Below, piece by piece: positions 1-64,000 of a DNA stretch of 64,000 nucleotides. The first letter of the stretch is position 1. Each line of letters begins with the position of its first letter. The position numbers and the translations under genes were made by a program. Source of the stretch: Capillimicrobium parvum (GTDB taxonomy: Bacteria > Actinomycetota > Thermoleophilia > Solirubrobacterales > Solirubrobacteraceae); contig NZ_CP087164.1 in the NCBI RefSeq assembly GCF_021172045.1, positions 744,001 to 808,000 of the forward strand, given 5' to 3'. The notes beneath the pieces are model-generated. The model worked only from the letters and a program-made list of their open reading frames with translations. It did not search any database and was not told the origin of the DNA.

Positions 1-131
1 CACCGGTCATTGTCGTCATCGGAACGCCGAGTCGCTCCCGTTCATCTGCTTCCGAGTAGGCCTGTCCGCGATCGCGGCTCCAGGATCTGCTCCGCCGTGC
101 TGTCAACCCTGATGCGCAGGAGAGGAAGGTC
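1..131. other. Upstream intergenic sequence, window edge
   Basis: No gene can be supported here. A purine-rich ribosome binding site (ggagaggaagg) lies just before the ATG at 132. On the minus strand an ATG at about position 20 could begin a divergent gene running off the window, but only six codons are visible, so it is not called. Confidence 0.4.
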
Positions 132-1634
132 ATGACGACCGAGTCAACGGAGCGGATCCCGCTGCTCCCGGACGTGCAGCGGTTCGTCGATCGCAGCCAC
201 CGGCTGCTCATCGATGGAGCCTGGGTCGACAGCGCGTCCGGGCAGACGTTCGAGAGCGTCGACCCGTCGACGGGCGAGCGGCTGGCGACGGTCGCGTTCG
301 CCGGGGAGCGCGACGTCGACCGTGCCGTCGACGCCGCGCGACGGAGCCTCTCGGGCCCGTGGGGGGCGATCGGCCCGGCCGATCGGGAGCGGATCCTCCA
401 TCGCCTCGCGGACCTGATGGAGGAGCACGCCGACGAGCTCGCCCAGCTGGAGTCGCTGGACAACGGCAAGCCGCTGGCGTTCGCACGGCTCGTCGACGTC
501 GACCTCTCCATCAGTCACTTCCGGTACTACGCGGGCTGGCCCCGCAAGATCGCCGGTCAGGTCCTTCCCGTGTCGGTGCCGGACATGCACTGCCACACCC
601 GGCTGGAGCCGGTGGGCGTCTGCGCGCAGATCGTGCCGTGGAACTTCCCGCTGCTCATGGCCGCGTGGAAGGTGGCGCCCGCGCTGGCTGCGGGTTGCGC
701 GGTGATCCTCAAGCCCGCCGAGCAGACGCCGCTGACCGCGCTGCGGCTGGGCGAGCTCGCCCTCGAGGCCGGCGTCCCGGCGGGCGTGCTCAACGTGCTT
801 TCCGGCGACGGGACCACGGGCGCCGCGCTCGTCCGGCACCTCGACGTCGACAAGATCGCGTTCACCGGCTCGACCGAGGTCGGGCGCGAGATCGGCGCGA
901 TCGCCGGACGCAACCTCAAGCGGGTCACCCTCGAGCTCGGCGGCAAGTCGCCGAACGTGATCCTGCCCGACGCGGACCCGGCAGCGGCGACGCGCGGCGC
1001 GTTCGAGGCGATCTACTTCAACTCGGGGCAGAGCTGCACGGCCGGCTCCCGGCTCTTCGTCCAGCGCGACCAGTACGACGATGTGGTCAGCGCGCTGGCC
1101 GACACGGCGCGCGCGACCGTTCCCGGTCCCGGGCTGGCTCCGGACACCTTCCTGGGTCCGGTGATCTCCGAAGGGCAGCGCGCCCGCGTGCTGGAGTACG
1201 TCAACGCCGGCACGGCCGAGGGAGCGGAGCTGGTCGCGGGCGGCAGTGCGGTCTCCGGTCCGGGCTACTTCGTCGAGCCGACGGTCTTCAGCGCCACCTC
1301 GGACGACCTGACGATCGCTCGCGAGGAGATCTTCGGACCCGTCGTCGTCGCCCTGCCCTACGACGATCTCGACGAGGTCATCGAGCGCGCCAACGCCACG
1401 CGGTACGGGTTGGCGGCCGGCATCTGGACCACCGACCTGCGCGCCGCGCACCGGTTCGCCGACAAGGTCCGGGCCGGATCCATCTACATCAACTGCTGGC
1501 AGCCGAGCGACGCCGCCGCGCCCTTCGGCGGCGTCAAGGACTCGGGCGTCGGCCGCGAGCACGGCTACGAAGGGCTCTCGCAGTACCTGGAGAGCAAGAC
1601 CGTCTGGACCAATCTGGGAGCGGACAATGCCTGA
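132..1634 (+). CDS. NAD(P)-dependent aldehyde dehydrogenase
   Basis: This 500-residue protein is a full-length soluble aldehyde dehydrogenase that oxidises an aldehyde to a carboxylic acid with NAD(P)+. The key residues are visible: the PWNFP segment at about 169-173, Lys194 in ILKPAEQTP, the general base Glu268 in LELGGKS, and the nucleophile Cys302 in NSGQSCTAGS. The start is supported by a strong purine-rich ribosome binding site. The gene overlaps the next flavin amine oxidase by 8 bases. It could therefore oxidise an aldehyde released by the two amine oxidases, which is an inference from context. The substrate cannot be read from sequence. Confidence 0.93.
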   Translation: MTTESTERIPLLPDVQRFVDRSHRLLIDGAWVDSASGQTFESVDPSTGERLATVAFAGERDVDRAVDAARRSLSGPWGAIGPADRERILHRLADLMEEHADELAQLESLDNGKPLAFARLVDVDLSISHFRYYAGWPRKIAGQVLPVSVPDMHCHTRLEPVGVCAQIVPWNFPLLMAAWKVAPALAAGCAVILKPAEQTPLTALRLGELALEAGVPAGVLNVLSGDGTTGAALVRHLDVDKIAFTGSTEVGREIGAIAGRNLKRVTLELGGKSPNVILPDADPAAATRGAFEAIYFNSGQSCTAGSRLFVQRDQYDDVVSALADTARATVPGPGLAPDTFLGPVISEGQRARVLEYVNAGTAEGAELVAGGSAVSGPGYFVEPTVFSATSDDLTIAREEIFGPVVVALPYDDLDEVIERANATRYGLAAGIWTTDLRAAHRFADKVRAGSIYINCWQPSDAAAPFGGVKDSGVGREHGYEGLSQYLESKTVWTNLGADNA

Positions 1635-2967
1635 CATCGATGTCGTCGTGGTCGGCGCGGGCTTCGCGGGGCTCGTCGCCGCGCGTGAGCTGTCGTCGCA
1701 CGGCGTCGAGGTGATGGTCCTCGAGGGGCGCGATCGCGCAGGCGGGCGAACCTGGGTGGACGAGCGGCTCGGCACCGAGCTGGAGCTGGGCGGGACGTGG
1801 GTGCACTGGCTGCAGCCGCACGTGTGGGCCGAGATCAACCGCTACCGCGAGCCGGTGCAGATGACCGGCACGGCGGTGGGGGTCGAGATGAGCTGGCTCG
1901 TGGACGGCGACGTGCGCACCGGCTCGGCCGAGGCCGCCGGATCGCTGGTGGACGAGGCGCTGCGCCGAGTCTTCGAGGGCAGCCGCGACCACTTCCCCAC
2001 GCCCTATGCCGATCCCGCCGGCTACGAGCTCGCCGACGATCTGGACGACCAGTCGGCGGGCGACGCCGTCGACCGCCTCGGCCTTGACGAGGACGCCTAC
2101 GCGCTGGCGGACGCACTCCTGTCGGCGACGCTGAGCGCCCGGATGCACGACGCGTCGCTGACGCAGCCCATGCGCTGGACGGCAGCCTCCGGGCACGACT
2201 GGGCGAACATGTTCGAGGCTTCGTCGGCATACAAGCTCGCCGGCGGCACCCGAGGGCTGATCGACGACATCGCGGGCGACGTCCGCGGCGAGATCCGCCT
2301 CAGCACGCCGGTCGCGGCCATCGAACGCAGCGGAACCGGCCTGACCGTCCATACGCGCGGCGGCGAGACGATCGCCGCGAAGGCGGTCGTCGTCACCGTG
2401 CCCCGCAACGCCCTGCGCGGCATCGACGTCCGGCCCGCGCTGTCGGACGCGAAGCGTCGCGTCATCGACGAGGGTCCCGCCGGCATGGGCGTCAAGGTCT
2501 GGGCTCGCGTGCGCGGCGACCTGACCGGATGGTCCGGCTATGCGCCGTCCGGCTCCCCGCTGAACTACTGCGGCTACTACGGCAAGATCGGGACCGACAG
2601 CCTGCTCGTCGGGTTCGGCCCGAGCGCGGACCTCCTCGACATCGAGGACCTCGACGCGGTGACCCGCGTCATCCGGGCGTGGCGGCCGGAGATCGAGGTG
2701 CTCGCCTGCGACGGCCATGACTGGGTGGACGACGAGTTCAGCCGGGAGACGTGGCTGGTGCAGCGACCGGGCCAGCACCGGTATCTCGAGGCGCTCCAGC
2801 AGGCGGAGGGCGGGCTCTTCCTCGCCGGAGCGGACTACGCGTCGGGCTGGACCGGCTACATCGACGGCGCGGTCGAGAGCGCGATGGTCGTCGCGTCCCG
2901 GATCAGAGACCACATAGGCGTACCGGCCCCCCGGCCGTCCGTGCCGACACACGGAGCGCGGTCATGA
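1627..2967 (+). CDS. Flavin-containing amine oxidase (copy 1)
   Basis: This 446-residue FAD enzyme belongs to the flavin monoamine oxidase family, which oxidises amines to imines/aldehydes with oxygen. The N-terminal dinucleotide-binding motif VVVGAGFAGLVAARELS (about 6-22) is followed by EGRDRAGGRTW. The C-terminal FAD-contacting segment contains LAGADYASGWTGYIDGA. The gene overlaps the upstream aldehyde dehydrogenase and shares an ATGA overlap with a clear paralogue downstream, so the pair looks like a tandem duplication in one operon. No signal peptide is seen, so a cytoplasmic location is likely. The amine substrate is unknown. Confidence 0.88.
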   Translation: MPDIDVVVVGAGFAGLVAARELSSHGVEVMVLEGRDRAGGRTWVDERLGTELELGGTWVHWLQPHVWAEINRYREPVQMTGTAVGVEMSWLVDGDVRTGSAEAAGSLVDEALRRVFEGSRDHFPTPYADPAGYELADDLDDQSAGDAVDRLGLDEDAYALADALLSATLSARMHDASLTQPMRWTAASGHDWANMFEASSAYKLAGGTRGLIDDIAGDVRGEIRLSTPVAAIERSGTGLTVHTRGGETIAAKAVVVTVPRNALRGIDVRPALSDAKRRVIDEGPAGMGVKVWARVRGDLTGWSGYAPSGSPLNYCGYYGKIGTDSLLVGFGPSADLLDIEDLDAVTRVIRAWRPEIEVLACDGHDWVDDEFSRETWLVQRPGQHRYLEALQQAEGGLFLAGADYASGWTGYIDGAVESAMVVASRIRDHIGVPAPRPSVPTHGARS

Positions 2968-4277
2968 CGCGCGACATCGACGTGATCATCGTCGGCGCGG
3001 GGTTCGCGGGGCTGATCGCCGCGCGGGAGCTGTCCTCGCGCGGCATCGAGGTGCTGGTCGTCGAAGGCCGCGACCGCCTCGGTGGACGCACCTGGGTGGA
3101 CGATCGGCTGGGCACGCGGCTGGAGATGGGCGGGACCTGGGTCCACTGGCTCTCGCCGCACGTCTGGTCGGAGATCACCCGCTACGGCGCGTCGATCGTC
3201 GAGACCGGCACCGGCATCGCCCGGGAGATGACGTGGCTCGTGGACGGCGAGCCGCGCAGCGCACCGGCGGAGGAGGCGGCGCCCCTGCTCGACGAGGCGA
3301 TGAACCGGTTGTGGGGGGAGTCCCGCACGTACTTCCCGTATCCGTACGCCGATCCGGCGACCTACGAGGTGCCCGAGGCGGTCGACGCGCGCTCCATCGG
3401 CGACGTCATCGACGAGATGCATCTCGACGAGGACGCGTACGCGCTGGCCGAGGGGATGATGTCGGCGATGTTCAACGCGCCGATCCACAGCGTCGGCGTG
3501 ACCCAGGGCCTGCGGTGGACGGCGGCCGCCGGCCACGACTGGGCGACGATGTTCGAGGTCTCCTCGCTGTACAAGCTCGTGGACGGCACGCGCGGCCTCG
3601 TCGACGCCATCGCGGCGGACGTCCGCGGTGACATCCGCCTGAACGTCCCGGTCGCTGCCGTCGAGCGCAACGGGCAGGGGTTCGCGGTCGAGACGCGGTC
3701 CGGGGAGCGCCTGACCGCCCGCTCGGTGATCCTCACCGTCCCGCGCAACGCGGTGAGCGCCATCGACATCCGGCCGGCGCTCGATCCCGGCAAGCGGCAG
3801 CTGCTCGACGAGGGCTGCGCCGCCCTGGGCACGAAGGTCTGGATGAAGGTCCGCGGCGACCACACGGGATGGTCGGCGTACGCGGACGGGTCCCTGGGCC
3901 TGAGCTGGTGCGGGTACTACGGACCCGCGGACGGCGATTCCATGCTCGTGGGCTTCGGGCCGAGCACCGAGCTGCTCGACGTCACCGACCTGGAGCAGGT
4001 CCGGGCGGTGATGGCGCGCTGGCGGCCGGAGCTCGAGATCCTCGAGTGCACCGGCCACGACTGGGTCGCCGACGAGTTCAGCCGGCAGACGTACCTGGTC
4101 CAGCGTCCGGGCCAGCACCGCGGCCTCCGGGCGCTCCAGCGACCGGAGGACGGTCTCTTCCTGGTCGGTTCGGACTACGCCTCGGGCCTCGGGGGCTATA
4201 TCAGCGGGGCGATCGAGAGCGCGTATGAGAACGTGCCACGAGTGATGCGCCACCTCGGCGCGGAGAGGACACGATGA
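2964..4277 (+). CDS. Flavin-containing amine oxidase (copy 2)
   Basis: This 437-residue paralogue follows the preceding oxidase through an ATGA overlap, which fixes the start at 2964. It has the same FAD motif (IIVGAGFAGLIAARELS), the EGRDRLGGRTW signature and the C-terminal GSDYASGLGGYISGA segment. Long matching stretches such as GGTWVHWL, TVPRNA and GHDW show descent from a common ancestor with copy 1. Divergence in the substrate half suggests the two copies act on different amines or different enantiomers, which is an inference. It is coupled by another ATGA overlap to an SDR gene. Confidence 0.87.
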   Translation: MTRDIDVIIVGAGFAGLIAARELSSRGIEVLVVEGRDRLGGRTWVDDRLGTRLEMGGTWVHWLSPHVWSEITRYGASIVETGTGIAREMTWLVDGEPRSAPAEEAAPLLDEAMNRLWGESRTYFPYPYADPATYEVPEAVDARSIGDVIDEMHLDEDAYALAEGMMSAMFNAPIHSVGVTQGLRWTAAAGHDWATMFEVSSLYKLVDGTRGLVDAIAADVRGDIRLNVPVAAVERNGQGFAVETRSGERLTARSVILTVPRNAVSAIDIRPALDPGKRQLLDEGCAALGTKVWMKVRGDHTGWSAYADGSLGLSWCGYYGPADGDSMLVGFGPSTELLDVTDLEQVRAVMARWRPELEILECTGHDWVADEFSRQTYLVQRPGQHRGLRALQRPEDGLFLVGSDYASGLGGYISGAIESAYENVPRVMRHLGAERTR

Positions 4278-5080
4278 CCCAGGCTGAGGACGCGTCCCGG
4301 GGCGCGCGCCGGTTCGCCGGCAAGACGGCGTTCGTGACCGGCGCGGGATCGGGCATCGGTCGGGTCACGGCTCGCCGGCTGGCGAGCGAGGGCGCGAGCG
4401 TGGCCTTCCTGACGCGCTCGGAGGACCGCTGCGCCGACTGTGAGGCGGAGCTCGAGGCGCTGGGAGGCGGCGTTCTCGGCATGGTGGGCGACGTGGCTCG
4501 CGCCGAGGACGTCGAGCGCAGCGTGCAGCGCGCCGTCGCCGAGTTCGGCGGGATCGACATCGCCGTCGCCAACGCCGGCGTCCCGAGCGACCCGCGGACG
4601 ATCGTCGACACGACGATCGAGGACTGGGACAGGACGATCGCGGTCAACCTGTCGGGCGTCTTCTACACGGTCAAGCACGCCATCGGGTCCATGCTCGAGC
4701 GCGGCGGGGGGGCGATCGTGATCGTCGGCTCCGACGTGTCGGTCATCGGCTGCCAGAGCCTGCTCGCCTACACCGCCTCCAAGCACGGCCTCGTCGGGCT
4801 CACGCGCTCGCTGGCGCTGGACCACGGCCCGGAAGGGGTGCGCACGAACATCGTGTGCCCCACGTCGGTGTCGACCGAGATGATGAGCAACCTCGCCGAG
4901 GCGGAGCCCGAGATCGCGCAGGCGTGGATCGACTCGGTGCCGCAGGGGCGCATGGCCACTCCCGAGGAGGTCGCGGCGGCGATCTGCCATCTCGCCTCGG
5001 ATGAGGCCAGCTTCACGAACGGGCTGATCTACACGGTCGACGGCGGCGTGACGGCCGGGAACTTCAGCAAGCCGCAGTAG
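4274..5080 (+). CDS. Short-chain dehydrogenase/reductase
   Basis: A 268-residue classical SDR that interconverts an alcohol and a ketone with NAD(P)(H). The cofactor motif TGAGSGIG lies near the N-terminus, NAG is present at the end of beta-4, and the catalytic Tyr-x3-Lys is in YTASKHG. The C-terminal VDGGVTAG motif is typical. It is the last gene of the operon that starts at 132 and overlaps the second amine oxidase by four bases. It ends 15 bases from a convergent regulator gene. The substrate is not recognisable. Confidence 0.88.
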   Translation: MTQAEDASRGARRFAGKTAFVTGAGSGIGRVTARRLASEGASVAFLTRSEDRCADCEAELEALGGGVLGMVGDVARAEDVERSVQRAVAEFGGIDIAVANAGVPSDPRTIVDTTIEDWDRTIAVNLSGVFYTVKHAIGSMLERGGGAIVIVGSDVSVIGCQSLLAYTASKHGLVGLTRSLALDHGPEGVRTNIVCPTSVSTEMMSNLAEAEPEIAQAWIDSVPQGRMATPEEVAAAICHLASDEASFTNGLIYTVDGGVTAGNFSKPQ

Positions 5081-5095
5081 GCGCGGGGAAGTCCG

Positions 5096-6310
5096 TCAAT
5101 GGGGGCTGAGCCCGTTCACCGCCGCGGTGCCGTTGCGCGCGTACAGGTCGTGCAGGCGCAACGCGAGGGCCAGCTCGTCCTTGCGCGACAGGATGCTGCA
5201 TCCGATCTGCTTCTCGATCGTGGCCAGCCGGTAGCTCACCGTCCGCTCGTGGACGCCGAGCGCCGCCGCGGCCGCGGCCCCGTTGTGGCCGGTGGCGAAG
5301 TACGCGCGCAGGGTCTCGCGCAGGGCCCGGCTGCGCTCGTCGGCGCCGTTCAGCTGGCCGAGCTGCCGCGCGGAGAACTCCTTCGCGAGGCGGATGTCGT
5401 TCGTCACGAGCGCTTCGAGCTGGACGTCGCGGTAGAGCGTGACGGCGCGGTCGGTCCCCATCGCCACGCGGAACGCGAGCATCGCCTCGCGATGGGTCTG
5501 GCGAAAGCCGGTGACGCCGGTCGCCAGATCGCCGATCGCGACCTGCGTGCCGGCGGGCACGGCCAGCCCGCGCAGGGCGCTGTGGGCGGTCTCGTCCAGG
5601 CCCTGGGCGCTGTGCCACGACCAGATCGAGGCTCCGGTCGGCGCGGGGGCGGCGAGCGTCGCTCCGCCGATCCGCGCGGTCATCGCCCCGATCGCGCCAT
5701 CGGGATCCCGGCCCCAGGCGATCGCGCCGACGTGCGTGCCGGCCACCGGATATCCGAGATCCTCCTCGTCGACGGGGATGTCGTCGAGCATCTGGCGGAT
5801 CAGCGTCACGCGCCGCAGGTCACGGATGCGCATCACGCGGTCGCGCTCCGCGGCGTGGACGCGCTCGAGCTCCGTCGCGGCGTGGTCGAAGTAGTCGAAC
5901 AGGTAGCGCGAGACGACCAGCACCAGGCGCTGCCTGCGCTCGGCGGGCAGGTCCCAGGTTCCGATCTCCGTGTACAGGAGCTCCCACCAGCGGCTGAGCA
6001 GCACGTTGCAACCGCGCTGGAAGACGACCCAGGGAACGCCGGTCCGCGCCGCGATCTTCGCCTCCTCCACCGACGAGGCGGTGGGATCGGGCAGGGTGAG
6101 GCCGTCGCCGATCCCCGCGGCCAGGTCGCGCAGGACGACGCTCGTGGCGTCGCGGGCCTGTGCGGCCAGCGACGGGTCGGCGTCGTCGAAGTACTCGGGG
6201 ACCCGCTCGATCAGCCGGTTCATCGCGTCGTCCACGATCTCGTCGCGCTGCGCGTCGAGCCACGTGGCGACCGAGCGCAGATCGTCTCGAAGATGGGACA
6301 TGCGACACAT
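5096..6310 (-). CDS. PucR/CdaR-type transcriptional regulator
   Basis: This 404-residue protein has the layout of PucR-family regulators: a variable sensory N-terminus and a C-terminal helix-turn-helix. The latter contains ATGHNGAAAAAALGVHERTVSYRL (given here as residues of the HTH, about 345-370) and a following dimer-stabilising segment. The family usually activates catabolic operons in response to a metabolite. The gene lies between two dehydrogenase operons and is divergent from the SDR at 6370, so either may be its target. A second in-frame ATG at 6301 is an alternative start. No membrane segments are seen. Confidence 0.82.
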   Translation of the reverse strand: MCRMSHLRDDLRSVATWLDAQRDEIVDDAMNRLIERVPEYFDDADPSLAAQARDATSVVLRDLAAGIGDGLTLPDPTASSVEEAKIAARTGVPWVVFQRGCNVLLSRWWELLYTEIGTWDLPAERRQRLVLVVSRYLFDYFDHAATELERVHAAERDRVMRIRDLRRVTLIRQMLDDIPVDEEDLGYPVAGTHVGAIAWGRDPDGAIGAMTARIGGATLAAPAPTGASIWSWHSAQGLDETAHSALRGLAVPAGTQVAIGDLATGVTGFRQTHREAMLAFRVAMGTDRAVTLYRDVQLEALVTNDIRLAKEFSARQLGQLNGADERSRALRETLRAYFATGHNGAAAAAALGVHERTVSYRLATIEKQIGCSILSRKDELALALRLHDLYARNGTAAVNGLSPH

Positions 6311-6369
6311 GATGCTTCGGTCTCTTCGCGTACGTCAAGAGACTGTCGAGCATCCGGAGAGGAGACGAA
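6311..6369. promoter_or_regulatory. Divergent promoter region of the PucR gene and SDR operon
   Basis: This 59-base gap separates the divergent PucR-type regulator and the SDR pair. A ribosome binding site (ggagaggagacgaa) precedes the GTG at 6370. The gap is short enough that both promoters must overlap each other or the regulator's 5' end. No convincing palindrome was found. Confidence 0.45.
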
Positions 6370-7140
6370 GTGACGCTGGATACGACGGAGGTCGCGTTCG
6401 TGACCGGAGCAGGCTCCGGTATCGGCGCGGCGGTGGCCACGCGACTCGCCGCACGGGGAGCCGCGACCGTGCTCTTCGACGTCTCGCGCGACGGCCTGGA
6501 CCGCACGAGCACCGCGATCCTGGCCGCCGGGGGCGACGCGATGCCCATCGGCGGGGATGTCAGCGACGACGACAGCGTCGCCGCGGCGGTCGGCGCCGCG
6601 CTCGACCGGTACGGCGCGCTCGACACCGTCGTCACGTGCGCCGGCATCGAGGGCGACATCGTCCCGGTGGCCGACATGACGGTGCAGAACTGGCGACGCG
6701 TCCTCGACGTCAACCTCACGGGCACCTTCCTGACCGCGCGGCATACGATCCCGAGCCTCGTCGAGCGCGGGGGCGGCTCGTTCGTCGCCGTCAGCTCAGA
6801 CGGCGGCGTCAAGGGGACGGAGGGCTTCGGGGCGTACTGCGCGAGCAAGCACGGCGTCGTCGGGCTCGTGCGGTGCCTGGCGCTCGAGTACGCGCGCCGG
6901 GGCGTCCGCAGCAACGCCGTGCTCCCGGGCTTCATCGAGACGCCGATGTCCGACCGCTTCCTCAGCGGCCTCGAACCGGCCGAGATCGACCGGTTCCTGG
7001 CCGCCGTGCCCGCCGGCCGCTTCGGCAAGCCGGAGGAGGTCGCGGCCGCCATCGCGTTTCTGGCCTCGGACGAGTCCGCCTACACCAACGGGCATCTCTA
7101 CGTCATGGACGGCGGCACCTCGGCGGGTGACCTCGGATGA
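6370..7140 (+). CDS. Short-chain dehydrogenase/reductase
   Basis: A 256-residue classical SDR starting at a GTG with a good ribosome binding site. It carries TGAGSGIG for NAD(P) binding, CAG in the NAG position, the active-site YCASKHG, and a C-terminal MDGGTSAG. It overlaps the next SDR by ATGA, so the two are probably co-translated and may act on consecutive alcohol/ketone steps. It is divergent from the PucR-type regulator at 5096. The substrate is unknown. Confidence 0.88.
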   Translation: MTLDTTEVAFVTGAGSGIGAAVATRLAARGAATVLFDVSRDGLDRTSTAILAAGGDAMPIGGDVSDDDSVAAAVGAALDRYGALDTVVTCAGIEGDIVPVADMTVQNWRRVLDVNLTGTFLTARHTIPSLVERGGGSFVAVSSDGGVKGTEGFGAYCASKHGVVGLVRCLALEYARRGVRSNAVLPGFIETPMSDRFLSGLEPAEIDRFLAAVPAGRFGKPEEVAAAIAFLASDESAYTNGHLYVMDGGTSAGDLG

Positions 7141-7964
7141 CCGCGGCACGCTCCGCCGGCGATCGGACGACGAAGCGGCGCGATCGGGTGGCGCTGGTCA
7201 CCGGTGGCGGTTCCGGCATCGGCGAGGCGACCGTGCGCAGGCTGGTCGCCGACGGCGCCACCGTGGCGGTGCTCGACGTCCGGGAGGCCGAGGCCGACCG
7301 CGTGGTGCAGTCCCTGCCCGCGGGATCCGGCTGGGCCGTCGGATGCGACGTGTCTCGTCCCGCCGAGGTCGATGATGCGGTGCGCAAGGTCATCGAGCTC
7401 GCCGGTGGGCGCCTGGATGCCGTCGTCAACTGTGCCGGGATCGGGACGGAGGGGTCGATCGGGGATCTCGAGCTCGATGACTGGCACAGAACGCTGGCGG
7501 TCAACCTCACCGGGCCGATGCTCGTCATTCGTGCGGCCCTGCCGGCGCTGACCGCCGGCGGCGCGGGATCGGTCGTCAACATCGCCTCCGCCGCCGGCCG
7601 GCGGGCGATCGCGGGCTTCGCCGCGTACAGCGCCTCGAAGGCCGGGCTCATCATGCTCACCCAGCAGGCGGCAGTCGACTACGGGGCCGCCGGCGTTCGG
7701 TTCAACGTCATCTGTCCCGGGTGGGTGCGCACCGCGATGAGCACCGCCGACATGGAGGCGGTCAAGCAGATGCGCGGCGGAACGACGGAGGAGGCGTTCA
7801 CCTGGGTCAGCCGCCACACCCCGCTGCAACGGGTCTCGGACCCGAGTGAGATCGCGAGCATCGTCGCCTTCCTGGCCGGCGCCGACTCGTCCTACGTCTC
7901 CGGCGCCGTCATCGCCGCCGACGGCGGCTCGAGCGTCATCGAGGTGTCGACCCTGATGACCTGA
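7137..7964 (+). CDS. Short-chain dehydrogenase/reductase
   Basis: A 275-residue SDR with the glycine-rich motif TGGGSGIG, NCAG, the catalytic YSASKAG and the terminal ADGGSS segment. The start at 7137 is set by an ATGA overlap with the preceding SDR. Its 3' end overlaps by 29 bases the 3' end of the convergent GAF-PucR regulator, leaving no room for an intergenic terminator. The function is an oxidoreductase of unknown substrate, probably in the same pathway as its partner. Confidence 0.87.
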   Translation: MTAARSAGDRTTKRRDRVALVTGGGSGIGEATVRRLVADGATVAVLDVREAEADRVVQSLPAGSGWAVGCDVSRPAEVDDAVRKVIELAGGRLDAVVNCAGIGTEGSIGDLELDDWHRTLAVNLTGPMLVIRAALPALTAGGAGSVVNIASAAGRRAIAGFAAYSASKAGLIMLTQQAAVDYGAAGVRFNVICPGWVRTAMSTADMEAVKQMRGGTTEEAFTWVSRHTPLQRVSDPSEIASIVAFLAGADSSYVSGAVIAADGGSSVIEVSTLMT

Positions 7965-10122
7965 CCGCAGCGCCGTTGGGTGCCGGGGCCGGGGATTCGG
8001 TCGGGTCCAGCAGGTCGATGCCCAGGCTGCGGAACAGGTCCAGCAGACCGAACGCGATCCGCAACTCGAACTTGACGTCGGGGTCGGACGGGTCTCGGCC
8101 GATGACCTGGGCCGCACGCTGCAGGCGGTAGCGCAGCGTGTTCTTGTGGACGAAGCACGCGTTGGCGGTCGCGGCGACGTTCCCGTCGGCGGCGATGAAC
8201 GCTCGGAGCGTGGTGAACAGCTCGGTGCGCCCATCGCCGTCGTATCGGGAGATCGCGGCAAGCTCGCCCGCGACGATCGAGCGCAGGCGAACGAGATCGG
8301 GCGCCTCGAGGACGAAGCGGAGGGGCCCGAGCTGTTCGGCCTGCAGGATGCGGCTGGCCCGGCCGTCGCCGCGGGCGAGCATGGCGCAGGCGACAGCCTG
8401 GCGGTGGGCGACGCCGAACTCGCCGGTCAGCTCACCCACGCCGATGGCCACGTGACCTCCGGTGCCCTCCACCGCGCGGCTGATCGCGTGCAGCACCGGC
8501 GCGGACGTCGTCCCGTCGGGATCGTCGGGCGTGGCCAGCAGCACGTGGTCGCCGCGCAGATGCACGAGCGCCGCGTCCCGGTGGACGAGCGTGCGACCCG
8601 TCGCGCGGCGCACCAGCGACAGGAGGTCGGCGCCGGCAGGCGCCGCGTCGTCACCGGACGCGGGCGTCACGGCGATGACCCGATGCGGGCGCGACAGGTC
8701 GATCCCGTGGCGGCGCGCGCGGGAGACGAGGGTCGCCGGAGTCGGCACCGGCGCGTCGAGCAGCTCGTTGAGCAACTCGCCCTGCAGCCGCCATTCGACG
8801 TCCTGCGCGGCGCGCTGCTTGACCAGCTCGAGCGCCAGCACGGTCGCGCCGTGCTCCACCGTGTTGGCCTGGAGCGCCGTCAGGTGCTCGACACCGAGCA
8901 CGGTCAGGCGGCCGAGCTCCTCCTCCCCGACGATCGGGAAGCTCAGCGCGGGCTGCTCGAGGTCGCCGCCGTCCGGCTCGAGCGATCCGTCGGCGCGGCA
9001 GCAGACGCGATGCGGCTCGACGACGTCCTGCGTGAGCGTGACCGCCGCGTTCAGCAGCCGGGCCAGCCCGGCGACGATGTCGGCCAGCCCGGCGCCGGCA
9101 AGTGCGGCGTCCGTCAGAGCACGGTGCGCTGTGGAGGACTGCTCGAGCAGCCGGTTCTTGCGCTGCAGGTCGGCATAGAGGCGCCCGTTCTCGACCGCGA
9201 CCGCGCCCTGCGCCGCGAGCGCGCCGGTCAGCGCCGCCGCTGCCGCCGAGAAGTCGACGGCGTGCCGGCTGCCGACGTAGAGCGCGCCGATGACCTTGTC
9301 GCCGGTGAGCATCGGCGCACAGAGCATCGAGCCGATGCCCTCGCCGAGGACGGCGGCGCGGATGAGCCGTGGCGACGGCGGGCTGTCGGCCCGGTAGTCG
9401 GGCACGACCACCGGCCGGCGTGAGGCCACCACGAGGCCGCCCACGCCCTCGCCGAGCCGCAGCTGCATCTCCATGAACCGCCGCGTCCGCGCCCCGGACG
9501 CGACGCTCATGTCCAGCGTGCCCGCCTCCTCGTCGACCAGTCCCATCCACGCGACGTCGGTGCCGACCAGCTCGCGGGCGCGCTCGACGATGAGGTGCAG
9601 CACCTTCTCGACGTCGGCCTCCTGGGCCTGGATCTGCATCCCGATCTGCACGAGGGCCTCGTAGGACGCGGTGCGCCGCGCCTGGGACTCGATCCGCTCG
9701 AGCAGCAGCCCGAGGTGATAGGCGAACACCGGCATCAGCACCCGGGCGTCGCGCGGGCGGCCGGTGCTGCCCGTGAACGTGGCCACGAGCACGCCGCGCG
9801 GCCGGCCCGCGGCATCGCGCACGGGTTCGATGCGGCGCATGGGCGACATGCGCTCCAATCGCAGCCGCCGCACGGCGCTCTCGTCGCCGACGCCGATCGC
9901 GGCCAGCCACGTCTCGGCCATCGAACGGGCGCGATCGTCGCTGATCCCGTTGCTCGCCACGACCTCGGGCGGCCCGGTTGCCGTCGTCAGCCACGCGAAC
10001 GCGCAGAAGTCGGCTGCGAGCACGGTGCGGGCGGCCTCGAGCGCAGAGCGCGCGACCGCCCCGATCATCATCTCGTTGTCGCCGGGCGCCCACGGCTCGC
10101 CGGTGGGCACGATCTCCTCCAT
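7936..10122 (-). CDS. GAF-domain PucR-type transcriptional regulator
   Basis: This protein of about 728 residues combines an N-terminal sensory half with a C-terminal PucR-type helix-turn-helix. The first part (to about 170) resembles a GAF fold, and a clearer GAF domain follows (about 180-340, with VGTDVAWMGLVDEEAG and LGEGVGGLV). The C-terminal HTH contains ACFVHKNTLRYRLQRA, typical of the family. The start at 10122 is chosen because the protein from there begins the family-like region; the open frame continues upstream only as a shadow of the divergent operon. Its position divergent from the apc-like operon makes it the likely regulator of that operon, an inference. Confidence 0.83.
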   Translation of the reverse strand: MEEIVPTGEPWAPGDNEMMIGAVARSALEAARTVLAADFCAFAWLTTATGPPEVVASNGISDDRARSMAETWLAAIGVGDESAVRRLRLERMSPMRRIEPVRDAAGRPRGVLVATFTGSTGRPRDARVLMPVFAYHLGLLLERIESQARRTASYEALVQIGMQIQAQEADVEKVLHLIVERARELVGTDVAWMGLVDEEAGTLDMSVASGARTRRFMEMQLRLGEGVGGLVVASRRPVVVPDYRADSPPSPRLIRAAVLGEGIGSMLCAPMLTGDKVIGALYVGSRHAVDFSAAAAALTGALAAQGAVAVENGRLYADLQRKNRLLEQSSTAHRALTDAALAGAGLADIVAGLARLLNAAVTLTQDVVEPHRVCCRADGSLEPDGGDLEQPALSFPIVGEEELGRLTVLGVEHLTALQANTVEHGATVLALELVKQRAAQDVEWRLQGELLNELLDAPVPTPATLVSRARRHGIDLSRPHRVIAVTPASGDDAAPAGADLLSLVRRATGRTLVHRDAALVHLRGDHVLLATPDDPDGTTSAPVLHAISRAVEGTGGHVAIGVGELTGEFGVAHRQAVACAMLARGDGRASRILQAEQLGPLRFVLEAPDLVRLRSIVAGELAAISRYDGDGRTELFTTLRAFIAADGNVAATANACFVHKNTLRYRLQRAAQVIGRDPSDPDVKFELRIAFGLLDLFRSLGIDLLDPTESPAPAPNGAAVRSSGSTPR

Positions 10123-10287
10123 GGGCCTCTCCTCGGCAGCGACGGTATCACGGCCGTTTCGTGCGCCTGACCCAATGAACGCCGGAGAGTTAGTACGCAC
10201 GTCCACACGGCGGTGACGTAGAAGTTGCCGGACACCCGGGCGCCGCGGCGCCCGCCGGGTGACACGGAAGAGCGGAGGAGGGGACAG
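10123..10287. promoter_or_regulatory. Divergent promoter region between GAF-PucR regulator and apc-like operon
   Basis: This 165-base gap must hold the promoters of the regulator and of the five-gene carboxylase-like operon. On the minus strand it carries TCCGGCAAC (10224-10232). The same nine bases occur in the duplicated elements upstream of both acetoacetate-decarboxylase-like genes. A strong ribosome binding site (ggaggagggg) precedes the ATG at 10288. One nonamer match could be chance. Confidence 0.45.
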
Positions 10288-12300
10288 ATGAGCAGCGCCA
10301 CCCACGCCGAACCGGCGAGCGCAGCGCAGGGAACGCCCAGACCGGACGGCCGGCGCTACATGGTCGACATCGACATCGGCGGCACGCTGACCGACGGCTT
10401 GTTCTCCGACGGCGAGAGCGTCACCGCCGTCAAGGTCGACACGACGCCGCACGACTTCACCGTCTGCTTCTTCGAGTGCCTGCGCGAGGGCGCTCGCCAG
10501 CTCGGCCACGACGATCTCAAGGCCTTCCTGACCGAGGTCGCGGTCATCCGCTGGTCCGCCACGATCGCCACCAACATCATCGCCGAGGGCAAGGGCCCGC
10601 GCATCGGCCTGCTCGTCAGCGCGGGCACCGGCCCGGAGCTGTACGGCACGGGCGAGAGCCGGGCCGTCGGTCGGTTGATCGCGCCCGAGAACATCGTCGA
10701 GCTGCCCGAGGACCGTTCCGAGCGCGACACGCTCGCCGCGATCCGCGCCCTGTTGGAGAAGGGGGTCCGGCGCATCGCGGTGAGCACGCGCGGCGGCTTC
10801 GACGACGCGAGCGCCGAGCTGGCGGTCCGGCGACTCGTCGACGAGAGCTTCCCCGATCACTACCTGGGCGCGGTTCCGCTGGTGCTCGGCAGCGAGATCT
10901 GCCATCACCCGGACGACCAGACCCGCACGCACATGGCGCTCGTCAACGCCTACGTCCACACGCCGCTGGCCGTCGCCCTGTTCCAGGCGGAGGACAAGCT
11001 GCTGGGCGAGTACGGCTACCGGCGGCCCGTGTACATCGCGCACGTCAACGGCGGCGTCGCCCGCGTGGCCAAGACCAAGGCGGTCGACACGGCCGAGTCG
11101 AGCCCCTTCTTCGGCCTGAAGGCGTGCGCCTGGTGGTCGCGCCTGTACGGCCACGACAAGATCCTCGCGCTCGACGTCGGCGGGACGACGGCCAAGCTCG
11201 GCATCGTCCACGACGGGCAGCCCGTGACGATCGACCAGGGCGACCTGCTCGGGGTTCCGCTCAAGACCCCCTGGACGCTGCTGCGCTCCGCCGCGGTCGG
11301 CGGCGGATCGGTCGCCAGGGCCGGCGACGGCGCGGTGCGGCTGGGGCCCGACAGCCAGGGGGCGTTCCCCGGGCCGGCGTGCTACGACCTGGGCGGCCGC
11401 GAGGCGACGCTCACCGATGCCTTCCTCGCCCTGGGCATGCTGAACGCCGAGCGCTTCCTGGGCGGGCGCCGAGCCCTGCGCGTCGACCTCGCCGAGGAGG
11501 CGCTGCAGCGCGCGGTGGCGCAGCCGCTCGGCATCGACGTCGGTACGGCGGCGGAGCGGATCGTCGATCGAGGCGTGGAGATCGTCTGCGCGGTCGCCGC
11601 GGAGACGCTCGAACTGGCCGGGCTCGACGCCGACGGCCTGCGCCTGTACTGCTTCGGGGGCAACGGCGGCAACTTCGCCGCCCGCGTCGCCGGCCGGCTC
11701 GGGATCGGCGAGGCCTACGCCTTCTCGCTCGGGCCCGTCCTCAGCGCGTTCGGATCCTCGGTCTCCGAGATCTGCCACGTGCGCGAGGAGTGGCCGTTCG
11801 CGGCGCTCGGGAGCGAAGCTCGCGAGACGGTGCCGGCCATCGTGCAGCGCGGTGTGGACCAGGTGACCCGCGACCTCCAGGGCGAGCAGCTCTCCACCGA
11901 CGACGCTCGATTCTCGTGCGAGATCACGATCACCCAGGACGGGCGCACCGAGCAGTACGAGCTCGCCGCCGACCCGGCGGAGGCCACGGCGCTGTTCGAG
12001 CGTCTGGGCGACCGGACCGGCGTCGTGGAGCGCGTCGCGATCCGCGGGCTCTCGCCGGTGCCGACCTACCACCCGACGCCGGCCCCCGAGGCCGGCGAGC
12101 ACCCCGCCCGGCCGGCTGGACGACGCCGGATCGACGGGGCCGACGGCGAGGTGCTGGTCTGGGAGCAGCTCGATCCCGGCAGCGTCGGGCAGGGACCGGC
12201 CGTCCTCGAGTCGGAGACCAACAGCTGCACCGTTCCCGCCGGTTGGACGGTGCGCATAGACCGCTTCGCCAACGCGATCCTGCAGCCCGCAGGCCAGTAG
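10288..12300 (+). CDS. Hydantoinase A/acetone carboxylase beta-like subunit (ApcA-like)
   Basis: This 670-residue protein belongs to the HyuA/acetone carboxylase beta family, whose ASKHA-like ATPase fold phosphorylates substrates in ATP-dependent carboxylases and hydrolases. The phosphate loop DIDIGGTLTDG lies at about 27-37, and a second nucleotide-binding segment, LALDVGGTTAKLG, lies mid-protein. The ATG at 10288 follows a very strong ribosome binding site. It opens a five-gene operon with a small Cys-rich subunit, a second HyuA, a HyuB and a fifth protein. Acetophenone carboxylase (ApcABCDE) has the same order, with a first subunit of about 70 kDa. The assignment rests on architecture, and the ketone substrate is inferred. 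Confidence 0.82.
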   Translation: MSSATHAEPASAAQGTPRPDGRRYMVDIDIGGTLTDGLFSDGESVTAVKVDTTPHDFTVCFFECLREGARQLGHDDLKAFLTEVAVIRWSATIATNIIAEGKGPRIGLLVSAGTGPELYGTGESRAVGRLIAPENIVELPEDRSERDTLAAIRALLEKGVRRIAVSTRGGFDDASAELAVRRLVDESFPDHYLGAVPLVLGSEICHHPDDQTRTHMALVNAYVHTPLAVALFQAEDKLLGEYGYRRPVYIAHVNGGVARVAKTKAVDTAESSPFFGLKACAWWSRLYGHDKILALDVGGTTAKLGIVHDGQPVTIDQGDLLGVPLKTPWTLLRSAAVGGGSVARAGDGAVRLGPDSQGAFPGPACYDLGGREATLTDAFLALGMLNAERFLGGRRALRVDLAEEALQRAVAQPLGIDVGTAAERIVDRGVEIVCAVAAETLELAGLDADGLRLYCFGGNGGNFAARVAGRLGIGEAYAFSLGPVLSAFGSSVSEICHVREEWPFAALGSEARETVPAIVQRGVDQVTRDLQGEQLSTDDARFSCEITITQDGRTEQYELAADPAEATALFERLGDRTGVVERVAIRGLSPVPTYHPTPAPEAGEHPARPAGRRRIDGADGEVLVWEQLDPGSVGQGPAVLESETNSCTVPAGWTVRIDRFANAILQPAGQ

Positions 12301-12313
12301 GGGGCCCTCCTCG

Positions 12314-12688
12314 ATGACGCGCATCCGAATCACCGAGTACCTGGACCTCGAGCTCGAGGGCGAGCGCTGGCGCTGCCACGTCTGCGAGCAGGACCTCGGC
12401 TCCGCCCGGGCCAACTACAAGGAGGCCTGCCGGGTCAACCAGCGCGACCCGCGCGAGGTCCACCAGCCGCTGATCGACGCGGAGTACTCGTTCGCGCCCG
12501 ATCCCGACTGGGTGCGGATCGTGGAGTTCCACTGTCCCGGCTGCTTCACCCAGATCGAGACCGAGTACCTGCCGCCGGGCCATCCGATCACCCACGACAT
12601 CGAGATCGACATCGACCGGCTGCGCCAGCGGCTGAAGGCCCAGGAGCTCGAGGTCCGTGACCAGCGCCTGGCCGTGAAGGGGGCATGA
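12314..12688 (+). CDS. Acetone/acetophenone carboxylase gamma-like subunit (ApcB-like)
   Basis: A 124-residue soluble protein with two Cys-x2-Cys pairs, CHVC near residue 22 and CPGC near residue 77, a likely structural zinc site. It resembles the small gamma subunit found only in acetone- and acetophenone-type carboxylases, which are about 15 kDa in the latter. Its presence between two HyuA-type genes argues for a carboxylase rather than a simple hydantoinase or oxoprolinase. It overlaps the following gene by ATGA. The catalytic contribution of this subunit cannot be judged from sequence. Confidence 0.8.
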   Translation: MTRIRITEYLDLELEGERWRCHVCEQDLGSARANYKEACRVNQRDPREVHQPLIDAEYSFAPDPDWVRIVEFHCPGCFTQIETEYLPPGHPITHDIEIDIDRLRQRLKAQELEVRDQRLAVKGA

Positions 12689-14844
12689 GGATGGCCACGA
12701 CCGCACAGCCGCGCAACACGATCGACGTCGACGTGGGCGGCACGTTCACGGATCTGGTCCTCACGCTCGACGGCGACACGAGCTACCGCAAGGTTCCGAC
12801 CACGCCCTACGACCTGAGCGTCGGGTTCATGCAGGTGGTCGGCGAGGCCGCCACCGAGGCCGGCCTCTCGCTCGAAGAGCTCGTCAGCCAGCTCGACACG
12901 GTGCGCTACTCGACGACGGTGGCGATGAACCGGCTCCTGGAGCGCAGCGGACCGCGTGTGGCGCTGATCACGACCGAGGGCCACGAGGACGCGACGCTGA
13001 TCGGCAAGGGCGCGCAGTGGATCGACGGCACGCGACTCGACGAGCGCCGGGCGCTGCCCCATCAGGACAAGCCGCAGCCGATCGTGCCGCGGGACCTCAT
13101 CGTGGGCGTCAAGGAGCGCATCGACGGCCGCGGCGCCGTGCTGCGCCCGCTCGACGAGGACGACGTGCGCGCGAAGGTGCGCCGGCTCGTCGATCGCGGG
13201 GCCCGGGCCTTCGTCGTCTCGCTGCTCTGGGCGTTCGTCAATCCCGACCACGAGCGCCGCGTCAAGCAGATCATCCGCGAGGAGTACCGCGACTACCACG
13301 TCGGCTACCTGCCGGTCATCCTGGCCAGCGAGGTCGTCGCGCGCCTGGGCGAGTACGGGCGCACCAACACGGCGATCCTCGACGCCTACCTGCAGCGCTC
13401 GATGCAGATCGAGCTCAGCGGGACCTGGGACAAGCTGCGCGAGTCCGGGTATCGCGGGCCGTTCTTCATGATCCACAACACCGGCGGCTGTGCGGACCTC
13501 TTCAAGACGACGGCGAGCCGCACGTACAACGGCGGCCCGATCGCGGGGCTCATCGGGGCCCGCAACATCTCGCGCGTGCTCGGCGCGCCGAACGTGGTGA
13601 CCGCCGACGTCGGCGGTACGTCCTTCGACATCGGCCTGGTGGTCGGCGACTCGGTGCGCAACTACGAGTTCAACCCGGTCATCGACCGCTGGATGGTCTC
13701 GACGACGATGCTGCAGTCGCTGTCGATCGGGGCGGGGGGCGGCTCGATCGCCTGGATCAACCGCAGCCTCGGCGACCGCCTCGAGGTCGGGCCGCAGAGC
13801 GCGGGCTCGTATCCGGGCCCGGTCGCGTACAACCTGGGCGGCACGCAGCCGACCGTCACGGACGCCAACCTCGTGCTCGGGTACCTGAGCCCGGACGCGT
13901 TCTTCGGCGGCCGCATGCAGCTCGACCGGGAGGCGGCGGAGCGGGCGATCCGCGAGCAGATCGCCGAGCCGCTGGGTCTGCAGACCGTCGAGGCGGCCGC
14001 ACTGATCCGCCGCATCATCGACGACAAGATGGCGTCGGCCATCCGCAAGGAGGTCACGCTGCGCGGCTACCGGCCGTCGGACTTCGTGATCTTCGCGTTC
14101 GGCGGCGGCGGCCCGACGCACGTCGCCGGGTACTCGGGCGAGATCCCGCGCGCGGTGATGTTCCCGTTCTCGCCGGTGTTCTGCGCCTACGGCTCCTCGA
14201 TCATGGACGTCGTGCACCTCTATGAGCGTTCGCAGCGGATGCTGCTGCTCGAGCCGATCAACGGTGCCGCCACGGACGACTACGAGCGCTTCAACGCGAT
14301 GGTCCGCGACATGATGGAGGAGGCGCGGCGGGAGGTCGAGTCCGAAGGGCTCGACTGGGCGGACGCCACGGTGAGCCTCGAGCTCGACATGCTGTACGGC
14401 GGCCAGATCAACTCCAAGCGCGCATCGAGCCCGCTGCTGTTCATCGAGTCCGAGCAGGATGTGCGCCAGGTCTACGAGCGCTTCGAGCAAGAGTTCAGCG
14501 AAGCGTTCAGCCCGCTGGCCGTCAACGTGCCGGGCGGCGTGTACATCGACACGTTCGTGCTGCGCGTCTCGATCCCCGGCCAGCAGCTCGACCTGCCGCG
14601 CCTCGCGCTCGAGGGCGAGGATCCGTCGCCCGCGCAGCGCGGAACCCGTGACGTGTACTGGCCGGAGGCGGGCGCCTGGCAGAGCACGCCGATCTACGAG
14701 CTCGACGCGCTGCGGCCGGGCAATCGCATCCTCGGCCCCGCCATCGTCCAGGCGAGCTACACCACAGCGGTGATCCCGCCCGGACGCCGCTTCAGCATCG
14801 ACGAACACGGCCTCGGGATCCTCGAGTCCGCGGCGACGAACTAG
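12685..14844 (+). CDS. Hydantoinase A-type carboxylase subunit (ApcC-like)
   Basis: A 719-residue HyuA-family ATPase. The phosphate loop VDVGGTFTDLV is at about 15-25 and a second motif, TADVGGTSFDIGLV, is central. The glycine-rich GAGGGSIAWI and GPQSAGSYPGP segments of the family are intact. The start is the ATG overlapping the preceding stop; another ATG six bases downstream is possible. As the second HyuA-type gene in the operon it matches the alpha/alpha-prime arrangement of acetophenone carboxylase, in which one paralogue activates the ketone and the other bicarbonate. That division of labour is known for the family and inferred here. Confidence 0.84.
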   Translation: MRMATTAQPRNTIDVDVGGTFTDLVLTLDGDTSYRKVPTTPYDLSVGFMQVVGEAATEAGLSLEELVSQLDTVRYSTTVAMNRLLERSGPRVALITTEGHEDATLIGKGAQWIDGTRLDERRALPHQDKPQPIVPRDLIVGVKERIDGRGAVLRPLDEDDVRAKVRRLVDRGARAFVVSLLWAFVNPDHERRVKQIIREEYRDYHVGYLPVILASEVVARLGEYGRTNTAILDAYLQRSMQIELSGTWDKLRESGYRGPFFMIHNTGGCADLFKTTASRTYNGGPIAGLIGARNISRVLGAPNVVTADVGGTSFDIGLVVGDSVRNYEFNPVIDRWMVSTTMLQSLSIGAGGGSIAWINRSLGDRLEVGPQSAGSYPGPVAYNLGGTQPTVTDANLVLGYLSPDAFFGGRMQLDREAAERAIREQIAEPLGLQTVEAAALIRRIIDDKMASAIRKEVTLRGYRPSDFVIFAFGGGGPTHVAGYSGEIPRAVMFPFSPVFCAYGSSIMDVVHLYERSQRMLLLEPINGAATDDYERFNAMVRDMMEEARREVESEGLDWADATVSLELDMLYGGQINSKRASSPLLFIESEQDVRQVYERFEQEFSEAFSPLAVNVPGGVYIDTFVLRVSIPGQQLDLPRLALEGEDPSPAQRGTRDVYWPEAGAWQSTPIYELDALRPGNRILGPAIVQASYTTAVIPPGRRFSIDEHGLGILESAATN

Positions 14845-14856
14845 CGAGGAGCAGAC

Positions 14857-16914
14857 ATGCCAATCCCCACCGCGGACGAGAAGCTGGCCATGATCCGGCT
14901 CGCCCAGCCGGGCGAGGACGAGCTGCGTGCCGTCGCCACCCTGGCGCCGGGCGACTACGAGGTCGGCTTCCAGCGCACGAACGACATCCTCGACGAGGCC
15001 CTCGAGGTCTTCCAGCGCTCGTCGCGCAGCAGCATGGGCGTCGCCGGCGACGTCATGGTCGCCATCTTCTCGGCCACCGGCGACCTGGTGAACGCGGCCG
15101 CGGGGACATACCTCCACGCGATCATCCAGCCGATCATCATCAAGTACATCCTCGAGCACTACTCGGCGAACCCGGGCGTGCGCGACGGCGACATCTGGTT
15201 CGCCAACGATGCGCTCTACGGCGGGATCCACAACCCCGACCAGGTCGTGATCGTGCCGGTCTTCCACGAGGGACGGCTCATCGCCTGGGCCGGCGCCGCC
15301 AACCACACCACGGAGACCGGTGCGGTCGAGCCCGGCGGGATGCCCGTCTCGGCGACCAGCCGCTTTCACGAGGGGCTCAACCTGCCCCCGGTGAAGATCG
15401 GCGAGAATCACGTGCTGCGCGAGGACATGGTCGAGGTCTTCAACGCGTTCGGCATCCGCGCGCCGCAGATGATCGTGACGGACCTCAAGGCCCGCTGCAC
15501 GGCGGCCGACCGCGTGCGGACGCGACTGCTGGAGGTGGCGGACAAGGATGGTCAGGACTTCGTCGTCGGCGTCCTGCGGCGCATGCTCGAGGTCGCCGAG
15601 GATGGCGCGCGCAAGCGCATCTCGTCGTGGCTGGACGGCCGCTATCGCTGCGTGACGTTCGCCGACGCACTGGGCACCGAGCACGGCCTGGTGCGCAACG
15701 CGAGCCTGACGCTGATCAAGGAGGGCGACGAGGTCACCCTGGACTTCACCGGCACGTCGCCGGAGAACCTGTCGCCGTATCAGGCGCACGTCCAGGCCGT
15801 CGTCGGCCACGTCGCCAACTACGTCTACTCGTACGTGTTCTACGACCTGCCGATCTCGAGCGCGACGTTCGCCCCGTTCGAGTTCGTCATCCCCAAGGGC
15901 ACGGTGCTCAACCCCGACGACCGCGCCGCGACGAGCTGCTCGGTGATGGTGTGCACCGGCGTCATGAGCGCGTGCGCCAACGTGTTCGCGAAGATGATGT
16001 TCGCCAGCCAGGAGCACGACCGCGTCGCCGCGTCGGCCAGCAACGCCGGCAACGCCATGGTCATCGCCGGCCAGTCGCAGTGGGGCCTGCCGTTCGCCGA
16101 CATGGTGGCCTACTCGATCAACACGGAGGGGATGGGCGGGCGCCCGGACCGCGCCGGGATGAACGCGTTCGGGTTCCCGTGGTGTCCGTTCGGCCGCGCC
16201 CCCGACGTCGAGCTCATGGAGAACGAGTTCCCGCTGCTGATCCCGCTGTCGCAGCACTGGATGGACAGCGCGGGCCCCGGCAAGCACCGCGGCGGCGTCG
16301 GCGCGGTGCAGCTGTGGATGGCCCATCAGTCGCCGCAGGTCCTGCTGATGGCGATCGCCGACAACAGCAAGCTGCAGACGCCGCAGCCGCTGTTCGGCGG
16401 CTACGGTCCCTGCACGGTGCCCGGGATCGGCATCCGCTCCCCGCGCCTGCTGGAGAAGCTGGCGGCGGGCGACCCCATCGACCTCGACTTCCGCTCCGTG
16501 ATCGAGGGGCGCACGATCGACGGCCAGTGGGAGGTGGAGTTCATGGGACGCTCGATCCGGCCGTACGACGAGGGCGACGTGATGGCCTTCGGTTTCTCGG
16601 CGGGCGGCGCCGGATACGGCGACCCGCTGGAGGCCGACCCGCACCAGGTCGCCCGCGACTTCACCGACGGGCTCATCTCGGCGTGGACGATGCGCGAGAT
16701 CTACAAGGTCGCCTTCGACGAGCGCCAGCAGGAGGCGCTGCCGGCCGAGACCGAGCGGCTGCGCCAGGACGAGCGCGAGGCACGCCGGGCACGCGACAGC
16801 GACTGGGCGACGTTCCTGGCGGAGTGGGAGCAGCTCTCGCCACCGGCGGAGCTGCTGACCTGGTTCGGCTCCTGGCCCGACGGGATCGCCGCCCAGCCGG
16901 TCATGCGGATGTAG
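14857..16914 (+). CDS. Hydantoinase B-type carboxylase subunit (ApcD-like)
   Basis: This 685-residue protein is a full-length HyuB/acetone carboxylase alpha-type subunit. In this family it forms the large catalytic body where carbonyl substrate and activated CO2 meet. Conserved stretches include GDVMVAIF, DIWFANDALYGGIHNPDQ, FTGTSPENLSPYQ and the C-terminal GGAGYGDPLEADP. It is preceded by a ribosome binding site (gaggag) and follows the second HyuA-type gene by 12 bases. Only two bases separate it from the next gene. Confidence 0.86.
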   Translation: MPIPTADEKLAMIRLAQPGEDELRAVATLAPGDYEVGFQRTNDILDEALEVFQRSSRSSMGVAGDVMVAIFSATGDLVNAAAGTYLHAIIQPIIIKYILEHYSANPGVRDGDIWFANDALYGGIHNPDQVVIVPVFHEGRLIAWAGAANHTTETGAVEPGGMPVSATSRFHEGLNLPPVKIGENHVLREDMVEVFNAFGIRAPQMIVTDLKARCTAADRVRTRLLEVADKDGQDFVVGVLRRMLEVAEDGARKRISSWLDGRYRCVTFADALGTEHGLVRNASLTLIKEGDEVTLDFTGTSPENLSPYQAHVQAVVGHVANYVYSYVFYDLPISSATFAPFEFVIPKGTVLNPDDRAATSCSVMVCTGVMSACANVFAKMMFASQEHDRVAASASNAGNAMVIAGQSQWGLPFADMVAYSINTEGMGGRPDRAGMNAFGFPWCPFGRAPDVELMENEFPLLIPLSQHWMDSAGPGKHRGGVGAVQLWMAHQSPQVLLMAIADNSKLQTPQPLFGGYGPCTVPGIGIRSPRLLEKLAAGDPIDLDFRSVIEGRTIDGQWEVEFMGRSIRPYDEGDVMAFGFSAGGAGYGDPLEADPHQVARDFTDGLISAWTMREIYKVAFDERQQEALPAETERLRQDEREARRARDSDWATFLAEWEQLSPPAELLTWFGSWPDGIAAQPVMRM

Positions 16915-16916
16915 CG

Positions 16917-17789
16917 GTGACGTCGCTGACCGAGATCCTCGACGGGCGTGCGCCCGACCGGCCGCTCGTCGCGCCGCTGTTCGCGACGCTGGCGGCCGAG
17001 GTCGAGGGGCTCGACCGGCAGGCCTTCCTCGCCGATGCGGGCAAGCGCGCGCGGCTGCTGGCCGAGCTGGCCGGCGCCATTCCGGTCGACGTCCTGATCG
17101 CCGACTCCGGCAGCGGCTGGGACGCCCGGGCCGCCGGCCTGGCCGTCGACTCGAGCGCCGCGGGCCCGCCGGCGCTGGGCCCGGGCCCGGCACCGCCGCG
17201 CTTCGATCCGGCCCATCCCGCCGCCGCGACGGTGCTCGACGTCCTTCGCCGCCTGCCGGCGGTGGTCCCCGGCACCGCCCTGGGCGTCACGGTGACCGGT
17301 CCCGCGACGCTCGTGGCCGCGGCCGGCGGGGCGCTCGAGATCGAGGACGGCGCGCGGCAGGTGCTCGCCGTGGTGCAGGCGGTGACGCAGGCGGGCGCGA
17401 GCATCGTGGTGGTCCGGGAGGATCCGGCCGTGGACGTGGAGCCTGAACGCTATGTGCGGGCGGCCGCGCCGGTATGGGGATCGCTGCGCTTCTTCCGCGC
17501 CGCAGGGGTGCTCCACGTGCGTGGCGAGGCCGGTCGAGCATGGTCGGCCGTGCTCGCCGGGCCGGGCCCGTACGTGTCGTGCTTCGATCGCGTCGCGTCG
17601 CCGGCGCTGGTGGAGGCGACGGTGGCGGCCGCGCGCCCGTTCGGGTTGATCGTGCCTGCAGATCCGCAGGCCGCCGGGATGCCGGAGCACCTGCCGGGGA
17701 CCGCACTGCTCATCCACGACGAGGACCTCGCGGGCCGGATCGCCGTCCGGGATCTGCGCTCCGCGGTCGCCCGCATGACGGCGACCTGA
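16917..17789 (+). CDS. UroD-like protein, fifth gene of the apc-like operon
   Basis: This 290-residue protein begins at a GTG two bases after the HyuB-type gene. Its layout weakly recalls uroporphyrinogen decarboxylase/MtaA-type barrels: APLFATLAAEVEGL near the start, TVTGPATLVAAAGG in the middle and late Gly/Pro loops. I see no full catalytic signature, so the call is tentative. In position and size it corresponds to ApcE, the fifth subunit needed for acetophenone carboxylase activity, but I cannot show homology to ApcE. Shadow reading of the HyuB gene extends the frame upstream, which is why the start is placed here. Confidence 0.6.
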   Translation: MTSLTEILDGRAPDRPLVAPLFATLAAEVEGLDRQAFLADAGKRARLLAELAGAIPVDVLIADSGSGWDARAAGLAVDSSAAGPPALGPGPAPPRFDPAHPAAATVLDVLRRLPAVVPGTALGVTVTGPATLVAAAGGALEIEDGARQVLAVVQAVTQAGASIVVVREDPAVDVEPERYVRAAAPVWGSLRFFRAAGVLHVRGEAGRAWSAVLAGPGPYVSCFDRVASPALVEATVAAARPFGLIVPADPQAAGMPEHLPGTALLIHDEDLAGRIAVRDLRSAVARMTAT

Positions 17790-17799
17790 TCCGGTGCGG

Positions 17800-17885
17800 A
17801 ATCCGACAACGCTTCATCCGCGCTTGCGCTCATCCGGCAACCTCCGCGCCGGGGCGGTTCGGGACAATCGCCCGAGAGGAGAGCC
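17800..17885 (+). promoter_or_regulatory. Duplicated upstream element, copy 1
   Basis: An 86-base block before the first acetoacetate-decarboxylase-like gene that is repeated at 22061-22146 before the second. Within it the near-identical nonamers TCCGACAAC (17802-17810) and TCCGGCAAC (17833-17841) form direct repeats 31 bases apart, about three helical turns. The block ends in a purine-rich gagaggagag. Conservation at this length in non-coding DNA suggests an activator site plus promoter, or a shared leader. Confidence 0.6.
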
Positions 17886-17975
17886 GGAGCCTGATCCGGC
17901 GCACGCTGCACCCCTCCGGGGTCGCCCCGACACCCGGCGCATACATCCATCCGCAGCACGTCGATAGGAGTCGAC

Positions 17976-18770
17976 ATGACCACACGCGCACGTCAGTTCT
18001 TCGCGTTGCCGACCTGGGCTCCGCTGTATCAGGGTGGGCCGTGGACGTTCGCCGGCACCGCGTGTGTCGCGGCGTTGCTGCGGCTGCCGGAGGGCACGGC
18101 CCGGCGGTTGGTGCCCGAGCCGCTGGAGCCGCTTGACGATCTGTTGTCGGTGACCTGGATGCATGCCGCCGACGTCAACGGCTACAAGGACATGCGGCTC
18201 GTCGACATGAACCTGCCGGTCGAGTTCGACGGGACGCTCGGACGGCATTCGACCCTCGAGTACATCGACAGCGTCTGGGGCATGTCGATCGGGCGTGAGA
18301 TCTGGTCGTATCCGAAGAAGACCGGGGCGATCGTCTGGCGGGAGTCCGACGAGGGCATCCACCTCGAGTGCCGCCCCACCGACAAGCTGTCGGCGGACGC
18401 GCCGGCCGGCAGTTCCCTCCTCGAGATGGACTTCCGCTTCGGAGATCCCGAGGCGGAGGCGGGCGCGGACTGGCCGCAGCAGTTCGGCATTCCCGACGAC
18501 GCGCCGTACCTGCAGGTCCGCCAGGTGCCGGCCCAGGACGGGAAGTCCGCGCGTGCGGAGGTGATCCGCGTCGGGATCACCTTCGGCCAGTTCCACGAGA
18601 GCCGTGCGGGGACCGCCGCCACGCTGCGGGTCCACGACGGCCCGGAGGATCCGCTGGCGTCCGCGCTGGGGGCGGTCGAGGTCCTCGGCGCGCGCCTGGA
18701 TCGGTTGGACTTCGACTTCGCGCCGGACGGTGACGCCGGAACCGTGATCGGCTCCGTCGACATCCAGTGA
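17976..18770 (+). CDS. Acetoacetate decarboxylase-family protein (copy 1)
   Basis: A 264-residue protein of the acetoacetate decarboxylase superfamily. The Schiff-base lysine region is visible as [12 protein letters not shown], with Lys114/Lys115 matching the paired lysines of the clostridial enzyme. Members either decarboxylate beta-keto acids or carry out aldolase/dehydratase-type reactions on 2-oxo acids. The ATG follows an aggag ribosome binding site. It overlaps the next aldehyde dehydrogenase by GTGA. A nearly identical N-terminus and leader occur in the paralogue at 22240. Its role beside a ketone carboxylase is unclear. Confidence 0.85.
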
Positions 18771-20209
18771 GCACCGTGACCGTCGTGCCGATCCTGCAGA
18801 ACTTCATTGATGGTGAGTTTGTCGATTCGGTGGAGGGGGCGACGTCGTCGGTGATCGACCCGGCGACGGGGCGGGAGATCGCGCGGGCGCCGGACTCGAC
18901 GGCGGAGGACGTCGATCGGGCGGTGGCGGCGGCGCGGCGGGCGTTTGCGGGGTTTGGGTCGTCGACGCCGCAGGAGCGGTCGTTGATGTTGTTGCGGTTG
19001 GCCGATGCGCTCGAGGCGCATGGTGAGGAGATCGCTGAGCTTGAGGCGCGTAATGCGGGCAAGCCGTTGCAGGCGGTCCGGGATGATGAGCTCCCGGCGA
19101 TGGTGGATCCGTTGCGGTTCTTTGCGGGGGCGGCGCGGGTGATGGAGGGCCGGGCGGCGGGCGAGTACCTGCCGGGGTTCACGTCGATGATCCGGCGTGA
19201 GCCGGCGGGGGTGGTGGGGCAGATCGCGCCGTGGAACTACCCGTTGATGATGGCGGTCTGGAAGATCGGGCCGGCGTTGGCGGCGGGCTGTCCGGTCGTG
19301 CTCAAGCCGGCGCCGTCGACGCCGGTGACCGCGCTCAAGCTGGCCGAGCTGGCGGCCGGGATCCTGCCGGCGGGGGTGTTGAACGTGGTGGCGGGCGGCG
19401 ATGAGACCGGCCGGGCGCTGGTCGAGCACCCGGGGGTCGACATGGTGTCGTTGACCGGGTCGGTGGAGACGGGCAAGTGGATCGCCGAGCACGCGGCGCG
19501 GACGCTCAAGCGGGTGCATCTCGAGCTTGGCGGCAAGGCGCCGGTCATCGTCTTCGATGACGTCGATCTGGGGGCGACGCTGGAGGCGATCGCCGGGTTC
19601 GGCTACTACAACGCCGGCCAGGACTGCACCGCGTCGACGCGGGTGCTCGCCGTCGGCGGGGTCTATGACGCGGTCGTCAGCGGGCTTGCGGCGCAGGCGC
19701 AGGGCTATGTCATGGGCGACACGATGGCCCCGGACACGACGCTGGGGCCGCTGTCGTCGGCGCGCCAGCGCGAGCGGGTGGCCGGGTTTCTGGAGCGCCG
19801 GCCCGACCGGGCCGAGGTCGTCACCGGCGGTCGCCGGCCCGACCGGCCCGGCTTCTTTCTCGAGCCGACCGTGGTCGCCAACCTCGAGCAGGACGACGAG
19901 ATGATCCAGCGCGAGATCTTCGGGCCGGTCATCACCGTGCAGCGCTTCAGCGACGAACAGGAGGCGATCACGTGGGCCAACGGCACGCCCTACGGCCTGG
20001 CCTCCTCGGTGTGGACACGCGACATCGCCCGCGCCCTGCGCGTGTCGAAGGCCCTGCGCTTCGGCGCGGTCTGGATCAACAACCACGGCGCCCTGGCCAG
20101 CGAGATGCCCCACGGCGGCTTCAAGCACAGCGGCTACGGCAAGGACCTCTCCATGTACTCCCTCGAGGACTACACCATCGTCAAACACGTCATGGCCAGC
20201 CTGGACTGA
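18767..20209 (+). CDS. Aldehyde dehydrogenase
   Basis: A 480-residue NAD(P)-dependent aldehyde dehydrogenase, complete in length. The PWNYPLMMA segment, the LKPAPSTP lysine, the general base in LELGGKAP and the nucleophilic Cys in [11 protein letters not shown] are intact. The GTG start overlaps the preceding stop, which couples it to the decarboxylase-like gene. Codon choice changes within the gene: the first two-thirds use many G- and T-ending codons (ttg, ttt, gat), while the last third is C-ending like the neighbours. That may indicate recombination between two sources. The exact aldehyde is unknown. Confidence 0.92.
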
Positions 20210-20239
20210 ACTCTCTGACGCTCCGAGGGCTCATTTCCG

Positions 20240-20259
20240 CGGCGGGCCCCCGCCCGTCG
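20240..20259. terminator. Bidirectional hairpin between convergent genes
   Basis: An 8-base stem with one G-U pair (CGGCGGGC against GCCCGTCG) and a 4-base loop lies between the convergent aldehyde dehydrogenase and DAO-type oxidase genes. No T-run follows. Position and stability suggest a two-way terminator. Confidence 0.55.
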
Positions 20260-20262
20260 ATC

Positions 20263-21699
20263 TCAGTTGACGGGGACGAACGTCGCCGGCACCAGCGTCG
20301 CCGCGAACCTCGAGAGCGGATCGGGTCGCCGGCCGGCGTCCTCCAGGCGCTCCTTGCGGACGATGCCGGTGTGCACGAGCCGCCCGCCGACGAAGCGGAT
20401 CGGCTCCGGCGGCAGCACCGGGTTCGGTCGCAGCGAGTCCGACACGGCCGCCCACTCGTCCGGCAGCTCCAGCGCGAGGGCGGCGAGGACGCGGCCGCCG
20501 AGGTAGCTGGGCGCGACGCCGTTTCCCGAGTAGCCGCCGCCGAACAGGACATTGCGCGCAGCGCTGAGCCGACCGAAGTACGGCAGGCCGTTCGCGGAGC
20601 GGTCGACGCCGCCCGTCCACACGCTGTCGATCGCGGCGCCCGCCAGCCCTGGGTAGAGGCGGTGGAGGCTCGAGGTCAGCTCTCGGCGGCGCCGCTGGGA
20701 GACGGGCCCGGTCTGACGTGCCGTGAGGTGCCCGCCGAAGGCCAGGATCCCGCTCGTCTTGCCGAACACGAGGCGTCCGTCGACGGTGCTGCGGTAGTAG
20801 ATCGGCAGCAGGCGCGAGTCCGAGATGCTGACGCCGTCGTCCACTCCCAGCGCCGCGAGCTCGCCCGCGATCGGGACGGTCGCGAGCACGTCGCTGGAGA
20901 CGACGAACACCGCCCGCCGCAGCTCGCGCACCTGAGCGAGGCCGCAGTGGGTCGCGAGCACGAGCTTGTCGGCCCGCACGGAGCCGTTCCCGGTGCGAAC
21001 CGTCGCCGGGCTCGTGCGCGTGAACGAGGTCATCCTCGTGTGCTCGTGGATCCGGATGCCGCGAGCGAGCGCAGCCGCCCGCAGCCCGCGCGCGAGGCGG
21101 GCCGGGTGCAACGAGGCGGGGCCGTCCTCGAACGCTCCGCCCAGCACGGCGTCGGAGCCGGTCCGGCGCCGCGCCTCCTGCGCGTCGAGCAGCTCGAACG
21201 GCGAATCCGCGACGGCGGCCCCGACCGTCTGGACCGTCTTCTCCCACGCGCCCATCTGCGCCGAGTTGGACGCCGCCCACACCCAGCCTCCAGCACGGAA
21301 CTGCGCGTCGATGCCCTCTGCGGCACAGAACGCCTGGATCGCGGAGATCGAGCTCCTCGCCAGATCTGCGAGCCGTATCGCCTCCTCCGTGCCGCAGACC
21401 TCCACGAGCTTGTCGAACTTCGACCACCAGGACATCGCGAAGCCGCCGTTGCGCCCGCTGGCTGCTCCGCCGCAGATGTCGGCCTCGAGCAGGACGACGC
21501 TCGTCGAGGGCGCCTGGTCGTGGATCTGGATCGCGGTCCACAGGCCCGTGAAGCCGCCTCCGACGATGCAGACGTCCGCATCGACGTGACCTTCGAGGGG
21601 CGGGCACTCGGCCGCGGGGACGCCGCCGAGCGCATCCCTGAGCCAGTAGCAGTCCGTCGTTGCTCCGTCCCGGAGCCCGCGTGTGTCGATCTGGGTCAT
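20263..21699 (-). CDS. FAD-dependent DAO-family oxidase (gamma-glutamylputrescine oxidase-like)
   Basis: This 478-residue protein is a D-amino-acid-oxidase-type flavoenzyme. It has the FAD motif DVCIVGGGFTGLWTAIQI at about 38-55, the family signature SGRNGGF, and a late GYSGNGVAPSYLGGRV FAD-contact segment. It resembles PuuB-type oxidases of secondary or primary amines, which give an aldehyde, ammonia and H2O2. The start at 21699 gives a protein whose N-terminus fits the family; an upstream in-frame extension lacks similarity. It is convergent with an aldehyde dehydrogenase that could take its product. The substrate is inferred only at the level of an amine. Confidence 0.85.
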   Translation of the reverse strand: MTQIDTRGLRDGATTDCYWLRDALGGVPAAECPPLEGHVDADVCIVGGGFTGLWTAIQIHDQAPSTSVVLLEADICGGAASGRNGGFAMSWWSKFDKLVEVCGTEEAIRLADLARSSISAIQAFCAAEGIDAQFRAGGWVWAASNSAQMGAWEKTVQTVGAAVADSPFELLDAQEARRRTGSDAVLGGAFEDGPASLHPARLARGLRAAALARGIRIHEHTRMTSFTRTSPATVRTGNGSVRADKLVLATHCGLAQVRELRRAVFVVSSDVLATVPIAGELAALGVDDGVSISDSRLLPIYYRSTVDGRLVFGKTSGILAFGGHLTARQTGPVSQRRRRELTSSLHRLYPGLAGAAIDSVWTGGVDRSANGLPYFGRLSAARNVLFGGGYSGNGVAPSYLGGRVLAALALELPDEWAAVSDSLRPNPVLPPEPIRFVGGRLVHTGIVRKERLEDAGRRPDPLSRFAATLVPATFVPVN

Positions 21700-22060
21700 C
21701 TCGCTCGTTTGGCCGTTGGATCTCGCACGAGTACACACGACGGGCCGACGGTCGCCAATGCAACGATCGATCCAGCTCTGCGATGGACCTGTACGTCGGT
21801 ATGAAGTCATCCCCACGATGGTCGCCCCAGCCGTCGACGTCCGGGACCTCCCATGACCGTGCGCGCGTGCGGCGTCGGGAACGAGCGGCGCCACGACTTC
21901 AGTCGATTGTCTGATTGCCGCGGGCTCACGCACACTCGTGTCAGATCGTTTCGAGGACGCGCCGTCCGCGGCGCCGGGTGAGGGGAGGTCACGATTGCGC
22001 ACGGATCACGAGGTCATCGCCGTCGGAGGCGCGGACCCGCCCCGTCGTGAGGCCGTACAG
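21700..22060. other. Intergenic region without a recognisable gene
   Basis: This stretch separates the divergent DAO-type oxidase from the second decarboxylase-like operon. No reading frame on either strand shows family-like residues; frames that cross it are extensions of neighbours. It presumably contains the oxidase promoter. Confidence 0.5.
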
Positions 22061-22146
22061 AATCCGACAACGCCGCATGCCGGCATGCGCTCATCCGGCA
22101 ACGTCCGCGCCGTGAGCGTTGGCGACAATCGCCGCGAGGAGAGGGG
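22061..22146 (+). promoter_or_regulatory. Duplicated upstream element, copy 2
   Basis: This 86-base block matches 17800-17885 base for base at most positions and has the same length. The paired nonamers TCCGACAAC (22063-22071) and TCCGGCAAC (22094-22102) again lie 31 bases apart. It precedes the second decarboxylase-like gene and the ABC importer operon, suggesting co-regulation with the first copy. Confidence 0.6.
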
Positions 22147-22239
22147 CCGGTCTCACCGGCACGGGGCTTCACCGCCTCCCGGAGCGTCCCGCGCGGCGGC
22201 TGCCGGCTTCATTCGCGAGCAACGTCCACAGGAGTCGAC

Positions 22240-23049
22240 ATGACCACACGCGCACGTCAGTGCTTCCCGCTGCCGATCGGGGCTCCGTTGTTCCCGAGCC
22301 CTCCCTCGGCGTTCCGAGAGGTCACCTGCGTCGGTGCGCTGCTGCGTCTGCCGGAGGGCGTCGCCCGGCAGCTCGTCGCGGAACCGCTCGAGCCGCTCGA
22401 CGACCTCCTGTACGTGAACTGGATGTACGCGGGCGACGTGGACGGCTACAAGGACATGCACATCATCGACATGACCGTCCCGGTCGAGTACGAAGGAACG
22501 GTCGGACGGCATTGCGCGCTCGAGTACATCGACTGCGTGTGGGGCATGTCCATCGGGCGCGAGCTCTGGTCGTTCCCGAAGAAGACCGGCGCGATCGTCT
22601 GGGAGGAGTCCGACGACGGCATCCACCTCGAGTGCCGTCCGGTCGACAGGCTGACCGTGGGCGCGCCGGAGGAGAGCCTGATCGTCGAGATGGACTTCCG
22701 GTTCGGCGACGCGGATGCCGAGGCCGGCGCGGACTGGCCGCAGCAGTTCGGCGTTGCCGACGAGGCGCCGTACCTGCAGGTGCGGCAGGTGATGGCCGAG
22801 GACCGGACGTCCGCGCGGGCCGAGGTCGTCCGGGTCGGGATGTCCTACGGCGAGTTCCATGAGAGCCGCGCGGGAACCGGCACGCTGCAGGTCCAGGACG
22901 GCCCGCAGGATCCGGTGGCGTCGATGCTGGGCCGGGTCGAGGTCCTCGGCGCGCGGATGGACCGCATGGAGTTCGACTTCGCGCCGGACGACGACGCCGG
23001 AAGCGTGATCGGCTCGGTCGAGATCGCCGCTGAGCAGGGCCGAAGCTGA
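22240..23049 (+). CDS. Acetoacetate decarboxylase-family protein (copy 2)
   Basis: A 269-residue paralogue of the protein at 17976, with the same leader and N-terminus (MTTRARQ) and the lysine motif GRELWSFPKKTG. It therefore keeps the Schiff-base residues expected of the acetoacetate decarboxylase superfamily. An aggag ribosome binding site precedes the ATG. Its stop overlaps by one base the start of an ABC ATPase gene, so it forms the first gene of a transport operon. This suggests that its substrate, or a precursor, is imported by that transporter. Confidence 0.85.
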   Translation: MTTRARQCFPLPIGAPLFPSPPSAFREVTCVGALLRLPEGVARQLVAEPLEPLDDLLYVNWMYAGDVDGYKDMHIIDMTVPVEYEGTVGRHCALEYIDCVWGMSIGRELWSFPKKTGAIVWEESDDGIHLECRPVDRLTVGAPEESLIVEMDFRFGDADAEAGADWPQQFGVADEAPYLQVRQVMAEDRTSARAEVVRVGMSYGEFHESRAGTGTLQVQDGPQDPVASMLGRVEVLGARMDRMEFDFAPDDDAGSVIGSVEIAAEQGRS

Positions 23050-24596
23050 TGGACGCCGGAACCGAGGCCGTGGGCGCGCAGCCGGTGCTGCGCATCCTCG
23101 GCGTCGAGAAGACGTTCGGGGCCACGGTCGCGCTCGGCGGCGTGTCGTTCGACCTGGCGCGAGGGTCCGTCCACGCTCTGCTAGGCGGCAACGGGTCGGG
23201 CAAGTCGACCATGATCAAGATCCTCGCCGGTGTCTACCACGCCGACGCGGGCGAGCTCGAGCTTCAGGGCGCGCGCCTCGACGCGCGGGCCATGACCCCG
23301 GCGCGGGCCCATGCGGCGGGCCTGCGCTTCGTGCACCAGCAGCAGTCGACGTTTCCGGAGATGACGGTCGCCGAGAACCTCGCGATCGGCCACGGGTTCG
23401 ACACGGACGGGCTCTCGCGGATCCGCTGGCGCGCGCTGCGCCGGCGCGCCCGCGAGATCCTGGACCGGTACGGGATCGACGCCGACCCGCGCACGGAGCT
23501 CGGCCGGCTGAGTCCGGCCAGCCAGGCGATGGTCGCCATCGCGCGCGCGCTGCAGGACCAGGACGGCGAGCACGAGGGCGTGCTGGTGCTCGACGAGCCG
23601 ACGGCGTCGCTGCCGGCCGGCGAGGTGGAGCTGCTGCTGTCGGCGATCAAGCGCTATGCGGCCGCGGGCCAGGCGATCCTGTTCGTGACGCATCGCCTCG
23701 AGGAGGTCCTTCGCGCGGCCGACCGCGCGACCGTGCTGCGCGACGGCCAGGTGGTGACCACCGTGGAGCGGGCGCAGATGGACCACGGGTCGCTCGTCGA
23801 GCTGATCATGGGGCGCCGCGTCGAGCAGGCGCTGACGGAGATCCACCCCGTGGGCGGCCGCGGACAGGTGGTCATGCGCGCGCAGGGCCTGGCGGGCGGC
23901 CCGATCCAGGAGGTGAGCTTCGCCGCGTCCGCCGGCGAGATCGTGGGGCTCGCCGGCCTCCTCGGCTCGGGGCGGTCGTCGGTGCTGCGGATGCTGTTCG
24001 GTGCGGGCCCGGTCGAAGCCGGGGCGATCGAGCTGGACGGGCGCAGCGTGCGCTTCACGCAGCCGCGGCAGGCGATGGCCGCGGGCGTGGCGTACACGCC
24101 CGAGGACCGTCTGTCGGAGGCCGCGTTCGCGGACATGTCCGTGGCCGAGAACCTGGGGATCGCGACGACGGGGCGCTATTTCCGGCGTGGGCGACTGCGC
24201 CATCGCGCGGAGCGGCGCGACGCCCGGGCCCTGGCGGAGGCTTACCACGTCAAGGCCGCTTCGGTCGAGGCGCCGTTCTCCTCGATGTCGGGCGGCAACC
24301 AGCAGAAGGTCGTGCTCGCGAGGTGGATGCGTCGCGATCCCCGTCTGCTCCTGCTCGACGAGCCGACGCAGGGCGTCGACGTGGGCAGCCGCGCGGAGAT
24401 CTGGCAGCTGGTGCGCGGTGCGGTCGAAGCTGGAGCGGCGGCGATCGTCGTCTCCTCGGACATGGAGGAGCTGCCCCGGGTCTGCGACCGCGTCCTCGTC
24501 CTGCGGGATGGCCGGATCGCCGCCGAGGTCGGCGGCGCCGAGCTGACCGAAGAACGTCTGAACCACCTGCTGCTGACCCCGGAGGTCACACGATGA
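23049..24596 (+). CDS. Sugar-type ABC transporter ATPase (RbsA/MglA family)
   Basis: This 515-residue protein has two nucleotide-binding domains, as in RbsA and MglA. The first has Walker A GGNGSGKST (about 44-52), signature LSPASQAM and Walker B VLVLDEPTAS. The second has a degenerate Walker A (GLLGSGRSS), a good signature MSGGNQQKV and Walker B LLLLDEPTQG, which is normal for this family. It energises import together with the permease and lipoprotein encoded next. It overlaps the upstream decarboxylase-like gene by one base and the permease by ATGA. These transporters take up sugars but also autoinducers and polyols, so the substrate is open. Confidence 0.92.
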   Translation: MDAGTEAVGAQPVLRILGVEKTFGATVALGGVSFDLARGSVHALLGGNGSGKSTMIKILAGVYHADAGELELQGARLDARAMTPARAHAAGLRFVHQQQSTFPEMTVAENLAIGHGFDTDGLSRIRWRALRRRAREILDRYGIDADPRTELGRLSPASQAMVAIARALQDQDGEHEGVLVLDEPTASLPAGEVELLLSAIKRYAAAGQAILFVTHRLEEVLRAADRATVLRDGQVVTTVERAQMDHGSLVELIMGRRVEQALTEIHPVGGRGQVVMRAQGLAGGPIQEVSFAASAGEIVGLAGLLGSGRSSVLRMLFGAGPVEAGAIELDGRSVRFTQPRQAMAAGVAYTPEDRLSEAAFADMSVAENLGIATTGRYFRRGRLRHRAERRDARALAEAYHVKAASVEAPFSSMSGGNQQKVVLARWMRRDPRLLLLDEPTQGVDVGSRAEIWQLVRGAVEAGAAAIVVSSDMEELPRVCDRVLVLRDGRIAAEVGGAELTEERLNHLLLTPEVTR

Positions 24597-25639
24597 ACGT
24601 TGCTGCCGAGCAGGAGGCCGTGTCCTCCTCCTCCGGAGGTGCCGAGCGGACCCGGAGCCCGCGCCCCCGTGGGTCCTCGAGCCGTGTGCTCGGCTACCTC
24701 GAGGCGTACGCGATGGTCGGCCTGCTCGTCATCGTGGTGCTGTTCTTCTCGTTCTACTCCAAGACGGCCGACACGTTCCCCACGGCCGCCAACCTGCAGG
24801 CCACGATCAGCAACCAGGCGGTGATCGCCGTCATCGCCCTGGCCGCGCTGATACCGCTCGTGTGCAACCAGTGGGATCTGTCGGTGGGGGCGATCGCCGG
24901 CCTGTCGTCGGTGTTCGTGGCCAGCGCGCTCTCGACGGGCACCCCCGTCTGGGTCGGGATCCTCCTGGGCCTAGGGCTGGGGCTGCTCGTGGGCGGGTTC
25001 AACGCCTTGATCGTCACCCGGTTGCGGGTCAACGCGGTGATCGCCACGCTCGGGACCGCCACCATCCTCGAAGGCGTCGTCAACCAGAAGACCAACGGCC
25101 TTGCCGTCGTCAGCAACCTGCCGGCCAGCATCACGAACTTCGGCTCGGGCAACTGGCTGGGCATCCCGCGAACGGCCTACCTGCTCGCCATCGTGGCCCT
25201 GGTCGTCTACTACCTGCTCATCCATACGCCGGCGGGCCGCTATCTGTACGCGCTGGGATCGAACCCGAAGGGCGCGAGGCTCGTCGGACTGCAGACGCGG
25301 CTGTTGATCGCCGGCACGTTCATCGCCGCAGGTCTGCTGTCAGGACTCGCCGGCATCATGCAGGTCGCACGGGCCGGCGGCGCGGATCCCAACGTCGGGG
25401 CCGGGTTCACGCTGCCCGCGCTCGCGGCGGCGTTCCTGAGCGCCGCCGCCATCAAGCCCGGCCGGTACAACGTGGGCGGCACGCTGGTGGCCATCTTCTT
25501 CCTGGCCGCGCTCAACAGCGGCCTGAACCTCGCGGGTGCCGCCCCGTACGTCAACAGCTACGTCAACGGCGCCGCGCTGATCGTCGGCATCGGACTCGCG
25601 GCCAACCTCGGTCGCAAGCGAACCGGTGAGTCGGGCTGA
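24593..25639 (+). CDS. Sugar-type ABC transporter permease (RbsC family)
   Basis: A 348-residue inner-membrane permease with many hydrophobic segments, including VGLLVIVVLFFSFYS near the N-terminus and LGLGLGLLVGGFNALIV. The RbsC-type signature region with NPKGARLVGL is intact. The ATG at 24593 overlaps the ATPase stop by ATGA. The poorly conserved Ser/Arg-rich first 35 residues are probably cytoplasmic. It forms the channel of the importer. Confidence 0.92.
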   Translation: MNVAAEQEAVSSSSGGAERTRSPRPRGSSSRVLGYLEAYAMVGLLVIVVLFFSFYSKTADTFPTAANLQATISNQAVIAVIALAALIPLVCNQWDLSVGAIAGLSSVFVASALSTGTPVWVGILLGLGLGLLVGGFNALIVTRLRVNAVIATLGTATILEGVVNQKTNGLAVVSNLPASITNFGSGNWLGIPRTAYLLAIVALVVYYLLIHTPAGRYLYALGSNPKGARLVGLQTRLLIAGTFIAAGLLSGLAGIMQVARAGGADPNVGAGFTLPALAAAFLSAAAIKPGRYNVGGTLVAIFFLAALNSGLNLAGAAPYVNSYVNGAALIVGIGLAANLGRKRTGESG

Positions 25640-25672
25640 GGCCCGGCGCGCCACAAGGAGGAGGATCGGACA

Positions 25673-26878
25673 ATGCGTGCTGGTGGATCAAGGATCGCGC
25701 GAATCGCCGCGGTGATCGCGCTCGGCTCGTCGGTGGGCCTGGGGCTGGCGGCCTGCGGCAGCAGCGGCGACTCGTCCGGCGGCTCGTCGGGCACCAGTGC
25801 CACGGCACCGGCGTCGACGGCCACGACGACGACGGCGGGATCGGACGCGTCCGGAGCGTCGGAGTTCCAGACTGCGCTGGACAAGTACTACAAGGGCACG
25901 TACACCGAGCCGGCCGGCGATCCCGTGAAGCCGCCCGGCGGCAAGAACGTGTGGGTGGTGTCCGTCGGGCAGAACATCGAGACGAGCCAGAACGCGGCCG
26001 CCGCGATGAAGGAGGCCGGCAAGAAGCTCGGCTGGAAGGTGACCGTGGTCGACGGGAAGTTCGACCCGAACAGTCAGCTGCAGGGAGTGGAGCAGGCGAT
26101 CGTTGCGGGGGCCGACGGGATCGTCGACCTGTACATCGACTGCGACACCATCAAGAGCGGCGTGGCCCGCGCGAAGAGCAAGGGCATTCCGGTGATCGGG
26201 ATCGAGGCTCAGGACTGCAGTCCCGGGCTGTTCGCCGGAAGCGTCCTCTATGCGGGCGGGCAGTCCTTCCAGGACTGGATCAAGGAATGGGGCGTCGTGC
26301 AGGCCGACTGGACGGTCGCGAAGATGGGCGGCCAGGGCGAGGTCATCCTCGCGAACCAGAACGATGCGGTGACGCTGCAGCTCGAGGCGCAGGGCTCGCT
26401 GGAGGAGCTCAAGAAGTGCGCTGACTGCACCGTGAAGAAGTTCACGTTCACGGGCGCCGAGCTCGGTCCGAAGCTGCAGCAGAAGATCCAGCAGGCGCTG
26501 ATCCAGTCTCCGAACGCGACCGGGTTCATCGCTCCGTACGACGCGGTGCTGACCAGCGGCGGGGCAAGCGCCCTGAAGGCGTCGGGACGGCTGCCGAAGA
26601 TGTCCGTGATGGGCGGCGAGGGATCGACCGCCGGAATCCAGCTCATCCACGACAACGGCGGGATGGACGCCTGCGTCGGCCTGCCCACGGGCTGGGAGGG
26701 CTATGCCGCCTTCGACGGGCTGGCCCGCGCGTTTGCCGGCCAGGACCCGGTGAGCGCGGACTCCGGCATCGGCCTGCAGGTCTGCGACGCCGACCACAAC
26801 CTGCCGCCGGCCGGCGAGGCGTACAAGCCGCCGATCGACTACAAGGCCGCGTACCACAAGCTGTGGGGCGTGGGCTAG
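25673..26878 (+). CDS. ABC transporter substrate-binding lipoprotein
   Basis: A 401-residue exported protein with a lipoprotein signal: basic start, hydrophobic core and lipobox LAAC with the modified Cys28. A Ser/Gly/Thr-rich linker precedes a periplasmic-binding fold of the sugar type (Peripla_BP_4), containing NVWVVSVGQNIETSQN and GVEQAIVAGADGIV. It captures the substrate outside the membrane and delivers it to the permease. A cag-gag purine stretch (aaggaggagg) gives a strong ribosome binding site. It is the last gene of the operon and is followed by a terminator hairpin. Confidence 0.92.
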   Translation: MRAGGSRIARIAAVIALGSSVGLGLAACGSSGDSSGGSSGTSATAPASTATTTTAGSDASGASEFQTALDKYYKGTYTEPAGDPVKPPGGKNVWVVSVGQNIETSQNAAAAMKEAGKKLGWKVTVVDGKFDPNSQLQGVEQAIVAGADGIVDLYIDCDTIKSGVARAKSKGIPVIGIEAQDCSPGLFAGSVLYAGGQSFQDWIKEWGVVQADWTVAKMGGQGEVILANQNDAVTLQLEAQGSLEELKKCADCTVKKFTFTGAELGPKLQQKIQQALIQSPNATGFIAPYDAVLTSGGASALKASGRLPKMSVMGGEGSTAGIQLIHDNGGMDACVGLPTGWEGYAAFDGLARAFAGQDPVSADSGIGLQVCDADHNLPPAGEAYKPPIDYKAAYHKLWGVG

Positions 26879-26893
26879 GCGACGTGGTCGAGT

Positions 26894-26920
26894 GGGGGGC
26901 CGACCAGAGGGCGGCCCCCC
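26894..26920 (+). terminator. Terminator hairpin after the ABC operon
   Basis: A perfect 9-base stem (GGGGGGCCG with CGGCCCCCC) around a 9-base loop lies 15 bases after the substrate-binding protein stop. No T-run follows, as is common in such GC-rich genomes. Confidence 0.72.
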
Positions 26921-26941
26921 GCGCCGGCTCACAGAGAGACG

Positions 26942-27277
26942 ATGACGCGCATGGCGCCATGGCTCATGCTGACGTTGGCGATCTGCTCCGAGGTGATCGG
27001 GACCAGCGCGCTGCGGGCATCGGAGGGGTTCACCCGTCCGGTTCCGATCGCGGTCACGGCCGTCACCTACGCACTGTCCTTCTATCTCCTGGCGCTGGTC
27101 ATGCGCCACCTCGACCTCTCGCTCACCTACGCGATCTGGTCGGGGGCCGGAACCGCCGCCATCGCCGCGGTCGGCGTGCTCTGGTTCGGCGAAGGGTTCG
27201 GTGCGGTCAAGGCGTTCGGCATCGCGCTCGTCATCGCCGGGGTGGTCGTCGTCAACCTCGCCGATCGGGCTCTCTAA
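26942..27277 (+). CDS. Small multidrug resistance (SMR) family transporter
   Basis: A 111-residue membrane protein with four predicted hydrophobic helices, the length and pattern of SMR proteins such as EmrE/QacE. The essential membrane glutamate is present in the first helix (AICSEVIGTSAL). Other family features include the YAIWSGAGTA loop and helix three. It works as a dual-topology dimer exchanging protons for cationic compounds; here export of an amine or guanidinium is possible. The start could also be the ATG nine bases downstream. It stands alone between two terminator-like hairpins. Confidence 0.88.
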   Translation: MTRMAPWLMLTLAICSEVIGTSALRASEGFTRPVPIAVTAVTYALSFYLLALVMRHLDLSLTYAIWSGAGTAAIAAVGVLWFGEGFGAVKAFGIALVIAGVVVVNLADRAL

Positions 27278-27339
27278 CGCTCGGCTACCGCTTCTCAATC
27301 GGCATGGCACCGACCTGATATGTCGAGTATCATTCGCCC

Positions 27340-28170
27340 ATGGGATCTGTGAACTATGACTTCGACGGCGATGTCGTTCTCGTCACGGGCGCCGCTCGCG
27401 GCCTCGGACGCGACATCGCACTGGGCTTCGCCCGATCCGGCGCCAAGGTGGCGATCAACGACCTCGACGGTGCGGACGTCAGTGACGCCATCCCGTATGA
27501 GCTCGCGTCACGAGACGAGTTCCGGGCAACGCTGGCAGACGTCGAAGCGCTTGGCGCCGAGGCGATCGCCCTGCCCGGCGACGTCACGGTGGAGGCGGAC
27601 GTCGAACGCGTCGTCGGTGAGGTGATCGACCGCTTCGGGCGGCTCGACATCCTCATCAACAACGCGGGCGTCGCGTCGTTCGCGAAGTCGTGGGAGATGA
27701 CGGAGGCCCAGTGGGACGCGGTCGTGGACGCGGATCTCAAGGGCCCGTTCCTGTGCTCGAAGCATGCGGCGCGTCACATGATCACGCGGGACGGCGGGGG
27801 CCGGATCATCACGATCTCGTCGACGTCGGCGTTGGTCGGGATCCCCGATCAGGTCAACTACCAGTCGGCCAAGCACGGCGTCATCGGGCAGATCCGGACG
27901 CTCGCGCTCGAGCTGGCGCCGTATGGCGTCACCGTGAACACGATCTGCCCGACGGTCGTGTCGTCGCCTCTGCTCGACTTCGCGGTCGAGACGGGCAAGG
28001 CCTACTTCCAGGAGGTGGCTCGGCTCTGCGGCGCCTCCACCGTGTTCCCCGGGTTGGACAACCTGGAGCCGGAGGACGTCACGCATGCCGTTCAGTGGCT
28101 CGCCTCTGACGCCGCCCGCTACGTCACCGGCATCGCCCTTCCCGTCGACGGCGGGTTCACCTGTAAGTGA
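27340..28170 (+). CDS. SDR family oxidoreductase, mycofactocin-dependent type
   Basis: A 276-residue SDR with TGAARGLG, NNAG, active-site YQSAKHG and C-terminal PVDGGFT. Between beta-2 and beta-3 it carries an insertion (around residues 45-65, INDLDGADVSDAIPYELAS onward) typical of the mycofactocin-coupled subfamily. That insertion holds a non-exchangeable NAD, and the electrons pass to mycofactocin. This assignment comes from pattern recall, and no mycofactocin maturation genes lie in the window. It is transcribed alone and followed by a strong hairpin. Confidence 0.85.
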   Translation: MGSVNYDFDGDVVLVTGAARGLGRDIALGFARSGAKVAINDLDGADVSDAIPYELASRDEFRATLADVEALGAEAIALPGDVTVEADVERVVGEVIDRFGRLDILINNAGVASFAKSWEMTEAQWDAVVDADLKGPFLCSKHAARHMITRDGGGRIITISSTSALVGIPDQVNYQSAKHGVIGQIRTLALELAPYGVTVNTICPTVVSSPLLDFAVETGKAYFQEVARLCGASTVFPGLDNLEPEDVTHAVQWLASDAARYVTGIALPVDGGFTCK

Positions 28171-28175
28171 AAAAC

Positions 28176-28198
28176 GACGCGCCGCCCCACGGCGCGTC
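28176..28198 (+). terminator. Terminator hairpin after SDR
   Basis: A perfect 9-base stem (GACGCGCCG with CGGCGCGTC) and 5-base loop begins five bases after the SDR stop. It lies in a short A-rich stretch and lacks a T-run. Confidence 0.7.
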
Positions 28199-28242
28199 CG
28201 GTGAGCTGACACAGACGGTGTCGGCATAGTTCGAGGTAAGAG

Positions 28243-28268
28243 CGGCATGGCAGCGAGCTGCCATGCCG
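28243..28268. repeat. Perfect 11-bp inverted repeat
   Basis: CGGCATGGCAG and its exact complement flank a 4-base loop. The hairpin lies 45 bases after the SDR terminator and beyond the 3' side of the D-2-hydroxyacid dehydrogenase remnant on the other strand. It may terminate that minus-strand operon. Confidence 0.6.
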
Positions 28269-28317
28269 ACCATCGGCCGCGTGTGGGCCGCGTCGGGCAA
28301 CTCCCATGTTCGATCTC

Positions 28318-28358
28318 GCGTGGCCGGCGACCCAGGGCCTGCGTGGCCGGCGACCCAG
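28318..28358. repeat. Two direct copies of an 18-bp sequence
   Basis: GCGTGGCCGGCGACCCAG occurs at 28318-28335 and 28341-28358, a 23-base period. The copies are identical. They lie in decayed DNA beside a gene remnant. Confidence 0.65.
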
Positions 28359-28385
28359 CGGCTGATCAGCGGACCCGAGCAGCGA

Positions 28386-28527
28386 GGCCGGCAGTCGACG
28401 CCAAGCGGCGAGCAGAAGCAGCACGGTGTGGTCGGCGACCTCGGTGGCCGGCTTCCGCGAGGATCGCTCGCTCGATCGTCAGATCAGGCGGGATCTCGTA
28501 CCCGACCACGATCACGCGCGCGCTCAT
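28386..28527 (-). pseudogene. Remnant of a D-2-hydroxyacid dehydrogenase
   Basis: From an ATG at 28527 (overlapping the upstream SDR stop as ATGA) the frame reads like the N-terminus of this NAD enzyme family: MSARVIVVGYEIPPDL followed by TIERAILAEAGH. After a junction near 28441-28447 a different frame gives EVADHTVLLLLAAWRRLPA, which matches the later EVADHALALLLALARRLP region of the family. The segment between, roughly 50-60 residues, and everything downstream are missing. The coupled start shows it was once part of the SDR operon. It cannot make a working enzyme. Confidence 0.7.
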
Positions 28528-29330
28528 TGGGCCGTGTACCCGCCGTCCACGGTGATCGACGCGCCGGTCACCGGGCGCGCCTCGTCGCTGGCCAGATACG
28601 CGATCGCGGCCGCGACCTCATCGGGGTGGGCGAGCGTCCGAAGCGGGATCTTCTCCATCGCCGCTTCGATTGCCTCCTCTGACTGGCCTTGGAGCCAGTC
28701 CGACACCATCGCGGTGTCCGTGAGTCCCGGCGCGACGCAGTTCACCCTGATGCTGCGGGGCGCCAGCTCGACGGCCGCGGCGCGCGACAAGCCCTCCAGA
28801 GCGGCCTTCGAGGCGCCGTAGAAGGCGCTTCCCGGCACGCCGACCAGGGCGGTGCGCGACGTCACGTTCACGATCGATCCACCTCCGTCCATCGCCTTGG
28901 CGGCGGCCTGCAGCATCAGAACGGCGCCGAGCAGGTTGACCTCCAACACATGACGCATGTCGGCCTCGGCTGTCTGGAGGATCGGCACGCCGGCCAGGTC
29001 CACGCCGGCGTTGTTGACCAGCACATCGAGCCGTCCGAACACGTCGAGCGCCGTAGCGACGGCGGCCGCGGCCACTTCGCGGTCGCTGACGTCGCCGGCG
29101 ACGAATGCCGCGCGATCTGCGCCGAGCTCGTCGACAAGGGCGTGGCCGGCATTCCTTCCGCGGGCGACCGCGACGACCCATGCCCCTTCGTCGACGAAAC
29201 GCCGGCAGACGGCCGCGCCGATCCCGGCCGTGCCGCCGGTGACGATCGCCACGCGCCCTGCGAGCCGCTCGCTCTGCTGCCGGCTCACACCGGTGTCGTG
29301 GTCAGAGTCAATCTGACAGAAGACTCCCAC
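28524..29330 (-). CDS. Short-chain dehydrogenase/reductase
   Basis: An SDR of up to 268 residues with TGGTAGIG, NNAG, the active-site FYGASKAA and the terminal VDGGYTAQ. The GTG at 29330 has a gggag stretch upstream; a second GTG at 29288 would give 254 residues and a more typical N-terminus, so the start is uncertain. Its stop overlaps the start of the D-2-hydroxyacid dehydrogenase remnant. It reads in the same direction as the aromatic ketone genes at 29.6-35.0 kb, but a 240-base gap separates them. Confidence 0.86.
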   Translation of the reverse strand: MGVFCQIDSDHDTGVSRQQSERLAGRVAIVTGGTAGIGAAVCRRFVDEGAWVVAVARGRNAGHALVDELGADRAAFVAGDVSDREVAAAAVATALDVFGRLDVLVNNAGVDLAGVPILQTAEADMRHVLEVNLLGAVLMLQAAAKAMDGGGSIVNVTSRTALVGVPGSAFYGASKAALEGLSRAAAVELAPRSIRVNCVAPGLTDTAMVSDWLQGQSEEAIEAAMEKIPLRTLAHPDEVAAAIAYLASDEARPVTGASITVDGGYTAQ

Positions 29331-29569
29331 CGTCTCCCGGGGAAGTCCATCAAACGGTCACGTGAACGGTCGGCGTGAACCGGACGGATGAACCAGATCC
29401 GCTACACCACTTCGGAGACCGACACCTCCGTCAGCAGGTCGTGCGCCTCGAGCGCCAGCCAGAGCTCAGGGATGTCTGCGTGCAGTCGAGGCGTCGCCCC
29501 CGTCAGCTCCTCGGCCCGGCGATCGGATGGAGCAGAGCGCGCGGTTCGTACGGCCGCACGAGTCGTGCT
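29331..29569. other. Intergenic region with possible coding tail
   Basis: No complete gene is seen. On the minus strand about 35 codons ending in a TAG at 29402-29404 read as well-formed protein (for example ADIPELWLALEAHDLL), possibly the 3' end of a lost gene. The family was not recognised. Repeated gaacgg/cggtc motifs near 29355-29390 surround a CACGTG. Confidence 0.3.
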
Positions 29570-30715
29570 TCAGCGTGATGCCCCGGCCTCGAAGGCTTGG
29601 CGATGCGTGTCCTTCGAGCGCCGCGTGTGGCGGGCGATCACGTCTCTGACCGCGGCGCGGTCCTCGCGTTCGAAGGCGTCCACGAGCGCCTCGTGATCGG
29701 CGATGAGGCCGTCGTCGGCCTCGTCGGACCGGCGCAGGGTGCGTGCCATCATCGCCGGGATCGCCAGCGCGCGGTAGGCCTGCAGCGCCGTCCGGCCGCC
29801 GGCGATGCTCACGAGGTGCTCGTGGAATCGCGCGTTGGCGGCGGCGTACCGCTCCACGTCGACGAAGCGCCCGTCGCGGACCAGCGGGCGGGTCGCCTCC
29901 ATCAGGCGCCGCAGCTCGTCGAGCTGCTCCCGGGAGACGCTGCCGACCGCCACCTCGGCCGCGCCCATCTCGATGAGACAGCGCGCGTCGAGCGCGTCGA
30001 GGACCGTGGTCAGCGAGATCGGGGCGAGGACGTACCCCCGGCCGGGGTCTCGCGCGATCATGCCCTCCGCCGCCAGCTTGGTGAGCGCGTGGTGGACGTG
30101 CCAGGGCTCGAGGCGCAGCTCGTCGGCGAGCAGCTGGACGTCGAGCGGCTCGCCGGGCGGGATGCGCCCGGTCAGCGCCCGGTCGCGCAGCTCGGCGTAC
30201 GCCGCGTCGTCGGCCTCCACCTCGAGTCGCCCGAATCGTCCGCGGAAGTAGGCCAGCGGCGAGCCGCGGCGCGCCTCGGCCCGCTCCACCGCGCCGAACA
30301 ACACCGAGTGGGTGCCGCCCTCGACGTCCTCGGTCACCCGGCATTCGAGGCACGCCAGCGCGTCCTGCAGCAGCGGGACGCCCGTCGAGCCCTCGGTCAC
30401 GGCGAGGCCCGCGAACTTGTCGGCGTGCGGTGTGGCGAACCGCTCGGCGATGTGGCCGTGGTTCTCGCTGAGGATGTTGACCGCGAACACGCCGGCGCGG
30501 CTCACCGCCACCCGCGTGGGTGCGCTGCGGTTGAGGCAGGCGAGCAGCATCGGCGGGTCCATGGACAGCGAGCTCACCGCGCTGGCCGTCATGCCGTGCC
30601 GCTGTCCTCCGGCGACGGTGGTGATCACGGTGACGCCGCTGGCGAAGTGGCCGATCACGTCGCGAAAGACGTCGCGGTCGCAGGTGTGCGCGGGCGTGGT
30701 GCGTGGATCGGGCAT
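29570..30715 (-). CDS. Flavin reductase fused to a GntR/FCD-type regulator
   Basis: This 381-residue protein joins two families. Residues about 10-165 are an HpaC-type flavin reductase domain (FASGVTVITTV, GMTASAVSSLSMDPPMLL, FAVNILSENH), which supplies reduced flavin to a partner monooxygenase. Residues about 170-235 form a winged helix of the GntR type, ending in EGMIARDPGRGYVL. About 240-375 form the ligand-binding FCD all-helical domain. The ATG at 30715 begins the reductase similarity. It lies downstream of an HpaB-type monooxygenase gene that needs such a reductase, so one polypeptide may both feed the oxygenase and sense a pathway ligand or flavin redox state. Confidence 0.83.
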   Translation of the reverse strand: MPDPRTTPAHTCDRDVFRDVIGHFASGVTVITTVAGGQRHGMTASAVSSLSMDPPMLLACLNRSAPTRVAVSRAGVFAVNILSENHGHIAERFATPHADKFAGLAVTEGSTGVPLLQDALACLECRVTEDVEGGTHSVLFGAVERAEARRGSPLAYFRGRFGRLEVEADDAAYAELRDRALTGRIPPGEPLDVQLLADELRLEPWHVHHALTKLAAEGMIARDPGRGYVLAPISLTTVLDALDARCLIEMGAAEVAVGSVSREQLDELRRLMEATRPLVRDGRFVDVERYAAANARFHEHLVSIAGGRTALQAYRALAIPAMMARTLRRSDEADDGLIADHEALVDAFEREDRAAVRDVIARHTRRSKDTHRQAFEAGASR

Positions 30716-30738
30716 GTCAGCTCGGCGTCGCAGGCGTC

Positions 30739-31610
30739 CTACGCGGCGAGACCCAGGAGCCGCGCGGCGTTGTCCTTGAGGATGCGCGGGCGCACCTCGT
30801 CCTTGATGGGCACCTGCTCGAAGTCGGCCAGCCACCGGTCGGGCGTGATGACCGGATAGTCGGATCCGAACAACACCTTGTCGCGCAGCACGGTGTTGGC
30901 GTACTGGATCAGGACGGGCGGAAACAGCTTCGGCGACCAGCCGGAGAGGTCGATGTACACCTGCGGCTTGTGCATGGCCACGCTGATGGCCTCCTCCTGC
31001 CAGGGGAAGGAGGGGTGGGCGAGGACGATCGGCATGTCCGGGAAGTCGACCGCCACGTCGTCGACGAACATCGGGTTCGAGTACTTCACGCGGATGCCTC
31101 CGCCGCCGCGCATGCCCGATCCCATGCCGGAATGGCCGGTATGGAACAGCGCGGGCAGGCCGGTCTCGGCAATCGCCTCGTACAGGCCGTACGCCATCCG
31201 GTCGTTGGGGTAGAAGCCCTGCAGGTTCGGATGGAACTTGAACCCCCGCGCGCCCCGGTCGATCAGGCGGCGCGCCTCGCTCACCGCGCGCTTGCCGCGA
31301 TGGGGATCGAGGCTGACGAACGGAACGAGCACGTCGTCGTTGGCGTGCGCGACGTCGAGCACCCGTCGTTGGAGACCGGCACCTCGCCGGTGTTCGCTTC
31401 GTTGTCGACGCAGAAGATGACTGCCGCCATGTTGCGGCTGCGGTAGTACTCGGCGACCTCGTCGGCGTTGGGACGGGGGACGTCGGTGCGGAAGTGCTTG
31501 GACGCGGCGTCCAGGATCTCGGTGGTGATCGGATCGGGGGGCCCGGTTCGTGGAACCTGGGCGTGCGTGTGGACGTCGATGGCGGTGATGCGCTGGAGAT
31601 CGATGGTCAT
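30739..31610 (-). pseudogene. Amidohydrolase 2 family hydrolase, split by a frameshift
   Basis: The ATG at 31610 overlaps the ligase stop as ATGA and starts MTIDLQRITAIDVHTHAQV with the HxH metal site. The frame is sound until VPVSND near 31365, then is lost. The downstream frame continues the same protein from VLDVAHANDDVLVPFVSLDP through FKFHPNLQGFYPND, LFHTGHSG and LFGSDYPV with the metal-binding His/Asp residues to the stop at 30739. Adding one G near 31365 restores a continuous protein of about 290 residues. This may be a sequencing error or a real break. The family includes 4-hydroxyphenyl-beta-ketoacyl-CoA hydrolases (CouO-type), which fits the context. Confidence 0.75.
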
Positions 31611-33463
31611 GCGGGTCTCGCGGGTTCGGGGTGGCCTTGGACGCTGGTCTGCGCGCGGTCGGGCTCGACCATCTGCCGGGAGGCCGGGTCGCCGAAGAGC
31701 TCGGCCAGTGCGGACCCCCGCCGTTGGAGCACGGCGCGCCGGTTGAGGGAGCCCTTGTCGGTGACTTCGCCGGAGTCGATGCTGGGCGGCTCGTCGAGCA
31801 GGACGAGCCGTTCGATGCGCGAGGCCGATCCCTGCCCCTCATTGAGCGCCTGCAGCGCACGCGCGAGATCGTCGCGCAGCCCGGGGTGATCGAGGGCGAC
31901 GGGACGCTCGCCGCCGTAGCGTCGCCGCGCGCGGGTCTGATCGACCCAGGCCAGCGCGCCCACGAAGCGCTCGTTCTCGCCCGCGATGACCGCGTCGGCG
32001 AGCACGCCGGCCTCCGCCAGCAGGGCGGTGCGCAGGCGGCCGGCCCGCACCCACGTGCCGGTGACGAGCTTGAAGTCCTCGCCCAGCCGGCCATCGAAGA
32101 CCAGGCCCTGATGAGGGTCGGTCTCGTCGACGAACCGGCAGGCGTCCCCGGTCCGGAAGAAGCCGTCGGAATCGAACGTCTGCGCCGTGAGCCCGGGCTG
32201 TCCGAAGTAGCCGGGCGTGATGCCCGGGCCCTTCGCCATGGCCTCCCAGCGCGTGTCGCGGGCGACCAGCTTCAGCGTCACGCCGGGCAGGGGGAGGCCG
32301 ATGCAGCCGCGGGCCGCCGGGTGCCAGTGCGCCGCGGTCAGGCCGGGCCCCGTCTCGGTCGCGCCCCAGCCCGCGATCAGGGGAACGTCATGGTCGCTCG
32401 CCGCGTCGGCCACGGCTCGCAACCGGTCCCAGAGCGCCGGCTCCAGGGCCGCCGCGGCAGAGAACATGAAGCGCAGGCGCGAGAAGAACGCGCGGGCGAA
32501 CCCGTGGTCGTCCTCCAGCGCGCAAGCCAGTTGGGCGTATCCCGCCGGAACGTTGTAGTAGACCGTCGGCCGGATCGCGCGCAGCGCGGCGATGCTTCGC
32601 GGGAAGTCCTCGGCCGTGGGCTTGGCGTCATCGATGTGGATGCTGCCCCCGAACGCCAGCACCTGGCCGAGGTTGTGGTTGCCGCCGAACGTGTGGCTCC
32701 ACGGCAGCCAGTCGACCAGCACCGGCGGCTCGCCGGCCATGAACGGCCACACCTGGCCGATGGCCTGCTGGTTGGAGCACAGCATCCCGTGGGTGTTGAC
32801 GACCCCCTTGGGGACGCCGGTCGATCCCGACGTGAACAGCAGCTTGGCCACGGACTGCGGCGTCACCGCGGCGAACGCGCGCTCGACGTCGGGCCCGGCC
32901 GGCGTTCGCACGAGGTCGTCGAATCGCACCGCACCGGCACGCTGCCCGCGCGCCACCACCTCGACCCGCCCCGGCGCGGCCACGGCGTCCAGCGCCGCGC
33001 CGTAGGGGCCGGGGTCGTCGGCGAAGACCATGCCCGGCGAGCAGAGCGCGGCGATCGCTCGGATGCGGGCATGGTCCCGGCTGGCCAGCGAGTACGCCGT
33101 GCTCACCGGGATCACGGGCACGCCGGTCGTGTGCGCCCCGAGGGCCATGACGAGGTGCTCGATGGAGTTGCCCGACAGGATCATCAGCGGCCGGTCGGCG
33201 CCGAGCCCGCGGTCGAGCATCGCCTGCCCTACGGCATCGGCTGCGTGCCGCGCGTCGCCCCACGTGAGCCGTCGCCAGCCTCCGTCGTGGCGCTGCGCGG
33301 CCAGCAGCGCGTCAGGCGCTCGCTCGCCGTGGCGCCGAAGGAGATGGCCGAGGGTGGGAGCGTGCTCGCCCAGCTCGTCGGCTGACCGCAGCAGCACGAC
33401 GTCGCCGCGGTCTTCGACCAGGACGCGTGGGGTGGCGAAGACGCGTGTCGCGCCCGCCGTCAT
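31607..33463 (-). CDS. Feruloyl-CoA synthetase-like acyl-CoA ligase
   Basis: A 618-residue AMP-forming ligase of the feruloyl-CoA synthetase type. The phosphate loop LLFTSGSTGVPKG, the GWGATETGPG motif, the hinge region EDFKLVTGTW and the C-terminal lysine in EVTDKGSLNRR are intact. It would activate an aromatic acid as CoA thioester using ATP. In this cluster the likely acid is the beta-keto acid left after carboxylation and dephosphorylation of a hydroxyaryl methyl ketone, an inference. The ATG at 33463 is the first with family-like sequence. It overlaps the amidohydrolase start by ATGA. Confidence 0.87.
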   Translation of the reverse strand: MTAGATRVFATPRVLVEDRGDVVLLRSADELGEHAPTLGHLLRRHGERAPDALLAAQRHDGGWRRLTWGDARHAADAVGQAMLDRGLGADRPLMILSGNSIEHLVMALGAHTTGVPVIPVSTAYSLASRDHARIRAIAALCSPGMVFADDPGPYGAALDAVAAPGRVEVVARGQRAGAVRFDDLVRTPAGPDVERAFAAVTPQSVAKLLFTSGSTGVPKGVVNTHGMLCSNQQAIGQVWPFMAGEPPVLVDWLPWSHTFGGNHNLGQVLAFGGSIHIDDAKPTAEDFPRSIAALRAIRPTVYYNVPAGYAQLACALEDDHGFARAFFSRLRFMFSAAAALEPALWDRLRAVADAASDHDVPLIAGWGATETGPGLTAAHWHPAARGCIGLPLPGVTLKLVARDTRWEAMAKGPGITPGYFGQPGLTAQTFDSDGFFRTGDACRFVDETDPHQGLVFDGRLGEDFKLVTGTWVRAGRLRTALLAEAGVLADAVIAGENERFVGALAWVDQTRARRRYGGERPVALDHPGLRDDLARALQALNEGQGSASRIERLVLLDEPPSIDSGEVTDKGSLNRRAVLQRRGSALAELFGDPASRQMVEPDRAQTSVQGHPEPARPA

Positions 33464-33476
33464 CCTGCCGGCCGGG

Positions 33477-35024
33477 TCACGACGTCCACGGGCCCCGTGC
33501 CCACCCGTCCAGGTCGTAGTCCGCGAGGCACGCATCGACGAGCTCCTGCTGGCCGGCGGTGATGCCGCCGATGCCGGAGAAGCGCAGCGTGTCGAGGCGG
33601 ATCTGCTCCTGGTTGCCGCTGTAGTTGACCTCGTACCAGGCGTGGCGGTCGCCGAACTCGCTGCCCACGGCGTCCCAGATGAGCTTGAAGAGCTTGATGC
33701 GGTCATGCGCGTCGCCGTCCGAACCTCGGTAGTACCGGTCGAGCGTCGGACGCAGCTCCTCGCTGAGCAGGTCCTGCGCGCTCGACGGAACGACCAGCGG
33801 GGCGCCGCCCAGCTGCTCCGTGAAGATCTGACGTGCCAGGCCGAACGCCTGGGTGCCGAACTGGCGGATCAGCACCGCGTACTCCAGCTTGGGGATCACG
33901 CTGCCGCCCGGGCCGGACTGGGTCTCGTGGCACAGCGTGGAGGTCAGCGCCCAGATCAGGTTGCGCCAGCCCATGAGCTCCCCGAGCTGCGCCTGGACGC
34001 CACGGAAGCCGTCGGTGCCGTTGGCCTTCAGTCCGCGGGCCAGGAGGCCGCACAGGAAGTCGAGCTTGACCGCCAGGCGCGTGCCGGACTGCAGCGTGTA
34101 GCGCGGCATGAAGCCCGACTGCGCGTAGAACGCGGTGGCCTTCCTGACGTCGCGGTAGACGAGGACGTCCTCCCACGGGACGAACACGTCGTCGAAGACG
34201 ATCACGGCGTCGTTCTCGTCGAAGCGCGCCGACAGCGGCGCGTCGAACGGCGACGTCGCCTTGGCCTCGTAGGAGGCGCGCGAGATGAGCTTCACGCCCG
34301 GCGACGCCATAGGCACGATGAAGCACAGCGCGTAGTCCTCGGCCTTGCCCTCCTGCAGTTCGACGGCGCTGTTCTGGGCGACGAACGTCGCATGGGTGAG
34401 CGCCGAGCCGGTCGCGAGCATCTTGGCGCCGCGCACGACCATCCCCCCGTCGCGCTCGGCGACCACGTGCACGTAGACGTCCTCGACCTCGTGGACGGCG
34501 CGGTGGCGGTCGATCGGCGGGTTGATCAGGACGTGGTTGAGGAAGAGGACGCTCTCGGCGTACTTGCGGTACCACCTGCGGCCGCTGTCGCCGAAGGGCT
34601 CGTACCAGTCGGGATCGGCCCCGAGCGTGGCCATGAAGGACGCCTTGTAGTCCGGCGTGCGGCCCATGTAGCCGTAGGACATGCGCGACCAGGACGCGAT
34701 CGCATCGCGCGAGTCGAGCAGATCCTGCGAGTCGTAGCTCGGCATGAAGAAGCGGTGGGTCAGGATCCCGTGGCGGTCCTCGGCCAGCAGGACGTCGCGC
34801 TGGCCGGGGTCGTGCATCGCGTCGTACAGCCGCGCCACCGAGCGTGCGGCGTTGCGGAACGCCGGATGGGACGTGACGTCCGCGACGCGTTCGCCGTCGA
34901 TCCAGACCTCACGGCCGTCGCGCAGGCTCTCGAGGTACTGCTCTCCGGTCAGCACGTTGTTCGCCGGAGCATCCATCACAGCTGCGTCTTGGGGCCGGAC
35001 AGATCCGACGCGGGGGTCAGTCAT
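33477..35024 (-). CDS. HpaB-family FADH2-dependent aromatic monooxygenase
   Basis: This 515-residue protein belongs to the 4-hydroxyphenylacetate 3-hydroxylase (HpaB) family, which hydroxylates phenols ortho to the OH using reduced flavin from a separate reductase. Family stretches include MGRTPDYKASF, INPPIDRHR, MLATGSALTH, FDDVFVPWEDVLVYRD and the C-terminal SGNQEQIRLDTLRF. Length is normal. It is the first gene of the leftward operon, and the flavin reductase-regulator fusion three genes downstream is the obvious partner. The promoter is shared with the kinase-carboxylase operon, which places it in the same pathway. The precise phenol is unknown. Confidence 0.88.
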   Translation of the reverse strand: MTDPRVGSVRPQDAAVMDAPANNVLTGEQYLESLRDGREVWIDGERVADVTSHPAFRNAARSVARLYDAMHDPGQRDVLLAEDRHGILTHRFFMPSYDSQDLLDSRDAIASWSRMSYGYMGRTPDYKASFMATLGADPDWYEPFGDSGRRWYRKYAESVLFLNHVLINPPIDRHRAVHEVEDVYVHVVAERDGGMVVRGAKMLATGSALTHATFVAQNSAVELQEGKAEDYALCFIVPMASPGVKLISRASYEAKATSPFDAPLSARFDENDAVIVFDDVFVPWEDVLVYRDVRKATAFYAQSGFMPRYTLQSGTRLAVKLDFLCGLLARGLKANGTDGFRGVQAQLGELMGWRNLIWALTSTLCHETQSGPGGSVIPKLEYAVLIRQFGTQAFGLARQIFTEQLGGAPLVVPSSAQDLLSEELRPTLDRYYRGSDGDAHDRIKLFKLIWDAVGSEFGDRHAWYEVNYSGNQEQIRLDTLRFSGIGGITAGQQELVDACLADYDLDGWARGPWTS

Positions 35025-35069
35025 GCGCTTCCTCTCGCCGTCAAGCGCCGACCATCACATGAAGGCGCA

Positions 35070-35084
35070 TTCTGTTTGACAGGA
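35070..35084. promoter_or_regulatory. Operator-like box 1 (TTCYG-N5-CAGRA)
   Basis: TTCTGTTTGACAGGA is a 15-base imperfect palindrome in the divergent promoter. It shares the consensus TTCYGNNNRACAGRA with boxes 2 and 3. The size fits IclR-type binding sites, and an IclR gene closes the rightward operon. Confidence 0.6.
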
Positions 35085-35089
35085 TAGGT

Positions 35090-35104
35090 TTCCGCTCAAC
35101 AGAA
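35090..35104. promoter_or_regulatory. Operator-like box 2
   Basis: TTCCGCTCAACAGAA starts exactly 20 bases after box 1, two helical turns, so proteins at both would lie on the same DNA face. Confidence 0.6.
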
Positions 35105-35163
35105 AGTCAAGCACCCGGCGCTGGGGTCGGGGGTGGCCGGTCATGTTAGATTTCGCAAACGAG

Positions 35164-35178
35164 TTCTGCGCAACAGAA
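35164..35178. promoter_or_regulatory. Operator-like box 3
   Basis: TTCTGCGCAACAGAA has perfect 5-base arms and lies 63 bases before the kinase gene, near where its promoter should be. It is the best match to the consensus. Confidence 0.62.
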
Positions 35179-35240
35179 AACGCGCGTAGGCGAGAGCGCA
35201 CGGCGACCGCGGTGCGCGACCGCGGAGAGGAGAGCACGAA

Positions 35241-37115
35241 ATGACCGATACACCGGACCGGTTCCCCCACATCTTCGAGGTGCCGACGCCTCCGGGCGCC
35301 GAAGGGTGGCGCGAGATGTACCCGTACTACCTGGTGTCGCAGGACGAGGTTCGCGACCACGAGGCGAGCGTGTTCTGGATCCAGGACAAGTACCACCACG
35401 CGCACCCGTACTACCCCTTCGACACCATCGCCGTCGAAGCCTGGGGCTTCGCCTGCGGTGGCTACTCGACGCGCGTCTTCGCCGTCCCGCCGGTGTTCGG
35501 GCTCGACCAGCGCTTCGTCAACGGCTACCTCTACTTCGGCGCCGTCCCGGTCACCGACCCCGCCCAGATCGAAGAGCGCGCGCGGCATTTCGGCGAGCGC
35601 GCCGGCTTCTACTTCGCCAACTGGGATGCGATGTACGAGAAGTGGAAGGAGAAGGCGCAGGTCGCGATCACGGAGATGGAGGCGGTCACCTTCGTTGCGC
35701 TGCCCGACCTCGAGCCGATGTCGAGCGTGACCGAGGGGCTCGGGCGCAGCCGCGGCTACGACGCCCTCACGGCGTACAGCACGCTGATCGATCGCTTCCT
35801 GCTGATGCACCAGTACCACTTCGAGATGCTGAACATCGGCTACGGCGCGTACCTGACGTTCTTCGAGTTCTGCAAGGGCGCCTTCCCCGACATCTCCGAC
35901 CAGGAGGTGGCGCGCATGGTGGCCGGGCTCGACGTCATCGCGTTCCGCCCCGACGAGGAGCTCAAGAAGCTGGCGCGCGCCGCGGTCGAGCTCGGGGTCG
36001 ACGAGGCGTTCGAACGAGATGGCACGCCGGAGGAGATCTTCGCGGCGATGAAGGACAGCGACGGCGGCCGCGAGTGGCTCCAGCGCTTCGACGACGCCAA
36101 GTACCCGTGGTTCAACTTCTGCTCGGAGTACGGCTTCTACCACACGCAGCGCGCCTGGATCGACGATCTGGCCGTGCCGCTGCGGGGCATCGCCGACTAC
36201 GTCGTGCGCGCGCGCGCCGGGGAGGACCTCCTGCGTCCGACCGAGCGCCTGCGGGCCGAGGCCGACGCCATCGCCGGGAAGTACCGGGAGCTGTTCACCA
36301 GCGAGGACGAGCTGGCGCAGTTCGAACAGCTGCTCGGGCTGTCGCGGACCGTCTTTCCCTACATCGAGGACCACAACTTCTACGTCGAGCACTGGTCGCA
36401 CACGATCTTCTGGAACAAGATGCGCGATCTCGGCGACCTCCTGGCGCACAGCGGACTCCTGGCCGCGCGCGACGACGTCTTCTACCTGCACCGCTACGAG
36501 ATCTCCGAAGCGCTGTTCGACGTGGCCGAGTCGTGGGCGATCGGCGTCGCTCCGCGCGGATCCAAGCGCGCGCAGGACAAGGTCGCGCGCCGCAAGGAGA
36601 TCGTGGAGACGCTGCGCGACTGGGAGGCTCCGCCCGCCCTCGGCGCGCCGCCGGAGGTCATCAACGAGCCGTTCATCATCATGAACTACGGGGTCACCAC
36701 CGCCCGCGTCCAGGAATGGCTGCGCGGCACCACGGGCGAGGTCCGCAGCCTGTACGGCATCGCGGCTTCGCCGGGCGTCGTGGAGGGCCCGGCCCGTGTG
36801 ATCCGCACGGAGAAGGAGCTGTCGCAGGTGCAGCACGGCGAGATCCTCGTGTCGCCGACGACCGCTCCGTCGTGGGCCTCGGTGTTCTCGCGCGTGTCGG
36901 GCGTCGTGTCCGATGCCGGCGGGGTCATGTCCCACGCGGCCATCGTGTGCCGCGAATACGGGCTCCCGGCGGTCGTGGGCGCCGGCATGGCCACCTCGGT
37001 CATCGAGACGGGACAGCGCATCCGCATCGACGGAGGCACCGGGACCATCAGCCTCCTCGACGAGGACGGCGGCGACGGCGACCGTGCGCCGCAGACCTCA
37101 GGGGCGGCGTCGTGA
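35241..37115 (+). CDS. PEP-synthase-like phosphotransferase, phosphohistidine subunit (HpeHI/phenylphosphate synthase type)
   Basis: This 624-residue protein ends in the mobile phosphohistidine domain of PEP-utilising enzymes: GIAASPGVVEGPARVI, then GGVMSHAAIVCREYGLPAVVG with the phosphorylated His565. The first 480 residues form a family-specific region rich in aromatic residues. The PEP/pyruvate barrel is absent. Phenylphosphate synthase and the Hpe aryl-ketone kinase are likewise split, with one subunit carrying the histidine and another the ATP site. It therefore probably transfers phosphate from His565 to a phenolic hydroxyl. It leads an operon of at least six genes and overlaps the next gene by GTGA. 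Confidence 0.83.
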   Translation: MTDTPDRFPHIFEVPTPPGAEGWREMYPYYLVSQDEVRDHEASVFWIQDKYHHAHPYYPFDTIAVEAWGFACGGYSTRVFAVPPVFGLDQRFVNGYLYFGAVPVTDPAQIEERARHFGERAGFYFANWDAMYEKWKEKAQVAITEMEAVTFVALPDLEPMSSVTEGLGRSRGYDALTAYSTLIDRFLLMHQYHFEMLNIGYGAYLTFFEFCKGAFPDISDQEVARMVAGLDVIAFRPDEELKKLARAAVELGVDEAFERDGTPEEIFAAMKDSDGGREWLQRFDDAKYPWFNFCSEYGFYHTQRAWIDDLAVPLRGIADYVVRARAGEDLLRPTERLRAEADAIAGKYRELFTSEDELAQFEQLLGLSRTVFPYIEDHNFYVEHWSHTIFWNKMRDLGDLLAHSGLLAARDDVFYLHRYEISEALFDVAESWAIGVAPRGSKRAQDKVARRKEIVETLRDWEAPPALGAPPEVINEPFIIMNYGVTTARVQEWLRGTTGEVRSLYGIAASPGVVEGPARVIRTEKELSQVQHGEILVSPTTAPSWASVFSRVSGVVSDAGGVMSHAAIVCREYGLPAVVGAGMATSVIETGQRIRIDGGTGTISLLDEDGGDGDRAPQTSGAAS

Positions 37116-38194
37116 GCATGACCGGCGTCGAGCAGGTCTACGCGCTCCCCTTCGACGCGCCGCTCGCCCGCGAGCGCGTGCACTCGGGCGGCAAGGGCGC
37201 CGCGCTGGCGGACATGATCGCCGCCGGGCTGCGGGTGCCGCCGGGCTTCGCGGTGACGGTCCGGGCGTGCCGTGAGGCGCTTGCCGCGCCGCAGCTCGGC
37301 GAGGCCATCGCGGCAGCGGCCGGCGACGCCGGCGACGAGGCCGCCGCGGTCGCGGCCGCCGACCACGTACGAGCGCTCATCCTCGACCACGAGGTCCCCG
37401 ATCGCATCCGCGACGCCATCGTCGAGGCGTATCGCGACCTCGGGGCTGCGCTCGGAACCGAGAACCCGGCGGTCGCCGTCCGCTCGAGCGCCGTGGCCGA
37501 GGACGGCGACGCGGCCAGCTTCGCCGGCGAGTACGAGAGCTACCTCTGGATCCGCGGGGAGGAGGAGGTCGTCGCCGCGGTGCGGCGGTGCTGGGCCAGC
37601 CTGTTCAACCGTCGCGCGATCGTCTACGTCAGCGAGCACGGGATGGACGCGGCCGCCGCCGAGATGGCGGTGGTCGTGCAGCTGATGGTCGATGCGCGGG
37701 TCGCGGGCGTCATGTTCACCGTCAACCCGCTCTCCGGCGATCCGTCGCGCATCTCGATCGAGGCCAACTGGGGTCTCGGCCTCTCCGTCGTCGGCGGTGA
37801 GGTGACGCCGGACCGCTATCTGGTCGACCGCGTCAACATGACCGTCTGCGACCGCCGGATCGCCGACAAGACCGAGCAGTACGTCGCGGCGGCGCGGGCC
37901 GGCGACGATGGCAACGTCGAGCTCGTTGCCGTCCCCGACGAGCAGCGGAAGGCGGCGTGCCTCGACGACGACGAGGTGCTCGAGATCGCCCGTCTCGGCG
38001 TCGAGCTGCACACCCACCACGGTGGCGCGCAGGACGTCGAGTGGGCGCTCGACGCCCGCCTGCCGTTTCCCGAGAACGTGCTGCTGGTCCAACGCCGGCC
38101 GGTGACGGTCCATGGCCGGCGCCCCAGCGTGGCGATCGCCGGACAGGGCGTCACCGACTGGATCGTCGCCAACCTCACCAAGGATCGCCGATGA
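37112..38194 (+). CDS. PEP-synthase-like kinase, ATP-binding subunit (HpeHI/phenylphosphate synthase type)
   Basis: A 360-residue protein equal to the N-terminal ATP-binding half of PEP synthase. It shows GGKGAALADMIAAGLRVPPGF, VAVRSSAVAEDGDAASFAGEY and, late, DVEWALD followed by the LLVQRRPVT end of the domain. It would phosphorylate the histidine of the partner subunit, using ATP to AMP plus phosphate as in the family. The GTG at 37112 overlaps the preceding stop; an ATG at 37118 is the alternative. It overlaps the BCCP gene by ATGA. Absence of a fused swivel domain confirms a two-component enzyme. Confidence 0.85.
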   Translation: MSMTGVEQVYALPFDAPLARERVHSGGKGAALADMIAAGLRVPPGFAVTVRACREALAAPQLGEAIAAAAGDAGDEAAAVAAADHVRALILDHEVPDRIRDAIVEAYRDLGAALGTENPAVAVRSSAVAEDGDAASFAGEYESYLWIRGEEEVVAAVRRCWASLFNRRAIVYVSEHGMDAAAAEMAVVVQLMVDARVAGVMFTVNPLSGDPSRISIEANWGLGLSVVGGEVTPDRYLVDRVNMTVCDRRIADKTEQYVAAARAGDDGNVELVAVPDEQRKAACLDDDEVLEIARLGVELHTHHGGAQDVEWALDARLPFPENVLLVQRRPVTVHGRRPSVAIAGQGVTDWIVANLTKDRR

Positions 38195-38691
38195 GCGACG
38201 ACGGAGATGGCGGCGACGAGCTCACGGGTTCGGACGTCGACGCGATCCTGTCGCTGATCAACACGCTCGACTTCGACGAGGTCACGGTCCGTCAGGGCGC
38301 GCTGACGCTGACGGTGACCAAGGCCGGCGCGCCTGCGGCGGAGGCCGTGCCACCGGACGCGATGCCCGCCGCCCCCGCGCCCGGCCCGGCCGCCGCCGCG
38401 CCGGCGCCCCCCGCGAACGTGCCCGCACCGGCACCGGACCGCCGCACGACGGTCAGCTCGCCCCTGCTCGGCACGTTCTACTCGCGCCCCGAGCCCGGTG
38501 CCGAGCCCTTCGTCGCCGTCGGCTCCCAGGTCGACGAGACGACGGTGGTCTGCATCGTCGAGGTGATGAAGATGATGAACTCGGTCCAGGCGGGGGTCCG
38601 GGGCACGATCGTCGAGTGCCTCGTCTCGGACGGGGAGCTCGTCGAGGCCAACGGGCCGCTGTTCGCCGTCGAGCCCGCCCCCGCGCCGTGA
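38191..38691 (+). CDS. Biotin carboxyl carrier protein
   Basis: A 166-residue carrier with the biotinylation motif EVMKMM, the modified lysine being Lys127. The domain runs from about 88 to 163; an acidic N-terminus of about 45 residues and an Ala/Pro-rich linker (46-83) precede it, as in AccB-type carriers. It shuttles carboxybiotin between the biotin carboxylase and carboxyltransferase encoded next. Both ends overlap neighbouring genes (ATGA and GTGA), indicating strict co-expression. Confidence 0.93.
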   Translation: MSDDGDGGDELTGSDVDAILSLINTLDFDEVTVRQGALTLTVTKAGAPAAEAVPPDAMPAAPAPGPAAAAPAPPANVPAPAPDRRTTVSSPLLGTFYSRPEPGAEPFVAVGSQVDETTVVCIVEVMKMMNSVQAGVRGTIVECLVSDGELVEANGPLFAVEPAPAP

Positions 38692-40058
38692 CGTCCCTGC
38701 CCCGGCGCCTGCTCGTCGCTCAGCGTGGCGAGATCGCGCTGCGCATCATCGGGGCGTGCGACGCGCTCGGCATCGAGACGGTCCTCGCCGCATCCGCGGC
38801 GGACCTCGACAGCCTCCCGGCCCGGCGCGCCGGCCGGACGGTGTGCGTGGGCGAGGCGCCCGCGACGCAGAGCTATCTGCTGGCCGACGCCATGGTGCAC
38901 GCCGCACTCGCCACCGGTTGCGATGCGCTGCACCCGGGCTACGGCTTCCTGTCGGAGAACGCGGGCCTGGCCCGCACGTGCGCGGACGAGGGCCTGATCT
39001 TCGTGGGCCCGAGCGCGCGCCACCTCGTCGGCTTCGGCGACAAGGTCACGGCGCGGCGGCTGGCCGGTCAGGCCGGCGTTCCGCTGCTGCCCGGCCGCAG
39101 CGTGGACGGGGTCGGCGACGCACTCGCGGTCGCCGAGGAGCTCGGCTACCCGCTGCTGCTGAAGGCGGCTCATGGGGGCGGGGGCAAGGGCATCCGCATC
39201 GTTCGCAGCCAGGCCGAGCTTCGCGAGTCGTTCCCGGTCGCCGCCTCGGAGGCGGTCGCCTCGTTCGGCGACGGCCGGCTCTACGTCGAGCGCTACGTCG
39301 CCGCCGGCAAGCACCTCGAGGTGCAGATCGCCGGCGATCGCCATGCAACCACGATCCACCTGGGTGAGCGCGAGTGCTCGCTCCAGTACGGCTATCAGAA
39401 GCTGCTGGAGGAGTCTCCCTCACCCAGTCTCACGCCGCGCGAGCGAGCGGACCTGCTGGCCTGTGCCGTCGCGCTCGGCGGCGAGGTGGGCTACGACAAC
39501 CTCGGCACCGTGGAGTTCCTCTTCGACGTGCAGCGCCGCGAGCTCTTCTTCCTGGAGGTCAACCCGCGCATCCAGGTGGAGCACCCCGTCACCGAAGCGG
39601 TCACCGGCGTCGACCTGGTCCAGGAGCAGATCCGGATCGCGTGCGGGCAGCCGCTGAGCGTTGCGCAGCGCGACGTCGCCTTCGACGGTCACGCGATCGA
39701 ATGCCGGGTCAACGCCCAGATCCCCACCGCCGACGGGCTCCTGCCGCGTCCGGGGCGCATCGACCGCTGGGAGCCGCCCGACCTTCCCGGGGTCCGCGTG
39801 GACTCGCACTGCTTCTCGTCCTATCTCGTCCCGCCGTACTACGACGCCCTGCTGGCCAAGGTCATCGCGCACGCCGGCGACCGTCCGGCGGCGATCGCGC
39901 TGATGCGCGACGCGCTGGACGCATTCGTCGTCGACGGCGTCCCGACCACCATCTCGCTGCACCAGACGGTCCTCGCGCATCCGGCGTTCGCCGCCGGCGA
40001 GGTGACCACCAGCTGGCTGGACGAGGAACTGGCCGACCTTCTGATGGAGACCGCATGA
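38688..40058 (+). CDS. Biotin carboxylase subunit
   Basis: This 456-residue protein is a stand-alone biotin carboxylase that carboxylates carrier-bound biotin with bicarbonate and ATP. Lys159 and the glycine loop GGGGKG (163-168), Lys238, Glu276, and the NPRIQVEHPVTE motif (292 onward) are in place. Numbering follows the E. coli enzyme closely. Unusually, the canonical QRRHQK segment reads QYGYQK (233-238), so His236 is Tyr. The GTG start overlaps the BCCP stop. It is coupled by ATGA to the carboxyltransferase. The rest of the fold looks intact, so activity is expected. Confidence 0.92.
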   Translation: MTSLPRRLLVAQRGEIALRIIGACDALGIETVLAASAADLDSLPARRAGRTVCVGEAPATQSYLLADAMVHAALATGCDALHPGYGFLSENAGLARTCADEGLIFVGPSARHLVGFGDKVTARRLAGQAGVPLLPGRSVDGVGDALAVAEELGYPLLLKAAHGGGGKGIRIVRSQAELRESFPVAASEAVASFGDGRLYVERYVAAGKHLEVQIAGDRHATTIHLGERECSLQYGYQKLLEESPSPSLTPRERADLLACAVALGGEVGYDNLGTVEFLFDVQRRELFFLEVNPRIQVEHPVTEAVTGVDLVQEQIRIACGQPLSVAQRDVAFDGHAIECRVNAQIPTADGLLPRPGRIDRWEPPDLPGVRVDSHCFSSYLVPPYYDALLAKVIAHAGDRPAAIALMRDALDAFVVDGVPTTISLHQTVLAHPAFAAGEVTTSWLDEELADLLMETA

Positions 40059-41545
40059 GCCGGACGATCGGCCTGATCGACACCACGCTGCGCGACGGCA
40101 ACCAGAGCCAGTGGGGCGCCACCGGCATCGACAACGTCATGGTGTCCGACGTCCTGCCGGCCCTCGCCCGGGCGGGCTACGAGGCGATCGAGTTCATCAC
40201 GAGCACGCTCATGGCGACCAGCGTGCGGTTCCACCACGAGGACCCGTGGGAGCGCATCCGCAATGCGGCGCAGGCGCTCCCCGACACCCCGCTGGGCTTC
40301 CTGACCAGCGGCCTGAGGTTCATCAGCTGGGATCGCACGCCCCTGGAGATCATGGAGTTCGCGCTGCGGCTGCTGATGAAGAACGGGATCCGGCGCTTCT
40401 GGGTCATCGACTCGCTCAACGACATCGACGCGGCGCTGAAGATCGCCTCGCTCATCAAGAGCGCCGGCGACGCCGAGGTCGTGATGGGCATCGTCTACAC
40501 GGTCAGCCCCGTCCACACCGACGACTACTACGCGCAGCGCATCGACCGCATCGCCGCATCGCCGCTGGTCGACGCCGTGTACCTCAAGGACGTCGGCGGT
40601 CTGCTGACGCCTGAGCGGACCCGTTCGCTGATCCCGGTCATGCGGTCGAGGATCGGCACCCGCCGGCTCGAGATGCACGCCCACTGCAACACGGGCCTGG
40701 CGCCGCTGTGCTACCTCGAAGGCGCCGCACTCGGCGTGGACGCCGTCCACACGGCGATCTCGCCGCTGGCCAACGGCTCGGCCCAGCCGTCGGTCGAGAA
40801 CACGGCGCGCAACCTGCGCCAGCTCGGATACGACGTGTCCGTCGACGACGAGGCGCTGGCCGAGATCGCCGGCTACTTCCACAGCGTCGCCCGCCGCAAG
40901 GGCCTGCCGGTCGGCGCACCGGTGGAGTACGACGTCGCCTACTACGACCACCAGGTTCCGGGCGGGATGATGGGCACGCTGCGTCGCCAGCTGACCGAGA
41001 TGGGGATGGCCGACCGCCTGCCCGAGGTCCTCGAGGAGGTGGCGGTCGTCCGGCAGGAGCTCGGCTACCCGATCATGGTCACGCCCTTCTCGCAGTTCAT
41101 GGGTGCGCAGGCGGTGATGAACGTCGTGTCGGGCGAGCGCTACTCGATGGTTCCCAACGAGGTCGTCGCCTACGTGCGCGGCGTCTACGGCGAACCGCCG
41201 GCGCCGGTCGACCCCGACGTGCGCGACCGGGTGCTCGCGTCGGCCGGAGCGGCGTCCGGCCGCGACGGCGCGGCCGAGATGACGCTCGCGGACCATCGCC
41301 GCCGCCTCGGCGCCACGCTGGACGACGAGGAGCTGCTGATGCGGATCGTCATGCCCGCCGAGCAGATGGACGCCATCCGGACGTCCCCGGCCCTGCGTGC
41401 GACGAGCGCCGCGCGTCCGATCGTCGACCTCATACGCGAGCTCGGCACGCGGACCGACGTGTCGCGCGTTCAGGTCCGCAAGGGCGGCTTCCTCCTCGAC
41501 ACGCAGCGCGCCCTGCCGGCGCGCGGGCCAGGCGTCGAGGGCTGA
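40055..41545 (+). CDS. Carboxyltransferase subunit, pyruvate carboxylase/transcarboxylase 5S type
   Basis: A 496-residue HMGL-like barrel plus the pyruvate-carboxylase C-terminal region. It has DTTLRDGNQS (9-18) with the metal-binding Asp14, the carboxylated lysine Lys178 in YLKDVGGLL, the metal site MHAHCNTG (His208, His210) and PGGMMGTL. The pyruvate-binding LLRGQN motif of pyruvate carboxylases is replaced by LTSGLR (83-88), losing the arginine and glutamine that hold pyruvate. It thus probably carboxylates another carbonyl compound. In the Hpe pathway the acceptor is the methyl group of a phosphorylated hydroxyacetophenone, an inference here. Confidence 0.88.
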   Translation: MSRTIGLIDTTLRDGNQSQWGATGIDNVMVSDVLPALARAGYEAIEFITSTLMATSVRFHHEDPWERIRNAAQALPDTPLGFLTSGLRFISWDRTPLEIMEFALRLLMKNGIRRFWVIDSLNDIDAALKIASLIKSAGDAEVVMGIVYTVSPVHTDDYYAQRIDRIAASPLVDAVYLKDVGGLLTPERTRSLIPVMRSRIGTRRLEMHAHCNTGLAPLCYLEGAALGVDAVHTAISPLANGSAQPSVENTARNLRQLGYDVSVDDEALAEIAGYFHSVARRKGLPVGAPVEYDVAYYDHQVPGGMMGTLRRQLTEMGMADRLPEVLEEVAVVRQELGYPIMVTPFSQFMGAQAVMNVVSGERYSMVPNEVVAYVRGVYGEPPAPVDPDVRDRVLASAGAASGRDGAAEMTLADHRRRLGATLDDEELLMRIVMPAEQMDAIRTSPALRATSAARPIVDLIRELGTRTDVSRVQVRKGGFLLDTQRALPARGPGVEG

Positions 41546-41549
41546 TCCG

Positions 41550-42383
41550 GTGCCGCTGATCGACGGCCTGCCGGACGTGGACGGGCTGATCTTCGACATC
41601 GACGGCACGCTGGTTCTCGGTGCCCGGCCGGGCGGCGAAGGCGGTCGGGCCCTTCCCGGGGCGCTCGAGCTCGTCGAGACGCTCCAATCGCGCGACGTGC
41701 CGCTGGTCTTCTGCACGAACGGCAGCAGCCAGCCGCCCCGGCGGTACGTGGAGCACCTGCGCGCGGCGGGCTTCGCCGTCTCGGCGCGCGACTGCCTGAC
41801 CCCGCCCGTGGTCGCCGCGCGGATGATCGCGGCGCACGTGGCGCGCCCTCGGGCGCTGGTCATCGGCGGCGAGGGCATCGAGGAACCGCTCGAGGACGGC
41901 GGGGTCGAGATCGTGGCGCCCGAGCGCTGGCCCGAGGCCAACGTCGTGCTCGTCGGTCACGATCGAGGTCTCGATGCCGCCAAGATCGAGGCGGCATGCC
42001 AGGCCATCTGGGCCGGTGCGGCGTTCTTCCTCACCTCGGACGCGCCGTCGTTTCCGGCGCGCGGCGGTCGCGCCGTCGGCCTCTCGAGCGTGATCGGCGC
42101 CGGGCTCGCCCATGTCACGGGCGTCCGGCCGCGGCTCACCGGCAAGCCGTCCCAGGCGGTGATGGACGCGGCGGCCGGGATGCTCGGGCTCGACGCCGGT
42201 CGGGTGGCGGTGGTCGGCGACGATCTCGCTCTGGAGATCGAGATGGCGAAGGCCGCGGGAGCGGCCTCGGTCCTGACCCTCACCGGCACCTCGACCGCTG
42301 AGGACGTCGATCGTCGCTCGACGGTTGACCGCCCGGACCTCGTGCTCGAAGACCTGACCCACCTGCTCGCGCGGTTGGGCTGA
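41550..42383 (+). CDS. HAD-superfamily IIA phosphatase (NagD/p-nitrophenylphosphatase type, HpeD-like)
   Basis: A 277-residue HAD phosphatase starting at a GTG four bases after the carboxyltransferase stop. Motif I is FDIDGTLV with nucleophile Asp16 and acid/base Asp18; motif II is FCTNGSS; the lysine lies in LTGKPS; motif IV is VVGDDLALEIEMA. The IIA cap is typical of phosphatases on phenylphosphate-like substrates. In the Hpe pathway the phosphatase removes the phosphate from the carboxylated product, releasing the free phenol. Its place directly after the carboxylase supports that role. Confidence 0.85.
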   Translation: MPLIDGLPDVDGLIFDIDGTLVLGARPGGEGGRALPGALELVETLQSRDVPLVFCTNGSSQPPRRYVEHLRAAGFAVSARDCLTPPVVAARMIAAHVARPRALVIGGEGIEEPLEDGGVEIVAPERWPEANVVLVGHDRGLDAAKIEAACQAIWAGAAFFLTSDAPSFPARGGRAVGLSSVIGAGLAHVTGVRPRLTGKPSQAVMDAAAGMLGLDAGRVAVVGDDLALEIEMAKAAGAASVLTLTGTSTAEDVDRRSTVDRPDLVLEDLTHLLARLG

Positions 42384-42398
42384 GGCTACGCTGCCGAC

Positions 42399-43181
42399 AT
42401 GACCGGACCGTCCCGGGAGCGCCCTGCCTATCCGATCGAATCGGTCGACAATGCGCTGAGGCTGCTGCTCACCTACCGGGACCGAACGGCGATCCGGGTC
42501 TCCGAGGCGGGCGAGGCGATGGGCGTGGCCCCGTCGACGGCCCACCGGCTTCTGGCCATGCTGCAGTACCACGGGTTCGTGACGCAGGACGAGCAGTCGC
42601 GCGCCTACCTCGCCGGACCTGCGCTGGTCGATCTCGGTCTTGCCGTCGTCGGGCGGATGGACATCCGCGATGCGGCCCGTCCCCATCTGGAGGCCCTCTG
42701 CCGTGACGTCGGCGAGACGGTCCATCTCGCCGTCCTGCGCGACAACGAGGTCCTGTTCGTCGACAGCGTCGAGACGACGAAGGCGGTGCGCGTCGGCTCG
42801 CGCACGGGCGAGACCATGCCGGCGCACTGCACCTCGATCGGCAAGGCGCTGCTCGCGGAGCTGCCTGCGGATCGCCTGCGCGAGCTCTACCCGACGCCCC
42901 GGATCAAGGGACGGACCGAGAAGTCGATCTCGACCCGGGCGCGCCTGGAGCGAGAGCTGGAGGACATCCGCGCGGTGGGCTACGCGACGAACTTCGGCGA
43001 GAGCGAGTCGGAGCTCAGCGCGGTGGGGATGGCCATCCAGGGAGCGGTCGGCACGCGCGCGGCGGTCAGCATCTCCGCGCCGGTCTCGCGGCTGGACGGC
43101 GAGGCCATCCGCGCGCTGGCCGGGCCGCTGGGGGCCTGCGTGGAGCAGATCGGCGCCGAGTTGTACGTTCCGCGAACCTGA
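42399..43181 (+). CDS. IclR-family transcriptional regulator
   Basis: A 260-residue regulator with an N-terminal winged helix (about 12-75, containing VSEAGEAMGVAPSTAHRLL) and a C-terminal IclR effector domain (about 85-250) with a typical GTSIGKALLAELP-like segment, here TSIGKALLAELPADRL. IclR proteins often control aromatic catabolic operons by binding 15-base palindromes. It sits 15 bases after the phosphatase, and the three boxes at 35.1 kb are candidate targets. Whether it activates or represses cannot be told from sequence. Confidence 0.88.
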   Translation: MTGPSRERPAYPIESVDNALRLLLTYRDRTAIRVSEAGEAMGVAPSTAHRLLAMLQYHGFVTQDEQSRAYLAGPALVDLGLAVVGRMDIRDAARPHLEALCRDVGETVHLAVLRDNEVLFVDSVETTKAVRVGSRTGETMPAHCTSIGKALLAELPADRLRELYPTPRIKGRTEKSISTRARLERELEDIRAVGYATNFGESESELSAVGMAIQGAVGTRAAVSISAPVSRLDGEAIRALAGPLGACVEQIGAELYVPRT

Positions 43182-43297
43182 GCGGGCGGGATGTGCGGCC
43201 TGACCGGGGCCTGACCCCTCACGGCTGACCGGCCGTGCCCGAGCCGGTAGAACTTGCGCTCTTCGACGCCGTCGCATCCACGGCACCGGGAGGTCGC

Positions 43298-45373
43298 TTG
43301 CTGTTCGCAGGTATCGACATCGGTGGGACGTTCACGGACCTCGCGCTCTACGACTCCGGGACCGACGCGCTCGTCGTCCACAAGCTGCGCTCGAGCCCGG
43401 ACGACCCGTCGCGCGCGCTCGTGGAGGGGATCGCCGAGCTGTGCGCGCTTGCGCAGGTCGGGACGGACGCGCTCGACGGGGTGCTGCACGGGACGACGAT
43501 CGCGACGAACGCGGTGCTCGAGCACCGAGGGGCGAAGACCGGCCTGATCACCACCGACGGCATGCGCGACGTCCTGCACATCGGGCGCCACCAGCGCCCG
43601 GAGCCGTACTCGGTCATGCAGGACGTCCCGTGGCAGGACCGCCCGTTCGTCCGGCGCTCGGAGCGCCTCACCGTGCCGGAGCGCATCGCGCCGCCGCGCG
43701 GCGACGTGGTGCAGGCGCTCGACGAGGACGCCGTCCGGGCCGCCGCCGCCCAGCTGCGCGACGCCGGCGTCGAGGCCGTCGCCGTCTGCTTCCTGTTCTC
43801 CTACCTCGACGACGCCCACGAGAAGCGCGCGGCGCAGCTCGTCCGCGACGCGATGCCGGACGCCTTCGTGACGACCAGCGCGGACGTGAGCCCGCAGTTC
43901 CGCGAGTTCGAGCGTTTCAACACCACCGCGATGAACGCCTTCGTCGGACCGGGCACGGGCCGGTACCTCGCCCGCCTGACCCAAGGGCTCGCGAGCCGGG
44001 GCGTCGCCGCCGAGCTCCTCGTGATGCGCAGCAACGGCGGCGTCGCGAGCGCACGGGAGGCGGCCGAGCGGCCGGTCACGCTCATGCTCTCCGGCCCCGC
44101 CGCCGGCGTGCTCGGTGCGCAGTGGGCGGCCGGGCTGACCGGTCGCCGGAACCTCATCACCTTCGACATGGGCGGCACGAGCGCCGACATCGGGATCGTG
44201 GCCGACGGCATGGTGACCGAGGCCTCCGCGCGCGACACGCAGGTCGCCGGCTACCCGCTGCTCGTCCCCATGTTCGACATCGAGACGATCGGCGCGGGCG
44301 GCGGCTCGATCGCCCGCCTCGATGCCGCCGGCGCGTTCCGCGTCGGACCGCAGAGCGCCGGGGCCGACCCGGGGCCCGCGTGCTACGGCCGCGGCGGCCC
44401 CGACGCGACGATCACCGACGCGCATCTCGTCCTCGGGCGCATCGACCCCGAGCGGTTCCTCGGGGGCGACATGCCGCTCGACCCGGGGGCGGCCGCCGCG
44501 GCGATCGATCGCCTGGCCGCCGAGCTGGGCATGAGCCGGCTCGACACCGCCGCCGGCGTCCTGCGGATCGCCAACGCGCAGATGGCGCGGACGATCCGCG
44601 GGATCACCGTCGAGCGCGGCCGCGACCCGCGCAGCTTCGCGCTCGTCGCGTTCGGCGGGGCGGGGCCGCTGCACGCCGCCGATCTCGCCGACATGCTCGA
44701 GATCCCCGAGGTCCTCATCCCGCCGCACCCGGGCATCACGTCGGCGACCGGGCTGCTGACCTCCGAGCTGCGCTACGACCTCATGTCCACGGTGCTCATG
44801 GTCCAGGGCGCCATCGACGGGGCGCGGATCGACGAGCTCTTCGCGCAGCTCACCGCCATCCTGCTCGAGCGTCTGCAGCGCGACGGCGCCGACCCCGACC
44901 AGGTGCGGGTCGAGCGGTCGCTGGACTGCCGCTACGTCGGTCAGGGCTACGAGCTGCGCATCCCGTTCGACGGCCACGCGTTCGCGGAGGCGGCGCTCGA
45001 CCGCTTCCACGCCGTCCACGAGCAGGAGTACGGCCGCGCGCTCGCCGACCCGATCGAGATCGTCAACGTCCGCGTGCGCGCCGCCGGGGATCGCCCGCGG
45101 CTCACGCGCATCGCCGTGGGCGGCGGCGATCTCGCGTCCGCGACGATCGGCGAGGCGGCGTCCGTCTGGGACGTCGGCGGCGAGCTCGCCGACCTGCCGA
45201 CCCGGCGGCTGCTGCGAGAGCGCCTGCCGATCGCCGAGCCGATCGACGGCCCGGCGGTCATCTTCCAGCGCGACACGACGATCGTCGTGCCGCCGAGCTG
45301 GCGGGCGACCGCCGATCCCGGCGGCCCGCTGCTGCTGTCCGCCGTCCGCACGACCCAGGGAGGCCGACGATGA
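43298..45373 (+). CDS. Hydantoinase/oxoprolinase A-type protein (HyuA)
   Basis: A HyuA-family ATPase of about 691 residues with FAGIDIGGTFTDLALYD at its very start, GTTIATNAVLEHRG, TFDMGGTSADIG and GAGGGSIARLDAAG. These enzymes cleave hydantoins, oxoproline or lactams with ATP, or act in carboxylases. The TTG at 43298 is preferred because a gggagg ribosome binding site lies just upstream and the ATP motif then sits where the family has it. A GTG at 43235 would add 21 residues but has no ribosome binding site. No gamma-type subunit is present. It overlaps hyuB by ATGA. Confidence 0.85.
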   Translation: MLFAGIDIGGTFTDLALYDSGTDALVVHKLRSSPDDPSRALVEGIAELCALAQVGTDALDGVLHGTTIATNAVLEHRGAKTGLITTDGMRDVLHIGRHQRPEPYSVMQDVPWQDRPFVRRSERLTVPERIAPPRGDVVQALDEDAVRAAAAQLRDAGVEAVAVCFLFSYLDDAHEKRAAQLVRDAMPDAFVTTSADVSPQFREFERFNTTAMNAFVGPGTGRYLARLTQGLASRGVAAELLVMRSNGGVASAREAAERPVTLMLSGPAAGVLGAQWAAGLTGRRNLITFDMGGTSADIGIVADGMVTEASARDTQVAGYPLLVPMFDIETIGAGGGSIARLDAAGAFRVGPQSAGADPGPACYGRGGPDATITDAHLVLGRIDPERFLGGDMPLDPGAAAAAIDRLAAELGMSRLDTAAGVLRIANAQMARTIRGITVERGRDPRSFALVAFGGAGPLHAADLADMLEIPEVLIPPHPGITSATGLLTSELRYDLMSTVLMVQGAIDGARIDELFAQLTAILLERLQRDGADPDQVRVERSLDCRYVGQGYELRIPFDGHAFAEAALDRFHAVHEQEYGRALADPIEIVNVRVRAAGDRPRLTRIAVGGGDLASATIGEAASVWDVGGELADLPTRRLLRERLPIAEPIDGPAVIFQRDTTIVVPPSWRATADPGGPLLLSAVRTTQGGRR

Positions 45374-47055
45374 CCACGTCCAGCGCGACCATCGACCCCG
45401 TCAGCGCGTCGGTCATCGGCGGCAGCCTGAGCTCGATCGCGATCGAGATGGGCTACCGCCTGACGCGCATGTCGTACTCGTCGATCATCCGCGAGTCCGA
45501 GGACTTCGGCTGCGCGATCTGCGACGACCAGGGCCGCCAGCTGTGCGTCTCGACGCAGTCGACGCCGCTGCAGTCCGCGCCGATCCCCGGCTACGTCGCC
45601 GGCATCAACCGGCGCTTCGCCGAGCTCGGCGACACGTGGCAGCCGGGCGACGTGGTCATCCACAACCATCCGTACTACGGCTCGTCGCACCAGCCCGACG
45701 TGGGTCTGGTCGTGCCCGTGTTCGTCGAGGACCGGCTCGTCGGGTTCTCGGTGACGACGGCCCACCACCTCGACCTCGGTGCGCTCAGTCCCGGCAGCTG
45801 CGGGATCGTCGACGCCGGCGACACCTTCGCCGAGGGCCTGCACCTCAACGCGGTCAAGGTGCAGGAGGGCGGCCGGCGGGTCGAGAGCGCGTGGCGGATC
45901 ATCGCCGACAACACGCGCGTTCCGCGACTCGTCGTCGGCGACCTCGAGGCGCAGGTCGCCGCGGCGACGTTCGGCGCCGAGCGCTTCCGCGAGCTGATCG
46001 CCGAGCACGGCCTCGATCGCGTCGTCGCCGCATCCGAGCACCTGATGGACCACTCGGAGCGGATGCTGCGCCAGGCGATCGAGGCGATCGGCGACGGCCG
46101 CTACGAGGCCGAGGGGATCCTCGACGGCTTCCTCGACCATCCCGATCCGGGCTACCGCGACCTCGCGATCAAGGTCGCGATCACCGTGAGCGGATCCGAC
46201 CTGCACGTCGACCTGACCGGCACCGCGCCGCAGGTCGACCTGCCGATCAACATGCCGTTCGTCGGCACGGTCGACGCGGCGGTGTACGTCACGCTGCGGT
46301 CGCTGCTGCTCGACTCGGCCACGAGCGATCCCGTCGCGACCAACTCCGGGCTGTTCCGGCCGATCACGATCGAGGCACCGCTCGGCACGCTCGCCAACCC
46401 GCGCTTCCCCGCGCCGACGATCGCCCGGTTCTGCTCGGGCAACATCGTCGCCGCGACCGTCATGCGCGCCCTCGCGCCGGTGCTGCCCGAGGCGGTCTCC
46501 GCGGGGATCGGCAATCTCAAGGTGACCGCGTTCTCCGGCGAGGCGGACGGGGCCGCCTGGGTCTACATGGACATCATGGAGGGCAGCTACGGCGGGCGCT
46601 TCGGCAAGGACGGGATCGACGCCGTCGACACGCTGTACGCGAACACGCGCAACAACCCGGTCGAGGACATCGAGTCGCACTATCCGCTGCGGGTGACGCG
46701 CTACGAGCTGTCCGACCGCGGCGCGGGCGCGGGGCGGTGGCGGGGTGGCCTGGGCTCGGTGCGCGAGTTCGAGTTCCTCGCCGACGGCGGCTTCTCCATG
46801 GAGGGCGACGGCAGCAGCAGCGCGCCCCCCGGCCTGTTCGGCGGCGCCGACGGCACGCCGGGCCGCGTGGTGCTCGACCCGGGCACGGACGCCGAGCGCG
46901 ATCTGCCGTCCAACAGCCCGTACCGCAAGGCGGCCGCGGGTACGGTCCTGCGGCTCGTCGGCCCCAGCGGCGGCGGGTACGGAGATCCCGCGCTGCGCGC
47001 CCCGGAGGCCTCCGCGCGCGACGATGCCGACGGCATCGCCGTGACGGGCGGATGA
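45370..47055 (+). CDS. Hydantoinase B-type protein (HyuB)
   Basis: A 561-residue HyuB-family protein, close to the usual length. It has VIHNHPYYGSSHQPDVG, HHLDLGALSPGSCG, DLTGTAPQVDLPIN and the C-terminal GGGYGDPALR segments. With HyuA it forms an ATP-dependent ring-opening enzyme or, less likely, a carboxylase. The next reading frame begins within its stop codon as an M20-type carbamoylase fragment, which suggests an original hydantoin-to-amino acid operon. Confidence 0.88.
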   Translation: MTTSSATIDPVSASVIGGSLSSIAIEMGYRLTRMSYSSIIRESEDFGCAICDDQGRQLCVSTQSTPLQSAPIPGYVAGINRRFAELGDTWQPGDVVIHNHPYYGSSHQPDVGLVVPVFVEDRLVGFSVTTAHHLDLGALSPGSCGIVDAGDTFAEGLHLNAVKVQEGGRRVESAWRIIADNTRVPRLVVGDLEAQVAAATFGAERFRELIAEHGLDRVVAASEHLMDHSERMLRQAIEAIGDGRYEAEGILDGFLDHPDPGYRDLAIKVAITVSGSDLHVDLTGTAPQVDLPINMPFVGTVDAAVYVTLRSLLLDSATSDPVATNSGLFRPITIEAPLGTLANPRFPAPTIARFCSGNIVAATVMRALAPVLPEAVSAGIGNLKVTAFSGEADGAAWVYMDIMEGSYGGRFGKDGIDAVDTLYANTRNNPVEDIESHYPLRVTRYELSDRGAGAGRWRGGLGSVREFEFLADGGFSMEGDGSSSAPPGLFGGADGTPGRVVLDPGTDAERDLPSNSPYRKAAAGTVLRLVGPSGGGYGDPALRAPEASARDDADGIAVTGG

Positions 47056-47716
47056 GCGCGCTCGCCGGCGCGCTGGAGCGGCTGTCGCGGATCGGCCGCG
47101 ACGGCGAGGGCGTCACGCGCCTGGCGTGGACGCCCGAGCTCGCGGAGGCGACCGCGGCCGTCGCCGAGGAGCTCACCGGGCTCGGCCTCACGGTCGAGCA
47201 CGACGAGGCGGGCAACATGATCGCGCGCTGGGAGGGCAGCGGCTCAGGGGCGCCGGTGATGGCGGCGTCGCATCTCGACACGGTGCCCCGCGGCGGTCGC
47301 TTCGACGGGGCGCTGGGCGTCCTGGCCGCGGTCGAGGCCGTCATGCCGTCGAGGAGCACGAGCGCCGGCAGGCCTGGGTGCGCGAGCTGGTCGAGCGGAT
47401 CGCCCGGGAGGAGCGGCTGGAGGCGACGATCGAACGCCACTACGCCGTGGCGCCGGTCGCGATGGACCCCCGGGTGATCGCCGCGATCGAGGCCGCGGCC
47501 GCCGAGGAGGGCGTGCCGGCGCTGCGGATGTTCAGCGGGGCGGGGCACGACGCCATGAACGTGGCGCCGCGCGCCCCGGCCGGCATGCTCTTCGTGCCGA
47601 GCCGGGGCGGCCTCAGCCACACCCCGCGCGAGTGGACCGACGCGGCCGACTGCGAGCTCGGCGCCCGCGTGCTGGCGCGGACGCTGCGCGCGCTGTCGGC
47701 CGGCGCGGTGGTGTGA
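47052..47716 (+). pseudogene. Deleted M20-family N-carbamoyl-amino-acid hydrolase (HyuC-type)
   Basis: The ATG at 47052 overlaps the hyuB stop. The first 95 codons read as a normal M20/allantoate amidohydrolase N-terminus with ASHLDTVPRGGRFDGALGV. Near 47337-47350 the frame is lost. A frame eight bases on continues with EEHERRQAWVRELV, DPRVIAAIEAAA, MFSGAGHDAMNVA and the C-terminal GGLSHTPREWTD, to the stop at 47716. The total equals about 220 codons, against roughly 400 for the family, so the middle including the dimerisation domain is gone. The enzyme should be inactive. Confidence 0.8.
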
Positions 47717-47814
47717 ATCGCCTGCGTGATCCGGCTACGCCGCCGACGACGCGGGCGCCGGCGAACCGGACGCTGGCAGCGGCCACGCCGGGTCCGCGAT
47801 ATCGCCGGTGCCGA

Positions 47815-49701
47815 TCAGCCGGGCGACGGCGACTGCGACGGCGCCGACGGCGGGCCAGGCGACGCGCCGGAGGAGGAGGGCGTGGGGCATGGCTGATCGG
47901 CTGCAAGCCTGCTCTCGATGCAGCCGCCTTGCAAGGCGGGCGCGCCGGGATAGCGCACCTCGAGGACGCGACGGCGGGCCACGACGATGCGGCGCTCCCG
48001 CCGGAGGTGGGCGTCGAGCCCGGACGTGAACGGCCCGTGCGGGGACCGGATGAAGCGGGAGACCTCATAACGGTCGCCGCGGTGCGTCCGCCAGCGCAGC
48101 ACCAGCCCGCCGTCCTGCGGGCGGTAGACGAAGCGCGTCCGGCGCACGACCGCCCCGGCGGGCGTCGCGAACCCGCCGCCGAGGCTCACGGTGCCGTTGC
48201 GGTGCGCGTGGATGCTGGTGCCGAACGGCATGAGCCGCGCGCTGCGGTGCAGGAGCACCGGTCCGGCGGAGTCGGGATGGTGGAGCCGGTGGGTGTACGG
48301 GCGCTGCGGGACCGCCTCGATCCAGCGGCCCTCGCGCAGCTGCTTGAGCTCGACGAGGCCGAAGTCGTAGCGAAAGTCGGACGCCGGCCGCGATGTCGTC
48401 GGCTCATAGCCGGACGTCATCCGGACCGCGTACCACGTGGTCGGGCGGCGGACGACGGCGAAGCGGCTCGAGCCGGTGCCGAGCACGCGGCTGCTGACGG
48501 TGTCGGCCGCGATGCCGGACGCCGTCCGGCCCGGCGTCCGCGCGGCGATCGCCCAGTCGAGGCCGGCCAGCGTCAGACCGATGTATGGGATGTTCGACGC
48601 GTACTCGTCGACGCGGCGCACCGCGGTCGGGTCCTCGCGGGCGGCCGGGACGATGTTCAGCCCGACTCCGCCGAAGCCGTGGACGAGCTCGATGCGGTCG
48701 ATCTCGCGGTTGGCCAGGGCGACGTAGCGGGCGCGGGCGCGCTTGGACGTTGCGAAGCGCGCGGCCACCTCGGCACCGTAGGCGGTCAGCGACGCCGCCC
48801 AGGCCTCCTCCTGGCTGCGGCCCCAGTATGCGGTCGCGCCGTCGGGCGCGGCGGCCGCCCACTGTGCGTTGGCCATGTAGAGCAGCACGCGCCGCGCGCG
48901 GGACGACGCGCGTCGTCCGAGCAGCTCGATCGCGCGCGCGTACATGCCGAGCGAGAGGCCCACGTAGGCCCGCGGATGGGCAGGAGGATCGGAGAGCACG
49001 ACGCCGCGCAGCCCACCACCGAGCGATTGGCCGTGCGCCGCGGTGTACTGGACGAGGTTGTGGTTGACGATGAACTCGACCGCCGACCGCGCTCGTGCCC
49101 GGTCGTGCAGGACTGCGCCGGGGCACGTGCACGTCAGCCCCGTCCGCAGCAGCTCGAGCGTCATGACGCTCTCAACGAGCGTCTTGTTGCAGTAGCGGCT
49201 GCCGCCGATGTGGCGCCACTGGACGCGGCGCAGGTGCTGGGCCCACGCGGCGCGGCGCGGCGCGAACAGCGAGCGGTACGTCTGGTTGCGTCGCATCAGG
49301 TTGTAGGAGGCCGCGAGCGCCAGGTCCTCGAAGGGGCTGCCGTCCGGGCACCCCTGCGGCGGGGTGGGATATTTCGCGATCGCATAGTCGATCGCCTGCA
49401 GCGCCGACCGGACCATCGCCGCGTCGTGGTCGCGCACGCCGTTGAGCAGCAGGCCGTAGGCCAGGAACGCCTCGCCGTAGCGGGCGCAGCCCGCGCAGCC
49501 GAGGCCCGGGTCGAAGTAGGCGCCGTTCTCGCGCTGTGCGCCTGGCCAGTGCGCCGCGATCCTGCGACTGAGGGCCGGCCACCCCGAACCGGCTGCGTCG
49601 CCGGACGGTGCCGGGGCGCCAAGCGCGGCGGCGCAGAGCCCCGCCGCCCCGGCCGAGAGGACCGCCGCCAGGAGCGCGGCCCTGCGGCTCATGCGGATCA
49701 T
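47815..49701 (-). CDS. Secreted protein of unknown function
   Basis: A 628-residue protein with an N-terminal export signal (MIRMSRRAALLAAVLSAGAAGL, cut here as a basic start and hydrophobic core ending near Ala-Ala-Ala-Leu-Gly-Ala). A helix-rich central part (about 50-400) contains four cysteines in pairs (CAGC, CTCP). A beta-rich C-terminal part follows, and the tail is Ser/Pro-rich. The two-part layout recalls polysaccharide lyases with a toroid plus sandwich fold, but I recognise no catalytic motif. It is convergent with the HyuC remnant. Function is not assigned. Confidence 0.7.
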   Translation of the reverse strand: MIRMSRRAALLAAVLSAGAAGLCAAALGAPAPSGDAAGSGWPALSRRIAAHWPGAQRENGAYFDPGLGCAGCARYGEAFLAYGLLLNGVRDHDAAMVRSALQAIDYAIAKYPTPPQGCPDGSPFEDLALAASYNLMRRNQTYRSLFAPRRAAWAQHLRRVQWRHIGGSRYCNKTLVESVMTLELLRTGLTCTCPGAVLHDRARARSAVEFIVNHNLVQYTAAHGQSLGGGLRGVVLSDPPAHPRAYVGLSLGMYARAIELLGRRASSRARRVLLYMANAQWAAAAPDGATAYWGRSQEEAWAASLTAYGAEVAARFATSKRARARYVALANREIDRIELVHGFGGVGLNIVPAAREDPTAVRRVDEYASNIPYIGLTLAGLDWAIAARTPGRTASGIAADTVSSRVLGTGSSRFAVVRRPTTWYAVRMTSGYEPTTSRPASDFRYDFGLVELKQLREGRWIEAVPQRPYTHRLHHPDSAGPVLLHRSARLMPFGTSIHAHRNGTVSLGGGFATPAGAVVRRTRFVYRPQDGGLVLRWRTHRGDRYEVSRFIRSPHGPFTSGLDAHLRRERRIVVARRRVLEVRYPGAPALQGGCIESRLAADQPCPTPSSSGASPGPPSAPSQSPSPG

Positions 49702-49977
49702 CGCGGTTTGCCTCACGAGGCTGCCCACCTCCCCGGGCTCGCGCGCCACAGTCGCCGCTCGCGCGCCCGCCGTCGTCCTGCAGCGTTGGGGAACAGTAGA
49801 CCGTCCGACATCGTCTGCGGGCGGCGTCGCCGCGACGCTGGGCTCGGTGAGAGCTACGGGCAGCATCCTGAACCTCGTCACCTGACGTCACGCTCGACAT
49901 TCCGGTCCGGGTTTTTCCGAACCAGGGACGGGATACCTGCGGATGGCGGGGCGCCCGAAGGCTGGAACGCTCGGATC

Positions 49978-50286
49978 ATGAGCGGCGCGGATCCCACGTA
50001 TGCGGCGAAGCCTCCCCAGTGCGTGCCGCCGGAACCCGTGGGCATCGGCCGCGGGCTCGCCGAGGACCGGCTGCGTCACCGCGAGCACCGCATCGGCCAG
50101 GTGATGCGGGAGCTGCGCGCCCGCGCGGATGCGCATGTCGCTCGCGGCGATTCCGTCCCGCGTCCGCTCAACCAGGCACTCGAGGGCTTCGCGACAGAGC
50201 TCGCCCAGGTCCGCCGCGCGCTCGGCGCCCACGGCGGGGCCGGCTGGCCGAGGCAACGCCGGGCGACGGGCCGCTGGGCCCGCTGA
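49978..50286 (+). CDS. Small charged hypothetical protein
   Basis: A 102-residue reading frame with an Arg/Glu-rich helical middle (DRLRHREHRIGQVMRELRAR) that may form a coiled coil. No ribosome binding site is obvious and no family was recognised. Codon use matches the neighbours. It precedes a broken flavoprotein gene. It could be a real small protein of the stress island or chance. Confidence 0.45.
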   Translation: MSGADPTYAAKPPQCVPPEPVGIGRGLAEDRLRHREHRIGQVMRELRARADAHVARGDSVPRPLNQALEGFATELAQVRRALGAHGGAGWPRQRRATGRWAR

Positions 50287-50363
50287 GCCTGCGGGCCACT
50301 ACGGAGCCTCGAAGAGTGCAGCCCCCCGATGCGGGGAAGCGCCCCGCGGCCGAACATCGCGGC

Positions 50364-50696
50364 ATGTCCGCCCTTGCGCATCCCACGCCGCGGCGCGTCG
50401 TCGTGGCCGGCGGTGGCATGGGCGCCATGGCGTCGATCATGGCGTTGCGCGAGGCCGGCGAAGACCGGCTGCGCGTCACGCTGGTGGCGCCCGACGGCGG
50501 AGAGCTCGAGTACGACTCGCTCGTGGTCGCCACCGGCGCAGCGGCGGCCGCCACGTACCCGGAGCCCCTGACGTTCTCCGACACGGACCCGTCGTGTCTG
50601 CACAGCCTGCTGCACCGGATCGAGCACTCGACTGCCCGTCGGTCCGGCTCAGAGGGCCTGCACGTGGACGTCGAGCCGGCCGGCCGGCCGCGATGA
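50364..50696 (+). pseudogene. Internally deleted NAD(P)/FAD oxidoreductase remnant
   Basis: The 110-codon frame starts with a good FAD-binding N-terminus (RRVVVAGGGMGAMASIMALR, then RVTLVAPDG). It passes directly into GELEYDSLVVATGA, which in NDH2/sulfide:quinone-type flavoproteins lies some 70 or more residues later. PEPLTFSDTD and HSLLHRIE follow, then the frame ends where the family would have 200 more residues. The fragment thus has two deletions. It overlaps the ArsA-type gene by ATGA, so it may still be translated to help the next gene's translation. Confidence 0.7.
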
Positions 50697-51700
50697 GCGG
50701 GTCCGGCCCCGCCGCGGCGGCGCTGTCGCGGCGCCTGGTGTTCGTCACCGGCAAGGGCGGCACGGGCAAGACGACCGCGGCGGCGGCGCTCGCCCTCGCG
50801 GCCAGGCGGATGGGACGAGCCACGGTCGCCTGCGAGGTCTCGGGCCACACGCAGGTGCCGCGGCTCCTGGGGTCCGAGACGGCGATCGCGACGATGTCGA
50901 TCGATCCGCGCCTGGCGCTGCGCGAATGGCTCTCGCGATTGATCGGCGGCCCCGGTGCGGCGCTGCTCACGCGGCCCCAGACGTTCGGCTACTTCGTCGC
51001 GGCCGCGCCCGGCGCGCTGGAGCTGATCACGCTCGGCAAGGCATGGGACCTGACCCGGGCCGATCCACGTCGCCACCGCGAGGCGTTCGAGTCGGTGGTG
51101 CTCGACGGGCCATCGACCGGGCAGGCCGAGGGAATGCTCCGCGCGCCGTCGACGTACGCGGCGCTGGGGCGGGCGGGCCCGGTCGGCGTCGAGGCTGCGC
51201 AGTTGCGCGACGCCGTGGCGGATCCGTCGAGCAGCGCCGTGGTCGTCACGACGCTGCTGACCGAGCTCTGCGTGAGCGAGACGCTCGAGTTCGCAGGCCG
51301 CGCCGAGGAGATCGTCGGCCGCCGGCCCGACCTGGTCGTCGTCAACCAGGTCCTCCCCGACCGCTTCACCGCCTTGGACCTGCGGCGCCTGCGCCGCGCG
51401 GTCGACGCTGCGCGCGACCCGACGCTCGATGCGGCCGAGCAGGTCGTGCAGCTGGCCTGCGACCGCGCGCGATCGCAGGCACGTCAGTTCGAGCGGCTGC
51501 GCGCCGGCGTCTCCTCGCCGATCGTGGAGCTGCCGTTCGTCGCCGCCGGCGCGCTGGGGCTCCGTGAGCTGACGGCGTTGAGCCAGTTGCTCTGGCGCCC
51601 AACCTACGATTGGACCGGTGTGCGCGCAGATCGTGGTCGGCTTCGACGATTCGGGCCCCGCCCGGGACGCGCTGGCGCTTGCGGAGCTGCTTGCCGGTGA
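50693..51700 (+). CDS. ArsA-type anion-transport-like ATPase
   Basis: A 335-residue single-domain ATPase of the ArsA/GET3 (MinD-like) group with the deviant Walker A GKGGTGKTT at 20-28 and VVLDGPSTG as the switch II-like segment. The ATG overlaps the preceding remnant by ATGA. The C-terminal 27 codons overlap the following universal stress gene by 83 bases; that tail is Arg/Gly-rich and unlike the family, so the natural stop may have been lost. No arsenite genes are nearby. Paired single-domain ArsA proteins occur in actinobacterial dormancy regions, but the function is unknown. Confidence 0.75.
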   Translation: MSGSGPAAAALSRRLVFVTGKGGTGKTTAAAALALAARRMGRATVACEVSGHTQVPRLLGSETAIATMSIDPRLALREWLSRLIGGPGAALLTRPQTFGYFVAAAPGALELITLGKAWDLTRADPRRHREAFESVVLDGPSTGQAEGMLRAPSTYAALGRAGPVGVEAAQLRDAVADPSSSAVVVTTLLTELCVSETLEFAGRAEEIVGRRPDLVVVNQVLPDRFTALDLRRLRRAVDAARDPTLDAAEQVVQLACDRARSQARQFERLRAGVSSPIVELPFVAAGALGLRELTALSQLLWRPTYDWTGVRADRGRLRRFGPRPGRAGACGAACR

Positions 51701-52490
51701 TACGACGGAGATCGTGTTGGTCTGCGCGTACCGGGCCGGCTCGCTGTCGGCGCGGGTGACGCCGCCCGAGTACGGGGCGTCCGGCCGCGACGACGCGGAG
51801 GCGCGCCTCGCCGTCGCGGCGGAGCGCCTCCACGGGCGGACCGGCGTGCGCTTCGTCACGCGCGCCGCGCGATCGGCGGCTGCGGCGCTGCACGAAGTCG
51901 CCGAGGAGGCCGACGCTGAGCTCGTCGTGGTCGGCTCGTCGCATCGCGGGGCCCTGCGCCGCATCCTGCCCGGGACGACCGCGGCACAGGTGCTGTCGGC
52001 CGCGCCGTGCGCGGTCGCGGTCGCGCCGATCGGGTTCTCGGAGAACCGGCCCGGCCGCATCCAGAGCGTCGGCGCCGGCTTCGACGGCGGTCCCGAGTCG
52101 GCCGGGGCGCTCCAGCGCGCCGCGCGCCTCGCCGTCGAGCAGCGGGCGGTGCTGCGCGCGTTCGCGGTCGTGGAGCCGGTGGAGCGGACGTTCGGCTGGG
52201 CCGGGGACTGGATCTATCCCGAGTACGTGGCGGATGCGGTCGCCACGATGCGCGAGGAGCTCGCCGCCGCGCGGGGTGCGCTGCACGAGGCGCCGCGCCG
52301 GGTGACCGAGGAGGTGCTCGAGGGCGATCCGGCGACGGAGCTGGTGCGCGTCTCGGAGCAGGTGGACGTCCTCGTCCTCGGATCGCGCGGATACGGCCCG
52401 GTCGGCCGGCTCGTGGTCGGCAGCGTCGCCGCCCGCGTCGCGACCGCGGCGGCCTGCCCGCTGGTGCTCTGTCCGCGCGCGGGGGAGTGA
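51618..52490 (+). CDS. Universal stress protein, two-domain
   Basis: A 290-residue protein with two tandem Usp domains (about 1-137 and 145-288). Both have the ATP-binding glycine pattern: VVGSSHRGALRRILPGTTA and VLGSRGYGPVGRLVVGSVA. The GTG start lies inside the 3' end of the ArsA-type gene. ATP-binding Usp proteins act in hypoxia, starvation and persistence. It is one of three in the island. Confidence 0.85.
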   Translation: MCAQIVVGFDDSGPARDALALAELLAGDTTEIVLVCAYRAGSLSARVTPPEYGASGRDDAEARLAVAAERLHGRTGVRFVTRAARSAAAALHEVAEEADAELVVVGSSHRGALRRILPGTTAAQVLSAAPCAVAVAPIGFSENRPGRIQSVGAGFDGGPESAGALQRAARLAVEQRAVLRAFAVVEPVERTFGWAGDWIYPEYVADAVATMREELAAARGALHEAPRRVTEEVLEGDPATELVRVSEQVDVLVLGSRGYGPVGRLVVGSVAARVATAAACPLVLCPRAGE

Positions 52491-52503
52491 GCGAACCGCC
52501 GCG

Positions 52504-53157
52504 CTACGCGCCGGGGCCGATCAGGTTGCGTTCGAGCGCGTAGGCGACGAGCTCGGCGCGCGTCGTGCGCCCGAGCTTGCGCTGGATGTGCGCGCGGTGC
52601 GACTCGACGGTGCGGACGCTGAGGAACAGCTGCTCGGCGATCTCGGAGTTCGTGTTGCCGAGGGCGATGAGGCGCAGGACCTCGACCTCGCGATCGCTCA
52701 GGTCGTCCGCGGGGGCGGCCGGCATGGCGGGTTCCGCGGCGAGCCGGGCCCCGAGCTTCGGGTTCAGGTACGTGTCGCCCCTCGCCGCGGCACGAACCGC
52801 CTCGACGAGCTCGTCGTCGGCGGCCTCCTTGAGGACGTAGCCGGACGCGCCCGACTGGAGCGCCTCGCGCGCGAAGCGGGGTTCGTTCTGCATCGTCAGC
52901 ACGACGATCGCGGTCCCCGGCACGTCCTCGCGCAGCTGCGGGATGGACGGCAGGCTCGACTCGTCGCCCAGGTTGAGGTCGAGCACGAGCACGTCGGGAC
53001 GGATCGCCCGCACCTTGCGCAAGGTCTCGGCGAGATCGCCCGCCTCGGCGATGACCTCCATCTCGTCCTCGTGCTCCAGCACGAACCGCAGGCCGCTGCG
53101 GACCACCGCGTGATCGTCGGCCAGCACGATCCGGATCTCAGTCTGTTCCTCGCTCAC
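52504..53157 (-). CDS. NarL/DevR-family response regulator
   Basis: A 217-residue regulator with a receiver domain (IRIVLADDHAVVRSGLR; phospho-acceptor Asp60 in VLVLDLNL) and a LuxR-type HTH at about 148-210 (LSDREVEVLRLIALG, VRTVESHRAHI). It starts at a GTG at 53157. The sensor kinase with GAF domains lies 28 bases upstream on the same strand, so the pair resembles DevS/DevR (DosS/DosR). Likely targets are the neighbouring Usp genes. Confidence 0.9.
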   Translation of the reverse strand: MSEEQTEIRIVLADDHAVVRSGLRFVLEHEDEMEVIAEAGDLAETLRKVRAIRPDVLVLDLNLGDESSLPSIPQLREDVPGTAIVVLTMQNEPRFAREALQSGASGYVLKEAADDELVEAVRAAARGDTYLNPKLGARLAAEPAMPAAPADDLSDREVEVLRLIALGNTNSEIAEQLFLSVRTVESHRAHIQRKLGRTTRAELVAYALERNLIGPGA

Positions 53158-53185
53158 GACGTGCGACCATAACGGACGCGACGGC

Positions 53186-54892
53186 TCACCCCGCGACGGC
53201 CTGCACGACCTGGTCGCTCGGCGGAAGGAAGGCGCGCACGACCGTCCCGCCGCGCTCACCCGGTTCGACGCTGAGGGTTCCGTGGACGAGGTCGACGCGC
53301 TCGCGCATGCCCACGAGCCCGAACCCTTCGTGTCGCTCTCGGGCGTCGTCGCCGGCGGTCCCGCCGATGCCGACCCCGTCGTCGGCGACGGCGAGCCGGA
53401 TCGCGCCATGCTCGTCCTCCACGACCGTCACGGTGACCTTGGTCGCGCGCGCATGCTTGACGACGTTGGTGAGCGCCTCCTGCACGATGCGGTACACCGC
53501 GTCCTCGACGACCGCCGGGTGCCGGCTCTCCGCGCGGCCCTGCTCGTAGGCGAGGTCCGCATGCAGGTTGATGTTGAGGCCCGACGTCTGCCCGACGCGC
53601 TCGACGAGCCCCTCGAGCGCGGCCGCCGTCCCGAACTCGTCCAGCGCGGCGGGGCGCAGGTCGGTGATGAGGCGCCGCAGCGCCGCGATCGCGTCGCCGA
53701 TCTGGTCGACGGCCGTTTCGAGGACTCGACCGACGGTCTCGGGGTCCTGCTGGCGGCGGGCGCCGGACAGCATGACCTTCAGCCCGGCGAGGGACTGCAG
53801 CGTCTCGTCATGCAGCTCCCGGGCCCAGCGCTGGCGCTCGCGCTCGGAGGCCTCGATGCTGCGCCGCAGGCCCTGCGCGGCGACGTTCTGGGCGGTCGCC
53901 ACCGCGGTCGCGGCGCTGGCGGCGAAGCTCTCGAGGAGATGCTCGTCCTCGGCGGTGAACTCCTCACGCTCCCCGCGGTCGAACGCCGCGAGCACGCCGA
54001 GCCGCCGGCCGCGGAACTGCAGGGGCACCATGAGCCCGGTCGTCGCGTCGATGCGATCCGCCAGCGTGAAGCGCAGCTGCTCGGAGAGGTTGTGCAGCCG
54101 CATCGAGCGGCCCGAGCTCATCACCGATCCACTGACCGACCCCTCCAGCGGCACGCGCGTACCGGGGAGATCCGGGGCGAGCCGCCCGGCGACCGCGGTG
54201 ACCTCGAGCTCGTCGCCGACCGCCAGCAGGATCAGCATGCCGCGGGCGTCGACGAGGGCGCGCGCACGCTTGACGACGAGCTCCAGGACCCGGTTGAGGT
54301 CGGTCTCGCCACCGACCGCGCGTGCGATCGCCGCGGTCGCCTCCATGGCGTTGACGGCGTGCTCGAGCTCGGCCCGCCGCGCGTGCTCGTTGCTGTAGGC
54401 CCGGGCGTTGTCGATGGCCACGCCCGCCCAACCGGCGAGCAGGACGATCGCCTCCTCGTCGGCCTCGTCGAAGCCGGCGGCGCCCTGCTTGTCGGTGAGG
54501 TACAGGTTGCCCCAGGCTTCCCCGCGGACGAGGATCGGCACGCCGAGGAACGACCCCATCGGCGGATGGCCGAGCGGGAACCCGTACGAGCGTGCGTGCT
54601 CGCCGACATCGTCGAGGCGCAGCGGCTTGGGGTCGCGGATCAGGACGCCCAGCACGCCCCGACCGCGCGGCAGGTCGCCGATCGCCCCGTGCGCCTCGGG
54701 GTCGATGCCGATGGTCAGGAAGCGCTCGAGCTGCCGGCGCTCCTCGTCGAGGATGCCGAGCGCGGCGTAGCGGGCGCCGGTGAGCTCGCGCGCCTCCTCG
54801 AGCACGCGCTGCAGCACCGTCTCGAGGTCCAGTTCGGACACGACGGTCCGGCTGACGTCCACCACTCTGCGCAGGCGAGCTTCCTCGAGCAT
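53186..54892 (-). CDS. GAF-domain sensor histidine kinase, DevS-like
   Basis: A 568-residue cytoplasmic kinase with two GAF domains (about 23-165 and 198-338), a HisKA_3 dimerisation helix with His361 in WARELHDETLQSLAG, and an HATPase domain with DGVGIGG and GFGLVGMRERV. The arrangement is that of DevS/DosT, where the first GAF binds haem to sense oxygen, NO or CO. I cannot confirm a haem-ligating histidine here. No membrane segment is seen. The start at 54892 excludes an upstream frame without similarity. It acts with the regulator at 52504. Confidence 0.9.
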   Translation of the reverse strand: MLEEARLRRVVDVSRTVVSELDLETVLQRVLEEARELTGARYAALGILDEERRQLERFLTIGIDPEAHGAIGDLPRGRGVLGVLIRDPKPLRLDDVGEHARSYGFPLGHPPMGSFLGVPILVRGEAWGNLYLTDKQGAAGFDEADEEAIVLLAGWAGVAIDNARAYSNEHARRAELEHAVNAMEATAAIARAVGGETDLNRVLELVVKRARALVDARGMLILLAVGDELEVTAVAGRLAPDLPGTRVPLEGSVSGSVMSSGRSMRLHNLSEQLRFTLADRIDATTGLMVPLQFRGRRLGVLAAFDRGEREEFTAEDEHLLESFAASAATAVATAQNVAAQGLRRSIEASERERQRWARELHDETLQSLAGLKVMLSGARRQQDPETVGRVLETAVDQIGDAIAALRRLITDLRPAALDEFGTAAALEGLVERVGQTSGLNINLHADLAYEQGRAESRHPAVVEDAVYRIVQEALTNVVKHARATKVTVTVVEDEHGAIRLAVADDGVGIGGTAGDDARERHEGFGLVGMRERVDLVHGTLSVEPGERGGTVVRAFLPPSDQVVQAVAG

Positions 54893-54969
54893 GTCGAAGA
54901 GCCAGCATACGGCCGCCGTCCGCCGCGCGGAGACCGGACGTCGCCGCGCCGGTGTGCGACTACGTCTGC

Positions 54970-55866
54970 TCAGACGCTGGTTTCGGCGACGGCCTCGGGC
55001 GCCGCCTCCCGCTCGTGGGCGCTGCGCGGAACGACGATCACCGGGCACGCCGCCTCACGCACCACGCGATGGGCGGTCGCACCGGCGAGCACCCGCCGAA
55101 CCGGCCCGTAGCCGCGCGATCCGAGGACCAGCAGGTCGGTGCGGTGCGACAGCATCAGCAGCTGCTCGACCGCGTCGCCGACCCGCACGTCGGTCTCCTC
55201 GCCCTCCCCGGCCACCTCGCCCAGGGCGTGCTCGGCACGCTCGCGCATGCGCTCTTGGTCGGCGCGCCGGTCGGGGCGGTCGTTGTAGCGCTCCCACCCC
55301 GCCGGGGCCGAGTCCAGCGCCGTCATGAGGTACAGCGTGCCGCCGGTCGCGGCGGCGATCCGGCGGGCCGTCTCGACCGCGTGCGCGGCGTCCGGCGAGC
55401 CGTCGTAGCCCGCGGCGATGCGCGCGGGCCGCCAGGCGGCCGCGGCCAGCCCGCGGGGCGCGACGGCCACCGCGCAGGGCGCGCCGTGCAGCACACGCTC
55501 GGTGTGCGAGCCGAGCGCGATGCGCCCCACGCTGCCGCGGTGGCTCGAGCCGACGACGAGGATCTCGGCCTGCGTGCGGACCGCCGCGTCGTGGAGGCCG
55601 CCGACGGTGGACCTGTGGGAGTCGACGATGCGCCGGTACGGCAGGGGACATCCCTCGCCGGCCCGGTCGACGATGTCCTGGGACTCCTGCTCGAGCGGCG
55701 CGACAGGCGGCCCGCCGAGGGCGATGGAGTCCGCGAGCGGGTCGAACGGATAGACGTGCACGATCGCCAGCTCGGCGCCGAGGGCCCCGGCCAGCGTGGC
55801 CCCGAGCGCCACGGCGTCGCGCGCTGCATCGCGTTCGTCGACGCCTACGAGGATGGTCTGGGACAT
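54970..55866 (-). CDS. Universal stress protein, two-domain
   Basis: A 298-residue tandem Usp protein. The ATP-binding motifs VVGSSHRGSVGRIALGSHT and VLGSRGYGPVRRVLAGATA close each half. It starts with MSQTILVGVDERDAA. It lies upstream of the DevS-like kinase on the same strand. Upstream of it is an alcohol dehydrogenase remnant. Confidence 0.87.
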   Translation of the reverse strand: MSQTILVGVDERDAARDAVALGATLAGALGAELAIVHVYPFDPLADSIALGGPPVAPLEQESQDIVDRAGEGCPLPYRRIVDSHRSTVGGLHDAAVRTQAEILVVGSSHRGSVGRIALGSHTERVLHGAPCAVAVAPRGLAAAAWRPARIAAGYDGSPDAAHAVETARRIAAATGGTLYLMTALDSAPAGWERYNDRPDRRADQERMRERAEHALGEVAGEGEETDVRVGDAVEQLLMLSHRTDLLVLGSRGYGPVRRVLAGATAHRVVREAACPVIVVPRSAHEREAAPEAVAETSV

Positions 55867-55989
55867 GAGATGGCCTCCGGGACTATTGGTGCAACGCGGC
55901 TCACGCGCTGCCGGTGGAATCGAGGTGCAGGCGCATCCAGGCGCCAGGTTGACGAGCCCACCGAGGTCGCCCTCCCTGCCGCCACCCGA

Positions 55990-56065
55990 TCGCAGCCAGG
56001 CTCCCGGACGGGCACGTCCTCGATGGACAGCGGCTGATCGAACGGTGAACCACGGCGGCCTTCAC
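55990..56065 (-). pseudogene. N-terminal remnant of a zinc alcohol dehydrogenase
   Basis: On the minus strand a GGAGG ribosome binding site (56074-56078) precedes a GTG at 56065 encoding VKAAVVHR. After a one-base loss near 56041-56046 the next frame gives FDQPLSIEDVPVREPG. Together these match the start of zinc-dependent alcohol dehydrogenases (MKAAVVHxFxxPLxIEDVPxPEPG). Nothing recognisable of the catalytic or NAD domains follows. The remaining gap to the Usp gene and up to the sulfatase (55867-56178) holds no other gene. Confidence 0.65.
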
Positions 56066-56178
56066 GACTCATACCTCCACGGGCGGGTCGGACACGACGA
56101 TCCCAGCGCGCGGGCGACCCGGCATCCGCCCGTCGCCCCGAGGCCGATCCGCACTTCTCCGCAGCGCCGGAGCGCGGG

Positions 56179-57498
56179 CTACGGTGTCCCCGGGCCGGCG
56201 ATGCGCGTCGTCGGCTCGGACGACGACACCTGGTCGGGCAGGTTGATCTCGGCGCCCGGCGGCGCCGGCACCGGGCCGTCGAGCAGCGGATCACGGGTCT
56301 CGCGCATCCAGCGCTCGAGCCGCGCGGCGAGCTCCCGGCGCACGTCGGCGTAGGCCGGATCGGCGGCCAGGTTGTCGCCCTCGTCCGGGTCGAAGATCAG
56401 GTCGTACAGCTGTTCGCGGTCGACGTGCCGGTCGGCCCACCCGTAGCGCAGCAGCAGCTCCTTGCTGGGTCCGTCGTCGGTGTTCGCCAGGACCGGCAGG
56501 TCGCGGTCGCCGAAGCGACGGATGTACTTGAAGCGCTCCGTGCGGACGGCGCGCTGCGGCTCGTAGGCCGTGTGGAACGTCGCCTCGGCGAAGATCGCCT
56601 CATGGAGCGCGCCGGTCTCCCGGCGGGCCAGCGGCAGCAGCGACCGCCCCTGCACGAACGGCGGGTGCTCGACGCCCGCGAGGTCGCAGAGCGTGGGGTA
56701 GAGGTCGAGGTGGGAGACGAGCGCGTCGATCACGCGCCCGCCGCCGAAGCCGCCGGGCCCGGCGAGGATGAGGGCCACGCCGAGCCCGCGGTCATAGAGC
56801 GTGGCCTTGGCGCCGGGGAACGCGATGCCGTGGTCGGTGGTGAAGACGACGAGCGTGCTCTCGGCGAGCCCGTGGAGGTCGAGCGCCTGCAGGACCGCGC
56901 CGACGCCCTGGTCGAGGATGCGCGCGCTCGCCTTGAAGCCGGCCATGTCCCGGCGGGTCTCCGGCGCGTCGGGGAGATTGGCGGGCGGCAGGCTGGTCAG
57001 CGCGTCACGGACCGCGGACGGGGCGAAGAAGTCGCGGTGCGTCTCGAAGAAGCCGACCGAGAGGAAGAAGGGCTGCGGCGGGCGGTTCGAGAGGACGTCG
57101 ATCGCGATCGGCGCGACGCTCGCGACGTGGGTCGTCGGGACCTTGTAGACGCGGTCGTAGCCGATCGCGGCCGGGTCGCGGGCGATGTGCTGCTCGCCGA
57201 TCATCGCCGACCAGTAGCCCGCCTCGCGCAGCGTGTGCACGATGTGCTGGCGGGGGTCGTTGAGCGCGAAGCCGCGGTGCGCGAGCCCGATCATGCCGTT
57301 GTTGTGGCCGTACTGGCCGGTGAGGAGCGCGGCACGGCTGCCCGAGCAGGTCGGCACGGCGCAGAACGCCTGGCGGAACAGCACGCCCTGGTCGGCGAGG
57401 TGCTGGAGGTTCGGGGTCTGCACCGGATGGCCGTACGGCTGGATCCAGCGCCCGGTGTCATGCGAATGCAGATACAGGACGTTGGGCCGCAGCGCCAT
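56179..57498 (-). CDS. Sulfatase family protein
   Basis: A 439-residue sulfatase that would hydrolyse a sulfate ester or sulfamate. HSHDTGRWIQPYG near the N-terminus and VVFTTDHGIAFPGAK later carry metal-binding residues, as in heparan N-sulfatase-like members. The formylglycine site reads CSGSR (Cys51-Arg55), with Gly in place of the usual Pro or Ala. No signal peptide is seen, so it may be cytoplasmic. The start at 57498 begins the family similarity. It stands apart from any carbohydrate genes. No anaerobic sulfatase-maturing enzyme lies in the window. Confidence 0.87.
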   Translation of the reverse strand: MALRPNVLYLHSHDTGRWIQPYGHPVQTPNLQHLADQGVLFRQAFCAVPTCSGSRAALLTGQYGHNNGMIGLAHRGFALNDPRQHIVHTLREAGYWSAMIGEQHIARDPAAIGYDRVYKVPTTHVASVAPIAIDVLSNRPPQPFFLSVGFFETHRDFFAPSAVRDALTSLPPANLPDAPETRRDMAGFKASARILDQGVGAVLQALDLHGLAESTLVVFTTDHGIAFPGAKATLYDRGLGVALILAGPGGFGGGRVIDALVSHLDLYPTLCDLAGVEHPPFVQGRSLLPLARRETGALHEAIFAEATFHTAYEPQRAVRTERFKYIRRFGDRDLPVLANTDDGPSKELLLRYGWADRHVDREQLYDLIFDPDEGDNLAADPAYADVRRELAARLERWMRETRDPLLDGPVPAPPGAEINLPDQVSSSEPTTRIAGPGTP

Positions 57499-57563
57499 GG
57501 GGCGCGACGTTACCGCGCGCGTCCGGCGCCGGCGGCCGTGTGGTCGCGGCGCACCCGGCGAGA

Positions 57564-58424
57564 TCAGGCGCCGATGGCGAGGACGCCGATCACGTCGAGG
57601 GTCGAGACGATGCCCATCGGCCAGCCCTCGGCGTCCGTCACGACGGCGTGGCTCGTCGCGTGCTCGACGAGGCGCCCGGCGACGACGTCGAGCGGGTCGT
57701 TGGAGTCGACGGTCAACGGCTCGGTGGCGGCGATGTCGCGCGCGCGGGCGTCGCCCTGGCCGCCGACGACCGCGCCGAGGACGTCGAGGTCGGAGGCGAC
57801 GGACCAGCCGAGGTGCCCGCCGGCGGCCGCGGGCGGCCGTCCCATGACCGTCGCGCAATGGATGCGGTGGCGGGCCAGGATCGCGGCGAGGTCGTGCACG
57901 GACGTGGCCGGAGAGACCGCGATCATGCCGAGATGCGCGACGTCGCGGGCTCGAGCGCGTTCGAGCCGGCGCTCGCTCAGCGCCGGGCGGGCGGGGTGGG
58001 GTCGCGGTCGCCCCGCGCTGCGCGGGTCGATGCCGCCGATCATCGCGACCACGTCGAAGGCGGACAGGACGCCGCGGGGCGCATCGTCGCTCGGCCCCTG
58101 GACGAGCGCGTGGGTCGCCTCGGCGTCGACGAGTGCGCGCGCGGCGGTCGCGAGCGGCGTCTCGGGGGTGAGGATGGGGACCGGATTGCCGCCGGCGTTC
58201 GCCCGGGAGCCCGGGCCGCCGCTGACGGCGGCCGCGAGCACGTCGAGGTCGGAGGTCATCCGGGGCCGGCCGTCGCCGTCGACCATGACCCCGTGGACCT
58301 GGTGCGCCGCCATGACGGCGGCGACGGTGCGCAGGCCGGCGCCCGCGGGCGCGCTGAGCACGCCGGGGTGCATCGCGAACCCGACGGTGAGGTTCGTGAG
58401 GGCGGTGGGCGCGCGGTCCGGCAT
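57564..58424 (-). CDS. CBS-domain protein
   Basis: A 286-residue protein made of four CBS motifs (two Bateman modules), for example HPGVLSAPAGAGLRTVAAVM, DAEATHALVQG and MGIVSTLDVIGVL. CBS pairs bind adenine nucleotides. No catalytic domain is attached. It starts four bases after the stop of a Usp gene on the same strand, so both are likely co-transcribed. A role as energy sensor in the stress island fits. Confidence 0.82.
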   Translation of the reverse strand: MPDRAPTALTNLTVGFAMHPGVLSAPAGAGLRTVAAVMAAHQVHGVMVDGDGRPRMTSDLDVLAAAVSGGPGSRANAGGNPVPILTPETPLATAARALVDAEATHALVQGPSDDAPRGVLSAFDVVAMIGGIDPRSAGRPRPHPARPALSERRLERARARDVAHLGMIAVSPATSVHDLAAILARHRIHCATVMGRPPAAAGGHLGWSVASDLDVLGAVVGGQGDARARDIAATEPLTVDSNDPLDVVAGRLVEHATSHAVVTDAEGWPMGIVSTLDVIGVLAIGA

Positions 58425-58428
58425 CTCG

Positions 58429-59355
58429 TCAGCCGCGGCCGGCCGGGGGGACGGCCGCGCCCGCCTGCTCGCCACCGCCTGGGTCGTCGGCCAGGGACGC
58501 GGACGCGGACGCGGCGCGGGGCGTGATCAGGACCGGGCAGGCGGCGGCCTCGGCGACGCGGCCCGCGACCGTGCCCACCAGCGCGCGGCGCAGCGGCCCG
58601 TAGCCTCGGGAGCCCATGACGAGCAGGTCCAGCCGGCCGCTGGCGAGGACCAGCTCCTGCGCCGTCAACCCGTCGATGACCTCGAGCGTGGCGTCCACCC
58701 CCTCGAGCCCGGCCAACGCTCTGGTCCCTGCATCCTTCGCGGCCTCGTGCATGTCGTCGCGGACGTCGGGATAGATCCAGGCGCTGGCCCAGCCGTCGGC
58801 GACGCCGGTGATGTCGACCACCGTGAGGACGGTGAGCTTGGCCTGGTGGTCGCGGGCGATCTGCGCCGCGCGCTGGAGGGCTTGGGCGGATTCGGGCTGA
58901 TCGGTGAAGGCGATGCCGATGCGTCGCAGCTCGGGCGGGTGATCGCGCAGGCCGGCGGGCGCGACGGCGACGGCGCAGGGAGCGGCGTGCAGGACCTGTC
59001 GCGTCACCGAGCCGGGGATCACGCGGCCGATGGCGCCGCGGTGCGAGCTGCCGACGACGAGCAGATCCGCGGCCGAGCGCTCGGTCTCGTCGTGCAGGCC
59101 GGCGCCCGCGGAGAAGGCGCCGCGCACCTCGTAGCGCGTGTTCGGCCGGTCCCCGAGTCGGGCCCGGGCCTCCTTCAGGCGCTCGTGGGCCTGGACCGCG
59201 AGGCTCTCCTCGGAGATCGGATCGTCGGAGATCTCGGGCGGGTGGACGCAGCAGACGACGATCTCGGTGGCGGGTCCCGCGAGCGCCTGCGTGAGCGCGA
59301 GCGCGTCGTGCGCCTGGGGGGACGCGTCGAAGCCGATGACGATGGTCGAGAACAT
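58429..59355 (-). CDS. Universal stress protein, two-domain
   Basis: A 308-residue tandem Usp protein beginning MFSTIVIGFDASPQA. ATP-binding motifs are VVGSSHRGAIGRVIPGSVT and VMGSRGYGPLRRALVGTVA. About 25 extra residues at the C-terminus are Ala/Gly-rich. It is the third Usp of the island and forms an operon with the CBS protein. Confidence 0.87.
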   Translation of the reverse strand: MFSTIVIGFDASPQAHDALALTQALAGPATEIVVCCVHPPEISDDPISEESLAVQAHERLKEARARLGDRPNTRYEVRGAFSAGAGLHDETERSAADLLVVGSSHRGAIGRVIPGSVTRQVLHAAPCAVAVAPAGLRDHPPELRRIGIAFTDQPESAQALQRAAQIARDHQAKLTVLTVVDITGVADGWASAWIYPDVRDDMHEAAKDAGTRALAGLEGVDATLEVIDGLTAQELVLASGRLDLLVMGSRGYGPLRRALVGTVAGRVAEAAACPVLITPRAASASASLADDPGGGEQAGAAVPPAGRG

Positions 59356-59475
59356 GAGCGAACACCTTCCGACGGGAGCGATCGATCTCGAGCCTACGCG
59401 GGGCGGGGCGAGCGTCCATCGGCGGTCTTCCGGGCCGTCGGTGTGGAAATCCCGCACGATCGCCCGCGGATCCGG

Positions 59476-60063
59476 TCAGTCGTCGCTTCCGCCCGCCCTT
59501 CCGCCGCCCCGCGCGTCGTCGCTGCCGTCGCTGCCGCCGCCGCCGCCGCCGTCGTCGGAGCGCTCGCCGCCGGAGGATGGCCGCGTCGTCGTGGCCGAGG
59601 GCGAGACGGTCCTGGTGGGTGGGATGGTCCGGGTCGTGGCCGGCGCGCGCGGCGACGTGGCCGGGGCACCCGGTGACGAGGATGCGCCGCCGCCGGGCGA
59701 GAGCGCGCCGCCGGGGCCGGAGGAGCCGGTCCCGGTGGCGCCGGTCGCCGGCGCGCCGGCGGTCGGGGCGCCGATCGAGCCTGTCCGGGCCTGTCCCGTC
59801 GAGGCGCCCGCACCCGCGCCGAGGCTTGCGGCGCCGCTGCGCGCCGCCCGCTGGGCCGCGCGTACGGCATCGGCGCGGGCTACGCCGGTCTGCGGGCTCG
59901 ACGGAGGGGCGACCAGCCGCGCGCCCTCCAGCCGCGGCTCCGCGGAGAGGCCGATGTGCTCGCCGACGAGGCGCGTGGCCGCATAGGTCACACCCACGGC
60001 CATCGCCAGGCCGGCCAACGCCAGCGTCAGCCACCCGAGGACCGCGCGGCGGCCGCGGGTCAC
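59476..60063 (-). CDS. Membrane-anchored low-complexity protein
   Basis: A 195-residue protein with one N-terminal membrane segment (AVLGWLTLALAGLAMAVGV) and an extracytoplasmic region of Ala/Gly/Ser/Thr/Pro with a Gly/Asp-rich tail. The GTG at 60063 overlaps the stop of the histidine kinase, so it is the last gene of the kinase operon. Such proteins may link to the cell wall or modulate the sensor. No family was recognised. Confidence 0.6.
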   Translation of the reverse strand: MTRGRRAVLGWLTLALAGLAMAVGVTYAATRLVGEHIGLSAEPRLEGARLVAPPSSPQTGVARADAVRAAQRAARSGAASLGAGAGASTGQARTGSIGAPTAGAPATGATGTGSSGPGGALSPGGGASSSPGAPATSPRAPATTRTIPPTRTVSPSATTTRPSSGGERSDDGGGGGGSDGSDDARGGGRAGGSDD

Positions 60064-61505
60064 GCCGGGACCTCGGGCGGCGCGGTGGCGGGGGAGCGCC
60101 GGCGGCCCGGCGATGGGCGTCGCCCCGGGTCCGGGGCGGCGGGGGGAACGTCGAGCCGCGCGATCGCGCCGCCGCCCGGACGGGGACGCAGCGTGGCCTC
60201 GCCGCCCCAGCCCCGCGCCAGCTCGCGGGCGATCGGCAGCCCGAGGCCGGTGCCGCCGGAGGCCTGCCGGCCGGCGCGGCCGCGATGGAAGCGCTCCCAT
60301 ACGAGCTCGCGCTCAGCGGGATCGATTCCCGGGCCGCGGTCGCGGACCTCGATCGCACCCGCCAGCGCCGCGATCTCGACGGCGGTGGCCGGCGAGGCGT
60401 AGCGCACGGCGTTCTCCACGAGCGAGTCGAGGGCGCGGTCGAGCTCCGCCGCCGGCGCCCAGGCCGCGGGCGCGGCGTCGCCCGCGACGGCGGTCAACTC
60501 CAGGCCGGCCGCCGCCGCGACCGGCGTCCAGCGCTCGGCCGCGCGCGCCGCCACGTCGCCCAGCACGAGGCGGCCGGCGGGGAGCTCGTGCTCGCCGGCT
60601 CGCGAGAGGAGGAGCAGCTCGTCGACGAGCTGAGCCATGCGGTCGACCTCGGCCTCCGCGCCGTCGAGCTCGTGCGCGGCGGCGGGGCTCACGCCCAGCG
60701 CCTGCGCCTCCTCGACCCGGAGGCGGACGCCGGTCAGCGGCGTGCGGAGCTGGTGGGAGGCGTCGGCGACGAACTCGCGCTGGCGGTCGAGCGCGCGCGA
60801 CAGCCGCGCGGTCATCTCGTTGAACGACCGGGCCAGCGAGCGCTGCTCCGCGCTGCCCTCGTCGGTCGGCACGCGCACCGAGAGGTCCCCGTCGGCCACG
60901 CGACGGGCGGCGTCCTCGAGGCGCACGATCGGCCGCGCGACGCTGCGCGCGATCAGCAGACCGGCCGCCATGCCGAGCGCGAGGACGAGCGCCGCGAGCA
61001 GCGCCAGCTCGATCGTGATGCGCCGGACGGCGCGGCCGACCTCGTCGACCCCCTGGGTCACGCGGACCGCGCCGGCGGTCCGCCCCGAACCCAGGATCGG
61101 CACGGCGGTGGCGAGGAGGTCGGTGCCGAGGGAGTCGCTGTGACGCCGGATCTGCGAGCGCCGCCCACCGAGCGCGGAGGCGATCTCCGGCCGGGTGCCG
61201 TAGGACGCGCCCCGACCCGAGCCGGCGCTGTCGGCCAGCACCCGTCCGTCCGCGTCGACGACGATCACCCGTCCGCGCACGTCGGCCGCCGCGGTCGACA
61301 CGAGCCGGTCCAGCCGGCCGCGCTGGGACGGCGCCAGCAGGTCGGACGCGGTGGCGGCCACCAGGTCGGCCTGGCTCTCGGCCTGCGAGCGCACCTCTGC
61401 GTCGACCCGGCTGCGCAGGCTCAGCGCGAGCGGCAGCCCGAGCGAGATCACCGCGAGCAGCAGGACGTACGTCAGTGCGAGCAGCAGGCGCGTGCGCAGT
61501 CGCAT
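60060..61505 (-). CDS. Sensor histidine kinase, OmpR-partner type
   Basis: A 481-residue membrane kinase: first membrane helix at about 7-28, an extracytoplasmic sensor domain (30-160), second helix (165-187), HAMP (188-240), HisKA with His251 in ASHQLRTPLTG, and HATPase with DRGPGIDP and GTGLGLPIARELA. It is encoded four bases after its response regulator on the same strand. The signal is unknown. It overlaps a membrane-anchored protein gene. Confidence 0.92.
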   Translation of the reverse strand: MRLRTRLLLALTYVLLLAVISLGLPLALSLRSRVDAEVRSQAESQADLVAATASDLLAPSQRGRLDRLVSTAAADVRGRVIVVDADGRVLADSAGSGRGASYGTRPEIASALGGRRSQIRRHSDSLGTDLLATAVPILGSGRTAGAVRVTQGVDEVGRAVRRITIELALLAALVLALGMAAGLLIARSVARPIVRLEDAARRVADGDLSVRVPTDEGSAEQRSLARSFNEMTARLSRALDRQREFVADASHQLRTPLTGVRLRVEEAQALGVSPAAAHELDGAEAEVDRMAQLVDELLLLSRAGEHELPAGRLVLGDVAARAAERWTPVAAAAGLELTAVAGDAAPAAWAPAAELDRALDSLVENAVRYASPATAVEIAALAGAIEVRDRGPGIDPAERELVWERFHRGRAGRQASGGTGLGLPIARELARGWGGEATLRPRPGGGAIARLDVPPAAPDPGRRPSPGRRRSPATAPPEVPA

Positions 61506-61509
61506 CAGG

Positions 61510-62223
61510 TCACCCGTCCGTGCCCCGGAAGCGGTAGCCGACGCCGCGCACCGTCTCGATCCACGCCTCGCCGCCGCCGCCGCCGCCGCGGGCGCCGCCG
61601 CCGAGCTTGCGCCGCAGCCACCCGACGTGGACGTCGAGCGTCTTCGTCGACCCGAACCAGTTGGTGTCCCACACGTCGGTCATGAGCTGCTCGCGCGTCA
61701 CGACCCGCCCCGCATCGCGGGCCAGGCGGACGAGCAGGTCGAACTCCTTGCGCGAGAGCTCGATCCCGCCGCCGGCGACCGTCGCCCGCCGCCCGGCGAC
61801 GTCGATCGCCAGATCGCCGACCCGGATCGGCGGTGCGGCCGGCTGATGGCGTGGCCGGCGCAGGACGGCGCGGATGCGCGCGACGACCTCCGCCGCGCTG
61901 AACGGCTTGACGACGTAGTCGTCGGCGCCGAGCTCGAGGCCGATCACCCTGTCGAGCTCCGTCCCGCGCGCGGTGAGCATGACGATCGGAACGTCGGAGT
62001 CCTGGCGCAGCGCGCGGCAGACGTCGCGACCGTCGCCGTCGGGCAGGTTGAGGTCGAGCAGCACGAGGTCGGGCGGGTCGCGCTGTGCGGCGCTCAGCGC
62101 TCCGGCCGCCGTGCCGACGAGCTCGGGGTCGAACCCCGAGCGTCGCAGGGCGGACGCGAAGGGCTCCGCGATGGAGGCCTCGTCCTCGACGAACAGGATG
62201 CGCGGACGGGCGGGCGTGGTCAT
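61510..62223 (-). CDS. OmpR/PhoB-family response regulator
   Basis: A 237-residue regulator with receiver domain (ILFVEDEAS; phospho-acceptor Asp57 in LLDLNLPDGDG; KPF late) and winged-helix DNA-binding domain (about 135-230, with ELSRKEFDLLVRLA and DVHVGWLRRKL). The start at 62223 is chosen as the most downstream ATG. Tandem repeats upstream copy this start region (MTTPARP) and supply another in-frame ATG at 62262, so the N-terminus may vary. It works with the kinase at 60060. Confidence 0.9.
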   Translation of the reverse strand: MTTPARPRILFVEDEASIAEPFASALRRSGFDPELVGTAAGALSAAQRDPPDLVLLDLNLPDGDGRDVCRALRQDSDVPIVMLTARGTELDRVIGLELGADDYVVKPFSAAEVVARIRAVLRRPRHQPAAPPIRVGDLAIDVAGRRATVAGGGIELSRKEFDLLVRLARDAGRVVTREQLMTDVWDTNWFGSTKTLDVHVGWLRRKLGGGARGGGGGGEAWIETVRGVGYRFRGTDG

Positions 62224-62371
62224 GGGCGGCGGATGCGCGGGCGGGCGGGCGGGCGTGGTCATGGGCGGCGGATGCGCGGGCGGGCGGGCGTGGTCATGGG
62301 CGGCGGATGCGCGGGCGGGCGGGCGGGCGTGGTCATGGGCGGCGGATGCGCGGGCGAGCGGGCGCGGTCAT
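62221..62371. repeat. Tandem repeat over the start of the response regulator gene
   Basis: The core catgggcggcggatgcgcgg occurs four times from 62221, 62260, 62295 and 62334, and a fifth catgg begins at 62369. Spacing alternates 39, 35, 39, 35 bases. The unit carries the regulator's first codons (ATG ACC ACG CCC on the minus strand). The 39-base steps keep frame and the 35-base steps break it. Confidence 0.8.
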
Positions 62372-62514
62372 GGACCCATCCTGGCGGGCGGGTGCCGGGG
62401 AAGGGCGGGACGCGGAGAGGTTTTACCGGCATTTTGCTCGGGGTTCGCCGGCAGCTGACCGGGCCGTGGGCAGGGTGCGGGCACTGTCATCTCGCCCTTC
62501 GGAGGAACGTCCCG

Positions 62515-63018
62515 GTGCCATCCATCGCCACCACCGCCGCCGCAGCGACCGTCGCCGGCCTCGCCGGACTCGGCGGAGCCGCCCTGCTCAACGACCCGAC
62601 CCCCGCGACGAACGCCTCGGCCCCCGCGCCCACGGCCGGGCCCATCGTGCGCACAGAGGTCGTCACCCGCACGATCCATCGCACGCGCCGGGTCCACGTC
62701 AAGCGCCACCGCCCGAAGGCGGCGGCTCCCGAGGCGAAGGCAGCCTCGGCGCCGGCCGCGGGCGGCCCGGCGTCCACCGGGGTGGCGCAGGGGTCGGTGC
62801 CCGACGCGACCTCCGCGACCTACGCTGCTCCCGCTCCCGCTCCCGCTCCGGCGCCCGCGCCCACCCCGGCCGTGGTACCGGTCGCCCAGACCCATCCGGC
62901 GCCGGTGCGCACGCGCTCGAGCGGCTCGACCGGCAGCCGCGCCGGAGGCCACGAGGTCGAGGGCGGCGAGCACGAGCACCAGGGCGGCGAGCGCGAGCAC
63001 GAGGGCGGCGATGACTGA
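62515..63018 (+). CDS. Pro/Ala-rich membrane-anchored protein with His/Glu-rich tail
   Basis: A 167-residue protein starting at a GTG with a good ggagg ribosome binding site (62501-62505). It has an N-terminal hydrophobic helix (about 5-25), a basic stretch TIHRTRRVHVKRHR, a run of Ala-Pro repeats, and a tail rich in His, Glu and Gly (GGEHEHQGGEREHEGG) that could bind metal. It overlaps the next gene by eight bases. Together with ApbE downstream it may belong to an exported flavin or metal redox system, an inference. Confidence 0.65.
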   Translation: MPSIATTAAAATVAGLAGLGGAALLNDPTPATNASAPAPTAGPIVRTEVVTRTIHRTRRVHVKRHRPKAAAPEAKAASAPAAGGPASTGVAQGSVPDATSATYAAPAPAPAPAPAPTPAVVPVAQTHPAPVRTRSSGSTGSRAGGHEVEGGEHEHQGGEREHEGGDD

Positions 63019-63445
63019 GCCTCCCAACCCCCGCCGGCGGCTTCCGCGGCCGCCATCGGCCAAGCCCGTCGCGCTGTCGGTGCTCGTCCTGTTCGCCGCC
63101 GTGCTCGCCCTGCTGGCCGTGCAGATGCGCGCCGGCCGGGACCCGGCGCTGGGCGCCGAGGTCAAGGCGGCGCCCCCGGCCCGGCCGGTCCTCATCCGTC
63201 GCATCCACCGGCGGGTGATCGTGACGAAGGTGAAGGTCATCGAGGACCCGCCGCCGCCGGTCGCCGTCCCCGCGGGCGCCGGCGGAGGCGTCGGCATCGC
63301 GCCGACCCCGGCCGCTTCGGCGGCCCCGCCGGCACCTCCCGCCACCACGTCGGCCCCGCCCGCCCCGTCCCCGGCGCCCGCGGCCCCCGCCCCCGCCCCC
63401 GCGCCGGCGCCGGCGCCGGCCCCGGTCCAGACCCGCAGCTCATGA
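63011..63445 (+). CDS. Pro/Ala-rich membrane-anchored protein
   Basis: A 144-residue protein with one membrane helix (VALSVLVLFAAVLALLAVQM, about 20-39), then VLIRRIHRRVIVTKVKV, similar to the basic stretch of its upstream neighbour, and a long Pro/Ala repeat tail. It overlaps genes on both sides (eight bases upstream, ATGA with apbE). Shared layout suggests a diverged duplication. Function is unknown. Confidence 0.65.
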   Translation: MTEPPNPRRRLPRPPSAKPVALSVLVLFAAVLALLAVQMRAGRDPALGAEVKAAPPARPVLIRRIHRRVIVTKVKVIEDPPPPVAVPAGAGGGVGIAPTPAASAAPPAPPATTSAPPAPSPAPAAPAPAPAPAPAPAPVQTRSS

Positions 63446-64000
63446 CCCCGGCCACCATCGAGCTCGCCTTCCCCAGCATGGGCAGCGACGTGCGGCTGCT
63501 CGCCACGCCGTCTCCCGGGCCGGCCGGCGAGCGCCGCGCGCGTCGGCTCCTCGACGACGCCCGAGCGTGGATCGAGCACTACGCCCGCGCGCTGTCGCGC
63601 TTCCATGACGACAGCGAGCTGTGCGCGCTGAACGCCGATCCGCGTCGCGTCGTGCCCGCATCGCCGCTCCTGCGTGCGGGGGTCGAGGCCGCGCTCTGGA
63701 GCGCGGAGCGCACCGGCGGCCTCGTCGATCCAACGCTCGTCGCCGCGATCGAGCGCGCCGGATACGTCGCGAGCCGCGCCGGCCTCACGCCCGCCCCACT
63801 CGCCGACGCGCTCGCCCAGGCGCCGCCGCGGCGTCCCGCCCGCCCGCACCCGGCGGCCCCGTGGCGCGCCGTCCGGGTCGGCGAGCAGGCGATCGAGCGC
63901 CCACCTGGCCTGCGCCTCGACACGGGCGGCTCCGGCAAGGGCCTCGCGGCCGACGCGGTCGCCCACCGCCTCGCGGGCCTCCCGCGCTTCGTGGTCGACT
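63442..64000 (+). CDS. apbE: FAD:protein FMN transferase (ApbE), cut by window end
   Basis: The first 186 codons of an ApbE-type flavin transferase run off the window. Visible motifs are AFPSMGSDVRLL near the start, LSRFHDDSELCALN, GGLVDPTL and the conserved LDTGGSGKGLAADAVA. The enzyme attaches FMN to a threonine of target proteins, usually exported flavoproteins. The ATG overlaps the preceding stop, so it shares an operon with the two Pro/Ala-rich proteins; an FMN-binding target is likely to follow beyond the window. Confidence 0.88.
   Translation, partial: MTPATIELAFPSMGSDVRLLATPSPGPAGERRARRLLDDARAWIEHYARALSRFHDDSELCALNADPRRVVPASPLLRAGVEAALWSAERTGGLVDPTLVAAIERAGYVASRAGLTPAPLADALAQAPPRRPARPHPAAPWRAVRVGEQAIERPPGLRLDTGGSGKGLAADAVAHRLAGLPRFVVD

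Follow-up and report, generated by a model that had tools for sequence, protein, structure and literature searches.

Among the genes of the window analyzed here (the whole stretch of DNA, 64 kb in length), one appears to encode a ligand-gated NADH:flavin oxidoreductase that carries a former GntR/FCD transcription factor as a built-in sensor, a reading that we hold with moderate confidence from sequence and from analogy to a characterized enzyme. The C-terminal half of the protein is probably a substrate-sensing switch that acts on the enzyme and not on genes. This reading is built on the architecture of the protein, its conservation, its linkage to oxygenases, the loss of its DNA-contact residues, and the retention of its FCD pocket. 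The gene (29570 to 30715, minus strand, with the ATG at 30715 and the stop at 29570) is an unbroken reading frame of 381 codons, and its product unites a reductase, a winged helix, and an FCD domain in one 381-residue protein, as the first-pass annotation had proposed, with all three domains above their Pfam cut-offs. The Flavin_Reduct domain (PF01613; residues 22-164, 30224 to 30652, minus strand) scores 142.9 bits against a cut-off of 27, spans profile positions 2-152 of 153, and was also recovered by the genome scan and by structure-model matches. It is followed by a GntR winged helix (PF00392; residues 171-228, 30032 to 30205, minus strand; 35.9 bits, cut-off 27), likewise matched by the model, and by an FCD ligand/metal domain (PF07729; residues 241-365, 29621 to 29995, minus strand; 59.9 bits, cut-off 24.3), also evident from alignments, so that the C-terminal half has the winged helix-then-FCD layout of GntR/FCD regulators. 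A chance frame or a fusion created by assembly or sequencing is ruled out by about 70 homologues with equal layout.

The reductase domain was first described as HpaC-type, and this is correct at the level of the superfamily: both the whole-domain Pfam score and the conserved positions place it, by sequence, with HpaC, HsaB, and PheA2, while the equivalog cut-offs for HpaC, HsaB, and C1-HPAH are all unreached. It is not a domain that lacks its key residues, as R18, G27, T43, S49-L50, P54-P55, C60, H136, P153-L154, Y156, and R158-G159 are identical in 72 of 72 aligned fusions. HpaC, HsaB, and PheA2 share with the fusion a reductase domain with conserved flavin-site residues but are only 150-190 aa long and have no C-terminal domain. 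A structure model of the window protein built on 63 homologues has a mean pLDDT of 87.5 and a pTM of 0.56, the latter leaving the packing of the domains uncertain. In this model, the reductase half matches FAD-bound CtcQ (Z 23.2) and ThdF (Z 22.6) as well as C1-HPAH (Z 22.2), with PheA2 and HpaC at Z 18-21, and residues 166-378 match the GntR/FCD regulators AlkR (Z 19.1 over 206 residues) and TM0439 (Z 18.8). The top Foldseek match to the full model is the C1-HPAH of Acinetobacter baumannii, and no solved structure spanning both halves of the fusion was found.

A homologue search with an alignment of seven fusions as the query recovered 65 full-length homologues in named genomes, all 371-403 aa long with the same domain order, of which 56 are from Actinomycetota, 8 from Bacillota, and one from a contig labelled Pseudomonadota. 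Additional relatives contributed 6 fusions of the same layout, and five contigs are present in both sets (L027/L021, L030/L022, L035/L023, L043/L024, and L059/L012). Within the class to which the window belongs, few genomes carry the fusion (6 of 399 at E 1e-60), and matches to the reductase in the phage collection were only partial. Among annotated entries, the fusions, and CphB, which is considered below, are named just "flavin reductase", and we found no description of a GntR-FCD version of a flavin reductase in the open-access literature, where our search was made; one may exist elsewhere. The SadC protein of sulfonamide degraders is a possible candidate for a characterized member.

The genomic surroundings point to a role in supplying reduced flavin. 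The window contains an HpaB-type group D flavin monooxygenase (33477 to 35024, minus strand; HpaB_N 308.9 bits, HpaB 179.2 bits), as first noted, which scores 569 bits against TIGR02310, below the cut-off of 885. The oxygenase had been placed next to the fusion, and the two are indeed in the same gene run, with HpaB upstream on the same strand; they are not adjacent, as two genes are situated in between. These encode an acyl-CoA-synthetase-like (AMP-binding) protein (31607 to 33466, minus strand; PRK12582 658 bits, cut-off 777) and an amidohydrolase-like protein (30739 to 31610, minus strand, start approximate), the latter lying directly upstream of the fusion with a gap of 23 nt. The reading frame of the amidohydrolase-like gene shifts near 31.29 kb, through either disruption of the gene or an error in sequencing. 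A whole-genome scan found seven PF01613 reductases, of which the fusion is the sole one in the window, in agreement with the original remark that the cluster has no other reductase. Two further HpaB genes in this genome each have their own reductase directly alongside, which fits the fusion being the reductase of the window's HpaB, and it is likely that this HpaB uses the reduced flavin that the fusion would make.

The same association recurs across the family. The survey of fusion occurrence and HpaB linkage that had been suggested at the outset found a reduced-flavin monooxygenase within 8 kb of the fusion for 57 of the 65 homologues and within 3 kb for 43. By type, HpaB is found within 8 kb of 30 of the 65 fusions, an acyl-CoA-dehydrogenase-type enzyme near 11, and a luciferase-type enzyme near 25; actinobacteria commonly carry luciferase-like and acyl-CoA-dehydrogenase-like genes, and the background rate was estimated for HpaB only, at ~2.6% for such a stretch, from the nine HpaB genes in the window's 5.95 Mb genome. 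In two Streptomyces loci (L032 and L053), an HpaB, 62-63% identical, is directly upstream of the fusion. Both pairs adjoin a gene for a TPP enzyme, and that of L053 also a chorismatase (FkbO/Hyg5-like) gene; the chorismatase-like gene suggests a biosynthetic cluster and, by extension, that the L032 and L053 fusions may serve biosynthesis. The proposal that the fusion supplies flavin to the oxygenase is well borne out, as the invariant reductase residues, the linkage to three monooxygenase classes, and the relative CphB all make reduced-flavin supply by the fusion likely.

The flavin-cofactor genes at some loci raise the alternative that what the FCD pocket detects is flavin, or some other signal at the level of the cofactor, and that the protein so balances flavin supply. 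In the Bacillota loci, the fusion is followed directly by HpaB and a FAD-synthetase-like gene, ribBA lies directly 3' of the L025 fusion, and a FAD synthetase gene is found on the Dietzia plasmid. At most loci, however, the window included, no gene for flavin biosynthesis was seen in the neighborhood, and the catabolic or biosynthetic pathway linked to the fusion varies between loci, both of which make a flavin-level sensor highly improbable.

It was originally proposed that the fusion also controls the promoter of the cluster according to flavin redox state or pathway ligand. Such a bifunctional trigger enzyme would reduce flavin and act through its GntR winged helix on the divergent HpaB promoter, and it draws some support from a GntR domain that is still recognizable at 35.9 bits, with a predicted fold and a wing that retains its GRG sequence. 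Many FCD regulators control catabolic genes, which also favors this idea. The residues that would read DNA, however, tell against it. The solved FCD regulator nearest in sequence to the window protein is Atu1419 (PDB 6z74; VanR/FadR group), which has the same GntR winged helix and FCD fold as fusion residues 166-378 but is free-standing and binds DNA. It contacts DNA through Ser44, Arg45, Thr46, and Arg49 of helix 3 and Arg31 of helix 2, with Arg45, termed a typical feature of the family, reading an essential guanine (PMC7797058), and AlkR likewise makes contact via Arg45 and Arg49 (PMC12042122). In the alignment, Atu1419 R31, S44, R45, T46, and R49 correspond to P190, E203, P204, W205, and H208 of the window protein, so that every side-chain DNA contact of Atu1419 is substituted and the helix 3 arginines of Atu1419, FadR, and AlkR (Arg45 and Arg49) are replaced by Pro204 and His208. 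The degenerate recognition helix, as aligned with FCD regulators, occupies residues 203-213 (30077 to 30109, minus strand) and reads EPWHVHHALTK where free-standing regulators have sequences like SRTPVREALRR.

This degeneration extends to the fusion family, as judged by comparing 29 free-standing FCD regulators from the same genome, taken as controls, with either 36 non-redundant or all 72 fusions. Arg at position 208 is present in 25 of 29 controls versus 1 of 36 non-redundant fusions (Fisher 9e-13), Ser203 in 24 of 29 versus 4 of 36, Glu209 in 23 of 29 versus 0 of 36, and the wing residue Gly227 in 26 of 29 versus 11 of 36, while Arg at 204 persists in 10 of 36 fusions. Positions 204 and 208 are both basic in 17 of 29 controls and in none of the 72 fusions, which weighs against DNA binding by the family. 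The closest free-standing regulators (L003 and L141) read SRSPVHQAL, with His at 208 but S203-R204 kept; His208 may accordingly be older than the fusion and inherited, unlike the loss of S203-R204, which the same comparison indicates is not. It also counts against a bifunctional enzyme that, in a Pfam scan, Flavin_Reduct and FCD were found in 63 of 63 fusions and the GntR model in only 38, having been lost in 25, and that about a dozen homologue loci encode, within 8 kb, a GntR/FCD-like regulator that is free-standing and distinct from the fusion. From these substitutions, the fusion would not be expected to bind DNA.

Nor does the promoter itself resemble a target of an FCD regulator. The 35.0-35.24 kb DNA contains no copy of the FCD-type operator TNGTNNNACNA, which occurs twice in the whole window against 3.8 expected and is therefore not in excess. 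Instead, a motif search of the divergent promoter between the HpaB and PEP-synthase-like genes revealed a candidate operator (35070 to 35178) with three AACAGAA half-sites at 35070 (inverted), 35098, and 35172. No further copy is present in the 64 kb window, where 0.36 would be expected in all (0 of 100 shuffles reach three), and the genome as a whole has the spaced inverted pair just once. The repeat is unlike an FCD operator, and it was rejected as the operator of the fusion because the motif is absent near the fusions of other loci, save for one chance-like pair in L055. The cluster also has a separate regulator gene, an IclR-type gene at 42399 to 43181 on the plus strand (identified from its translation, with the family judged by eye), which is a candidate for the regulator that acts at the 35.1 kb operator. 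With the DNA-contact residues lost, no TNGTNNNACNA site, a repeat of another kind, and an IclR-type gene in the cluster, promoter control is the part of the first-pass annotation that is not supported; gene control by the fusion is unlikely, and we consider a bifunctional DNA-binding enzyme improbable.

The divergent strand on the other side of this promoter encodes PEP-synthase-like proteins, a biotin carboxylase set, the IclR-type regulator, and hydantoinase-like subunits, several of these families having been assigned from translation alone. In the region from 35241 to 41545, a PEP-synthase-like pair has its mobile domain protein and its PPDK_N protein on separate genes, and the pair adjoins a set of biotin carboxylase/carboxyltransferase-like genes, with hydantoinase-like genes following at 43235-47055. 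Together, the genes at 35241-41545 and 43235-47055 resemble an unusual pathway for the phosphorylation/carboxylation of a carbonyl or phenolic compound.

While the DNA-reading residues of the fusion family appear eroded, its ligand domain appears to have been kept. The metal/ligand set of FCD domains, an Asn or Asp and three His, is present in the window protein as N294, H298, H341, and H363, and N294 and H298 align with the zinc ligands N137 and H141 of Atu1419. Fusions and the 29 control regulators are alike at R245, E249, H298, and D352 (p 0.12-1). As aligned, N294 is conserved in 62 of 72 fusions, H298 in 68, and H341 in 35, and since H341 is not universal, metal binding may vary. The fused regulator module seems to lack DNA-reading residues and to have a ligand pocket, and because the pocket residues are kept, a response to a pathway ligand is plausible.

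Alternatively, the role of the GntR-FCD half could be structural, dimerizing the reductase or docking it onto the oxygenase, and involve no control by a ligand. FCD domains form dimers in many regulators, and reductases lacking the extra domain are interspersed with fusions in the reductase tree and are also found beside oxygenases (L099, L100, and L104). The best tree has 10 changes between the two forms, of which at least three are forced, in a quick tree with long branches where the forced changes rest on starred branches and where L086 is counted as single-domain, though the end of its contig cuts its gene. L086, the closest reductase at 62% identity, was for this reason dropped as an example of a domain-less form, as the contig ends inside the gene. 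A search for remnants of a lost domain 3' of the single-domain reductases found none. Given the interspersion, the C-terminal half has probably undergone several gains or losses and is probably dispensable for catalysis, which a structural role would accommodate. A mere scaffold, however, would need neither N294 nor H298, which are conserved despite the overall divergence of the FCD domain, and three unrelated families of partner oxygenases make a shared docking surface unlikely. We regard a purely structural module as a minor possibility.

Natural truncations of the family occur in xenobiotic clusters. CphB, which Pseudarthrobacter chlorophenolicus A6 encodes in its 4-chlorophenol cluster, is described as an NADH:FAD oxidoreductase (PMC3975901) and has been expressed and characterized together with its oxygenase (PMC3975901, PMC6205950). 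We took WP_012623561.1 to be CphB from its position in that cluster; it is encoded at L105:6971-7750, and its Arthrobacter nitrophenolicus counterpart, also in a xenobiotic cluster, at L088:8001-8768. Like the fusion, CphB has a reductase and a degenerate GntR-like winged helix, and it serves an HpaB-type oxygenase, CphC-I; unlike the fusion, it is 259 aa long, and both it and its counterpart stop after the degenerate winged helix, without the FCD domain.

The closest parallel in the logic of its parts is C1-HPAH (AbHpaC; PDB 5zc2, 5zyr) of A. baumannii, in which a reductase is joined to a MarR-like domain and autoinhibited until 4-hydroxyphenylacetate (4-HPA) on the MarR domain relieves the inhibition, speeding flavin reduction at least 30-fold; a 2024 review describes substrate gating at the reductase level as uncommon and names AbHpaC as the exception (PMC10816480). 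Like the fusion, C1-HPAH combines an N-terminal reductase of the same superfamily with a C-terminal module of transcription-factor origin, and it serves a group D monooxygenase, as proposed for the fusion. In contrast, its C-terminus is a MarR-like domain, which the fusion lacks, having a GntR winged helix and FCD instead; the two are 25-34% identical, with the sequence match limited to the reductase, and the NCBIfam model for C1-HPAH (NF045919) gives the window protein 114.4 of 340 bits, from the reductase part only. By these comparisons, the window protein falls outside the C1-HPAH family yet follows the same logic of parts.

A gated reductase that converged with the Acinetobacter C1-HPAH is, by this analogy, the best reading of the fusion, and we rank it ahead of the structural module, the bifunctional DNA-binding enzyme, and the flavin-level sensor, in that order. 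Two-component flavin monooxygenases lose NADH to hydrogen peroxide when reduced flavin forms in the absence of substrate. In the proposed mechanism, the GntR-FCD part would restrain the reductase when no ligand is bound, and entry of the aromatic substrate of the pathway, or of a product, into the FCD pocket would lift this restraint. Reduced flavin would then be made only while a compound is available for the partner HpaB oxygenase to hydroxylate, and wasteful NADH oxidation and hydrogen peroxide would be spared. Ligand gating of this kind is likely on the analogy with C1-HPAH, from which, together with the sequence, we infer reductase activity, the identity of the ligand, activation rather than inhibition, and the absence of DNA binding.

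The same genome encodes, in its C1:250085 region, another flavin reductase (L004:1474-2646) with a C-terminal part like an IclR effector domain and no winged helix. This part matches Pfam IclR_C at E 0.015, under the cut-off, and the IclR structure 5tjj by phmmer at E 6e-4, and it may represent an independent acquisition of a ligand domain from a regulator. More broadly, we consider it an evenly balanced proposition that the fusion family domesticated a GntR/FCD regulator as an allosteric substrate sensor and gave up binding to DNA, in an event separate from the MarR capture in C1-HPAH and possibly alongside the IclR capture in L004, so that regulator domains would have been repeatedly recruited to gate the supply of reduced flavin. 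If so, annotators would be warned against reading GntR/FCD matches in such proteins as marks of transcription factors, and the family would offer a ready set of modular ligand-switched reductases. Gating at the reductase would also be widespread in Actinomycetota and Bacillota, and it would have been reached more than once via ligand domains borrowed from transcription factors.
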